40,035 bases of DNA from Fimbriimonadia bacterium (GTDB taxonomy: Bacteria > Armatimonadota > Fimbriimonadia > Fimbriimonadales > Fimbriimonadaceae), in the NCBI GenBank assembly GCA_029824475.1, contig JALGYA010000001.1, forward strand, positions 1-40,035. Reading direction: 5' to 3'. Position numbers and translations under genes: made by a program. Positions 1-40,035 of this stretch are shown piece by piece (position 1 is the first letter of the stretch; every line of letters begins with the position of its first letter). Below the pieces are notes generated by a model. The model was not told the origin of the DNA and did not search any database. It saw only the letters and a program-made list of their open reading frames with translations.

Positions 1-238
1 GAACTCCTGAGCCGATGTCTACCATTTTGTTGACGTCAACAAAATGGTCCCCTATCGACTGGTCTAAGACTTCACAGGCTGTTTTTGCCTGTGAAATGAC
101 CTTGGCAACGTTCCGCCACTCCGAATACCCCAGCAGGTGCTGGAGATCACGTGCAAGCCAGAACTCAACTCCACCTTCTGTCTGCTGAGCGTGCCCCTCA
201 AACGTCGCTGTCAACTCTAAAATAATCTCCGTCTTCAT
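1..238 (-). CDS. dinD: DinD-like DNA-damage-inducible protein (BRO/DinD family), 5' part only
   Basis: Translating the minus strand from an ATG at 238 gives 79 open codons running off the left edge. Visible motifs are FWLARDLQHLLGYSEWRN, then AKVISQAKTACE, then DHFVDVNKMVDIGSG. This order (a residue-recognition start, LLGY-E-R, DHF, DIGSG) matches the N-terminal half of DinD and related BRO-N proteins. DinD belongs to the SOS regulon in E. coli; its biochemical role is poorly known, and an effect on RecA filaments has been described. A purine-rich stretch (AGGAGAG) lies about 12 bases upstream of the ATG. The gene follows the S9 peptidase on the same strand after 109 bp containing a hairpin, so it is probably transcribed on its own. 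I see no recognisable LexA box. Family assignment is fairly sure; the C-terminal half is unseen. Confidence 0.8.
   Translation of the reverse strand, partial: MKTEIILELTATFEGHAQQTEGGVEFWLARDLQHLLGYSEWRNVAKVISQAKTACEVLDQSIGDHFVDVNKMVDIGSGV
21..48. repeat. Perfect 28-bp palindrome inside the dinD-like coding sequence
   Basis: Positions 21-48 equal their own reverse complement over all 28 bases, centred on GACGTC. It encodes the family-conserved peptide around DHFVDVNKMV. A second inverted repeat lies nearby: 71-79 pairs perfectly with 87-95 (9 bp, 7-base loop). Both are seen directly. Whether they are a protein-binding site, an mRNA structure or a chance result of the conserved peptide is unknown. 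Confidence 0.85.
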
Positions 239-303
239 TGTCGTCAGTCTCTCCTGAAGCCCGACCCTAATTGCCGCATGGCTCTCCTCCTTATTGTAGC
301 TTG

Positions 304-337
304 GATCGACCAGCCTCCCATAAGAGCCTGGTCGATC
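304..337 (-). terminator. Inverted repeat between S9 peptidase stop and dinD-like start
   Basis: GATCGACCAG at 304-313 pairs perfectly with CTGGTCGATC at 328-337 around a 14-base loop. It lies 10 bases past the stop of the S9 peptidase gene (minus strand), where a terminator is expected. There is no T-run after it on the minus strand, so it may instead be a Rho-type or 3'-protecting hairpin, or an operator for the downstream dinD-like gene. A TACAAT hexamer on the minus strand at 293-298 could be the -10 of that gene. Confidence 0.4.
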
Positions 338-347
338 ATGACTAGTG

Positions 348-2369
348 TCACCCTAGATACTTCGCCCACCAAGCCGTGATCTCGCCCAGACGGTGCAGAC
401 GCAGGTCAGGGGGGCCGCCTCGGGAGAGGCCGTGGGATGTGCTCACCGGGTAGCGGACGTAGCGGGACTCGATTCTCTGCGCCTGGAGGGCGTGGAACAC
501 CTGGTCGGACTGCTCGATGTTGCAGCGGAGGTCGCCTTCGCTGTGAATGACGAGCGTTGGGGTTTTGACTTGGTCGAAGTACGCCAGAGGTGACTGCCGC
601 CAGAGGTTCTCGATCTTGTCGAGGCCGCCCCAGGCGTAGCCGCCGAAGTACTCGTCCTTGTTCATCGGGAAGTCGCTGTTGCCAGCCATCGAGACCCAGT
701 TGGAGACGCAGCGGTCGGTGATGGCTCCGGCGAATTCCGTGGTGTGGCCGATGATCCAGTTGGTCATGTAGCCGCCGTAGCTGCCGCCCATCACGCCCAT
801 CTTGTCGGAGTCGATCCAGGGCTGGTCGTTCATCCAGGCGATGACGGCCTGCATGTCCTCCCAATCCTTGTGCCCCCAGTCGCCCTTGATCGCACTGCAG
901 AATGCTTCGCCGTAGCCCTTGCTTCCGCGTGGGTTGCTGAAGACCACGACGTGCCCCTGCGCTACGAGCATCTGGAATTCGTGGAACAGCCCCCAGCCGT
1001 ACTGAGTATGCGGCCCGCCGTGGATTTCAAGAACAGCCTTGTGCTTCTTTGATGGATCGAAGTCAGCAGGTTTCATGACCCAAACATGGACAGACGTACC
1101 GTCTTTCGCTGTGACTTCAAAGTCCTCTGATGCAGCAACGTGGACTTCGCTGAAGAGGTCGTCGTTGAAGGACGAGAGCTTTTCAACCTCGCCGCCCTTG
1201 GTGCTCAGGCAGGCGACTTCGTTGAGGTTTTCCGCGTCTCCGATCGTGCCGGCGAACCAGCTTCCGCAGCCGCAAATTGATGAGGCACTGAAAGCGTGTT
1301 TTCCGTTGGACAGGAAAGTCAAGCCACCCTTCACTGAGTCCACTTTCCCAACCTGAACTTCGCCGCGCGTACCGACGCTTACGTAGATCGAATCGCCCTC
1401 TGGAGACCAGAGCACGAGGCCGCTTCCGCCGCCATCGCTTGTGTGGCCCATGTTCGTGTCGCTCAGGGTCATCACGTTGAGGCAGTAGTCGTCGTTCTCG
1501 GTGAGAATCGTCGGCTCGCCGCCTTCGATCGGCATCACGTGGAGCTGGTCATTGTGCGTGCCCCAGCCTTCCGGATCCTTGTTGCCGATCCAAGCGATGC
1601 GCTGGCCGTCTGGTGAGACCTTGACGGAGCCCTTGTCGCCCCTGAACGGGCACGGGATTGCCGTCTCGTTTCCTTCCAGGTCAACCCGATAGAACTGATC
1701 GTTCGGCTTGTCCAGGAGCGCGTTATCGTTGGCTGATCTGATCACCACGATGCCGCTGGAATCGGGCATCCAGTCGTAGCCATAGAATCCGAGTGGGCAG
1801 GCTTCGTAGAGCAGCTTGTGCTCGCCGGTGGCGACATCAAGCAGGTAGAGCTTGAACCGCTGCGGGCCGAAGTAGCCGTCGCCGTCCATGCGGTACCAGA
1901 GGTTGTCAATCTCCCATCGAACCGCGCTGCCTTTCTTCTCTTCCCGCTCCTTGTTGGCCTTCTCTGTTCGGTCAGGATGCTGCTCGCGGTAGGAGACGAT
2001 CATCTTGGTGCCGTCAGGGGACCAGAGGTATCCGCCGATGGAGCCTTCTTCAAACTTGGATAGCTTCTTGGCTTCGCCGCCGCCGCTGGGGATCAGAAAG
2101 ATCTGGGGCTGCGGCTTATCGCGGCCGGAGATGAAGGCGATTTGGCAGCCGTCAGGCGACCATCGGCCTGCGCCATCGCTTTCGCCGCTCGTGAATTGGG
2201 TGGGAGTTTCGCCGTTCGGACCGATGGTCCAGAGGTTGGTGACGTAATTGTTCTTCTCGCCGACATGGCGTTTTGAGAAGAGGATGCGGCTGCCATCCTT
2301 GTTGAATTGTGAGTCGCCGATGAACTGAAACTTCAGCAGATCATCGGCGGTCATCGGGCGCTTCGACAT
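348..2369 (-). CDS. S9 family prolyl oligopeptidase-type serine peptidase (acylaminoacyl-peptidase-like)
   Basis: A 673-residue protein with an N-terminal beta-propeller (about residues 1-400) and a C-terminal alpha/beta-hydrolase domain. WSPDG-type repeats at several positions are typical of propeller blades. The catalytic triad is visible: Ser530 in GGSYGGYM, Asp613 in HSEGDLRC, and His646 in SHGLSR. Length and layout match S9C acylaminoacyl peptidases and dipeptidyl aminopeptidases, which trim short peptides while the propeller keeps folded proteins out. I see no signal peptide (it begins MSKRPMTADDLLKFQF), so it is probably cytoplasmic. It lies 37 bp after the S41 peptidase gene on the same strand, so the two peptidases probably form an operon. 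Exact substrate class cannot be read from the sequence. Confidence 0.92.
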   Translation of the reverse strand: MSKRPMTADDLLKFQFIGDSQFNKDGSRILFSKRHVGEKNNYVTNLWTIGPNGETPTQFTSGESDGAGRWSPDGCQIAFISGRDKPQPQIFLIPSGGGEAKKLSKFEEGSIGGYLWSPDGTKMIVSYREQHPDRTEKANKEREEKKGSAVRWEIDNLWYRMDGDGYFGPQRFKLYLLDVATGEHKLLYEACPLGFYGYDWMPDSSGIVVIRSANDNALLDKPNDQFYRVDLEGNETAIPCPFRGDKGSVKVSPDGQRIAWIGNKDPEGWGTHNDQLHVMPIEGGEPTILTENDDYCLNVMTLSDTNMGHTSDGGGSGLVLWSPEGDSIYVSVGTRGEVQVGKVDSVKGGLTFLSNGKHAFSASSICGCGSWFAGTIGDAENLNEVACLSTKGGEVEKLSSFNDDLFSEVHVAASEDFEVTAKDGTSVHVWVMKPADFDPSKKHKAVLEIHGGPHTQYGWGLFHEFQMLVAQGHVVVFSNPRGSKGYGEAFCSAIKGDWGHKDWEDMQAVIAWMNDQPWIDSDKMGVMGGSYGGYMTNWIIGHTTEFAGAITDRCVSNWVSMAGNSDFPMNKDEYFGGYAWGGLDKIENLWRQSPLAYFDQVKTPTLVIHSEGDLRCNIEQSDQVFHALQAQRIESRYVRYPVSTSHGLSRGGPPDLRLHRLGEITAWWAKYLG

Positions 2370-2406
2370 ACGATCAGTATGCCAGGCCGTTTCCGGCTAA
2401 GTCAGA

Positions 2407-3465
2407 CTAGCTGTCCAACCGGGCCAAATACGATTCGAGCCGCTTGGACCAGGCCTCGTCGTCGGTGGCCTTGATCAGCTCGGCAAGCGCCAGCTGCTGG
2501 GCCTTGACGAGCGCCTCACTCGGGTCGACGACAACATCCGGAATGACTCCTACGCCCTCCCAGTTGGTCTTGGTGATCGGGTTGATCGCTCGGCCAGTTG
2601 GGATGAAGACGTTGATGTGATCGTTCAGTCGGAAAGTGCCGCCGGGATTGGCTCCACCCCAGGTTGAGGAGCCTACAATCGTTGCCCGATCGAGGTGCTT
2701 CAGATTGTAGCTGCACTCTTCTGCAGCGGAGCCTGTTCGTTTGCTGGTGAGCACGTACACGGGCTTGTCCGTGTAGCGCTCACCTTCGAGTTCAGGCAGG
2801 GTCCAGTACTCCTTGGTTTCGTCCTTCGGTCGGTTGTAGATGCTGTTCAAGTGGACGGATTTGTCAGCCTCAAAAAAGTAGCTGCAGACGAGTTGGACGC
2901 ACTCCGGATCTCCACCGCCGTTGCGCCGCAGGTCGAGGATGAACGCATCCGTGTCTTCGAGGAACGACATCGCCGCCTGGACTGGCCGCTTGGCTGCCGC
3001 AGCTTTGGCGAAGCCACGCATCTCCATGTAGCCGATGTTTCCGGGGAGGAGCTCTACCTTTTCGACCGCTGCATTCCGTCGAGTAGTCTGCTTTTCAAAA
3101 GCTTCGATCTCTTCAGGGCTCGGTTCGCTTCGTGCCTCTCGCACAGGCAGGACAGCATTGCTGTGTCGGACGCGAAAGTGGGCATCATCCAGCACTGCAT
3201 TCACTTGGCTGTGCAGCTTTTTGGAGAACTCAGAACCGTCCTTGATGTCGTCGTATTCGCCTTCATCCAGGCTCTTAAGAATCTCGTTCGATGCCTTCTC
3301 CGCCTTCTCTGGGAAGACGTAGTTTGCGTTGAGCATCTCAGCAAGCGCCTGCACTACGCTTCGCTTTTCAGACCGGGACATTTCGTCCGGCGTGATGGGC
3401 GCTGCATAGGCGATCAGTCCGCCCAATATGGCGGTTATGATGGCTGCTGGCAAGATTCGTTTCAT
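2407..3465 (-). CDS. Secreted S41 family (tail-specific / C-terminal processing type) peptidase
   Basis: A 352-residue protein starting MKRILPAAIITAILGG with a clear N-terminal signal segment, so it probably acts in the periplasm. The S41 core is visible: DAFILDLRRNGGGDPE (strand and substrate-binding loop), then LTSKRTGSAAEECSYNL, where the Ser of TGSAAEE is the expected nucleophile, then GSSTWGGANPGGTF and a C-terminal GVGVIPDV motif typical of the family. There is no obvious PDZ domain, as in the retinoid-binding-protein-like (S41B) group. I chose ATG 3465 because an AGGAGG lies 7 bases upstream; a TTG at 3471 is also in frame but too close to that site. It precedes the S9 peptidase by 37 bp. 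Substrate unknown. Confidence 0.88.
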   Translation of the reverse strand: MKRILPAAIITAILGGLIAYAAPITPDEMSRSEKRSVVQALAEMLNANYVFPEKAEKASNEILKSLDEGEYDDIKDGSEFSKKLHSQVNAVLDDAHFRVRHSNAVLPVREARSEPSPEEIEAFEKQTTRRNAAVEKVELLPGNIGYMEMRGFAKAAAAKRPVQAAMSFLEDTDAFILDLRRNGGGDPECVQLVCSYFFEADKSVHLNSIYNRPKDETKEYWTLPELEGERYTDKPVYVLTSKRTGSAAEECSYNLKHLDRATIVGSSTWGGANPGGTFRLNDHINVFIPTGRAINPITKTNWEGVGVIPDVVVDPSEALVKAQQLALAELIKATDDEAWSKRLESYLARLDS

Positions 3466-3586
3466 GGTCAATCCTCCTGGATTCGAGTGGTGTACGCAGG
3501 GGGTGCAGCAATCGTTTGCAGCAATGGGCCCTAGGGGATCTACCAGGCCAATTAAGGCCCAGGTCCCGACCCAGTCTCACGGGGCT

Positions 3587-3614
3587 GAGGGAGAGAGCTT
3601 AAGCTCTCTTCCTC
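3587..3614. repeat. 28-bp near-perfect palindrome upstream of the S41 peptidase
   Basis: The inner 18 bases (3592-3609, centred on CTTAAG) are a perfect palindrome. It extends to 28 bp with a single G-T mismatch (3591/3610) through GAGG on the left and CCTC on the right. It lies about 120 bp upstream of the S41 peptidase start and about 680 bp upstream of Ro60. It could be an operator bound by a dimeric regulator or an RNA hairpin; the symmetry alone is what I can show. Confidence 0.7.
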
Positions 3615-3691
3615 GCCATCCCTAATTGCAGTTTTTTTGAAAGAGGGTCCCACGGACCTACTTGAGAGTGCGGAATACTCGCTCATCCACT

Positions 3692-3758
3692 CGGGCCGAA
3701 GAGCGAGGGTTATCGAACAACCATCGACCATCAAGTTCCTTGCTCATCAACTCGCCCG
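3692..3758 (+). ncRNA. Candidate Y-RNA-like structured RNA upstream of Ro60
   Basis: CGGGC at 3692-3696 pairs with GCCCG at 3754-3758. Then comes an internal loop (CGAA against eight bases), then GAGCGAG at 3701-3707 pairs with CTTGCTC at 3739-3745 (one G-T). Inside is a small hairpin with stem GGTT/AACC and the 7-base loop ATCGAAC, which resembles a tRNA T-arm. GCCGAAG at 3695-3701 resembles the GNCGAA(N)G Ro-binding sequence I recall for bacterial Y RNAs. A paired-end stem plus a tRNA-like module next to a Ro gene is the expected Y RNA layout. An alternative pairing (CTCGCTC 3678-3684 with GAGCGAG) is also possible. This is inference from pairing alone; no clear promoter or terminator was found. 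Confidence 0.3.
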
Positions 3759-4289
3759 ATTGGAAAAAGCTCATGAAAGTGACACACATCTGGAGCGGCT
3801 CGCCGCAATCACACCAGATCTCGACCACTGCCTGAGCGTTTGACTTCTTCAAGTCCCGCGCTCTGGCCTAAACCAAGACGCGCGGGCAGCTCCCACCGAG
3901 CTTCCCCCTGACTACATCCAGGATTGATACGGGAAGCTTCTGCCTCGGGTTTTTGCCCTTGCGCTCATCGCTCCAACAGCTTTGGCTGCGGGAGTTTCCC
4001 TGTCTCGATCCTCTCATTCGCAGCAGTGCGAATGTCTGAGTCGAGCGGGACGCCGACGGTTGGTTATCTACCTACCCAGAAACGACGGTGCCCCGGCTCA
4101 CGACCGGAACATGGGAGTCCAAGTGTTGGGAATCTTCTGTTAGCGCAGAAGATGGCATCGCACTCAACTGTCACCCTTTGACCGCTCGAATCAAGCATGA
4201 GAACCGGACGGGCCGTATTTGCCTCTTCGCACGCCTCAGCGCTGTCGCCACGACCTGGCCTGAAAGGGCCTCTACGCAAGGAAAACACG

Positions 4290-5864
4290 ATGATGGAATA
4301 TGCAAAGAATTTGAGCCAGAGGCTCACTCCGCAGTCTGCCAAGCTGCCCGGCACAAGCCAGGTGGCGAACAGCGCGGGTGGCTTCACCTGGAAGCTCGAC
4401 GCGTGGGGCCGGCTGGACCGGCTCCTGATACTCGGCACGGAGGGTGGAACGTTTTACGTTGGAGAACGAGAACTGACCATCGGACAGGCTGAGAACGCGA
4501 TCAAGCTGATCCAGACTGACGGCGAGTCGGTGGTGCAGCGCGTCTGCGAAATCAGCGAGTCCGGAAGGGCTCCCAAGAATGACCCGGCGATTTTCGTCCT
4601 CGCTCTGGCGGCGGCGTTTGGCGACGCAGCGACAAAGCGAGCGGCGTTCGAAGTTCTGCCCAAGGTGGCGCGGACAGGCGCACATCTACTGAAGTTTGCA
4701 GCGGAGGCTGATGAGCTTCGCGGATGGGGCCGAGCGATGCGCCGGGCAGTCGGCAGCTGGTATGTCGAGCAGACTCCTGCTCAGCTCGCTTACCAGTCGC
4801 TGAAGTATCAGCAGAGAAATGGATGGACGCAGCGTGACCTGCTCAGACTCGCTCACCCGAAGGCGCCCACCTCTGAACACGACGGAGTGTTCAAGTGGAT
4901 CACGCAGGGTGACGCAGACCAGGCAGGACCGCAGATCGAAGCGTTCGAGAAGCTGAAGCGGATCGAGGATATCGCTGAGGCGGCGGAGCTCATTGTTGAG
5001 CACCGTCTGCCCCGTGAAGCGATCCCGACGCAGATGCTGAACGAGCCTGAGGTCTGGGAGGCGCTGCTGCAGAACATGCCGATGACGGCGATGATTCGAA
5101 ACCTCGCGACGATGTCGCGGGTTGGGCTTTTGACACGGAAGTCGAAGGCTGAAAAGGAGATCGTCGGTCGGTTGACAGATGCGAGCCTGCTCAGGAGAGC
5201 ACGCGTGCATCCGCTGCAGGTGCTGATCGCACTCCGGACGTACGCGTCCGGGCACGGCCTTAGGGGCCGCGGAACCTGGTCTCCGGTCCGGTCGGTGACT
5301 GACGCACTTGACGGTGCGTTCTACAAGGCATTCGCCTCTGTGGAGCCGACTGGAAAGAGGATCATGCTCGCGATCGATGTTTCGGCCTCAATGGGCTGGA
5401 CGCCGGTTGCGGGATCGCCGATGACTGCTGCGGAAGGTGCGGCGGCCATGGCGATGGTGACGCTGGCGACAGAGAACGACGTGCAGACCATGGGGTTTGC
5501 CCACACGTTCAAGACTCTCGGCCTGACAGCCGGGATGCCGCTCAACACGGCCCTCAAGAAGACGAGGAAGACGATCTTCGGTGCGACTGACTGTGCGCTG
5601 CCTATGCAGAACGCGTTGAAGCAGTCGCTGGAGATCGACCTCTTCGTCGTCCTGACAGACAACGAAACCTGGTACGGGAAGCAGCATCCTTCCGAGGCGC
5701 TGCTCGAGTACCGCAGACGATCCGGGATCGATGCGAAGCTGGCTGTGGTCGCTATGGCGGCCAACCCATTCAGCATTGCCGATCCGGAAGACCCGGGGAT
5801 GATGGACTTCGTCGGATTCGATGCTTCCATCCCTCAGGCGCTGCGAGAGTTCGCTCTCGCATAA
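4290..5864 (+). CDS. rsr: Bacterial Ro60 orthologue, TROVE domain RNA-binding protein (Rsr)
   Basis: A 524-residue protein, the usual length for Ro60/Rsr. The N-terminal part (about residues 1-330) is the TROVE HEAT-repeat ring: it begins MMEYAKNLSQRLTPQSAKLP and has the family motifs SAGGFTWKLDAW, RLDRLLILGTEGGTFY and NGWTQRDLLRLAHPK. The C-terminal part is a vWA domain with a complete metal-binding site: Asp363 in DVSASMG, and LTDNETW further on. Ro proteins bind Y RNAs and misfolded RNAs, and in bacteria act with exonucleases in rRNA and structured-RNA turnover. I chose ATG 4290 over the in-frame ATG 4197 because AAGGAA lies just upstream and the family N-terminus starts here. No RtcB/RtcA or PNPase gene is adjacent. 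Structured candidate Y RNAs lie on both sides. Confidence 0.93.
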   Translation: MMEYAKNLSQRLTPQSAKLPGTSQVANSAGGFTWKLDAWGRLDRLLILGTEGGTFYVGERELTIGQAENAIKLIQTDGESVVQRVCEISESGRAPKNDPAIFVLALAAAFGDAATKRAAFEVLPKVARTGAHLLKFAAEADELRGWGRAMRRAVGSWYVEQTPAQLAYQSLKYQQRNGWTQRDLLRLAHPKAPTSEHDGVFKWITQGDADQAGPQIEAFEKLKRIEDIAEAAELIVEHRLPREAIPTQMLNEPEVWEALLQNMPMTAMIRNLATMSRVGLLTRKSKAEKEIVGRLTDASLLRRARVHPLQVLIALRTYASGHGLRGRGTWSPVRSVTDALDGAFYKAFASVEPTGKRIMLAIDVSASMGWTPVAGSPMTAAEGAAAMAMVTLATENDVQTMGFAHTFKTLGLTAGMPLNTALKKTRKTIFGATDCALPMQNALKQSLEIDLFVVLTDNETWYGKQHPSEALLEYRRRSGIDAKLAVVAMAANPFSIADPEDPGMMDFVGFDASIPQALREFALA

Positions 5865-5882
5865 GGGGAGGGATTGAACCCT

Positions 5883-5995
5883 GCCGGTGCCGGCTTCGGC
5901 CGGCGCCGACTAAATAGAGAGTCGGATGTCGAGGGCAGACACGGGTGTCTTCGCTAAGGGCGCCTGACCCGAGCATTTCGGGCGAAGCATCCGAC
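5883..5995 (+). ncRNA. Compact structured segment just after Ro60: terminator or candidate Y RNA
   Basis: Directly after the Ro60 stop, 5885-5894 pairs with 5899-5908 (10 bp, one G-T, TTCG loop). Next, CCGACT 5906-5911 can pair with AGTCGG 5920-5925, or alternatively GTCGGATG 5921-5928 pairs perfectly with CATCCGAC 5988-5995. Within that outer stem are AGACA/TGTCT (5937-5941 with 5946-5950), CTTCGC/GCGAAG (5949-5954 with 5982-5987) and CCCGA/TCGGG (5968-5972 with 5978-5982). TTTT follows at 5999. The first hairpin could be the mRNA's 3' end. The 75-base unit closed by the 8-bp stem looks like a separate small RNA with mutually exclusive folds. A GGCGAAG at 5981-5987 resembles the remembered Ro-binding sequence, though on the 3' strand. 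Confidence 0.35.
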
Positions 5996-6044
5996 CAGTT
6001 TTCTGAGTGCCCCCTTCCTCCATGCTTTGAAGTGATCATTCAGT

Positions 6045-6320
6045 CCCTCTCCCTCGAAAGAGGGGGAGGATGTCCGAAGGACAGGAGGGGGACCAAACAT
6101 ATGAGCTGTGCTCGAAGAATGAGAGCGCTGTCCTGATCTCGGCTTCCTCAAGATTTCTTGCAGTCAAACGTATAGTGTGTGCGCAAGGCCCCCTCTCTTA
6201 ATCTCCCCCTCTCCCGTTGGTCGAAGGAGAGAGGCCAGAAGGACGTAACCCTTGCTGCTTTGTGGTGCGGACGTCTTCGTCTGCATTCCTCCTAAGAGCA
6301 GATGTGGACATCTGCACCAC
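6045..6320. repeat. Dispersed direct repeat, copy 1 (~275 bp)
   Basis: This segment and 6443-6716 are the same sequence with scattered differences. Shared landmarks in order are a CCTCTCCCTC/GAGGGGGAGG inverted pair, TGTCCGAAGGACAGGA, GACCAAACATATGAGCTG, TGCTCGAAGAATGAGAGC, GTGTGTGCGCAAGG, CCCCCTCTCTTAATCTCCCC, GGTCGAAGGAGAGAGGCC and ATCTGCACCAC at the end. No open frame is shared with confidence between the copies, so I read it as a non-coding repeat element. It sits between convergent Ro60 and VOC genes. Confidence 0.85.
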
Positions 6321-6442
6321 ATAGTGCTCCGCCATTGTCTCCAAGAAGCCAGGAAATTGCGGTCTAGCAGCAGTCCAAAGGATTACTAGCAAACCCTTCG
6401 GGACTGTCCATGACACACCGGATGCTTATCTGGACATCTGCT

Positions 6443-6716
6443 CCTCTCCCTCTACAGAGGGGGAGGATGTCCGAAGGACAGGAAGGGGACCAAACATATG
6501 AGCTGTGCTCGAAGAATGAGAGCACTGTCTTGACCTTGGCTTCCTCCAGATTTCTTGTAGATAAACGTAAGTGTGTGCGCAAGGCCCCCTCTCTTAATCT
6601 CCCCCTCTCCCGATGGTCGAAGGAGAGAGGCCAGAAGGCCGTCGCTCTCAATGGCTAGATTTGCGGACGTCCTAGTCTGTATCGCCCATGAGATCAGATG
6701 AGGATATCTGCACCAC
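6443..6716. repeat. Dispersed direct repeat, copy 2 (~275 bp)
   Basis: Second copy of the element at 6045-6320, in the same orientation, separated from it by about 120 bp. It keeps all the landmarks with small substitutions, for example AGATGAGGATATCTGCACCAC against AGATGTGGACATCTGCACCAC. The 120-bp spacer contains GTCCATGACACACCGG, a degraded end of the inverted-repeat element also seen at 6743-6778 and 39043-39130. Confidence 0.85.
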
Positions 6717-6742
6717 GAGGGTTTGAGCGAGCACCTCAGAGT

Positions 6743-6778
6743 CACGGAAAACGCTGGGAGCGCCTGTTCATGGCACAC
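6743..6778. repeat. One end of a small inverted-repeat element (relative of 39043-39130)
   Basis: The 36 bases running from CACGGAAAACGCT to CATGGCACAC are the reverse complement of 39043-39079 except for a few substitutions and one single-base indel. Only one arm is present here, so it is a truncated copy lying against the 3' end of the VOC gene. Confidence 0.75.
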
Positions 6779-6781
6779 CGG

Positions 6782-7126
6782 TTAAGAGTGCGACGACATA
6801 TCGACGATCTGGATCCAGTGGCCGCCGGGGTCTTGGATGGTGATGCAGCCCTCGCCTTCGTCCTCGTGGATGTCGACTTCACTGGAGACGAGGCGGGCGC
6901 GGATTGCCTTAATGTCTGAGCTGTAGAGGACCATCGCCATTGCCGCATCCTTATACGTGGGGGCGAAGCTGCGGGAGCCGGGGCGGATGAGGATCTCGGA
7001 GCCGTCCAAGTCCATCCAGACGAACTTATCCGCTTGGACGCTGGTGAGGGTGAAACCAAGCGTCTCGTAGAACGGGATCGAGGCCTTGGGTTCCTCGGAG
7101 AAGATCTCGATGTGGCCTGGCTTCAT
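6782..7126 (-). CDS. VOC superfamily (glyoxalase/bleomycin-resistance-like) protein
   Basis: A 114-residue single-domain protein. It starts MKPGHIEIFSEEPKASIPFYETLGF, with the VOC opening strand (HIEIF), the SIPFYETLGF helix and turn, and VWMDLDG. Later it has the second half-module VSSEVDIHEDEGEGCITIQDPGG ending HWIQIVD. His5 and the Glu/His of the second module fit metal-ligand positions of the fold. The family includes glyoxalases, dioxygenases and antibiotic-binding proteins, so the reaction cannot be named. Its ATG overlaps (ATGA) the stop of a deleted hydrolase gene, showing that it was once the second gene of a hydrolase-VOC operon. Confidence 0.85.
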   Translation of the reverse strand: MKPGHIEIFSEEPKASIPFYETLGFTLTSVQADKFVWMDLDGSEILIRPGSRSFAPTYKDAAMAMVLYSSDIKAIRARLVSSEVDIHEDEGEGCITIQDPGGHWIQIVDMSSHS

Positions 7127-7235
7127 GGGTTTCCTTGGTGCTTCTGGAAGAAGGCGGTGACGATGGGATAGTACTCAGGTTTGACTTGGTGCCCCACGTT
7201 CCTTTTCACGTTGAGGAGGCCCAGGCCGTCAGGGA
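7123..7235 (-). pseudogene. C-terminal remnant of an alpha/beta-hydrolase gene, paralogue of 8702-9559
   Basis: Minus-strand translation ending at a TGA at 7123-7125 reads NVGHQVKPEYYPIVTAFFQ then KHQGNP. The intact hydrolase at 8702-9559 ends GVGHQLKPEHYPAITAFFR then KHLGNP, so this is clearly the tail of a paralogue including its catalytic His. Further upstream the reading LPDGLGLLNVKR still looks like hydrolase sequence, but it now lies inside the last codons of the waaA-like gene in another frame. The rest of the hydrolase gene is gone. The fragment keeps the ATGA overlap with the VOC start. Confidence 0.85.
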
Positions 7236-8591
7236 GTCGCGCTCGTCAAGCAGCTCATTCAGCTCCTTGAGGGTGACGGCAAGCGCCCCTCGGTGCTGCT
7301 CGAGCATGGCACGGCACAGCTCAGCCAGCTGCTCATCGCTTTCGGGGGATTCGAGCAGCGCCATCCAGTGAGCGCTCAACTCCGAAGACTCCCAGATTCG
7401 CGTTCCCACTCCGGCACGCTCACATGATTCCTGGATCGGCCCGAAGTGCCCTCGCCTCGGTCCATAACTGACAGGGACCCCCCACTCGAGAGGTTCGAGC
7501 ACGTTATGCCCCATCCCTACGAGAGCTCCGCCTACATAAGCCGCTGTCGCAAACTTGTAGGCATACGAAAGCTCGCCGAGCGTATCCAGTAGATAGACGT
7601 CGGCAGCCCCTTCCATCTTCGACCGCCGACTGACCGTCAGGCCAAAGCTCTCTAGGGTTTCCGTGAGCTCCTGCACCCGTTCAGTTTTTCGAGGGGCCAT
7701 CAGCAGCCTGACGTCGTGCTTCTTCCGCACGGCCATGTAAGCGTCGAGCACGAATCGCTCCTCCTCCTGTCCGTCAGTGCTTGCGGCAGCGAGGATCGGC
7801 GAACTGCTTGCCGAATCGATCCAGCGGTCGATCTCGGCCGACTTGTTCGCCTCAATCGGGACGTGACGAAGGTCAAACTTGATGTCGCCCGTCACGACAG
7901 CATTTGTGCTGTCAGAGACGAAGGGCTTTAGAGAACCCATGTACTGGTCGTTCTGTAAGAACATCTTTCGATAGGCGCCAAAGAGCCACTTGAAGTACGG
8001 CCCACTTAGAATGTGGAAGAGCCTGTGCTTCTTGAATCGCCCGCTCACCAGCACTACATCCGCGCCAAATTTATGGGCCCCGTGTGCCAGCACCGGGAAT
8101 CGGAACTTCTCGACCATCAGCAGCACGTCGGGCTGTGTATTCTTCACCCAGCGCATGACGGGAACGATCCAATCGTAGGGCCAGAACACCACCGATTGCC
8201 CAGCGTGCAATCTCTTGACAAGCTCAACCGTCGGCCGGTCGCGGATCGCCCAGGTCACTTTGGCCTCTGGGCGATCGCCTTTGATCCCACGAGTGATCTT
8301 GTCGATGATCACGAGTTCGCCAAAACTCGCGCCGACGATCACGATGTGGCTGCCTGGCCTTCCCAGGAGTTCGCGGGTGATGTCTGGAGTCGGGAGTTCG
8401 GCAGTCCAACGCTCGGCGATAAACGGGTCCTTTTTACGGCGGAAGAGCGACCTTCTGGCCCGGTGGAACAAGACGATTGGGAACCAGAGAGCGACCAGGA
8501 AGCTCCAGAAGAGTAGAAGTGGATCTAGAAGGCAGCGCAGGATCTTTTCTGCTGGCGTTTTTGCTCCGTTCTTGGCCTTTGAGATGCTCAT
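7206..8591 (-). CDS. waaA: 3-deoxy-D-manno-octulosonic acid (Kdo) transferase, GT30 family
   Basis: A 461-residue protein, slightly longer than typical WaaA/KdtA. An N-terminal hydrophobic anchor (LLDPLLLFWSFLVALWFPIV) precedes the first Rossmann half. Family motifs are GDIKFD, ILAAASTDGQEEE, APRKTERV, LLDTLGELSYAY, VGGALVGMGHNVLEPLEWG and YGPRRGHFGP, i.e. the CMP-Kdo-binding half of GT30. The enzyme adds Kdo to lipid A precursors at the inner membrane, which implies lipopolysaccharide. In the N-terminal half the usual catalytic Glu in a GE motif reads GASFGELV. The last ten codons lie in sequence derived from a deleted hydrolase gene, so the C-terminus has probably been changed by that deletion. 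It is on its own strand block, with 110 bp of unremarkable sequence separating it from the hydrolase upstream. Confidence 0.85.
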   Translation of the reverse strand: MSISKAKNGAKTPAEKILRCLLDPLLLFWSFLVALWFPIVLFHRARRSLFRRKKDPFIAERWTAELPTPDITRELLGRPGSHIVIVGASFGELVIIDKITRGIKGDRPEAKVTWAIRDRPTVELVKRLHAGQSVVFWPYDWIVPVMRWVKNTQPDVLLMVEKFRFPVLAHGAHKFGADVVLVSGRFKKHRLFHILSGPYFKWLFGAYRKMFLQNDQYMGSLKPFVSDSTNAVVTGDIKFDLRHVPIEANKSAEIDRWIDSASSSPILAAASTDGQEEERFVLDAYMAVRKKHDVRLLMAPRKTERVQELTETLESFGLTVSRRSKMEGAADVYLLDTLGELSYAYKFATAAYVGGALVGMGHNVLEPLEWGVPVSYGPRRGHFGPIQESCERAGVGTRIWESSELSAHWMALLESPESDEQLAELCRAMLEQHRGALAVTLKELNELLDERDSLTAWASST

Positions 8592-8701
8592 AGAGCGTTA
8601 TTCACTGTGCCTTCCCCCTCGCTCTACTTGACGATCTAGCCGAATCTAAAGGCTCAGGTGGCTCATCTCAAGGTCGGGAGAGACTTTGATGCAGCCCAGT
8701 C

Positions 8702-9559
8702 TCATGGATTCCCCAGGTGCTTCCTGAAGAATGCGGTGATGGCCGGATAGTGCTCGGGCTTGAGCTGGTGCCCCACTCCCTTTTGCACGATGAGTGAGGC
8801 GTCGTTTCCGGCGGCCTTTAGCCTTGCCAAGAGCATCTCGCTCTGGATGAGCGGGACAGTAGAGTCCTCGTCTCCGTGGATCAGCAGAAACGGCGGCTGG
8901 TTTGGCGAGACGAAGTAGTTGGGGCTGGCATTTCGCAGAACATCGAATGGCGACTGGATGTCTTTGAATAGTGCGCGCTCGGGGTCGTTTCCTTTGAATC
9001 GGCGGTCGTCATTGAGAATCCGGCTGAGGACAAGCTTTTGCAGATCAGTTGGGCCGTAGCAGTCGACGACAGCTTGAACCGCGCTCGATTCGGCGCTGTC
9101 CCCAAGCCTTCCTTCGAGGTCTTTTCGTGTGCCAGTGAGGCCGAGCATGGCAGCGAGATGTCCGCCAGCCGATGTCCCCCAGACACCGATATTCTCCCGA
9201 TCAATACCGTACTTGTCAAAGTTGGCCCGGAGGAATCTGACGGCCGCTTTGCAGTCGTGCAACTGGGCTGGCCAGTACGCTTCCTGGGTGAACCTATATT
9301 CGATGGAAGCGCAGGTGTATCCCTCTTTAGCGAGCTGCAGCACGAGTTGCCTTGGCGGCGATTTGCTGCCATTCCGCCAGGCGCCCCCATGGATAAACAT
9401 GATCAGCGGAGAGACCTTGTCATCGCCCTTTTTCCGATAGATATCCAGCGTGTGGGACTCGTTTCCAGTCTCTGCGTATGGGATATCGCGTATGACATCC
9501 AGATCCTTGATCTGAACTCGCTGAGGAGCCAGCACGGCGGCGAGGAGCAAGGCTGTCAT
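8702..9559 (-). CDS. Secreted alpha/beta-hydrolase (esterase/lipase, BD-FAE-like)
   Basis: A 285-residue protein with a short hydrophobic N-terminus (MTALLLAAVLAPQRVQ), so it is probably exported. It has the oxyanion motif HGGAW, Ser130 in GTSAGGH as nucleophile, Asp in HGDEDSTVPL and His in VGHQ near the C-terminus, giving a full triad. DIPYAETGNESHTLDIYR at the start is typical of the carboxylesterase/feruloyl-esterase-like group. Substrate unknown. A paralogue of this gene was deleted 1.5 kb away, leaving only its tail at 7123-7235. It is divergent from the O-methyltransferase gene, with 67 bp between. An inverted repeat at 9560-9582 (GTACC.TGAG with CTCAGGTAC) sits at its start codon and could be an operator. 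Confidence 0.88.
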   Translation of the reverse strand: MTALLLAAVLAPQRVQIKDLDVIRDIPYAETGNESHTLDIYRKKGDDKVSPLIMFIHGGAWRNGSKSPPRQLVLQLAKEGYTCASIEYRFTQEAYWPAQLHDCKAAVRFLRANFDKYGIDRENIGVWGTSAGGHLAAMLGLTGTRKDLEGRLGDSAESSAVQAVVDCYGPTDLQKLVLSRILNDDRRFKGNDPERALFKDIQSPFDVLRNASPNYFVSPNQPPFLLIHGDEDSTVPLIQSEMLLARLKAAGNDASLIVQKGVGHQLKPEHYPAITAFFRKHLGNP

Positions 9560-9626
9560 GTACCTTGAGACGGCTCAGGTACGACTGAGTTCGTAAAATC
9601 ACCTTGAAAGCTGACAGAATAGCTGC

Positions 9627-10355
9627 ATGCCTGACTTCAACTACTCGCTGCTGAAGCCCTACCTCGACTCGATTGTGCCGGAGCGGCACGAGGAGCTGGA
9701 GAAGATGGAGGCGTATGCAGCGGAGCACGACTTCCCGATTGTTGGCCCGGCCAGTGGGCAGCTCTGTTACATCCTCGCGCGGATGTGCGGGGCAAAGCGG
9801 GTGTGTGAACTGGGGTCAGGCTATGGGTATTCGACAGCTTGGTTTGCCTCTGCTGTCCAGGATAACGGCGGCGGAATGGTGCGGCATATCGTGTGGGATG
9901 ACGAGCTCTCAGCGATGGCGAGGAAGCACCTTGGTGCTATGGGTTTCTGCGACGGCGAGAACTGCAGATGCGGGGCAAGCTCTCCGGAGTCATCTCTGAA
10001 GAGCCTCGTGGACGGCAGCAGCGAAGGGGACGGCTGCACCTGCATCGAATACACCATGGGTGAAGCAGTCGAAGCGCTGACCAATGACACCGGTCAGCCG
10101 TACGACATCATCTTCTGCGACATCGACAAAGAGGGCTATCCGGCGGCACTTCCCGTGGTTGAAAAGCACATCAATCCAGGCGGAATCTTGATCGTGGACA
10201 ACATGATCTGGGGCGGCCGGGTGATGGACGACGCTGAGCAGGAAGAAGAGACCAAGGCGATCCGCGAGCTGACTCAGACCGTCACCAACAGCTCCGATTG
10301 GGACGCGATGATCGCGCCTATTCGAGACGGCCTCTTGATCGCACGACGACGCTAG
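9627..10355 (+). CDS. SAM-dependent O-methyltransferase (family 3) with a Cys-rich insertion
   Basis: A 242-residue class I methyltransferase of the catechol-OMT-like group. SAM motif I is VCELGSGYGYSTAWFA (about residues 56-71). The metal and substrate end is DIIFCDIDKEGYP, followed by PGGILIVDNMIWGG, as in family-3 O-methyltransferases that use a divalent metal. Odd is a segment of about 40 residues between strands, around residues 112-142. It contains CDGENCRCGASS and DGCTC, six or so cysteines that the family does not normally carry. This could bind a metal or form a surface flap. It is followed 39 bp later by ribH and may share its transcript. Substrate unknown. Confidence 0.88.
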   Translation: MPDFNYSLLKPYLDSIVPERHEELEKMEAYAAEHDFPIVGPASGQLCYILARMCGAKRVCELGSGYGYSTAWFASAVQDNGGGMVRHIVWDDELSAMARKHLGAMGFCDGENCRCGASSPESSLKSLVDGSSEGDGCTCIEYTMGEAVEALTNDTGQPYDIIFCDIDKEGYPAALPVVEKHINPGGILIVDNMIWGGRVMDDAEQEEETKAIRELTQTVTNSSDWDAMIAPIRDGLLIARRR

Positions 10356-10394
10356 CCCGGAGCGAAAAGAGCAGAAGAGGCAAAATAGAGAGCG

Positions 10395-10856
10395 ATGGAG
10401 ACTGTGAAGGGTCAGATGGACGCCAAGGGACGCAAGATTGGCGTGGTCGTCAGCCGGTTCAATGAGCTGGTGACAAAGGAGCTGCTGGAGGGTGCGCTGG
10501 ACGAGCTGGCGGCACACGGCAATCCGAAGGTCGTCGTGGCCCACGTGCCCGGAGCATGGGAGATTCCGCCCACAGTCAAGGCGATGATCGAAGGGCAGAA
10601 AGTTGAAGGCGTCATCGCTCTCGGCTGCATTCTCCAGGGCAAGACTTCCGCTGCTAAGGTGGAGGCGAAAGACACCAGCGCTGCGCTCATGAAGATTCAG
10701 GTCAAGACCGGCGTGCCAGTTACGTGGGGAATCTTGACACCCGACAGCCAGGAGCAGGCTCTTGAGCGGGCCGGGATGAAGATGGGCAGCAAAGGCCGCG
10801 AAGCAGCAAGCGCGCTCATCGAAGTGATCAGTGTCTGCGATCAGCTCCGCTCGTGA
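10395..10856 (+). CDS. ribH: 6,7-dimethyl-8-ribityllumazine synthase, catalytic His replaced
   Basis: A 153-residue protein, standard length. Lumazine synthase condenses 5-amino-6-ribitylaminouracil with dihydroxybutanone phosphate in riboflavin synthesis. Conserved motifs are present: SRFNELV (Phe22), VPGAWEIP (residues 51-58), and ERAGMKMGSKG with the phosphate-binding Arg and Lys. The loop that usually reads G-x-T-x-H-x-D/E-x-V is here GKTSAAKVE (82-90), so the general-base His (His88 in B. subtilis) is Ala86. The neighbours are not other rib genes, and I see no FMN riboswitch upstream. It could be an active synthase with weaker catalysis or a repurposed paralogue. Confidence 0.85.
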   Translation: METVKGQMDAKGRKIGVVVSRFNELVTKELLEGALDELAAHGNPKVVVAHVPGAWEIPPTVKAMIEGQKVEGVIALGCILQGKTSAAKVEAKDTSAALMKIQVKTGVPVTWGILTPDSQEQALERAGMKMGSKGREAASALIEVISVCDQLRS

Positions 10857-10872
10857 GTGATACACTAGTCAT

Positions 10873-11583
10873 ATGATCTCGGCGCTCGCAGCCCTATTGG
10901 TGACCGCACAGTCGGAGGCCGCGCCTGAAACGGCGTTGGTTCATTCCGGTGTTCCCCGCATTCAGGCACTCGCTGATGAAGAGGGTGTGAAGGCAGATCT
11001 TCAATTTGAGTGGCACACGGTGAAGATGACTCTGCTCGACGGCGACAAGGTCAAGATCGACGCAGTGACGCTCTTTAAGAACCACTCGGATAAACCGGCA
11101 ACAGCCACAGTTTCACTGCCCGTGTGGATCAAGGGCTGGTCTGGCAACTGGGGGACGAAGCCGACCGCTTTATGGGCTGATGAGAAGGTTGAGCCTGCGA
11201 ACACAAACCCGGTCGACCCGGTGATGACTCGATTTGATGGTCAGCTGGTGCGGCAGACCGGCCGAGTTTACGAGTACGAGACGACGTTCCGCCCGCAGGC
11301 GATGCGGTCATTCAAGACGAGCTTCACACTGCCAGTGCAGATCACTGGGCTGGATGGAGTGGAGCGACAGATCGGGTACATGGTGCCTGGCAAGACCAAG
11401 ATGGATTCGCTGCAGATGTCGTTCACTTACACGCAGCTGCAGGTGTTCCGGGTGATCAGCCAGACCCCTAACTGGGGCTGGCAAGTGGGGCCGAGAGGCG
11501 CGTTCTTCAAGCGAGAGCCGCTGAACGAAGAGAAGCCGAACCTTGCGAAATTCCGCTGGTATGACGGCGGATTCGCCCGTTAG
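10873..11583 (+). CDS. Secreted protein of unknown function
   Basis: A 236-residue protein that I do not recognise. It begins with a short hydrophobic segment (MISALAALLVTAQS, then SEAAPE), a plausible signal peptide. The rest is rich in beta-strand pattern (VKMTLLDGDKVKIDAVTLF, TATVSLPVWIKGW, MRSFKTSFTLPVQITG), suggesting an all-beta domain. It starts 16 bp after ribH and is probably co-transcribed. Its TAG stop overlaps the TAA stop of the convergent TfoX-N gene by four bases. Confidence 0.75.
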   Translation: MISALAALLVTAQSEAAPETALVHSGVPRIQALADEEGVKADLQFEWHTVKMTLLDGDKVKIDAVTLFKNHSDKPATATVSLPVWIKGWSGNWGTKPTALWADEKVEPANTNPVDPVMTRFDGQLVRQTGRVYEYETTFRPQAMRSFKTSFTLPVQITGLDGVERQIGYMVPGKTKMDSLQMSFTYTQLQVFRVISQTPNWGWQVGPRGAFFKREPLNEEKPNLAKFRWYDGGFAR

Positions 11584-11912
11584 TTTTTAGGCGGCAGGCT
11601 CTGGGCGAACTTCACGGCGTGGGAAGTCCACTCCTTGAGGCTGTTTTCGTCTGACCAGCCCTCTTGGCCGACAAAGACGAAGCCCTTCATCGGGCGCCCC
11701 GTGAAGTCCATTTCTCTTGCGTGCGGCTTGCTGAGGAGGTTTTCAAGAGCAGGGCCGACGCGGAGCATCAGGTCTCCCATGCCGGTGAGACCGCAGGCCA
11801 TATTGCCGTTGATGAGGAAGCAGAGGCCGCCGAACATCTTCTTCTCGGAGAGGCCCTCGACCTCGATCAGGGAATCTCGGATGCTGTCGGCAAGCTGCTG
11901 GTCGATCGGCAT
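11580..11912 (-). CDS. TfoX N-terminal domain protein
   Basis: A 110-residue protein beginning MPIDQQLADSIRDSLIE. The motif KKMFGGLCFLINGNMACG, followed by LMLRVGP and the FTGRPMKGFVFVG end, is the TfoX-N fold. In gamma-proteobacteria TfoX controls competence, but small stand-alone TfoX-N proteins are common and mostly uncharacterised, so no competence role is implied. I prefer ATG 11912 because it leaves 4 bp after the TauE/SafE stop and matches the family start; ATG 11936 would overlap that gene by 20 bp. It probably belongs to the same transcript as the permease. Its stop overlaps the convergent gene by TTAG. Confidence 0.85.
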   Translation of the reverse strand: MPIDQQLADSIRDSLIEVEGLSEKKMFGGLCFLINGNMACGLTGMGDLMLRVGPALENLLSKPHAREMDFTGRPMKGFVFVGQEGWSDENSLKEWTSHAVKFAQSLPPKN

Positions 11913-11916
11913 GCTA

Positions 11917-12690
11917 TTAGGATGCACCAAATGCACGCCAGAAGAATATGCAGACCATGATCGCGCCGTAGCTCACGATGGCCCACCTGAGCTTCTCTGG
12001 ATCGACTTTGAGGGACATCCTGGCCGAGGCGTAGCCGCCGCAGATCGAGCCTGCGGTCATGACGACTGCGGGGAGGATCAGGACAAGCCCGCTGATGAGC
12101 AGGATGACCGACGAAGTGAGCTTGATGATCACGCCGAGCAGGTTCTTGATCGCGTTGTGGCGGTGGATTTCACCGCTCGATGAGACCGTGAGAAGCGCGA
12201 GCATCAGGATGCCCATTCCTGCCCCAAAGTAGCCGCCGTAGACCGCGATCAGGAACTGGAACGCCATCGCCGCGACCTTTCCGACGGGGGCCTTGCCTTC
12301 ACTTCGTTTGGGGCGAAGCTGCTTCTTGAACGCCATCAGGAGAATGGCGATCAGGATGAGGATCGGGATGGCGATATCGAAGGCTTGCTTCGATGTGTTT
12401 TTGAGGAGCACAGCCCCGAGAGCGCTGCCGATTACGGTTGGGATACCCAGCCGGATCAGCTCCTGTTTGATGTCTCCCCAGTACTCCTTGAACCCAAGCG
12501 CGCCTGAAAGAGAGCCGGGAAAAAGCGCGACGCCGTTGGTGGCATTCGCAACGATAGGATTGATTCCAAGACCGATCAGCATCGGGAAGGAGATGAGCGT
12601 GCCGCCGCCCGCCACGGCATTGAGCGCCGACGCTAAGAAACCTGCGATAAACAGGAGAAGCAGCTCGTGGGGTTGAGTCAGGGTCGGCAA
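11917..12690 (-). CDS. TauE/SafE family sulfite/organoanion exporter-like permease
   Basis: A 257-residue membrane protein with about eight hydrophobic segments in two halves. The hallmark opening is AGFLASALNAVAGGGTLISFP, with NAVAGGG typical of TauE/SafE (DUF81), and NATNGVALFPGSLSGALGF follows. The second half repeats the pattern (YGGYFGAGMGILMLALL, AIKNLLGVIIKLTSSVILL). Family members move sulfite, sulfoacetate or other anions across the inner membrane. The substrate is not readable here. It lies 24 bp after the copper ATPase gene on the same strand and 4 bp before the TfoX-N gene, so the three likely form an operon. Confidence 0.9.
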   Translation of the reverse strand: MPTLTQPHELLLLFIAGFLASALNAVAGGGTLISFPMLIGLGINPIVANATNGVALFPGSLSGALGFKEYWGDIKQELIRLGIPTVIGSALGAVLLKNTSKQAFDIAIPILILIAILLMAFKKQLRPKRSEGKAPVGKVAAMAFQFLIAVYGGYFGAGMGILMLALLTVSSSGEIHRHNAIKNLLGVIIKLTSSVILLISGLVLILPAVVMTAGSICGGYASARMSLKVDPEKLRWAIVSYGAIMVCIFFWRAFGAS

Positions 12691-12714
12691 GACCCCGGCG
12701 GTTTACCTGATCCG

Positions 12715-14895
<2,181 letters not shown>

Positions 14896-14912
14896 TGGAC
14901 TGAGAGAAAAGT

Positions 14913-14988
14913 TGGCGCGCCCGGCGGGATTCGAACCCACGACCCTCTGCTTAGAAGGCAGATGCTCTATCCACTGAGCTACGGGCGC
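14913..14988 (-). tRNA. tRNA-Arg (anticodon UCU)
   Basis: Read on minus: acceptor GCGCCCG/CGGGCGC, a D-arm with AGCTCAGTGGATAGAGC, an anticodon stem-loop with TCT in the loop CTTCTAA, a T-arm GTGGG TTCGAAT CCCGC, discriminator G, then an encoded CCA. All stems pair fully. UCU reads AGA/AGG codons. It lies 17 bp upstream of copA on the same strand. Confidence 0.97.
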
Positions 14989-14999
14989 GCAGGGTCAAA

Positions 15000-15005
15000 A
15001 TTGTA
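15000..15005 (-). promoter_or_regulatory. -10 element for tRNA-Arg
   Basis: TACAAT on the minus strand ends 12 bases before the tRNA 5' end, the right place for a -10 box. No good -35 hexamer is found 16-18 bases upstream, so the promoter is called from the -10 and position only. Confidence 0.45.
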
Positions 15006-15074
15006 CCGCTGCCGACGGGTTCGGCCTGGGCGGTTGGTGTGAGGCGGCGACGCTGCCAACTTGAGTGCACTTTC

Positions 15075-15635
15075 CTAGTGCCAGGGACCTTTCCATGTGT
15101 AGCGGGAAACTGCGCCATCTTTGTCAGTCTTCCAGCCGCCCTCTTCGTTGTCTGAGTGGTCTTTGATTCCGAATGGGAACTCTGCGGCCGCAGGGTTTGT
15201 GTCAGCAATACTGACAAAGTTTTGCAGGCTCCAGTTTTCGGGCAAGTCGGGTGAAAGACTACAGTCCACATTGTCCTCAAGGAACTGCTCTAGCTCAGGC
15301 AAGTCGTCCCACGGTGTATCGGAGTCGAGAATCCCCGCTTCGCTCACCTCAATAATCTCATCAATACTGCCGCCAGCATCCAGATAAGCACCGTACGCCT
15401 TGCCCCACTTGCTGAGCTCAGTTTTTGCGATCGACTCCTCTTTCTTGAATTCCAGGCGAGCTTGGATCGCTTTTGAGGCAAAACCCAGAATTACCAGGGC
15501 GACTGCTGCGATCGGGAGAGTTGGCAGGATTCGTTTGAACGCTGCCGTTCGTCGCTGCCGGGCAGCCACAGGTGACGGCACGATCGCTTCGTCAGCAATC
15601 TGACGACTCTCAGCCTGTTTCAGCTCCTTCTCCAT
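15075..15635 (-). CDS. Single-pass membrane protein of unknown function
   Basis: A 186-residue protein I do not recognise. A charged cytoplasmic N-terminus (about residues 1-33, ending RQRRTAAFKR) is followed by one membrane segment, ILPTLPIAAVALVILGFA, and an acidic extracytoplasmic domain. The later part has GKAYGAYLDAGGSIDEI and ENNWSLQNF-like patterns and ends in WKGPWH, which recalls pseudopilin-like or DUF1559-type secreted proteins only loosely. A GAGAGGG lies a few bases before the ATG. It is divergent from the lipoprotein gene at 15762, and 86 bp of plain sequence separate it from the tRNA. Confidence 0.7.
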   Translation of the reverse strand: MEKELKQAESRQIADEAIVPSPVAARQRRTAAFKRILPTLPIAAVALVILGFASKAIQARLEFKKEESIAKTELSKWGKAYGAYLDAGGSIDEIIEVSEAGILDSDTPWDDLPELEQFLEDNVDCSLSPDLPENWSLQNFVSIADTNPAAAEFPFGIKDHSDNEEGGWKTDKDGAVSRYTWKGPWH

Positions 15636-15715
15636 AAACGCCCTCTCTGTTATTGTAAGCGATCAGTGCTGACGGATGGACCAATGTTTTCGGCCTGCTC
15701 CCCGGAGATGATGTA

Positions 15716-15721
15716 TATAAT
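15716..15721 (+). promoter_or_regulatory. -10 element for the lipoprotein gene
   Basis: A perfect TATAAT stands 41 bases before the ATG at 15762. The -35 position (around 15693) is not a good match to TTGACA. Supports starting the gene at 15762 rather than at the in-frame ATG 15666, which lies upstream of this box. Confidence 0.5.
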
Positions 15722-15761
15722 GAAGGATGTGGGATGGTCAAAGTCATTCTACGGGAGTGAA

Positions 15762-16457
15762 ATGATACGTATGCGAGCATCGAAACTAACACTGCTGGCG
15801 ATTATTCTGATTCCGGCCCTGTGCTTGTCGGGTTGCCAAAGCGGATCTGAATCGAGGGTTCTGGACGAGGGCGCCGTGACGACTCAGGCAACGACCGAGA
15901 CCTTGTCACCTCCAGTGCCGATGGACGAGGAGCTTGAGAGCCTCGAATCGAGCCAGGAACCTGTCGTTGGTCAAGAAACCTTCGACAAGTGGAGTCACTA
16001 CGCTGCCCCGTCCGTCGGTCAAGTTCCGGATGAGCTGTTCGACAAGGTGATTCGGCTGCTGGCCGATGAAAACTGGAGTGAGCTGAGCAGCCTGTGCACT
16101 GAGGAAGTTCAGCTCAGGTCCTACATGCAGCTCTACGAAAGCGACCAGCTGGATCGCGGGTATTTCGATCAGCCAGGTCCGATTCGATACGTGTTCGAGA
16201 TGGATCATGCGCCTTTGGAGGAGCTGGTGAGCAGGTATCCAAGCCGATTCGCCGAATTTGCAGAATGGGCTAGCCGCCACTACTTGGATGGCTGGTGGGG
16301 GAAGGCGAGCGTAACTGGCCACGGGTACCGCGACATGCCTGACGCTCAGATCGGAATTGGTGGAACGGTGGCATCAAATGCAGACTGGAAGCTCGGCCTT
16401 GTCAGGACTCCGGAGGGCGAGATCAAAGTCAACTCATTCATCTTCGGCGCGCATTAG
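15762..16457 (+). CDS. Putative lipoprotein of unknown function
   Basis: A 231-residue protein starting MIRMRASKLTLLAIILIPAL with lipobox LSGC (Cys about residue 24), so it is lipid-anchored outside the cytoplasm. The mature part is acidic, with VGQVPDELFDKVIRLL and LADENWSELSSLCTEE, and ends in a small domain with WGKASVTGHGYRD and KLGLVRTPEGEIKVNSF. I do not recognise the family. GGGAGTG lies 6 bases upstream of the ATG and TATAAT at 15716-15721. Its TAG stop overlaps the convergent gene's TAA by four bases. Confidence 0.75.
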   Translation: MIRMRASKLTLLAIILIPALCLSGCQSGSESRVLDEGAVTTQATTETLSPPVPMDEELESLESSQEPVVGQETFDKWSHYAAPSVGQVPDELFDKVIRLLADENWSELSSLCTEEVQLRSYMQLYESDQLDRGYFDQPGPIRYVFEMDHAPLEELVSRYPSRFAEFAEWASRHYLDGWWGKASVTGHGYRDMPDAQIGIGGTVASNADWKLGLVRTPEGEIKVNSFIFGAH

Positions 16458-17266
16458 CCGTCCGAGGGCACCAATCTGCCTTCGATTGGCGGCAGCTTTC
16501 CGCAGTGTGTCACCTCGCCATCGATCGAGATGAAGAACACATGCCTCTCTACCTCAGGAGTCGTCTCGTACCAAACCCTGAACTTAGGTCCGCCGATAGC
16601 ATAAGTCGCGAAATGGCCTGCGGCAATTTCTGTCCCATTGAGCAGCGCAGAAACTCTGACGAAACCGTCAGGCTCGTGCATCTCCCGAGACCGAACGTAG
16701 GTCCTGAACAGAAAGTCCGAATTCAGCTTCGATTGGACGAGGTCGCCAAGAGACTCCAGCCTTGTGACGAAGAAATTCAAGTCGGGCAGTTTTGGCTCCG
16801 GATCTCCAGATGGATGAGGTGGCCGGGCGAGGAAAGATGCACCTGCATCGGAATACCGGCGAGCTGCGCCTAGTGAGACATAGAAATCCACGGTGTCGGC
16901 AAAGAAGCCGAAACCACCCAGATCAGGATGCCTGGGGCTAAAGCAATTCCCCTGGTCCAAGTTAAGCTTGGTGAACACCTTTGACAGAAACGGATCGATG
17001 TGCTTGGATGTTCCTAAGTAAAGGAGATACTGGCCGTCGATCTCCACCGGCTCGTAATAGACACCGATGTCGTCCGGCACAAATCCCTCTCCACCTTGAA
17101 CTGTGCCATTGGTCTGACCTCCAAATCCGCCTCCACCTTGGACTGCTAATCCAGTCGATCCCTCTGCTTCCGCCTCGGGCTTTGGCTCAATCTCAGCCGC
17201 TCCCAGAACGCCAATGAACGCCCCGGTGATCGCGCAGGCCGTCGCCAACCAAATGTTGTTTGTCAT
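16454..17266 (-). CDS. Secreted protein of unknown function with Gly-rich linker
   Basis: A 270-residue protein with an N-terminal signal segment (NIWLATACAITGAFIGVLGA, ending AAEIEP). A short repeat follows, VQGGGGFGGQTNGT then VQGGEGFVPDD (about residues 43-65), a flexible Gly-rich linker. The rest has a beta-strand pattern and single cysteines near GNCFSP and THCGKLPP. I do not recognise the family. GGGAGC lies just upstream of the ATG. It is convergent with the lipoprotein gene and follows no operon partner closely (91 bp from 17358). Confidence 0.7.
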   Translation of the reverse strand: MTNNIWLATACAITGAFIGVLGAAEIEPKPEAEAEGSTGLAVQGGGGFGGQTNGTVQGGEGFVPDDIGVYYEPVEIDGQYLLYLGTSKHIDPFLSKVFTKLNLDQGNCFSPRHPDLGGFGFFADTVDFYVSLGAARRYSDAGASFLARPPHPSGDPEPKLPDLNFFVTRLESLGDLVQSKLNSDFLFRTYVRSREMHEPDGFVRVSALLNGTEIAAGHFATYAIGGPKFRVWYETTPEVERHVFFISIDGEVTHCGKLPPIEGRLVPSDG

Positions 17267-17357
17267 TGTCTGCTCCCAATTCCATTCTTGATGGAGTCAG
17301 CTTCATTCTGCGAATGATGCTGAGAGTTGGACGTTTCGACTCATCCCGGCGTATCGG

Positions 17358-17741
17358 TTAGCGCTGAGCGTGGGCGTGGGAGGAGTGGTCTTCGGCCAAG
17401 TAGGCTGGCACCTGGATGAACGCGGATGTGATCGCCAGCACGGCCAAAGCCACTGCAGCCCACTTCTTCCAAGGCTCGACCTTCTTCACGCAGCAGCCAC
17501 AGCTGGCTGCCCGAGGCTTGAAGGCACCGAACACCGTCAAGCCAGCCATCAAGAGCGAGAAGCCGATCAGGTGAAGCCGCCAGGGCTCCAGGGCGTTGAG
17601 CCAGCCGAAGGTGGATGAGACGCCGCCGAGGCTGAGCATCGCGGGCAGGCCACAACACGGCAGGTGGGCCAGCAATGCTGCCCCAACAGACGTGATGCCC
17701 GTCCAACGTGATTTCAGCCGAGTTTCCGCCTTCACATGCAC
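17358..17741 (-). CDS. MerT/MerC-like small membrane protein (heavy-metal transport)
   Basis: A 127-residue protein with three to four hydrophobic segments. The first contains LLAHLPCCGLPAMLSLGG, a paired-Cys-Pro motif like that of mercuric transport proteins MerT/MerC. A second cysteine cluster, ASCGCCVKKVEPW, lies in the loop after the second segment. The C-terminus is His-rich (DHSSHAHAQ). Cys pairs inside and between membrane segments fit relay of a soft metal. No merR, merA or merP is near, so the metal could equally be copper. It lies 59 bp after msrB on the same strand. An inverted repeat GCGAG/CTCGC lies in that gap. Confidence 0.65.
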   Translation of the reverse strand: MHVKAETRLKSRWTGITSVGAALLAHLPCCGLPAMLSLGGVSSTFGWLNALEPWRLHLIGFSLLMAGLTVFGAFKPRAASCGCCVKKVEPWKKWAAVALAVLAITSAFIQVPAYLAEDHSSHAHAQR

Positions 17742-17800
17742 ATTAATTGCATTAACGAGCGAGGGCTCGCCCGCTTATTGCAGTCAAGTTGCAAAAAGGC

Positions 17801-18388
17801 CTACTTGTCCTCGTCTTCTGCAGGCTGGAACTCGAGCGCTTGTGAGTTGATGCAGAACCGGAGGCCGGACTTGTCTCTCGGGCCGTCGGTGAAGACGTGG
17901 CCGAGGTGTCCGTCACACCGGGTGGCGAGCACTTCCATGCGGACCATGCCGTGGCTGGTGTCTGCGCGCAGCCAGATCGAATCCATGTCGTACGGCTGGA
18001 AGAATGCGGGCCAGCCTGAGCCGGAGTCAAACTTGGCGTCCGACTTGAAGACGGGCTGCTTTGTGCCCGCGACGACGAAGACGCCGTCGCCCTTGGTGTC
18101 CTGGAACGGGCTGCAGAACGGCGGCTCTGTGCCCTGCTTTCGCAGGATCCTGTACTGCTCCGCAGTCAGGAGATCCCTCCATTCGGAGTCGGTCTTTTCG
18201 ATCCGATCATCCTTGTTTGGGTTTTCAGCAAGAAAGCCCTTGTATGGCCCTTCCGCAAAGCGTCCGTCCTCGATTTTCCAACCCAAAATGCCGTTCTCCT
18301 TTGCGCTCTGACGCTGCGCGGCATAGACTCCCAAGCCGCCTGCCGACAGAGCGATGGCTGCCACTGCAAGACTTGTCGCAGTTGTCAT
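17801..18388 (-). CDS. msrB: Membrane-anchored peptide-methionine (R)-S-oxide reductase
   Basis: A 195-residue protein: an N-terminal anchor or signal (TSLAVAAIALSAGGLGVYAA), a linker, then the MsrB domain (about residues 65-190). Motifs are SGSGWPAFFQPYD, VRMEVLATRCDGHLGHVF, DGPRDKSGLRFCINSQAL. The catalytic Cys is in RFCINS (usually RYCINS). The two CxxC zinc sites of many MsrBs are not seen, so it is the zinc-free type. It repairs oxidised methionine in exported proteins. It may be co-transcribed with the metal-transporter-like gene, which would fit a metal or oxidative stress pair; that is inference. Confidence 0.92.
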   Translation of the reverse strand: MTTATSLAVAAIALSAGGLGVYAAQRQSAKENGILGWKIEDGRFAEGPYKGFLAENPNKDDRIEKTDSEWRDLLTAEQYRILRKQGTEPPFCSPFQDTKGDGVFVVAGTKQPVFKSDAKFDSGSGWPAFFQPYDMDSIWLRADTSHGMVRMEVLATRCDGHLGHVFTDGPRDKSGLRFCINSQALEFQPAEDEDK

Positions 18389-18494
18389 GGCTCTATTCTA
18401 CGGCTGAAACTGCAGAGTTGTTGTTCGGCAGTAGGGCTGCAAGTCCGTCATAATCAGTCTTGAGCGATGGCGGAGAGCGCTGAGGCAAGCGAAC

Positions 18495-20435
18495 ATGAAC
18501 CGACCATCACGCAGCCTCATCCGTTCGACTCTTGAGGCTGAGAGCCTGGAGAAGTCGCTCCGGCGTCTGTTTGTTGACCTGCTTGGCTGGAGCGAGCCCT
18601 CTGCATCTGACTCCTATGATGGGCTCACGGCGATCGCAAAGGTCGGCAATCTGACGCTGTTGTTGAGCGATCAGGAGCCGGCGGATCAGCTGAGCGGACC
18701 CCGCGTGATGGCCTTGGAAATGCGTGACTCTCACTCGTTTGACCTCCTCTTTCTCGATGCTGGTCCGTGGCAGAGAATCTCGGTGGACCGAGACAACCCA
18801 GGGTCGGACACCCTTGAAAGGCTGGCTGGCTTGGCGGTGCCGAGCATTGCAGCGGAATCCGGGGCTGAGAAGCTTGTAATTCAGGCCCTTCGAGACACAT
18901 TTTGCCCCTCAGGAGCGGCAGAGGACTTCCTGGCGGAATACGAGAGAGTTTTTCTTAGGCACGTAGATTCAGTACGTGTGATCACGACCACAACGGGCCG
19001 TCGTGAGAAGCCGATGGAGCCGCCGGAGATGAGGACGCTGTTTCTTCAGCGGTTCCTCAATCGAGTTCTTCTCATCAGGCTGCTGGAGGACAAGGGCTGG
19101 TTCAGATTTGGTGGGCGGCAGGACTATCTCAAAGCCCTTTACGACGACTGGCAGGAGCGGCCCGGCCCGTACGCGTTCTATCAGCGACTGGCACTGGTCT
19201 TTTTCAATGCACTGAGTCAGCCCTCAGCCGAAGCCCGGGGGCTGCTGAGGTCGCAGGTTGGGCAGGTGCCATACCTGGGCAGAGGCCTGTTTGCTCCCGA
19301 TCAGTTTGAGTCGGAGTTTTCAACGCACCAAGGCCTCGGGGTTATTCCGGACGAGCTTTTCGAGGACCTGCTCGGGCCGAGTGGGCTGCTGAACGTGACT
19401 CAATTCTCTGCAATGGAGGGCGTTCCCGAAGTCGTGAATACAGCCGTCTCTCCGGAGGTTCTCAGCCTCATGCGCGGCCGGCTGGTTGAAAGCGCTGGAG
19501 ACGAGCCCGACTCTATCGAGCTTCAGATTCGGTGCCGACAGGCGATTGCCGACAAGCTCGGAGTGGATGTGGGTGACTTGGCTGCTCCCGGCGACAAGGC
19601 TGACAAGATTCTGGCTGGGCTGTCTGGCGTTCATATTTTTGACTCTCCTTGTGGGACCGGCTCGTACCTTGCGGCCATGCTGCTTGAGCTGGTGGGGCTG
19701 AATATGAGGTGTTCTGCGCTCTCAGAATCTGGCCCGGAGCCGCGCTCCATCGTTTCGAGAAGGCTGCTCGAGAACTCGATCAGGGGACTAGATGACGACG
19801 AGTTTCTCGTTCAAGTCGCGCGGTTCCGGCTGGCGCTGACTGTGCTGGGGCAAGATGACGACCCAGCACCGCGGCCGCTGCCAGACATCTCGCAGATCGT
19901 GCTGATTGGAGACACGATCGACAGGTCGAGCCTTCGCGAGTCAGGGGAGAGGGCGATGAGCGAGGGGCCACAGACTGAATTCAAGGCGTCCTTCGAGTGG
20001 AGCCAACATCAGAAGGCTCGCAGCGGAGATTTGAGACACGCCAGCCTCAAGACTATCGCAGCGTTCCTAAATAGTGAGGGCGGCACGCTTTGGATTGGGG
20101 TTGATGACGCCGGGCGAGCGGTTGGGCTGGAAGATGACCTGGCCCTGATCGAGGATGAGCAGAAGCTCGACACATTTGAGAACCGGCTGCGTGAGTTCCT
20201 AAAGAACCACCTCGACCCGATGCCGCTGAACAGCGTGAAAGTCACCTTCCCTGAGCTTGACGGCGTGCTTGTGTGCAGCGTGGAGGTGGACCCGCGTGAT
20301 GGGGTCACCTACCTTGTCCGGAAAGACCCCCAGTCTGGGCAGGTGATGGAGGAGATCTACGTTCGTGACGGGATGCGGACGATCAGCTTGAAGGGCCGGT
20401 CGAGGGACCAGTTTATTCTGGGTCGACGCCCTTAG
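18495..20435 (+). CDS. Truncated N6-adenine methyltransferase fold fused to Schlafen-type AlbA_2 domain
   Basis: A 646-residue protein. Residues about 150-300 resemble the helical part of type IIG/Eco57I-like methyltransferases (MRTLFLQRFLNRVLLIRLLE, then DKGWFRF). SAM motif I is DSPCGTGSYLAAMLLE (from residue 383), followed by SIRGLDDDEFLVQVARFRLA, the usual next strand and helix. The chain then reaches ISQIVLIGDTI, where the catalytic NPPY motif should come within a short distance. Instead it becomes an AlbA_2 domain from about residue 493: TEFKASFEW, TIAAFLNSEGGTLWIGVDD, RAVGLEDD and the end EIYVRDGMRTI. No NPPY is present anywhere, and no PD-(D/E)xK nuclease motif is visible at the N-terminus. 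It stands alone between divergent msrB and a convergent envelope operon. Function unknown; defence or regulation is likely from the domains. Confidence 0.8.
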   Translation: MNRPSRSLIRSTLEAESLEKSLRRLFVDLLGWSEPSASDSYDGLTAIAKVGNLTLLLSDQEPADQLSGPRVMALEMRDSHSFDLLFLDAGPWQRISVDRDNPGSDTLERLAGLAVPSIAAESGAEKLVIQALRDTFCPSGAAEDFLAEYERVFLRHVDSVRVITTTTGRREKPMEPPEMRTLFLQRFLNRVLLIRLLEDKGWFRFGGRQDYLKALYDDWQERPGPYAFYQRLALVFFNALSQPSAEARGLLRSQVGQVPYLGRGLFAPDQFESEFSTHQGLGVIPDELFEDLLGPSGLLNVTQFSAMEGVPEVVNTAVSPEVLSLMRGRLVESAGDEPDSIELQIRCRQAIADKLGVDVGDLAAPGDKADKILAGLSGVHIFDSPCGTGSYLAAMLLELVGLNMRCSALSESGPEPRSIVSRRLLENSIRGLDDDEFLVQVARFRLALTVLGQDDDPAPRPLPDISQIVLIGDTIDRSSLRESGERAMSEGPQTEFKASFEWSQHQKARSGDLRHASLKTIAAFLNSEGGTLWIGVDDAGRAVGLEDDLALIEDEQKLDTFENRLREFLKNHLDPMPLNSVKVTFPELDGVLVCSVEVDPRDGVTYLVRKDPQSGQVMEEIYVRDGMRTISLKGRSRDQFILGRRP

Positions 20436-21811
20436 CCGATGGGGCCGGAGAGGCCGCCGCCGATTCCGCCGCCACCGCCAGATGCCTTCTCTTCGTCGTC
20501 GATCGGGGAGACGCCTCTGATCGACTTGGCGGACATCTTCTCGACATCTTTCTTGGTGGAGATGCCAAATTCGATGGCCTGGTAGTCATCGCCTGTCGAG
20601 CCCTTGAGCCGTGCGTCGCGATTGCCTTCGCGGCTGGTGAGCGTCAGCCAGTCCTTTTCACCATCGAAGTCTGCGCGGTGCGCCCAGATCATGCGCCAGC
20701 GTCCTTCTGGGAGCTCCTGCCTGGCTTGGGGGCTGCCCGTGATGATCGCCTTTCGGCTGCCCTTGTCGTACCAGTACTCGATCTTCTCTGAGAGGACTGT
20801 GACGGGATAGTCGCGCAGATTTTCTGTGTCTCGAACTTGGTCGTCTAGAGATCGTTCCGGGTCGTCTTTTGGAGGCAGGGGACGGTTGGCTTTCAGTTCG
20901 TCAGGCACGTAAGGCGTGAGCGGGGGGATCTCAACTTCTTCGAGCTTCTGCTCTTCCTCAGCCTTGATGAGGAGGTTTACGCCGTTTTCAAGCACGACGC
21001 GCTTCTCTTTGCGGTAGATGGTCGCTTTCGGGCACGACAGATTCGACTCTTCCCCGAAGAACTTGACGTCACCTTCGGCCACGAGAACGTCCGTGTCCCG
21101 GTTGTGGGTGATCTTCTTGGCGCGGATGATGACTTCCCCATCGGTCGCCCGTGCAGCGGTGTAGACCCAGATGTCGCCGTCTGCATCCATCTGCTCGGCA
21201 TCGAATTCCCACTGGGCCTGCTCATCCTGTTCCTGCAGAGACGCCTTGCCTTTCCAGTTGATCGGTCCGGCGGAAATCGTCTCCGCCTTGGGACTCATGA
21301 TGAGATTCTCCGCATCGACCTCTCCGCCTCCTAAGATCCCGGTGAATCGGCCTGGCGCTTCGAGCAGATCCTCATTCCGCAAGAACGTGAATTCGGGAGT
21401 TCGGATGTCCATATCCTCGTCCTGGTAGATCCTCGCCCCCGCATCAACGGTGAGCGTGTGGCGATAGTTGTGGTAGTTGGCTCTGGCGGCTTCGAAATGG
21501 TAAGGGTCGCCCTTTTCGGGATAGAAGACGCCTTCGGTGACCTGAGTGAGTGTCGCGCGGCTGCGATCCTTGGTCACGGCCATCACGGCCGCATGCGCCT
21601 CGATGGTCATGCGGCCCTTGCGATACGACTTGAAGTCCGCATCGTTCATCCGGATCCCTGGGGATTCAGGTTCGGATTTGTCGATCCGATACGCGGCCAT
21701 CGCGTCGACATCGACGACCATGCTGACGGCGTACCAGGCAGCGGCGATGGAGGCCGCTGAGAGCGCCCACCAAGCCAGCCTTGATCCTTTGCCGTTAACT
21801 GATCGTGACAT
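20432..21811 (-). CDS. LptC/OstA-like envelope protein
   Basis: A 459-residue protein with one N-terminal membrane anchor (LAWWALSAASIAAAWYAVSM) and a long periplasmic beta-rich part. Repeating strands such as ATLTQVTEGVFYPEKG, YHFEAARANYHNYRHTLTV and VLVAEGDVKFFGE are of the LptC and OstA/LptA type, which carry lipopolysaccharide from inner to outer membrane. It is longer than E. coli LptC (191 aa) and may combine LptC and LptA roles. It ends in an odd Gly-rich tail (GGGGGIGGGLSGPIG). It is the last gene of the eight-gene envelope operon: its start overlaps the preceding lipoprotein gene by 17 bp, and its stop overlaps the convergent methyltransferase-AlbA_2 gene by TTAG. Confidence 0.75.
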   Translation of the reverse strand: MSRSVNGKGSRLAWWALSAASIAAAWYAVSMVVDVDAMAAYRIDKSEPESPGIRMNDADFKSYRKGRMTIEAHAAVMAVTKDRSRATLTQVTEGVFYPEKGDPYHFEAARANYHNYRHTLTVDAGARIYQDEDMDIRTPEFTFLRNEDLLEAPGRFTGILGGGEVDAENLIMSPKAETISAGPINWKGKASLQEQDEQAQWEFDAEQMDADGDIWVYTAARATDGEVIIRAKKITHNRDTDVLVAEGDVKFFGEESNLSCPKATIYRKEKRVVLENGVNLLIKAEEEQKLEEVEIPPLTPYVPDELKANRPLPPKDDPERSLDDQVRDTENLRDYPVTVLSEKIEYWYDKGSRKAIITGSPQARQELPEGRWRMIWAHRADFDGEKDWLTLTSREGNRDARLKGSTGDDYQAIEFGISTKKDVEKMSAKSIRGVSPIDDEEKASGGGGGIGGGLSGPIG

Positions 21812-22667
21812 TCTGCGTCACCTTCTCATTGACAGACGTGACGGTGACCCCTGCCGTTCCTGACAGGCCGCCGTTCTCTGCTTCCAGAGTATAGGTGCCA
21901 ACGGGCGCCCAAATGTAGAATTTGCCAGCACCATCTGCAGTTGCTGTGCGGATGATGTTGGCTCCGGACTTCAATTCGACGGTCGCACCGGCAGCCTCGC
22001 CGACGGGGAGCACCGTGCCTTCGATGTTGAATGGCGGTGGTGGGGGATCGTCAGATCCTTCCGGAGTCATCGCGACATCACCGACTTCGACGAGGCCAGC
22101 ACTCGCTCCGGAGGGTGGGCTGAAGAACTTCGTGAAGTAGCCGGTCCTGGCGATGCTTCCCTGGAGCCCGAGGAAGACCGCGAGGGCATCGGGTGAGTAG
22201 GCGACTCCGTCCAGGGAGAACGTGCCATCTGCAGCCGTGACCGTTTCGACTCCGGCCATTTTGACTAGGCCGCCCGCAATTGGGGAGGAGTCTGCCGTGC
22301 TGACAGCTCGACCCTGCACGCTGACGGTCTCCGGGCCGATGTAGATGTCGCCGAGGTCTGCGTTCGCGGTTTTGGGTTCGAAATTGAACGTTCTGACGAT
22401 GGGCGTGGTTGTGCCTGGTTCGGTCCAGGTGATCGTGATGGACGCGACGCCGGAGGACGTATCGAGCTGGAACGACCCGTCTACAGTGCTGGATAGAGTG
22501 GAAGCTTCGCCCGATCTGATCGTTGCCGCTGGCTCTACGCCTGCTCCTGTCTCGACCCAGAGGACTCGGCCGAAGAGGCTGACGGGAGCACCTGCTCCTC
22601 CTCCTCCTCCGCCGCCACAGCCAGCGATGATCGCTATGATGAGCAGGAGCGGGAGAAGACGGCTCAT
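21795..22667 (-). CDS. Lipoprotein with carboxypeptidase-regulatory-like beta domains
   Basis: A 290-residue protein starting MSRLLPLLLIIAIIAGC with lipobox IAGC, followed by eight or so Gly residues. Three beta-sandwich modules follow, each with the pattern of a CarboxypepD_reg or Ig-like repeat: SLFGRVLWVETGAGVEPA, VQGRAVSTADSSPIAGG with AADGTFSLDGV, and NIEGTVLPVGEAAGATV. A Pro-rich linker (PEGSDDPPPPPF) precedes the last. Such modules are structural and often bind other surface proteins. It overlaps the 921-aa gene by ATGA and the LptC-like gene by 17 bp. Confidence 0.8.
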   Translation of the reverse strand: MSRLLPLLLIIAIIAGCGGGGGGGAGAPVSLFGRVLWVETGAGVEPAATIRSGEASTLSSTVDGSFQLDTSSGVASITITWTEPGTTTPIVRTFNFEPKTANADLGDIYIGPETVSVQGRAVSTADSSPIAGGLVKMAGVETVTAADGTFSLDGVAYSPDALAVFLGLQGSIARTGYFTKFFSPPSGASAGLVEVGDVAMTPEGSDDPPPPPFNIEGTVLPVGEAAGATVELKSGANIIRTATADGAGKFYIWAPVGTYTLEAENGGLSGTAGVTVTSVNEKVTQNVTIS

Positions 22668-25429
22668 CGGCGGCCTCCTTCGACTCTAAGCGTCTCCGTG
22701 GTGCTTCTGGCTTTGAAGCTCCAGATTCTTGATCCACGGACTCTGGATCGGCGGCCTCTGTGGGTGATGTTGAGGCTGGCGCGTCCGTCGATCGGTTCGA
22801 CTTGGATCGTATACGTCTTGCCTGGCGTGAGGCCGGTGAGCTCGACGTCGTATCGGCTTCTGCTCCGGCGCATTGAGCGGATGTCGCGGTACATCCTGCC
22901 CGCTCCGAGCAGGCTGGCTTGGAGACCGCCGAGGCTTGGGGGGAGGCCGGAGTCGTGCTTGAGGTCGAAGCCGTCGGTGGCATCGCTTGACCTTCCGATT
23001 AGCACTTGGCTTGTGTTGCCGTGCTCATCCTGTAGCCTGATCCGTGACTCCCAGCTTGAGGTGCGGTCGATTCCGCCTCCCCAGCCGAAGCCCCTCGCGA
23101 GAGGCGTGAACGGCATAGAAGGCGTCAGCGGCTGATCGGGGAAGAAGATCAGGACCGCGCCTTCAGCGCGAACAGATCGGACGAAGAGCGCTCCACCTGC
23201 TGGGAACTCAGTCGCTTCGACGAACGTGCCTTCGTCAGGATTTCCTGCTTCCGGAGACCACTCAAACAGCTTGGTGCCGATGATCGTGCCGAGGCCCTCA
23301 TCGAATGTTGAGAGGGATTCAGCTGCCGTCGTCACCCAGATACGACTGAAGGGTGTCGCCCCTTCAAAAGGCGATGAGACTGCATTCCAGCCGGGCCGGA
23401 GATGGACCGCGATCGGCTCAGGGCCGGGCGCCCAGCCTCGGACTGTGGGGGCAGCGAATAGAGAGGGAGGGCGAATGAATGTGCCCGAGCCTCTCATCAT
23501 GCTCCCGAAGTCTGGAAAGAGCTCATATCTACCAAGGGTGGCGTTATAGGACGCCGCCAAGGTGTCGTTGACCGGCAGGCCCAGAACCTGGTCGACCCCG
23601 GTTCGGAACGGCTGCAGCGGCATGCCAACCAGGTCCATGCCTTCAGCGGGATCGAGCAGATACTCTGCATCAAGAGATGGATGCTTGAGATCGAGGGCAA
23701 TCGATCCGAATCCCTTGCTCACCTTTCGGACCAGCACTTCAGTGACGCTTCCGCCATCGACATGGAAGACGGTGACTGTCAGGGGCTGTGCGCGGTTGAA
23801 GTTCTCATCCTCGACGAGAAAGCCGAATGCATCGTTGACTGCGCTGGCGGAATGGTCAGAACCGATCCACTCCACCTTGACCGTGTAGTGGGCGGAGCCG
23901 GGATCGGGGAAACCTGTTAGGGTGCCGAAGAAGTTGTTCGGGTCATTGGGATTGCCTTGGCCTGTGGCAAATGCGCCAGCGGGCAGAGCCGCACGAGCGA
24001 CCTGGCCATCAAACGGCATATCTACCGTAGCCCTGTAGATTTGGTCCGCGAACAGATTGGAGCTGAAGTTCGGAACAGCGGAACCAAAGCCTCCGGACAT
24101 CGGGATGACGTCCTCCTGGGTGGTGGTGAAGAACCGGACGTCGTCGGGTCGCCAGAAGATCGGATAGACGGTGCCGGAGGAGAGCGTTTCATTGCCAGCC
24201 TGATCGCTGCGCCACGCATTGACCACTAGGCCGAAGACGCCAAAGTCGTCGGAGCCTGGAGTCGGCAGGATCGGGAATGGCTGAAGCAGCACGTGCTGGC
24301 CGGCCTGCTCGGTTGTGTCGAAGATCGGCTGGCGTTCTGACCAGTCAGCGAAGGACCTGCCTTCGATGGTGCTATTCGCTCCGCCCCCGACCGTGTCGAG
24401 CGCCTGCTGGGCGAGAGTCTCCAGGGCAGAGATGTCCTGGTACGCGCCGGGGCTCTGATAGAACTGGCCGTTCATCTGGGAGATGAACGCCGGGTGTTCT
24501 GCGTGGATTTTGCCGAAAGCTGAGCCTGCCATCTGGTAGCGGAGCAGGAAGATGCCGCCCGTGTTGCCGCCAGGAGGAAGCTGGGTGGCGAGCAGGTTTG
24601 GCGCGATGAACGGATTGGCGCCGAGGCCCGGCTGGCTGTACCAGTCGTAGAACGGCATGACGTCATAGAGCGACTCGAGAACGGCCTCTATTTCGCCCGC
24701 AGATGGGTCCCCTGGTATTGCGTTTGGAGTCCGCGCGATCGCCATTGTGGCGGAGCGAACCATGCCTTCATTCCAGGCATCGGTGGGGTACTGCGCGTCG
24801 ACCATGTAGGCGAGCAGGAGAGTGTGGATGAAAGCGATGGACGCTGAGGTCTCGCTCGTGTAGATGGGGAATCTGATTTCGGGGCCGGAGGAGCCGTTGG
24901 CGACGTAGTATCCACCGGCTACAGCATAGCGGTCTTCGATGTCAGCGTCGAAGTTGAGGACGCGGACCGTGCTGGTCGTCTTCGGCTTGCCGAAGACTGC
25001 GTTGAGTGCCACCTTTGCGTCATCGAAAGTCTGCTCAAGGAGATCCTTGTAGTCGGATGGAAAAGACCGTTCGCCAGCGCTTTCAAAGGTGAGATGCAGC
25101 TCTGGATCTGGTTCGCGGCCGAAGATGACAGGCCGGAGAGAGCGTGTCTGGACGCTCGGCAGAGGAACGCCGAAGCGAGTGAGGACCACTCGCTGAGGAA
25201 GGAACAGCGGCTGCTTGTGACCGAGCAGATCTCTTTGAGCCGACCTCACGCCCGAAGAGAGCTGCGCCGTTCTCTGGGCAAAGGTGCGGACGGCAGCGTC
25301 GATCTGGGCATCGACGACTTCCTTGCGTGCGTTGGCGACCTCTACTCTCAGATCCGCGGCCTGCAGAGCTAACGCTGTGCAGGCCGCGAGGCAGGAGCAG
25401 AGGAACCTGATCGTTCCTCGCGTTGACAT
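22664..25429 (-). CDS. Large secreted protein with degenerate gluzincin-like motif
   Basis: A 921-residue protein with a signal peptide (FLCSCLAACTALALQA, then AD). The N-terminal third has FIHTLLLAYM (His202) followed by WNEGMVRSATM, which has the layout of a gluzincin metallopeptidase (HExxH then E in an EG helix), but the second half of HExxH is missing. The rest is beta-rich, with several parts resembling secreted adhesin or Ig-like modules, and ends in RRSRSRYDVELTGLTPGKTY, a fibronectin-III-like strand pattern. I do not recognise a family. It is translationally linked to the lipoprotein downstream (ATGA) and starts 7 bp after the stop of the preceding lipoprotein gene. Confidence 0.75.
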   Translation of the reverse strand: MSTRGTIRFLCSCLAACTALALQAADLRVEVANARKEVVDAQIDAAVRTFAQRTAQLSSGVRSAQRDLLGHKQPLFLPQRVVLTRFGVPLPSVQTRSLRPVIFGREPDPELHLTFESAGERSFPSDYKDLLEQTFDDAKVALNAVFGKPKTTSTVRVLNFDADIEDRYAVAGGYYVANGSSGPEIRFPIYTSETSASIAFIHTLLLAYMVDAQYPTDAWNEGMVRSATMAIARTPNAIPGDPSAGEIEAVLESLYDVMPFYDWYSQPGLGANPFIAPNLLATQLPPGGNTGGIFLLRYQMAGSAFGKIHAEHPAFISQMNGQFYQSPGAYQDISALETLAQQALDTVGGGANSTIEGRSFADWSERQPIFDTTEQAGQHVLLQPFPILPTPGSDDFGVFGLVVNAWRSDQAGNETLSSGTVYPIFWRPDDVRFFTTTQEDVIPMSGGFGSAVPNFSSNLFADQIYRATVDMPFDGQVARAALPAGAFATGQGNPNDPNNFFGTLTGFPDPGSAHYTVKVEWIGSDHSASAVNDAFGFLVEDENFNRAQPLTVTVFHVDGGSVTEVLVRKVSKGFGSIALDLKHPSLDAEYLLDPAEGMDLVGMPLQPFRTGVDQVLGLPVNDTLAASYNATLGRYELFPDFGSMMRGSGTFIRPPSLFAAPTVRGWAPGPEPIAVHLRPGWNAVSSPFEGATPFSRIWVTTAAESLSTFDEGLGTIIGTKLFEWSPEAGNPDEGTFVEATEFPAGGALFVRSVRAEGAVLIFFPDQPLTPSMPFTPLARGFGWGGGIDRTSSWESRIRLQDEHGNTSQVLIGRSSDATDGFDLKHDSGLPPSLGGLQASLLGAGRMYRDIRSMRRSRSRYDVELTGLTPGKTYTIQVEPIDGRASLNITHRGRRSRVRGSRIWSFKARSTTETLRVEGGRR

Positions 25430-25436
25430 GGCCTTA

Positions 25437-26741
25437 CTATCTTATGAAGGATCCGATCTCACTAAGAGTTCGGCTCGTGTCGTTATTTGCAAGCCCAAGC
25501 ACTATGTAGTAGTACTCTTTGTTGACCTGCAGCGACGGCCCATCATACACAAAGCTGAGGCCGGTCGTCACCTGATGGCTTGAGTTCCAGACCGAATCGA
25601 CCCCTGGTCCCGGGTAGCGGTCGAACAGGAACACGATGTAGTCCTCCGAATAGGAGCCTGCCGCCCACTGGAATTCGAGCGGATTGTAGAGGAAGGGGCG
25701 CAGGTCGAGGCGGTCCAGGACTTCGACTTCCACGATGTTGCTGAGGAGGCTCTCAGTGCGTTCGTAGTCATCCGGGAACCAGGCAGAGAGCGTAGTGACC
25801 GCGTATTCGTAGGAGCGCCTCGTCTGAACTCCGGAATCGAAGAACCAGGCCGAGAGCGGGTCATCCATGAAGTAGAGGCCGTTGAGGAGGCCGCCTACAA
25901 CGTCTGCTCGGTAGACACCCCAGCCGAGGTGGTCGTCAAAGCGCTGCTCATCCCATTCGAGTTCGACTTCTGCGAGGAGGTCGTCGCGGAGATTTCTTGT
26001 CTCGCCAACCTTCTTGGCCTTGCGGTCAGGTTCGTACATCTGCTTGAACCACTCGATGTCACGCTGGCCGCGTCCATCGACCGTGGGCGAGACCCAGGAG
26101 ATGGCCGTCAAGAAATTGGGGGGATCGAGTGTCGGAGTGCCTGCATCACCGAGGACAAGGTCGAGCCTGATTGAACTGTCAGCTGTGGGATTGACCCAGT
26201 CGCCGTCAGAGCGGTAACCCCAGGCCATGGCTGTGATCTCGTAGTCGATGCCGCCAACCAGGCGCTTGAATTCGTAGATGCCATCGGCGTTTGAGAATGT
26301 CCTGGCAGCGGAGCCTGCGCCGCTGTAGGCGAAGACGGGCATATTTTCGAGCAGAGCGCCGTCTCTGTTTCGAATCTCACCCCAAACCTCGCCAAGCTGG
26401 GTTTCTGGGGCTGCGACGATGAGAGCGCTTTTGGTCTCTTCACCAGCAAAGTTGTAGACCCAGGTTTCGCCTTCGTAGGTGGCGCCTGAATCGTCGAAGT
26501 ACTCCGCTGTGATTTTGACCTCACCGTTGGTGATGCCAAACAGCTGGAAGCCTCCGCTGGAGGTCGTGATTGTGGACTCGCCGTCTGCGCGGACGATCGC
26601 TCCTCGGAGCGGTCCACTGTCGAGGTCAACGACTTTGCCGGTAATTGAGGAGCTTGCTGAAAAGCCGGGATCTCCTCCACACCCGATGAGGGCTCCGGTT
26701 AGCGCGGCGACGATGACGGCTAAGAGTGTGAGCTTCTTCAT
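25437..26741 (-). CDS. Lipoprotein with carboxypeptidase-regulatory-like domains
   Basis: A 434-residue protein with signal and lipobox (MKKLTLLAVIVAALTG, then ALIGC). The N-terminal half has two CarboxypepD_reg-type modules: SITGKVVDLDSGPLRGAIV with SSGGFQLFGI, and GEVWGEIRNRDGALLENMP with NADGIYEFKRL. The C-terminal half, with RRSYEYAVTTLSAWF and YYYIVLGLANN, is fibronectin-III-like. It resembles the second lipoprotein of this operon in design. Probably faces the periplasm or surface and partners the beta-barrel encoded just upstream. An AAGGAA lies 6 bases before its ATG. Confidence 0.78.
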   Translation of the reverse strand: MKKLTLLAVIVAALTGALIGCGGDPGFSASSSITGKVVDLDSGPLRGAIVRADGESTITTSSGGFQLFGITNGEVKITAEYFDDSGATYEGETWVYNFAGEETKSALIVAAPETQLGEVWGEIRNRDGALLENMPVFAYSGAGSAARTFSNADGIYEFKRLVGGIDYEITAMAWGYRSDGDWVNPTADSSIRLDLVLGDAGTPTLDPPNFLTAISWVSPTVDGRGQRDIEWFKQMYEPDRKAKKVGETRNLRDDLLAEVELEWDEQRFDDHLGWGVYRADVVGGLLNGLYFMDDPLSAWFFDSGVQTRRSYEYAVTTLSAWFPDDYERTESLLSNIVEVEVLDRLDLRPFLYNPLEFQWAAGSYSEDYIVFLFDRYPGPGVDSVWNSSHQVTTGLSFVYDGPSLQVNKEYYYIVLGLANNDTSRTLSEIGSFIR

Positions 26742-26782
26742 GAAAGATTCCTTACTGATTTGACGTTGTGCGGAGCAGGCTG

Positions 26783-29350
26783 TTACATACCAAAGTTGAA
26801 CGCGAGCTCAAGGTCGAAGCCGTTCGAAGTGAAGGCTCCGCTGGAAACGGTCTGATCCCTGCTGATGATATCACGATGCCGGTAAGACAGGTTCACCGCA
26901 AGCCCTCGCCAAATTCGATACTGGTAGGTGAGGGATGCCTCAGTGATGTCTTGTGGCAGATAGCCGTTGATGCTGCCCTTCATGAGGAGGGCCGAGAGGC
27001 TGTGCCGGTCGGTGAGGCGATAGCTTGCCTGGAGGTCGAACGCGCCGCTGTCCTGGCGGAAATCGCTGTTGCCGCCTGTGAGCAGCCAGCTCGCCCCTGC
27101 TCGGTACGAGAACTTCCTGGAAGGTGCGCCATCGAGGCTGACATTGATCGACGTGGCGTTCGACTTGAAGGCCGAGTCGATGTAGTTCGTCTTGTCGTAG
27201 CTGATCGAGGAGTCGAACGAGAGGGCGGTTCCAAGATCCCACCGCGAGGTGAGGTAGACGCTGCTGATTTCGCTGTTCGAGCTGACTGTTCCCTTGCTGC
27301 GGTAGAGCGAGGTGCCAAGACCGAGGGAAAGAACATCCGATGGATCATAGTTGGCGTTGACGCTGACGCGCTTGAAGCTCGCTGTTCCTCGGAGCGGATC
27401 GGTTCCCGCTCCACCGCTGTATCCATTGCCGTTGAACCCGTAGCCATAGCCGCTGCTGAACCCGTCAAGTGAAGAGACATCGCCCGCATCGCTGTCGATG
27501 TAGCTGAGGTTTCCGCTCAGCTTTTCGCTGGGCGAGTAAGTGAGTCCAAACTGGACGTCGCGTCCGAATCCATCGTCTTCGCTTGTCTTGATTTTGCTGA
27601 AGCTGGTGCTGAGGCTCATCCCCCAGTCCTGGCCGATCGAGTAGCTCGACCGGAGCGCAAGGGTGTCGAGGTTTAATCGCTGCCGGGTGAGGTCTTGGGG
27701 GTCGATTGCGGGCGCGTCGGCCGTCTGGTGCGAAGCCTCCAGAGTTGTGCTGAGTCTGCCCCAGCTCTTCGAAGTTCTCAGCGAGGTTGTGTCGATGGTT
27801 GTTTCGCCGCCGAGGGGTCGACGCGACGCTGTTCGGCTCTGCGTCAGCGTGAGGGGTATGCCACCAGCTGTGGGAACCAGGGTGTAAGACGCGTTCGCCT
27901 TGGTGAACCTGAGCGGGGTGATGACCGCACCGCCATCACCGGCTGTCGACCGCTGAAGGGCCACGGTGTTTCGATGAGACACTTCGAAGGTGTGTCGTTT
28001 TGACGGCTCATATCTGAGGCGCAGATCATGTGCCTTCTCGTTGCGGTTGAACCCGGTCGTTTCGATGGAGACATAGCCTTCGGGAACATCTCGGAATGAG
28101 CCATTGAACTGGAGCTTTTTGTACTGGTACCGGAGGTCCGCGCCCTTCGCCGTCCCTGTTGAGGGTGTTGGCGAGTTGAACAGCCGACCTTCAGCTGAGT
28201 AGACCGTGAGAGAGTTCTGCTTGCCCAGGGGAAGACGATAATCAAAGCCCAGCACTTCGCGATCACCATTCACCGTTGTTGTCGGTTTGGGCGTGTAGAG
28301 CACATCGATGGTCGACGTGGACGGCATGTACCGGTTGAAGTAGAAAATGGAAGGGTTGTCTAAATCGAAGACGTAGTCGATTCCCGCAACTTGGAGGACG
28401 CCATCCGCGCGGATTACGATCGGCTCGGTGAGGAGCGGCTCGAAGGAGAGGAAGTAAGGCGTGCTGGCTGGGCCGAACCCTTGGAATCTGTCGAGCTTGG
28501 TTGAGAGCTGCGACGTGCTGCCCGTTGTCTGTCGCATGACGGTCACGCCGAGTCTGCCCGCACTGCCCATGTCATAGGTCGTTCCGGCTGCGAGCAGCCT
28601 GCCTCTCGATCCGGAGAAGCCGAAGACCTCGTACGTGACCAAGATCGTGCTGGTTGGCGGGACGATGCGCCCTTCGAGCGTTCGGCGATTGATGAAGGAG
28701 ATCGCGCCTAGGTCGTAGTCGATCGTGTAGTCGGAGCCGAACGACTGCCGCACGCCGTCGATCTCGACAGTCTCGGAGCCTCGGACGACCTGCGAACTCT
28801 GCAGGAAGTAGGGGCCGGGGGAGTTAGTTCCGTTGAGGCTGATCGTGCGCGGTTCGCCGCGCACTTCGGTGGACATCGCCTTGATTTTGAATCCGCCCGA
28901 TTCGTATCCCACGGATGAGCCGCGGAGAGTTTTGCTGAAATGAGCGAGGCGGTTTGTGTTGAGCAGGCGGCCTTGAATGTCGCCCAATTGGACCGCCCAA
29001 TCTCCGCGCTTGACGTCGATCGTGAAGCGCTTGCTCTGCGGATCGTCGAAGCGGCTGTCCTGGAGGCTGAAATTGAAGTTGAGGACCCCGAGGACTTGGC
29101 GACCGGCGATGTAGACGCTGCCGACATCGGTGAAGCGCTGACCACCCATCCCGTAGGTGGTTGTCAGGTTGAACGCCTCTTGATCGCCGGTGACTCTGTG
29201 GCTGTGCCAGCCGAGCCGCCTAAAGCCGTTCATCGTGACTCGGCTTGCGATCTCCTTTTGGTACCACTTCTCGATCCACGACTCATCCGCGACAGCTGCC
29301 GCGCTGAGGGGCAGCGTGAGTAGGATCAGAGCGAGCGAGCGCTTAGCCAA
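26783..29350 (-). CDS. Predicted outer-membrane beta-barrel protein
   Basis: About 855 residues. From about residue 330 to the end there are long alternating strands ending in aromatic residues, closing with SNGFDLELAFNFGM, a typical barrel end. The N-terminal part has two copies of a module: GPYFLQSSQVVRGSETVEID with YTIDYDLGAISF, and TPYFLSFEPLLTEPIVIRAD with YVFDLDNPSIFYF. I take the TTG at 29350 as start because it gives a clean signal peptide (AKRSLALILLTLPLSAAAVA) and an 8-bp overlap with csaB. The frame also opens upstream to 29467, but that would overlap csaB by 125 bp. Exact role unknown; the operon suggests surface-layer or lipopolysaccharide assembly. Confidence 0.72.
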   Translation of the reverse strand: MAKRSLALILLTLPLSAAAVADESWIEKWYQKEIASRVTMNGFRRLGWHSHRVTGDQEAFNLTTTYGMGGQRFTDVGSVYIAGRQVLGVLNFNFSLQDSRFDDPQSKRFTIDVKRGDWAVQLGDIQGRLLNTNRLAHFSKTLRGSSVGYESGGFKIKAMSTEVRGEPRTISLNGTNSPGPYFLQSSQVVRGSETVEIDGVRQSFGSDYTIDYDLGAISFINRRTLEGRIVPPTSTILVTYEVFGFSGSRGRLLAAGTTYDMGSAGRLGVTVMRQTTGSTSQLSTKLDRFQGFGPASTPYFLSFEPLLTEPIVIRADGVLQVAGIDYVFDLDNPSIFYFNRYMPSTSTIDVLYTPKPTTTVNGDREVLGFDYRLPLGKQNSLTVYSAEGRLFNSPTPSTGTAKGADLRYQYKKLQFNGSFRDVPEGYVSIETTGFNRNEKAHDLRLRYEPSKRHTFEVSHRNTVALQRSTAGDGGAVITPLRFTKANASYTLVPTAGGIPLTLTQSRTASRRPLGGETTIDTTSLRTSKSWGRLSTTLEASHQTADAPAIDPQDLTRQRLNLDTLALRSSYSIGQDWGMSLSTSFSKIKTSEDDGFGRDVQFGLTYSPSEKLSGNLSYIDSDAGDVSSLDGFSSGYGYGFNGNGYSGGAGTDPLRGTASFKRVSVNANYDPSDVLSLGLGTSLYRSKGTVSSNSEISSVYLTSRWDLGTALSFDSSISYDKTNYIDSAFKSNATSINVSLDGAPSRKFSYRAGASWLLTGGNSDFRQDSGAFDLQASYRLTDRHSLSALLMKGSINGYLPQDITEASLTYQYRIWRGLAVNLSYRHRDIISRDQTVSSGAFTSNGFDLELAFNFGM

Positions 29351-30404
29351 GGGTTGAGTTGAGCACCTCAATACTGACTTTAGCCTCTTCTGCAAGCTCT
29401 TCGCGCCTCCGCTTGACCTGGCTGACAAGAGAGTCGCGTCGGGAAATGAAATCTTTGAATCCATCAACGATGCGCTCGGGTTGAGCGCTTTCTAAAGTGG
29501 GAGGGGCTGCGAGGCCGAGAGAGTTCGCCAGACCCGTCACTTTTGGATCGTACGAAATGAGATAGGGCGGCACACCGGCTGCTGCAGCGAGAATTCCCGC
29601 GTGGAGTCTGACAGCGATGACGGACTCCAGGCGAGAAAGCCTGCGCATCATGTCGCTTGGGTTCGTGATGCCCTTGAGAGAGGGGATTTTGCCGCCTGCA
29701 GCGTTCGAAATCTCTTGGATGAGTTCGGAGTCGTGCTCGCTGTCCATCGGGATCATCAGCGGCATGAATCCCTCTTTGACTAGGAGCCTGCTCAGTTCGC
29801 TGAAGAACTTGACCGTGTCTTTCTTCTTTCCCCACGGGCGGGGAGCGATGCCGACGGCCTTCATGCCTCCGGCTTGAAATTCATCTTCATCGGAGTGGAC
29901 AGGCTCCGGGAGGAGGAAGGCCATATCTGCCGCGAGCCGAGGTGCTTTGGTGACTCCCAGCGCACCCAGGGCACTGACTGAACCAGCATCACGAACAGTG
30001 ATCTGATCAGCAAGGTTGAAGGCGGTCACAGCTGACCTCTTCCCGAAGAATGACTTTAGCGGGCCGATGCCTTGACTCAGCAGAAGCACCTTCTTGTCCG
30101 CCTTTTTTGCCATGTGGACAATGCTTGAGTAGTAGATCGCGCTGCGGGAGCTGGTCACATCTTGGAAGATCGATCCGCCTGGGAAGACGACGGCATCACA
30201 CTGCTTGATGGCCTCTTTGATGGCGCTGAGGTCTTTGCGTGGGACGGGCGTGACGCCGAGCTGCTGCACTCTTGAGAGGTTTCCCGCGAGGGCTCTGACC
30301 TCATATCCGAGGCCGTCAATGCCGTTGAGGAAACCGAGGAGGATTGCGTCGTCCCCTAGGTTTCCACAGCCAAAATATCCTGCCAGCAGCAGCTTTGCAC
30401 TCAT
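29343..30404 (-). CDS. csaB: Polysaccharide pyruvyl transferase
   Basis: A 353-residue protein of standard length. It begins KLLLAGYFGCGNLGDDAILL, the hallmark N-terminus of CsaB. Further motifs are VVFPGGSIFQDVTSSRSAIYY, LLLSQGIGPL and SVIAVRLHAGILAAAAGVP. CsaB adds a pyruvyl ketal to a cell-wall polysaccharide, which S-layer homology (SLH) domains then bind. In diderms such as Thermus this system ties the outer envelope to the wall. Its ATG overlaps the DUF5693 stop by four bases (ATGA), and it overlaps the beta-barrel start by 8 bp. A rhomboid and a DUF5693 gene precede it, a pairing typical for csaB loci. Confidence 0.93.
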   Translation of the reverse strand: MSAKLLLAGYFGCGNLGDDAILLGFLNGIDGLGYEVRALAGNLSRVQQLGVTPVPRKDLSAIKEAIKQCDAVVFPGGSIFQDVTSSRSAIYYSSIVHMAKKADKKVLLLSQGIGPLKSFFGKRSAVTAFNLADQITVRDAGSVSALGALGVTKAPRLAADMAFLLPEPVHSDEDEFQAGGMKAVGIAPRPWGKKKDTVKFFSELSRLLVKEGFMPLMIPMDSEHDSELIQEISNAAGGKIPSLKGITNPSDMMRRLSRLESVIAVRLHAGILAAAAGVPPYLISYDPKVTGLANSLGLAAPPTLESAQPERIVDGFKDFISRRDSLVSQVKRRREELAEEAKVSIEVLNSTLG

Positions 30405-32203
30405 TGGGCATCCTCGGCCGGAAGCGTTCTAAACGCAGGCCATATCACTCCCCATGCCAGGAGGCCGAGTATACCGCCGAGCAAGAGGCCGATCATTAGC
30501 CGGGCCGAGCTGAGGAAGACGGGAGTGTGAAGATGGACGAGGGTGTTGACGAGGCTGGTCTGACCGACGGCCCCTGCGGCAAGCAGGATTCCCGCGATCG
30601 GTCTTAGCGCTGGTCGTTTTGCGGCGGCTGCGAGGGCCAGCAGCCCGAGCATCAATGCCGGATGGCCCACCATGAACTCCTTCGTACGCGGGCGGACGAA
30701 GAGCAGTTCATCGAGCACGGCTCGAATCTGAAGTTCGATGCCGCTCGCTCCTGCGCCGTCGTTTCCGGAGCGCATCATCATATAGAGCAGTGCGCCGACT
30801 GCGCCTACTGCCGCCAGAGCCGAACCCCAGAGCAGGGGCTTCTTGACGGCCTCTTTGAAGTCAATCTGGCTGCGAAGGACCAGGAATGCAGCGACCAAGA
30901 TCGGGAAGAACAGAGCGACTTTGACACCCTTGAACATGACCGTCTGAAGCATGTAGTCGACGCCCGTGAGCGTGCCCGACACGATCAGCCCACCGACGAG
31001 AGATATGGCAGACATCCCTATGTAGGAGAGCAGGGGAGACCTCTTGCCGGGCAAGAACAGCCAGATATAAGACCCGCACGGGAAGACGACCGCCGCCAGC
31101 AACGCGAACATGTGCTTATTCCCCAATCCGATGGAAAGGCCTGCAACGCCGACACAGATCACCAGCCAGCCGATGCGCATCCACGGGACAGTGAGGATGG
31201 CGGAGCCGATCCAGATGAGAGCCGGAAGGGCTGCCAGGGTGATGAGAATCGGAAGCCAGGATGGGATTTCGGGCTCGGTGAACGGCCTTGGAGTGCGGAC
31301 CGCCCCACCTGCGGCGACGATATCGGCTTTGACCTGCTTGATGAATGTCGCAAAGCTGTCGAGGGGGTCATCGGAAGCCTGCTTTGAAGGTCTGATCAGC
31401 AGCCAACGAACATTGCGTTCCCGGAAAGATTTGGCGAGGCGCTCTCTGATGGTTGAGCGTGAGTAGCGGGTGACTTCGGCCTGTTGGACGGCGTGAAGAC
31501 GAACTGTGCGGTCTTTCAGGTGACGCTGCATGAAGCCGCCGCCGTCCAACTGGACGAATTCGGGTGCGACATACTTCATGTCGAGCTCGACCATGGTCTC
31601 GGCGAGCTCTCTTAGCAGGCGCTGATGCCCGAGGACCATGCTGCCAGAAGGCAGCATCCAGTCTGCGCCGAGGGCGTGTGAGTCGCGGATTGTCTTCTGG
31701 ACGAGCTCGGAGTTCGAGCCTTCGACACCTGTGTGCCGGGCGATGAGCTCGAGATCAGCTCGTTTCACTGCGGCGGAGGCAAGGGGGTTGATTCCGATCG
31801 GTGTTGACAATGACTGCCGGATGAGCGCTTCACCTGCGGGTGAATCAAGTGATGAAGCGCCGGACCGAGGGAATCTTGCGCCCGCGTACTCCAGGACACG
31901 GCCCTGAATGATGTACGGAATGTCGGAGCCAGCTACCCGGTAGGGGAGGATCGCCTTCTCGACGGTCTCCTCTGAGATCGCGACTCCCGTGAGCCCGGCC
32001 TCCTTCAGCTCGTCGAGCGCATCCGAAACGGGGATTCCACGAAAGTCTGCAAGCTCGACGACGGACTCAAGATCGACTGCGATGCCGACCGCCTGATTTC
32101 GCCGTTCTGTCCGGTGGCGCTGAGCCATCGAAGCGAGGCTCAGCAGGGCTGCCAGCGCCATCGACACGACCGCCCACCACGGCAGCCTATTCTGAGTCTG
32201 CAT
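30401..32203 (-). CDS. DUF5693 family polytopic membrane protein
   Basis: A 600-residue protein. One N-terminal anchor (PWWAVVSMALAALLSLASMA) is followed by a soluble part of about 290 residues (ISDALDELKEAGLTGVAI-type pattern, then RERNVRWLLIRP). Then come about eight membrane segments (LPILITLAALPALIWIGSAI through LLLGGILGLLAWGVIW). This layout and the location directly before csaB match DUF5693. Its function is unknown; a role in pyruvylated polymer synthesis or export is inferred from csaB. Starts inside the rhomboid gene's end (17-bp overlap). Confidence 0.85.
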   Translation of the reverse strand: MQTQNRLPWWAVVSMALAALLSLASMAQRHRTERRNQAVGIAVDLESVVELADFRGIPVSDALDELKEAGLTGVAISEETVEKAILPYRVAGSDIPYIIQGRVLEYAGARFPRSGASSLDSPAGEALIRQSLSTPIGINPLASAAVKRADLELIARHTGVEGSNSELVQKTIRDSHALGADWMLPSGSMVLGHQRLLRELAETMVELDMKYVAPEFVQLDGGGFMQRHLKDRTVRLHAVQQAEVTRYSRSTIRERLAKSFRERNVRWLLIRPSKQASDDPLDSFATFIKQVKADIVAAGGAVRTPRPFTEPEIPSWLPILITLAALPALIWIGSAILTVPWMRIGWLVICVGVAGLSIGLGNKHMFALLAAVVFPCGSYIWLFLPGKRSPLLSYIGMSAISLVGGLIVSGTLTGVDYMLQTVMFKGVKVALFFPILVAAFLVLRSQIDFKEAVKKPLLWGSALAAVGAVGALLYMMMRSGNDGAGASGIELQIRAVLDELLFVRPRTKEFMVGHPALMLGLLALAAAAKRPALRPIAGILLAAGAVGQTSLVNTLVHLHTPVFLSSARLMIGLLLGGILGLLAWGVIWPAFRTLPAEDAQ

Positions 32204-32882
32204 TCGCCTCCATCCTCGACTTCAGACGTTCCAGAACCTCGGCTCGTCCCCCCATCGCCTGAACTGTGAGCATTCCCGCCATAAACCCGCCTGCGTGCGC
32301 CCAGTTTGCGGTGCCTTCCTGCGGGAACAGCACCTGCCACAGGAACCAGATGCCGAGGAGGATCACCGACTGGACGCGGAATGTCCAGAAGACGAGCGGC
32401 AGAATGATGAACTGGATTTTGCTGGAGGGGTGCAGCAGGAAGTAGGTGCCGAGCACTCCGCCGATAGCACCTGAGGCCCCGAGCATCGGATAGACGGACT
32501 GCGGGTCGACAAAGATGTGTGCGGTCGCGGCAACGATTCCCCAGAACAGATAGTAGAGCGCGAATCTCCAGTGCCCCACCGTTCGCTCGATGGTCGGGCC
32601 GAAGGCCTGCAGGTAGAGCATGTTGATGAGCACGTGCACCAGGCTGCCGTGCAGAAACATGCTCGTGTAGATCTTCCCAAGCTCTGCGAGATTGCCGCGG
32701 GTGTCATCGAAGAAGACGAGAGCGATCTCGTTCGGCCGCATTCCGAGGTCGGCAAACCGGACGGGTGGGCCGATGGGGGGCCAGCCTCGATCCCAGCAGA
32801 AGATGGCCAGATTCAGCACGATCAGGGTCCAGGAGACGATGGGCGTCTCCTTGGATTGGAAGCTGTCGCGGATCGGAATCAT
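32187..32882 (-). CDS. Rhomboid family intramembrane serine protease
   Basis: A 231-residue protein with about six membrane segments. The catalytic dyad is visible: Ser137 in GASGAIGG and His196 in HAGGFMAG. The L1 loop and second helix carry FLHGSLVHVLINMLYL, with the expected His-x-x-x-His-x-x-x-Asn pattern. Rhomboids cut membrane-anchored substrates in the lipid bilayer. It is the first gene of the envelope operon (32882 down to 20432), so its substrate may be one of the operon's lipoproteins or anchored proteins. Start ATG 32882 fits the family N-terminus (MIPIRDSFQSKETPIV). Confidence 0.92.
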   Translation of the reverse strand: MIPIRDSFQSKETPIVSWTLIVLNLAIFCWDRGWPPIGPPVRFADLGMRPNEIALVFFDDTRGNLAELGKIYTSMFLHGSLVHVLINMLYLQAFGPTIERTVGHWRFALYYLFWGIVAATAHIFVDPQSVYPMLGASGAIGGVLGTYFLLHPSSKIQFIILPLVFWTFRVQSVILLGIWFLWQVLFPQEGTANWAHAGGFMAGMLTVQAMGGRAEVLERLKSRMEANADSE

Positions 32883-33086
32883 GGGAACCTGGGGGAGCCT
32901 GTGGCTGGAGGTTCAAGGATATCCCGAATTGGGGGAGTTCGTTCCGCAAATCGTGCAGTCATTGGTCTGCGGCGGGACGACAATCTTGCCGATTAGGCCG
33001 TAGTGGAGGTGGGAATGGGACACTCGAAGACGATAGAATGCGGAGATGGTTGGGCTGAACTGCGTGAGCCCCGCCTCCTGAACGCG

Positions 33087-34325
33087 ATGCGAACAGACTC
33101 GACGACCACAGGATCCATCGGGATCAGGGCCAGATTCCTGCTAGCCGCGCTCTTCGTGTGCCTGCTTCCGTCTGCAGGATTTTCGATTCAAGACGACCCG
33201 GCTGGCTTGACCAAGCCTCTTGAGCAAGTCAGGTTTGAGCAATGGAAGGAGGTCGACCGGGATGAATTCAACGTCGTTTACGAGCTGGCGCTGCCTTCCG
33301 CGCACTCAACGAAGTATCCAAAGAACGACTTCGTCCCTATTCGGGCTCATCTGCCGATCCGGTCAAGGGCCGTGCCGGTTGTAGTTCTCACGCACTACTG
33401 GGGTGCGACGGACGACAAGCTGGAGCGCGAGCTGGCAAGGCTGCTGAACAACCGCGGGATTGCGGCCGTCATTCTGACGCTCCCTTATCACATGGATCGC
33501 ACGCCAGAGGGCTACAGAAATGCTGAGCTGGCGATCCTGCCTGACCCGCACCACATGGTCGGTGTGATGCAGCAGTCCACGCTCGATATTCGCCGCACCG
33601 TGGACTGGATCCACACGAAGAGCGAGTTCAAGAAGGACGCTATTGGGATCGGCGGCACGAGTTTGGGTGCGCTTACGAATGCGCTCGGTTTTGGAGTCGA
33701 GAAGCGGATCAAATCTGCGTGCTTCATGCTCGGTGGCGTTGATTTGAGTCAGATCCTATGGAAAAGCTCGCGGGTGGTGAAGCTGCGCGACGACATGCGG
33801 CACGAGGGCTGGACGCAGGATTCAGTTCGTGAGGTGCTTGCTCCAATCGAGCCGAGCCGGTGGCTGAAGCCGGATGGCAGGCCTGCGTATGTGATTTCGG
33901 CCAAGTACGACACGGTGATCCCGAAGGATGCGACTGACCAGCTGATCGGGCTGCTGTCAGAGCCAGAGATTCTGGAGCTGGACACGGGGCATTACGGTGG
34001 AGTGCTCGTTCAGAGCCGGCTGCTGCGATCAGTAGCCCGCTACTTTGCGGCATCGCTGAACGACCAGCCGTTTGCCGCACCGGAGTCGTTCTTCTCGCCG
34101 ACGCTGCGGTTCGGGGTCATCGCCTCTGCTGAGAAAGGGCTTCAGGTTGCAGGTGGCATCGATTTTTGGCGGGCCAGACATGGCGGCGGATTTGCCTCCG
34201 CGATGCTGACCCCACGGGGCGTTCAGACATTCGTCGGCTGGCCAGTGGGCGACCATTTCTCTGTCGGGTTCGCCTCCACGAGGAAGGCGACGACTTGGGG
34301 GCTGTTTTGGAGCATGATTCTGTAG
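33087..34325 (+). CDS. Secreted alpha/beta-hydrolase of unknown specificity
   Basis: About 412 residues. A signal segment (RARFLLAALFVCLLPSAG) is followed by the hydrolase: Ser192 in GGTSLGALT, Asp275 in AKYDTVIP, His302 in DTGHYGG, a full triad in order. The C-terminal 90 residues (LRFGVIASAEKGLQVAGGID) are an extra beta-rich domain not usual in the family. The frame opens to 33003. ATG 33015 has a good GGAGG, but a TAGAAT -10-like hexamer at 33034-33039 lies after it, which favours ATG 33087; the start is uncertain. Divergent from the rhomboid gene. The GNAT gene starts inside its end. Confidence 0.78.
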   Translation: MRTDSTTTGSIGIRARFLLAALFVCLLPSAGFSIQDDPAGLTKPLEQVRFEQWKEVDRDEFNVVYELALPSAHSTKYPKNDFVPIRAHLPIRSRAVPVVVLTHYWGATDDKLERELARLLNNRGIAAVILTLPYHMDRTPEGYRNAELAILPDPHHMVGVMQQSTLDIRRTVDWIHTKSEFKKDAIGIGGTSLGALTNALGFGVEKRIKSACFMLGGVDLSQILWKSSRVVKLRDDMRHEGWTQDSVREVLAPIEPSRWLKPDGRPAYVISAKYDTVIPKDATDQLIGLLSEPEILELDTGHYGGVLVQSRLLRSVARYFAASLNDQPFAAPESFFSPTLRFGVIASAEKGLQVAGGIDFWRARHGGGFASAMLTPRGVQTFVGWPVGDHFSVGFASTRKATTWGLFWSMIL

Positions 34326-35086
34326 AGACACTCGTCCAAGCCGCGCGGCGGTGCCTGCTCAAAACCTACGAGGATTTGGCGCTGTCTGTTCCTGGCACGT
34401 CCGTCTCGCATGAGAACGGGATGATGCTCCTGCTCGGACCGGCGAAGGTGAGCTTCTGCTGCTGCGCCGGTGGGTTTGATATTGAAGAGGGCGGGACAGA
34501 GGCGCTTGTGCTGGAGCTGCGACGGCTGGCGATTGACCATCCAGGACTGACGGTTTATGCTGCTTCCGGCGACAGGCCCTCCTCGATAACGCACTATCTG
34601 GAGAAGGCCGGGTTCCGTTCGCGGATGGCTCTGCAGCAGCTTGGGTGGTTCCCCTCTAAGATCGAGCCAGAGATTGATATGCAGGCGGCAGTTGGACAGG
34701 TCCAGAGAACGGCAGCGGCAATGTTTATGTCGAGTCAATTCTTTTCCGGGTCATCTAAAGACTATAGAAAGGTAGTTTCACTCGCAACTGCCAACTCTAG
34801 TCATCAGATATGGTCGTGCGGTCACGCGCACGCTCCAGCAGGAGCAGTTATGACGGCACATACTGAAGAGTGTATTGGAATATACAACTTATGTGTTCGA
34901 GACAATATAAGAGGCGAAGGCCTGGGGACGCGAATGCTGCGCACCTTAATGAATATGGCGTACACCGAAAGGCTGCCTGCTGTGCTGCAGTGTGAGGAGT
35001 CGCTTGTCTCTTGGTACACGCGTCAGGGGTTCCAGCGGCTGGGCGAAGTCCGGTCGTTCCGGTACGACCCGCGCATGACCTTTTGA
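34307..35086 (+). CDS. GNAT family N-acetyltransferase (probable TTG start)
   Basis: About 259 residues. The acetyl-CoA site RGEGLGTRMLRTLM is in the C-terminal half, with IYNLCVRDNIRGEG before it and LVSWYTRQGFQRLGEVRSF after, the normal GNAT order. The N-terminal half is a second, degenerate GNAT-like half. No ATG exists before the core; I take TTG at 34307 (MEHDSVETLVQAA) with GGGGG about 6 bases upstream. This overlaps the hydrolase by 19 bp and suggests coupled translation. Positions about 34720-34930 are clearly richer in A and T than their surroundings. Substrate unknown. Confidence 0.8.
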   Translation: MEHDSVETLVQAARRCLLKTYEDLALSVPGTSVSHENGMMLLLGPAKVSFCCCAGGFDIEEGGTEALVLELRRLAIDHPGLTVYAASGDRPSSITHYLEKAGFRSRMALQQLGWFPSKIEPEIDMQAAVGQVQRTAAAMFMSSQFFSGSSKDYRKVVSLATANSSHQIWSCGHAHAPAGAVMTAHTEECIGIYNLCVRDNIRGEGLGTRMLRTLMNMAYTERLPAVLQCEESLVSWYTRQGFQRLGEVRSFRYDPRMTF

Positions 35087-35171
35087 GGGGCCAGGCCCAG
35101 GGGCTGCACGGGGTCCTGCGCATAATCTGGTCAAGCCCACCTCGGAGTCGAGGTCGGAGGCAAACTCAAGA

Positions 35172-36101
35172 ATGAAAGTCAGCGTTATCGGGGGAGGAGG
35201 CCGCGTCGGTGCAGACGCAGCGTACGCCCTTCAGCTCGGTGGAATCGTCAACGAAATCGCACTGGTCGATGTGAATCTGGACATGGCAGCAGGCGAGGCA
35301 CTCGACCTGCGGCACGGCGCAGCTCTCTGCGCAAACCAGACCTTCACCAGCGGCAGCTATGAGGCCTGCGAAGGCAGCGACTGTGTGGTCATCACCGCCG
35401 GCCTGCGACGCAAGCCGGATGAGAGCCGCCTCGATTTGATCAACCGCAACGTCGGCCTGTTCACCGGCATCCTGGACTCGCTCAAGGACGTCAAGCTGCC
35501 TGAAACAGCTACGATTTTGGTCGTGAGCAACCCGGTTGACATCCTGACCCACCTGACGGTTGAGGCTGGAATTCTCCCCGCTTCGCAGGTTCTGGGCCTC
35601 GGCACAGTGCTCGACACTTCCCGGTTCCGATCGCTCCTGGCTGACCACTTCAGCGTGGGTGCTGCAGACGTCAAGGCGACAATCCTTGGCGAGCACGGCG
35701 ACTCGATGGTTCCGATCTGGTCGAGCGCGACGATCGGCGGTGTGGCTCTCAATTCGATCCCGGCATTCAACGATGCTCTGGGCGAAGAGATCTTCCAGTT
35801 CACGAAGAAGTCCGGCGCAGAAGTGATCCGACAGAAGGGCGGCGCTGGCCGAGCTGTTGGCATTTCGATCAAGGAAGTTGTCGAGGGCATCGCCCTGGAC
35901 GACGGCCGACTCCTCCCGGTCTCCTCTGCTCAGAACGGCGTTCTTGGCATCTCTGACATCTCACTCTCCATGCCGACGGTTGTTGGCCGAGCTGGTGTTG
36001 TGGAAGTTTGGGAGCCGGCAGTTAATGATTCAGAGCGCGAGCTTCTGCTGAAGTCTGCTGCGAGTCTCAAAGAGACTTTCGCTGTTGTAAAGGGTCTGTA
36101 A
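35172..36101 (+). CDS. mdh: LDH-like malate dehydrogenase
   Basis: A 309-residue NAD-dependent dehydrogenase. N-terminal Rossmann motif VIGGGGRVGADAAYAL with Asp in ALVDVNLD (NAD over NADP). ITAGLRRKPDESRLDLI carries Arg where lactate dehydrogenases have Gln, which specifies malate/oxaloacetate. VVSNPVDILTHL, GTVLDTSRFRSLL and the catalytic His in ILGEHGDSMVP follow. It is the [LDH-like] type found in many deep-branching bacteria. It interconverts malate and oxaloacetate in the TCA cycle. Followed by a strong terminator, so it is its own transcript end. GGAGG lies 12 bases upstream of the ATG. Confidence 0.94.
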   Translation: MKVSVIGGGGRVGADAAYALQLGGIVNEIALVDVNLDMAAGEALDLRHGAALCANQTFTSGSYEACEGSDCVVITAGLRRKPDESRLDLINRNVGLFTGILDSLKDVKLPETATILVVSNPVDILTHLTVEAGILPASQVLGLGTVLDTSRFRSLLADHFSVGAADVKATILGEHGDSMVPIWSSATIGGVALNSIPAFNDALGEEIFQFTKKSGAEVIRQKGGAGRAVGISIKEVVEGIALDDGRLLPVSSAQNGVLGISDISLSMPTVVGRAGVVEVWEPAVNDSERELLLKSAASLKETFAVVKGL

Positions 36102-36116
36102 GACTCTCTTATAGGC

Positions 36117-36147
36117 AGCCCTCTCCGGATGCCGGAGGGGGCTTTTT
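36117..36147 (+). terminator. Rho-independent terminator after mdh
   Basis: A 12-bp stem (36117-36128 with 36132-36143, one G-T, ATG loop) is followed by a T5 run. It lies 16 bases after the mdh stop. The clearest terminator in the window. Confidence 0.92.
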
Positions 36148-36215
36148 GTGCTTTTTGAAGATTGATGGATAGATTTGGTTGTTTCTGTGCTCTATGTAGA
36201 TGTGGAGAATACGAA

Positions 36216-37661
36216 ATGACTAAGCTTTTTGCTGTGGCGCTAGCCACAGCCCTGACATTTGGAGCCGCTCACGCCGGCAGTTTTGAGGACAATGGCTCGA
36301 ATTGGGACAAGTACGAACGATTCGAATCCAGAAACGTCAGGATTCATCTGGCCATCGATGGTACGTCTGTGTCAAATGTTCATTCTGGAACTACCGGAAC
36401 GTTCAAGATTAAGGCAAGTTTTAGCCTGAACGATGGCTACGGCTCAAAGGAACGCCCAGCCTGGGGCATTTATGAGTTCACAGACGTCAAAGTGACGATT
36501 GGTGGGAGGATCGTCACCATCAATCTAGGCCCCCAGCCTGCCGAGGAGGAGCCTGTTGATCCCATTCCTGTACTCAACGTCACACGAACCATCAGATATG
36601 ACACGACAGAATTCGAATCGGCTTTTGAAACTGCTGGCACACCGGGCGCAGACATCGATATCTCGTTGGAGGCTATCTGCCACTTTGAGGTGGGCGGCTC
36701 GGGCAAAGGCGGCCTTGGTGGCGGCGAAGAGGAAGGAGGAGGTCCTGCAACTTCCGAAGATCCTACAGAATTCAAGATCGAGACGAAAGGCCGCGTTTAC
36801 AATGCCGCCCTGATCAGCGCGACGAAGGGGGTTGTAGATTTCTACAACAATAAAACCCTCGCCACGCCGCCCTTCACCGTCAATTCGCCACCATGGGTTT
36901 CCAGGGTAGCGTGCGAGGACGCAAAAGCTAAGCTGAAGAGTGTGAAGCACTTGATCCAGAATGACACCGTGCAGAACGGAGGCATCTACCACACCAAAGC
37001 TGGGATGGTTGACACTCCCGGAGATCCATCTTCGCTCGAATGGACAACCCACCTCTTCACCTTCACCCATGGCAAGTCTAACCACATCACCGATTCTAAG
37101 TGGAATTGGGTCAGCCGCAACTTCGCCATTCGTGACAGAGTTGCTGCCAGAGGCTTAGTGCCTTCGCCAAACATCGGCGTTTTCTACAGTTGTGGGAGTG
37201 GATTGCAAATCAATGGATGGCTTGCTGCGCTGCAACTCACCGCTCAAGGCAATGCTGTTTGCGGGTTTGAGGAATACGTCTGGGCAACTCTCAAACCAAA
37301 TGATGCCTCTGAGCAAATCACCGTCGGTGGCCAGGATGTCAGCACGGAACTCGATCAACCTCTCTCGGGGCATTCCGAAATGCTCCTAACCGAACTCCTC
37401 GCCGGTACGACGTTCAAGAATGCAGTTAATAGGGCTGACGAGGCCTTCCCCGCCAGAGCGTATCCTGTGGAAGTGCAACCCAACGTGTTCCGATTCGAGC
37501 TCAATCTGATGGAGACGGCCGGAGACGCGCTCGCGACGTTGCACACGGTGTATATGAGCAAAGGCGACAGCGATGCATTGGCTGGTGGAATTGGGCAGCA
37601 CTTCGGCTGGTGCTGGGTATCGGGGCCGGAAAACATTGCAGGTGGAGGCACTGCACAATGA
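36216..37661 (+). CDS. Secreted protein with caspase-like (clan CD/CHAT-like) signature
   Basis: A 481-residue protein starting MTKLFAVALATALTFGAAHA with a signal peptide; GGAG stands 9 bases upstream of ATG 36216. The N-terminal 230 residues are beta-rich with a Gly/Glu linker (GGSGKGGLGGGEEEGGG). The C-terminal part has LFTFTHGKSNHI (His285-Gly286) and, 41 residues on, NIGVFYSCGSG (Cys326), then NGWLAALQLTAQGNAVCGFEEY. A hydrophobic strand ending in His-Gly and a second ending in Ser-Cys, followed by a helix and a strand with G-N-A, is the layout of clan CD peptidases such as CHAT and caspases. I see no other known domain. It overlaps the next gene by ATGA. Substrate unknown. Confidence 0.65.
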   Translation: MTKLFAVALATALTFGAAHAGSFEDNGSNWDKYERFESRNVRIHLAIDGTSVSNVHSGTTGTFKIKASFSLNDGYGSKERPAWGIYEFTDVKVTIGGRIVTINLGPQPAEEEPVDPIPVLNVTRTIRYDTTEFESAFETAGTPGADIDISLEAICHFEVGGSGKGGLGGGEEEGGGPATSEDPTEFKIETKGRVYNAALISATKGVVDFYNNKTLATPPFTVNSPPWVSRVACEDAKAKLKSVKHLIQNDTVQNGGIYHTKAGMVDTPGDPSSLEWTTHLFTFTHGKSNHITDSKWNWVSRNFAIRDRVAARGLVPSPNIGVFYSCGSGLQINGWLAALQLTAQGNAVCGFEEYVWATLKPNDASEQITVGGQDVSTELDQPLSGHSEMLLTELLAGTTFKNAVNRADEAFPARAYPVEVQPNVFRFELNLMETAGDALATLHTVYMSKGDSDALAGGIGQHFGWCWVSGPENIAGGGTAQ

Positions 37662-38875
37662 GAAATAAAGCACTGCTTCTGATTGCACTTGCTCTTGGCA
37701 GTTCTGGCCAGGTGCTTGCCCAATACCAACCCATCGACGTCTCAAAAGGCGGCAAGCTGGAAAAAATCGTTCTTGCTGATGTCTGGAAGACCGCGCAAGG
37801 GATGCATGAAGTGCTGGTCATTCCGAGCCCTTACATCAGTGACTTCAGAAAAGTCCTCTCTCCGGTCGCCAAGTATCGAATTGAAGAAGACAGTAACTTG
37901 GCGATCTTTGACTTTGGTAACGGAACTCTCACTATAAATTTCTGGGTTGACCGCGGCACCTTGCGCTCGGTGATCATTGGCAATTTGGATGAACAGGCTG
38001 ACGTTTGGACTTTTCAGACAGAGGATTTCCCCACTTTGATCCGCACATTTTACCGGCAGTCTGTTGGAATCAACAGTGTCGAGTTTTCCATTGTCAACGC
38101 TGTCCCATTGGGTAAGTACGAGATGTCTGCGGAAGCCAGAATGGTGGATCAGAAGACTGGCTACCTGATGGGATCCTCACTGCGATGCGACGTGGACATG
38201 CGGACAGGCTTGATCACGCACATGTGGTTTCCGCGACCACCAAAGATCCGACGGCCAGCGGCCTTAGCGTCTGTCGGAAACTCGCGCGGGATGGCGGCAG
38301 ACGCCATCGACCGGCTCGCTGGCTGGAAAAACGTCATCGTGGAGCTCAACAGTGATCCTGAGCTGATGATTCCTGCGCTGGGCTCCTACCCGCACGAGCT
38401 GAAGCAGAAGCATATCGACCATGTGAAGAGCCGTACAGCGATGGCAGTCCGGTTTGGGGTCATCACCCGGATTCTGAACGAAGGGACGCCGGAGGAGACT
38501 CAGGAGAAGTGTGCTGTCTGGGCGGACGCTGAGACTGGCGAGACCCTGGCTCTGGGGCTGTTCCGTGACTACACGATGGGCGGCAGCGAGGATATCCCGC
38601 GGATTCACCGGTTCCAGTGGTCTGGGGATGCGGCCTGGTCTGTTGGTGAGGTCTCTGGCGTGATTCGTCCGACAACTCTCGGTTCGGCTCCTGTTGGGAA
38701 GCTGGTTCGGCTGGGGCGTGGGACAGAGCAGGTGACTGCTGTGTTTGATCCCGCCCAAGGACTGGTTGGGATTGAAGCCCACGGCAGCTGGCGTCTCGGA
38801 AGGCCGGATGCAGCTCTGCTCGCTGTGCTTCGCACTGCACCTGAGATTGTGGCGGGCGCGAAGTTTGGCGGGTAG
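37658..38875 (+). CDS. Secreted partner protein of unknown function
   Basis: A 405-residue protein with a signal peptide (MRNKALLLIALALGSSGQVLA). The rest is alternating beta pattern (LAIFDFGNGTLTINFWVDRG, LRSVIIGNL) with no domain I recognise. Its ATG overlaps the stop of the caspase-like gene (ATGA), so it is translated together with it and probably works with it. The first in-frame ATG at 37610 lies inside the upstream gene and lacks a signal peptide, so I start at 37658. Repeats follow its stop. Confidence 0.75.
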   Translation: MRNKALLLIALALGSSGQVLAQYQPIDVSKGGKLEKIVLADVWKTAQGMHEVLVIPSPYISDFRKVLSPVAKYRIEEDSNLAIFDFGNGTLTINFWVDRGTLRSVIIGNLDEQADVWTFQTEDFPTLIRTFYRQSVGINSVEFSIVNAVPLGKYEMSAEARMVDQKTGYLMGSSLRCDVDMRTGLITHMWFPRPPKIRRPAALASVGNSRGMAADAIDRLAGWKNVIVELNSDPELMIPALGSYPHELKQKHIDHVKSRTAMAVRFGVITRILNEGTPEETQEKCAVWADAETGETLALGLFRDYTMGGSEDIPRIHRFQWSGDAAWSVGEVSGVIRPTTLGSAPVGKLVRLGRGTEQVTAVFDPAQGLVGIEAHGSWRLGRPDAALLAVLRTAPEIVAGAKFGG

Positions 38876-38882
38876 CTCATTC

Positions 38883-39026
38883 TGGTCCCCTCTCCTTGCG
38901 AAGCAGGGGGAGGGCTAGGGAGGGGGCCGAAAGCGGAGCGTCCGTTCACCGATGGAAATCAAGTCTGAGACGCAAGATTTGTCTGTCCCCCTCCTAACCT
39001 CCCCCTCATTCGAGGGAGAGGGACCA
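38883..39026. mobile_element. MITE-like element with ~45-bp imperfect inverted ends
   Basis: The left end TGGTCCCCTCTCC (38883-38895) pairs with the right end GGGAGAGGGACCA (39014-39026). Further in, AGGGGGAGG and AGGGAGGGGG on the left pair with CCCCCTCCT and CCTCCCCCT on the right. No open frame of note lies inside. Structure fits a small non-autonomous element. Confidence 0.6.
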
Positions 39027-39042
39027 ATCCAAGACCTGATCA

Positions 39043-39130
39043 GTGTGCCATGGACAGGCGCTCTCAGCGTTTGTCCGTGCAGCATCCACTAAGACATGGA
39101 CAAGCCCAAAGCGGCCTGTCCATGGCACAC
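39043..39130. repeat. 88-bp element with ~20-bp inverted ends
   Basis: GTGTGCCATGGACAGGCGCT (39043-39062) and the reverse-complement end 39110-39130 match except for one inserted base. The left arm plus the next 17 bases recur, inverted, at 6743-6778, showing a dispersed family. Confidence 0.75.
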
Positions 39131-39177
39131 GAGCGATTAGTGGTTTCGCGATACCGCGCCAAGAACCTCCATCCCCC

Positions 39178-39215
39178 AGCCCCCTTCCTCCTACAAAGCT
39201 AGGAGGAAGGGGGCT
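39178..39215. repeat. Perfect 16-bp hairpin in the repeat block
   Basis: 39178-39193 pairs perfectly with 39200-39215 around a 6-base loop. C-rich on one arm and G-rich on the other, like the other elements in the block. Could also serve as a bidirectional terminator for the convergent genes. Confidence 0.7.
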
Positions 39216-39349
39216 TCCAGTCTGGCCTCTCCCTCGCTTGGGGCGGGGGAGGGTCCGCCAAAGAAGGCTGCAATAAGCAGCGTTCGACGTGGATGGCGAC
39301 CGTAGGGAGCGGTCTTGTCGCGCGCCACGCGTCCCGGCTGAAAGCCGGC

Positions 39350-39396
39350 CCCCTCCTGTCCTTCGGACATCCTCCCCCACCCCAAGTGGGGGAGGA
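39350..39396. repeat. Repeat motif shared with 6061-6086 and 6458-6483, plus hairpin near hisG stop
   Basis: CCTCCTGTCCTTCGGACATC (from about 39352) is the reverse complement of the motif in both direct repeats near Ro60. Directly after it, 39370-39380 pairs perfectly with 39386-39396 (5-base loop). It lies 14 bases beyond the hisG stop and could end the hisG transcript. Confidence 0.7.
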
Positions 39397-39409
39397 GCTG
39401 ATCCAGAAG

Positions 39410-40035
39410 CTAGGCGATAACTTTGTTGAGCGGGTACTCAACCAAGTCGCAGGCGCCGGCTTTTTTGAGGAGGGGGATCAGCTCGCGGACCTCGATCTCT
39501 TCGAGGATCACCTCGGCCGCCATCCAATCTGGATTGGCGAGCTGGGAGAGTGTGGGGTTCTTCATGGCTGGCAGCAGAGACAGAACCTGCTCCTGATTGG
39601 AGACCGGAAAGTTGAGCTTGAGGCCAACCAATTTGGCTGCCTTCATCGCGCCGGAGAGGAGGATCTCCATGCTCTCAAGCTTTTCGCGCAGCGAATCATC
39701 AGCCCAAGCCTCGTGGCTGGCGACGAAGCGCGTGGTGGACGTGAGCAGCGTGTCGATGATCTTGAGGTTGTGGGCCCGGAGGGAGCTGCCTGTCTCCGTG
39801 TTGACCACGATTCCGGCGACGAGCTGAGGAACTTTGACCTCGCAGGCGCCCCAGGAGAATTCGACTTTCGCGTCTATTTTCTTTTCGTTGAAGAACCGGC
39901 TGGTGAGGCGGACGTATTCGGTCGCGATCGTCTTGCCGGCAAGGTCTTCAGCAGATTCGATGCCGCTGTCGTTGTGTACAGCGAGGACCACCCGGATCGG
40001 GTTGGTCGTCATTTTGCTGTAGCGAAGCTCGCAGA
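39410..40035 (-). CDS. hisG: ATP phosphoribosyltransferase (long form), C-terminal part
   Basis: The visible 208 codons continue beyond the right edge: upstream of the first ATG (40012) the frame reads CELRYSKMTTNPIRVVLAV, family sequence, so 40012 is not the start. EDLAGKTIATEYVRLTSRFF and VEFSWGACEVKVPQLVAGIV belong to the catalytic part. GLKLNFPVSNQEQVLSLLPA then PTLSQLANPDWMAAEVILEE and VEYPLNKVI are the C-terminal regulatory HisG_C domain (about the last 75 residues), so it is the long, histidine-inhibited form. It makes phosphoribosyl-ATP, the first step of histidine synthesis. Only the C-terminal two thirds are in the window. Confidence 0.92.
   Translation of the reverse strand, partial: CELRYSKMTTNPIRVVLAVHNDSGIESAEDLAGKTIATEYVRLTSRFFNEKKIDAKVEFSWGACEVKVPQLVAGIVVNTETGSSLRAHNLKIIDTLLTSTTRFVASHEAWADDSLREKLESMEILLSGAMKAAKLVGLKLNFPVSNQEQVLSLLPAMKNPTLSQLANPDWMAAEVILEEIEVRELIPLLKKAGACDLVEYPLNKVIA

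What the first reader, a model, noticed from the sequence alone, without database searches (positions are those of the whole stretch)
18495..20435. Orphan fusion of a methyltransferase half-domain with a Schlafen-type AlbA_2 domain
The protein keeps SAM motif I (DSPCGTG) and the next strand-helix of an Eco57I-like N6-adenine methyltransferase, but stops exactly where NPPY should begin and continues as AlbA_2. Known type IIG enzymes carry NPPY and usually a target-recognition domain. Here the catalytic half appears replaced. The remaining SAM pocket could sense SAM or bind DNA while AlbA_2 acts. The gene stands alone, as many single-gene defence systems do. This is the best candidate here for an undescribed system.
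Basis: partly seen in the sequence, partly recalled or inferred. Interest (0 to 1): 0.82.

Follow-up and report, generated by a model that had tools for sequence, protein, structure and literature searches.

The report
Dead methyltransferase half fused to Schlafen nuclease
A group of poorly known bacteria (Fimbriimonadaceae) keeps a gene in which the broken front half of a DNA-methylating defence enzyme is joined to an RNA-cutting domain like those of human antiviral proteins; some of its copies differ between sister species far more than the genes beside them, which suggests a role in fighting viruses or other genetic parasites, not in DNA methylation.

Summary
ORF 18495-20435 (646 aa) is a real fusion of an N-terminal half of an Eco57I/MmeI/PglX-type adenine methyltransferase, with no NPPY and no target-recognition domain, and a C-terminal Schlafen AlbA_2 domain. 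It is not a local deletion: about 22 of 85 Fimbriimonadaceae genomes carry the compact form, under purifying selection in the pairs that can be measured. Full-length relatives (about 1,290 aa, with NPPY and AlbA_2) exist beside an HKD-Snf2 helicase, but their AlbA_2 domains form a separate clade.

The SAM-sensor idea is not supported. Motif X is gone in all compact members, motif I is degraded in most, and 343-368 aa members have lost the SAM region completely. What persists is a helical segment plus AlbA_2 with the Schlafen RNase residues (E490, E495, K497, D538 here).

Neighbours are mostly housekeeping genes, not defence islands. However, in two sister species both compact loci are allelic islands (57-80% nucleotide identity, most flanks 85-97%). 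The nearest AlbA_2 relatives sit in STAND-like operons.

Best reading: a stand-alone conflict effector, a Schlafen-type RNase controlled by a pseudo-methyltransferase scaffold. RNase activity and defence are inferred, not shown.

The parts
18495..20435 (+). Compact pseudo-methyltransferase/AlbA_2 protein, 646 aa; the only AlbA_2 gene found in this genome
18495..19022 (+). Residues 1-176: variable N-terminal region (N-terminus of the methyltransferase relatives; often shortened in other compact members)
19023..19394 (+). Residues 177-300: helical segment, the part of the methyltransferase half still detectable in several of the 343-368 aa members; 77% identical between the window and G059
19620..19922 (+). 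Residues 376-476: half Rossmann sheet (three strands in the AF2 model) with motif I (19641-19661 DSPCGTG), motif II-like GLDDDE (19785-19802) and motif III-like IGD (19905-19913)
19920..19961 (+). Junction, residues 476-489, low model confidence; about 620-650 aa of full-length relatives (rest of the catalytic domain, NPPY, specificity region) are absent here
19956..20426 (+). Residues 488-644: Schlafen AlbA_2 domain with predicted nuclease residues E490 (19962-19964), E495 (19977-19979), K497 (19983-19985), D538 (20106-20108)
17801..18388 (-). Divergent neighbour: SelR/MsrB methionine sulfoxide reductase
20432..21811 (-). Convergent neighbour: LptC/LptA-like envelope protein; stop codons overlap; found in 110 of 113 genomes of the order, so a core gene

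Best explanation
The gene encodes a stand-alone conflict (defence or abortive-infection) effector. The AlbA_2 domain is the working part: a Schlafen/SAMD9-type metal-dependent endoribonuclease, most likely cutting tRNA or other structured RNA. The methyltransferase-derived part is a catalytically dead scaffold. It cannot methylate DNA and probably does not work through SAM; it holds the nuclease in check or carries the surface that detects an intruder or its counter-defence protein, and releases the nuclease on infection. Shown by sequence or model: the architecture, loss of methyltransferase catalytic motifs, conservation of the nuclease residues, the fold match, purifying selection in the measurable pairs, and allelic islands in one species pair. 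Inferred: RNase activity, the substrate, the trigger, and antiviral benefit.
For: Nuclease residues: E490, E495 and K497 are invariant and D538 is kept in 14 of 16 compact members, with the exact E-x4-E-x-K spacing of rat Slfn13 E205/E210/K212 (PMC8789055). Fold: the AlbA_2 part matches the SAMD9 tRNase domain (E=6e-5) and SLFN13; the front part matches MmeI and BrxX. Dead methyltransferase: NPPY and the specificity region absent, motif X lost in all, motif I degraded, and the region lost outright in the g32 members. Selection: omega 0.02-0.19 where it could be estimated, with dN about 3-5 times that of most adjacent housekeeping genes in the two g32 species pairs. Allelic islands: between G054 and G055, both compact loci are 57-80% identical in nearly all bins while most flanking bins are 85-97%; dS is 1.7 to saturated against a median of 0.25; four of the five highest dS values among 81 orthologue pairs are compact genes. 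Closest AlbA_2 relatives are small proteins, at least three of them in operons with STAND-like proteins. Works alone: 11 of 16 carriers tested, including the window genome, lack the HKD-Snf2 helicase of the full-length system.
Against: Neighbours are housekeeping genes, not defence islands. The gene is largely vertically inherited: AlbA_2 distances track LptC distances (Mantel rho 0.34, above all 2000 permutations). No known defence model matches the compact protein as a whole. The allelic-island signal comes from one species pair; other genes in the control also show high dS, and the three tandem copies are one linked event. Several copies in g16 have lost D538 or the whole site, so nuclease activity is not universal. 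Recurrent linkage to an HD phosphohydrolase could point to a housekeeping pathway.
Confidence: 0.5

Rival explanations
1. A domesticated, lineage-specific stress or housekeeping RNase or regulator, derived from a defence enzyme but now serving normal physiology (for example tRNA/rRNA turnover or nucleotide stress together with the neighbouring HD phosphohydrolase).
For: Stable chromosomal sites beside core genes (LptC, guaB, S9 peptidase), repeated directly upstream of an HD hydrolase in about 12 genomes of 4 genera; mostly vertical inheritance; no phage or plasmid carriers of the fusion found.
Against: Present in only about 22 of 85 family members; much faster protein evolution than most neighbours; allelic islands in one pair; pseudo-effector paralogues in tandem arrays.
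Confidence: 0.27
2. A DNA-binding or repair-linked factor: AlbA_2 binds DNA and the protein works with Vsr or DNA-modification systems.
For: A Vsr endonuclease gene lies immediately upstream, overlapping, in four genomes of three genera; the SAMD9 AlbA_2 domain has been crystallised with DNA (7ksp); the methyltransferase half derives from a DNA-binding enzyme.
Against: In the window genome Vsr and Dcm sit together on another contig, away from this gene; most carriers lack the Vsr linkage; the nuclease residues would not need such conservation for binding alone.
Confidence: 0.12
3. A SAM sensor: the retained motif I-III half-pocket binds SAM and gates AlbA_2.
For: The window and G059 proteins keep CGTG and GLD-type motifs.
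Against: Motif X is absent in all; motif I is degraded in most; the region is lost in 343-368 aa members.
Confidence: 0.05
4. A decaying remnant (pseudogene) of a full-length methyltransferase-AlbA_2 gene.
For: The gene lacks the catalytic half, and shorter members look progressively eroded.
Against: Open frames across many divergent genomes, omega well below 1 in measurable pairs, invariant nuclease residues, and an AlbA_2 clade separate from full-length proteins.
Confidence: 0.03

Closest known systems
Type IIG/IIL R-M enzymes and BREX PglX (Eco57I, MmeI, BrxX families)
   Same: N-terminal helical segment and first half of the N6-adenine methyltransferase fold; Foldseek hits to MmeI 5hr4, DrdV 7lo5, BrxX 9ewz; PADLOC IIG and PglX partial matches
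   Different: No motif X, no NPPY, no specificity domain, no endonuclease; cannot be an active methyltransferase
Schlafen (SLFN11/13/14) and SAMD9/9L AlbA_2 nucleases
   Same: Fold (9o0d, 5yd0), E-x4-E-x-K plus Asp site as in Slfn13; in SAMD9L this site is required for translation shut-off and antiviral action (PMC11221667)
   Different: Fused to a methyltransferase remnant instead of a helicase or STAND-type region; activity untested
Bacterial Schlafen defence systems (Taboada et al. 2025, bioRxiv 10.1101/2025.07.24.666596, known here only through its citation in PMC12839542)
   Same: Schlafen-family RNase as predicted immune effector
   Different: That preprint could not be read here; whether it includes pseudo-methyltransferase fusions is unknown. 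PMC12839542 describes Schlafens fused to histidine kinase and wHTH parts
Full-length Eco57I methyltransferase-AlbA_2 proteins beside HKD-Snf2 helicases (L046, L047, L048, L092-L094)
   Same: Same domain order at both ends; one such architecture is the likely ancestor
   Different: 1227-1295 aa in L046-L048, with motif X, motif I, NPPY and a specificity region; AlbA_2 domains in a separate clade (96/97)
EcoPrrI-PrrC (from general knowledge, not tested)
   Same: Analogy only: a DNA-modification enzyme holding a tRNA nuclease in check
   Different: Separate proteins with a type I R-M system; no sequence relation tested

Membership tests
Eco57I/type IIG N6-adenine methyltransferase | SAM motif I (DPACGSG-like) | tested here: met
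   Window D383-SPCGTG-389; degraded in most other compact members
Eco57I/type IIG N6-adenine methyltransferase | Motif X (YYTP) before motif I | tested here: not met
   Absent in window and all compact members; present in full-length relatives
Eco57I/type IIG N6-adenine methyltransferase | Catalytic NPPY motif and specificity domain | tested here: not met
   No [ND]PP[YFW]; about 620-650 aa absent relative to full-length proteins
Schlafen/AlbA_2 (PF04326) | Pfam model above curated cut-off | tested here: met
   60.8 bits against cut-off 25.3
Schlafen/AlbA_2 (PF04326) | Three-carboxylate nuclease site plus lysine | tested here: met
   E490/E495/K497/D538, compared with Slfn13 E205/E210/K212/D248
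Schlafen/AlbA_2 (PF04326) | AlbA_2 fold | tested here: met
   AF2 pLDDT about 90 in this region; Foldseek to SAMD9 and SLFN13
Schlafen/AlbA_2 (PF04326) | Ribonuclease activity | not testable with these tools
   Needs biochemistry
Known anti-phage defence system | Whole-protein match to a PADLOC or NCBIfam system model | tested here: not met
   Only partial hits to the methyltransferase half; compact member L036 has no hit
Known anti-phage defence system | Location in defence islands | tested here: not met
   103 neighbour genes: Vsr in four, single hits otherwise
HKD-Snf2/methyltransferase (BREX-related or DISARM-like) system | Helicase partner in the same genome | tested here: not met
   Absent in G000 and 10 other carriers of 16 tested
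Known anti-phage defence system | Protection against phage | not testable with these tools
   Needs plaque assays

The most novel reading that the evidence does not exclude
A single-gene immune system in which a dead methyltransferase half is a decoy for phage anti-restriction or anti-BREX proteins (Ocr-like or other methyltransferase binders); binding of such a protein, not SAM, releases the attached Schlafen RNase and shuts down translation.
Probability: 0.15. Interest if true: 0.82.

Novelty: new variant of a known kind. Interest (0 to 1): 0.58.

Why it matters
If true, this is a bacterial Schlafen-type effector controlled by a pseudo-methyltransferase. It would show how a restriction enzyme can lose its catalytic half while its fused RNase lives on, and would link bacterial R-M proteins with the nuclease domain used by human SLFN and SAMD9 antiviral proteins. 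The family offers a series of natural truncations, from about 1,290 to about 343 aa, for asking which part of a methyltransferase a tethered nuclease needs, and a decoy hypothesis that can be tested with known anti-restriction proteins.

Tried and rejected
Local deletion or frameshift: rejected; the architecture is kept in about 22 genomes. Subunit of the HKD-Snf2 system: rejected for most carriers. SAM sensing as the family's function: rejected by motif loss. Defence island: searched for with PADLOC on 103 neighbours, not found. Conserved Vsr/Dcm partnership in the window genome: rejected; they lie on C208. Phage, plasmid or viral carriers of the fusion: none found. The first genome-contig scan, with the single protein, found nothing. 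Single-protein PDB search by sequence gave only a marginal Schlafen hit. PADLOC on the STAND-like/AlbA_2 operon gave no match. A 359 aa eroded member was modelled (mean pLDDT 74.5, residues 151-200 below 50); the model adds little beyond agreeing that the Rossmann half is gone.

Full report
What is there. The window is one contig (C99) of a 3.08 Mb Fimbriimonadaceae genome assembly in 344 contigs (organism names from kin). ORF 18495-20435 encodes 646 aa. Residues 490-629 are Pfam SLFN_AlbA_2 (E=2.4e-16). Residues about 93-475 match the N-terminal part of Eco57I/type IIG/PglX methyltransferases. Motif I (DSPCGTG) is present; NPPY and YTP are absent. It is the only AlbA_2 gene found in the genome. 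It stands between a divergent msrB and a convergent lptC-like gene with overlapping stop codons.

Not a deletion artefact. In 113 genomes of the order, 43 have some match. Compact proteins joining both halves were found only in the family Fimbriimonadaceae among 291 genomes of the phylum; by my count this is about 22 of 85 family members in 10 genera. A scan of GTDB species genomes with a motif pattern returned compact forms only from Fimbriimonadia/Armatimonadota records; that scan depends on one motif and can miss divergent members. Full-length relatives of 1227-1295 aa carry an Eco57I methyltransferase, in one case a TaqI_C specificity domain, and a C-terminal AlbA_2, and lie beside HKD-Snf2 helicases. 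Aligned with them, the window protein lacks one internal block of roughly 620-650 aa, beginning just after the third Rossmann strand and ending at AlbA_2. In a tree of 45 AlbA_2 domains the full-length proteins and their kin form a clade (96/97) apart from compact ones, so compact genes are not many recent truncations; the position of the root and a single origin are not proven, and the bootstrap had not fully settled.

The methyltransferase is dead and eroding. Motif X is missing in every compact member. The first glycine of motif I survives in 10 of 16. Members of 343-368 aa in genus g32 have lost the motif I-III region while keeping AlbA_2, and in several of them the preceding helical segment is still detectable. 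Mean pairwise identity in the compact set is 0.47 for AlbA_2, 0.27 for the helical segment, 0.25 for the half-Rossmann region and 0.18-0.21 elsewhere. Between the window and its same-genus relative the helical segment is the most conserved part (77%). This argues against SAM sensing as the shared function.

The nuclease site is kept. E490, E495 and K497 are invariant and D538 is present in 14 of the 16 members aligned. Slfn13 uses E205/E210/D248 with K212 nearby (PMC8789055), the same E-x4-E-x-K spacing. The AF2 model (mean pLDDT 82.2, pTM 0.64) matches MmeI and BrxX with its front part and the SAMD9 tRNase domain and SLFN13 with its back part. In SAMD9L this site is essential for translation shut-off and antiviral action (PMC11221667). 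Some copies in g16 have lost part or all of the site.

Context. Of 103 neighbour proteins scanned, only Vsr recurs among defence models (four members; SoFic, ShosA and others once). Vsr overlaps the compact gene upstream in G039, G040, G043 and G012. An HD phosphohydrolase lies directly downstream in about 12 genomes of genera g10, g16, g20 and g32; HD itself is widespread in the order (76 of 113) and often sits convergent to lptC, so the linkage may reflect an ancestral site. In the window genome HD is on another contig. AlbA_2 distances follow LptC distances (rho 0.34, n=21, above all 2000 permutations), so inheritance is mainly vertical.

Allelic islands. G054 (Uphvl-Ar2) and G055 (UBA2785) are close relatives (median dS 0.25 over 81 orthologue pairs). 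Their guaB-linked triplet of compact genes is 59-79% identical at the DNA level in all bins but the last of the third gene (86%), while guaB, the downstream gene and dnaE are mostly 85-97%; the HD-linked compact gene is 57-80% against 88-96% in the S9 peptidase body, hisG and HD. dS is 1.7-2.6 or saturated for the four compact genes against 0.26 and 0.39 for the adjacent S9 peptidase and guaB, and the four are among the five highest of 81 pairs (hypergeometric 3e-6; the three tandem genes are not independent, so the true strength is lower). A permease-like gene and a few others are also high, so exchange is not unique to this family. In two g32 pairs compact dS is close to that of neighbours and dN is about 3-5 times higher than in most flanking genes; HD in one pair is as fast. 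The control covers about 160 kb only, and G055 is a metagenome assembly.

Relatives of the effector. The AlbA_2 proteins closest to compact ones outside the family are small (171-197 aa, one shorter). In G037, G038 and G090 they follow an 807-883 aa protein and a 142-172 aa protein; the 883 aa one, from G090, has weak STAND/AAA and TPR matches. PADLOC does not know this operon.

Judgement. The best-supported reading is a stand-alone conflict effector with a Schlafen-type RNase and a pseudo-methyltransferase control region (0.5). A domesticated housekeeping RNase is the main rival (0.27). RNase activity, substrate, trigger and benefit are inferred. Novelty is set as a new variant of a known kind because bacterial Schlafen defence has been reported (cited in PMC12839542; that preprint was not available to read), while this fusion has no model in the libraries searched.

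Noticed in passing
L042:1633-7260 (G055) and L045:6815-11929 (G054): Tandem triplet of compact genes after guaB in two sister species: one with an intact AlbA_2 site, one with Asp to Asn, one with the whole site lost. It may be an effector with two pseudo-effector partners.
   Followed up: partly
L085:9385-13027, L050:5751-9450, L086:6620-10125 (G090, G038, G037); L084:6760-9743 without a called middle gene: Three-gene operon of an 807-883 aa protein (weak STAND/AAA and TPR matches in the one scanned with Pfam), a 142-172 aa protein and a 171-192 aa AlbA_2 protein, with no PADLOC match: a candidate undescribed STAND/Schlafen module.
   Followed up: partly
L046:7246-14689, L047:7189-14076, L048:6677-13758, L093, L094: Two-gene system of HKD-Snf2 helicase plus Eco57I methyltransferase with C-terminal AlbA_2: restriction nuclease and possible RNase back-up in one pair of genes.
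   Followed up: partly
window 20432-30404: Conserved envelope-like gene run (LptC-like, small secreted protein, 921, 434 and 894 aa) also found in L032, L035 and L041; functions of the large proteins not identified.
   Followed up: no
L078-L083 (g32 genomes): Conserved order: 333-383 aa protein, eroded compact gene, HD phosphohydrolase, convergent transketolase-like gene.
   Followed up: partly
L035:7397-8005, L036:10582-11049, L037:10229-10708, L040:9620-10069: Vsr mismatch endonuclease genes overlapping the compact gene start in three genera, without a C5 methyltransferase seen beside them.
   Followed up: partly
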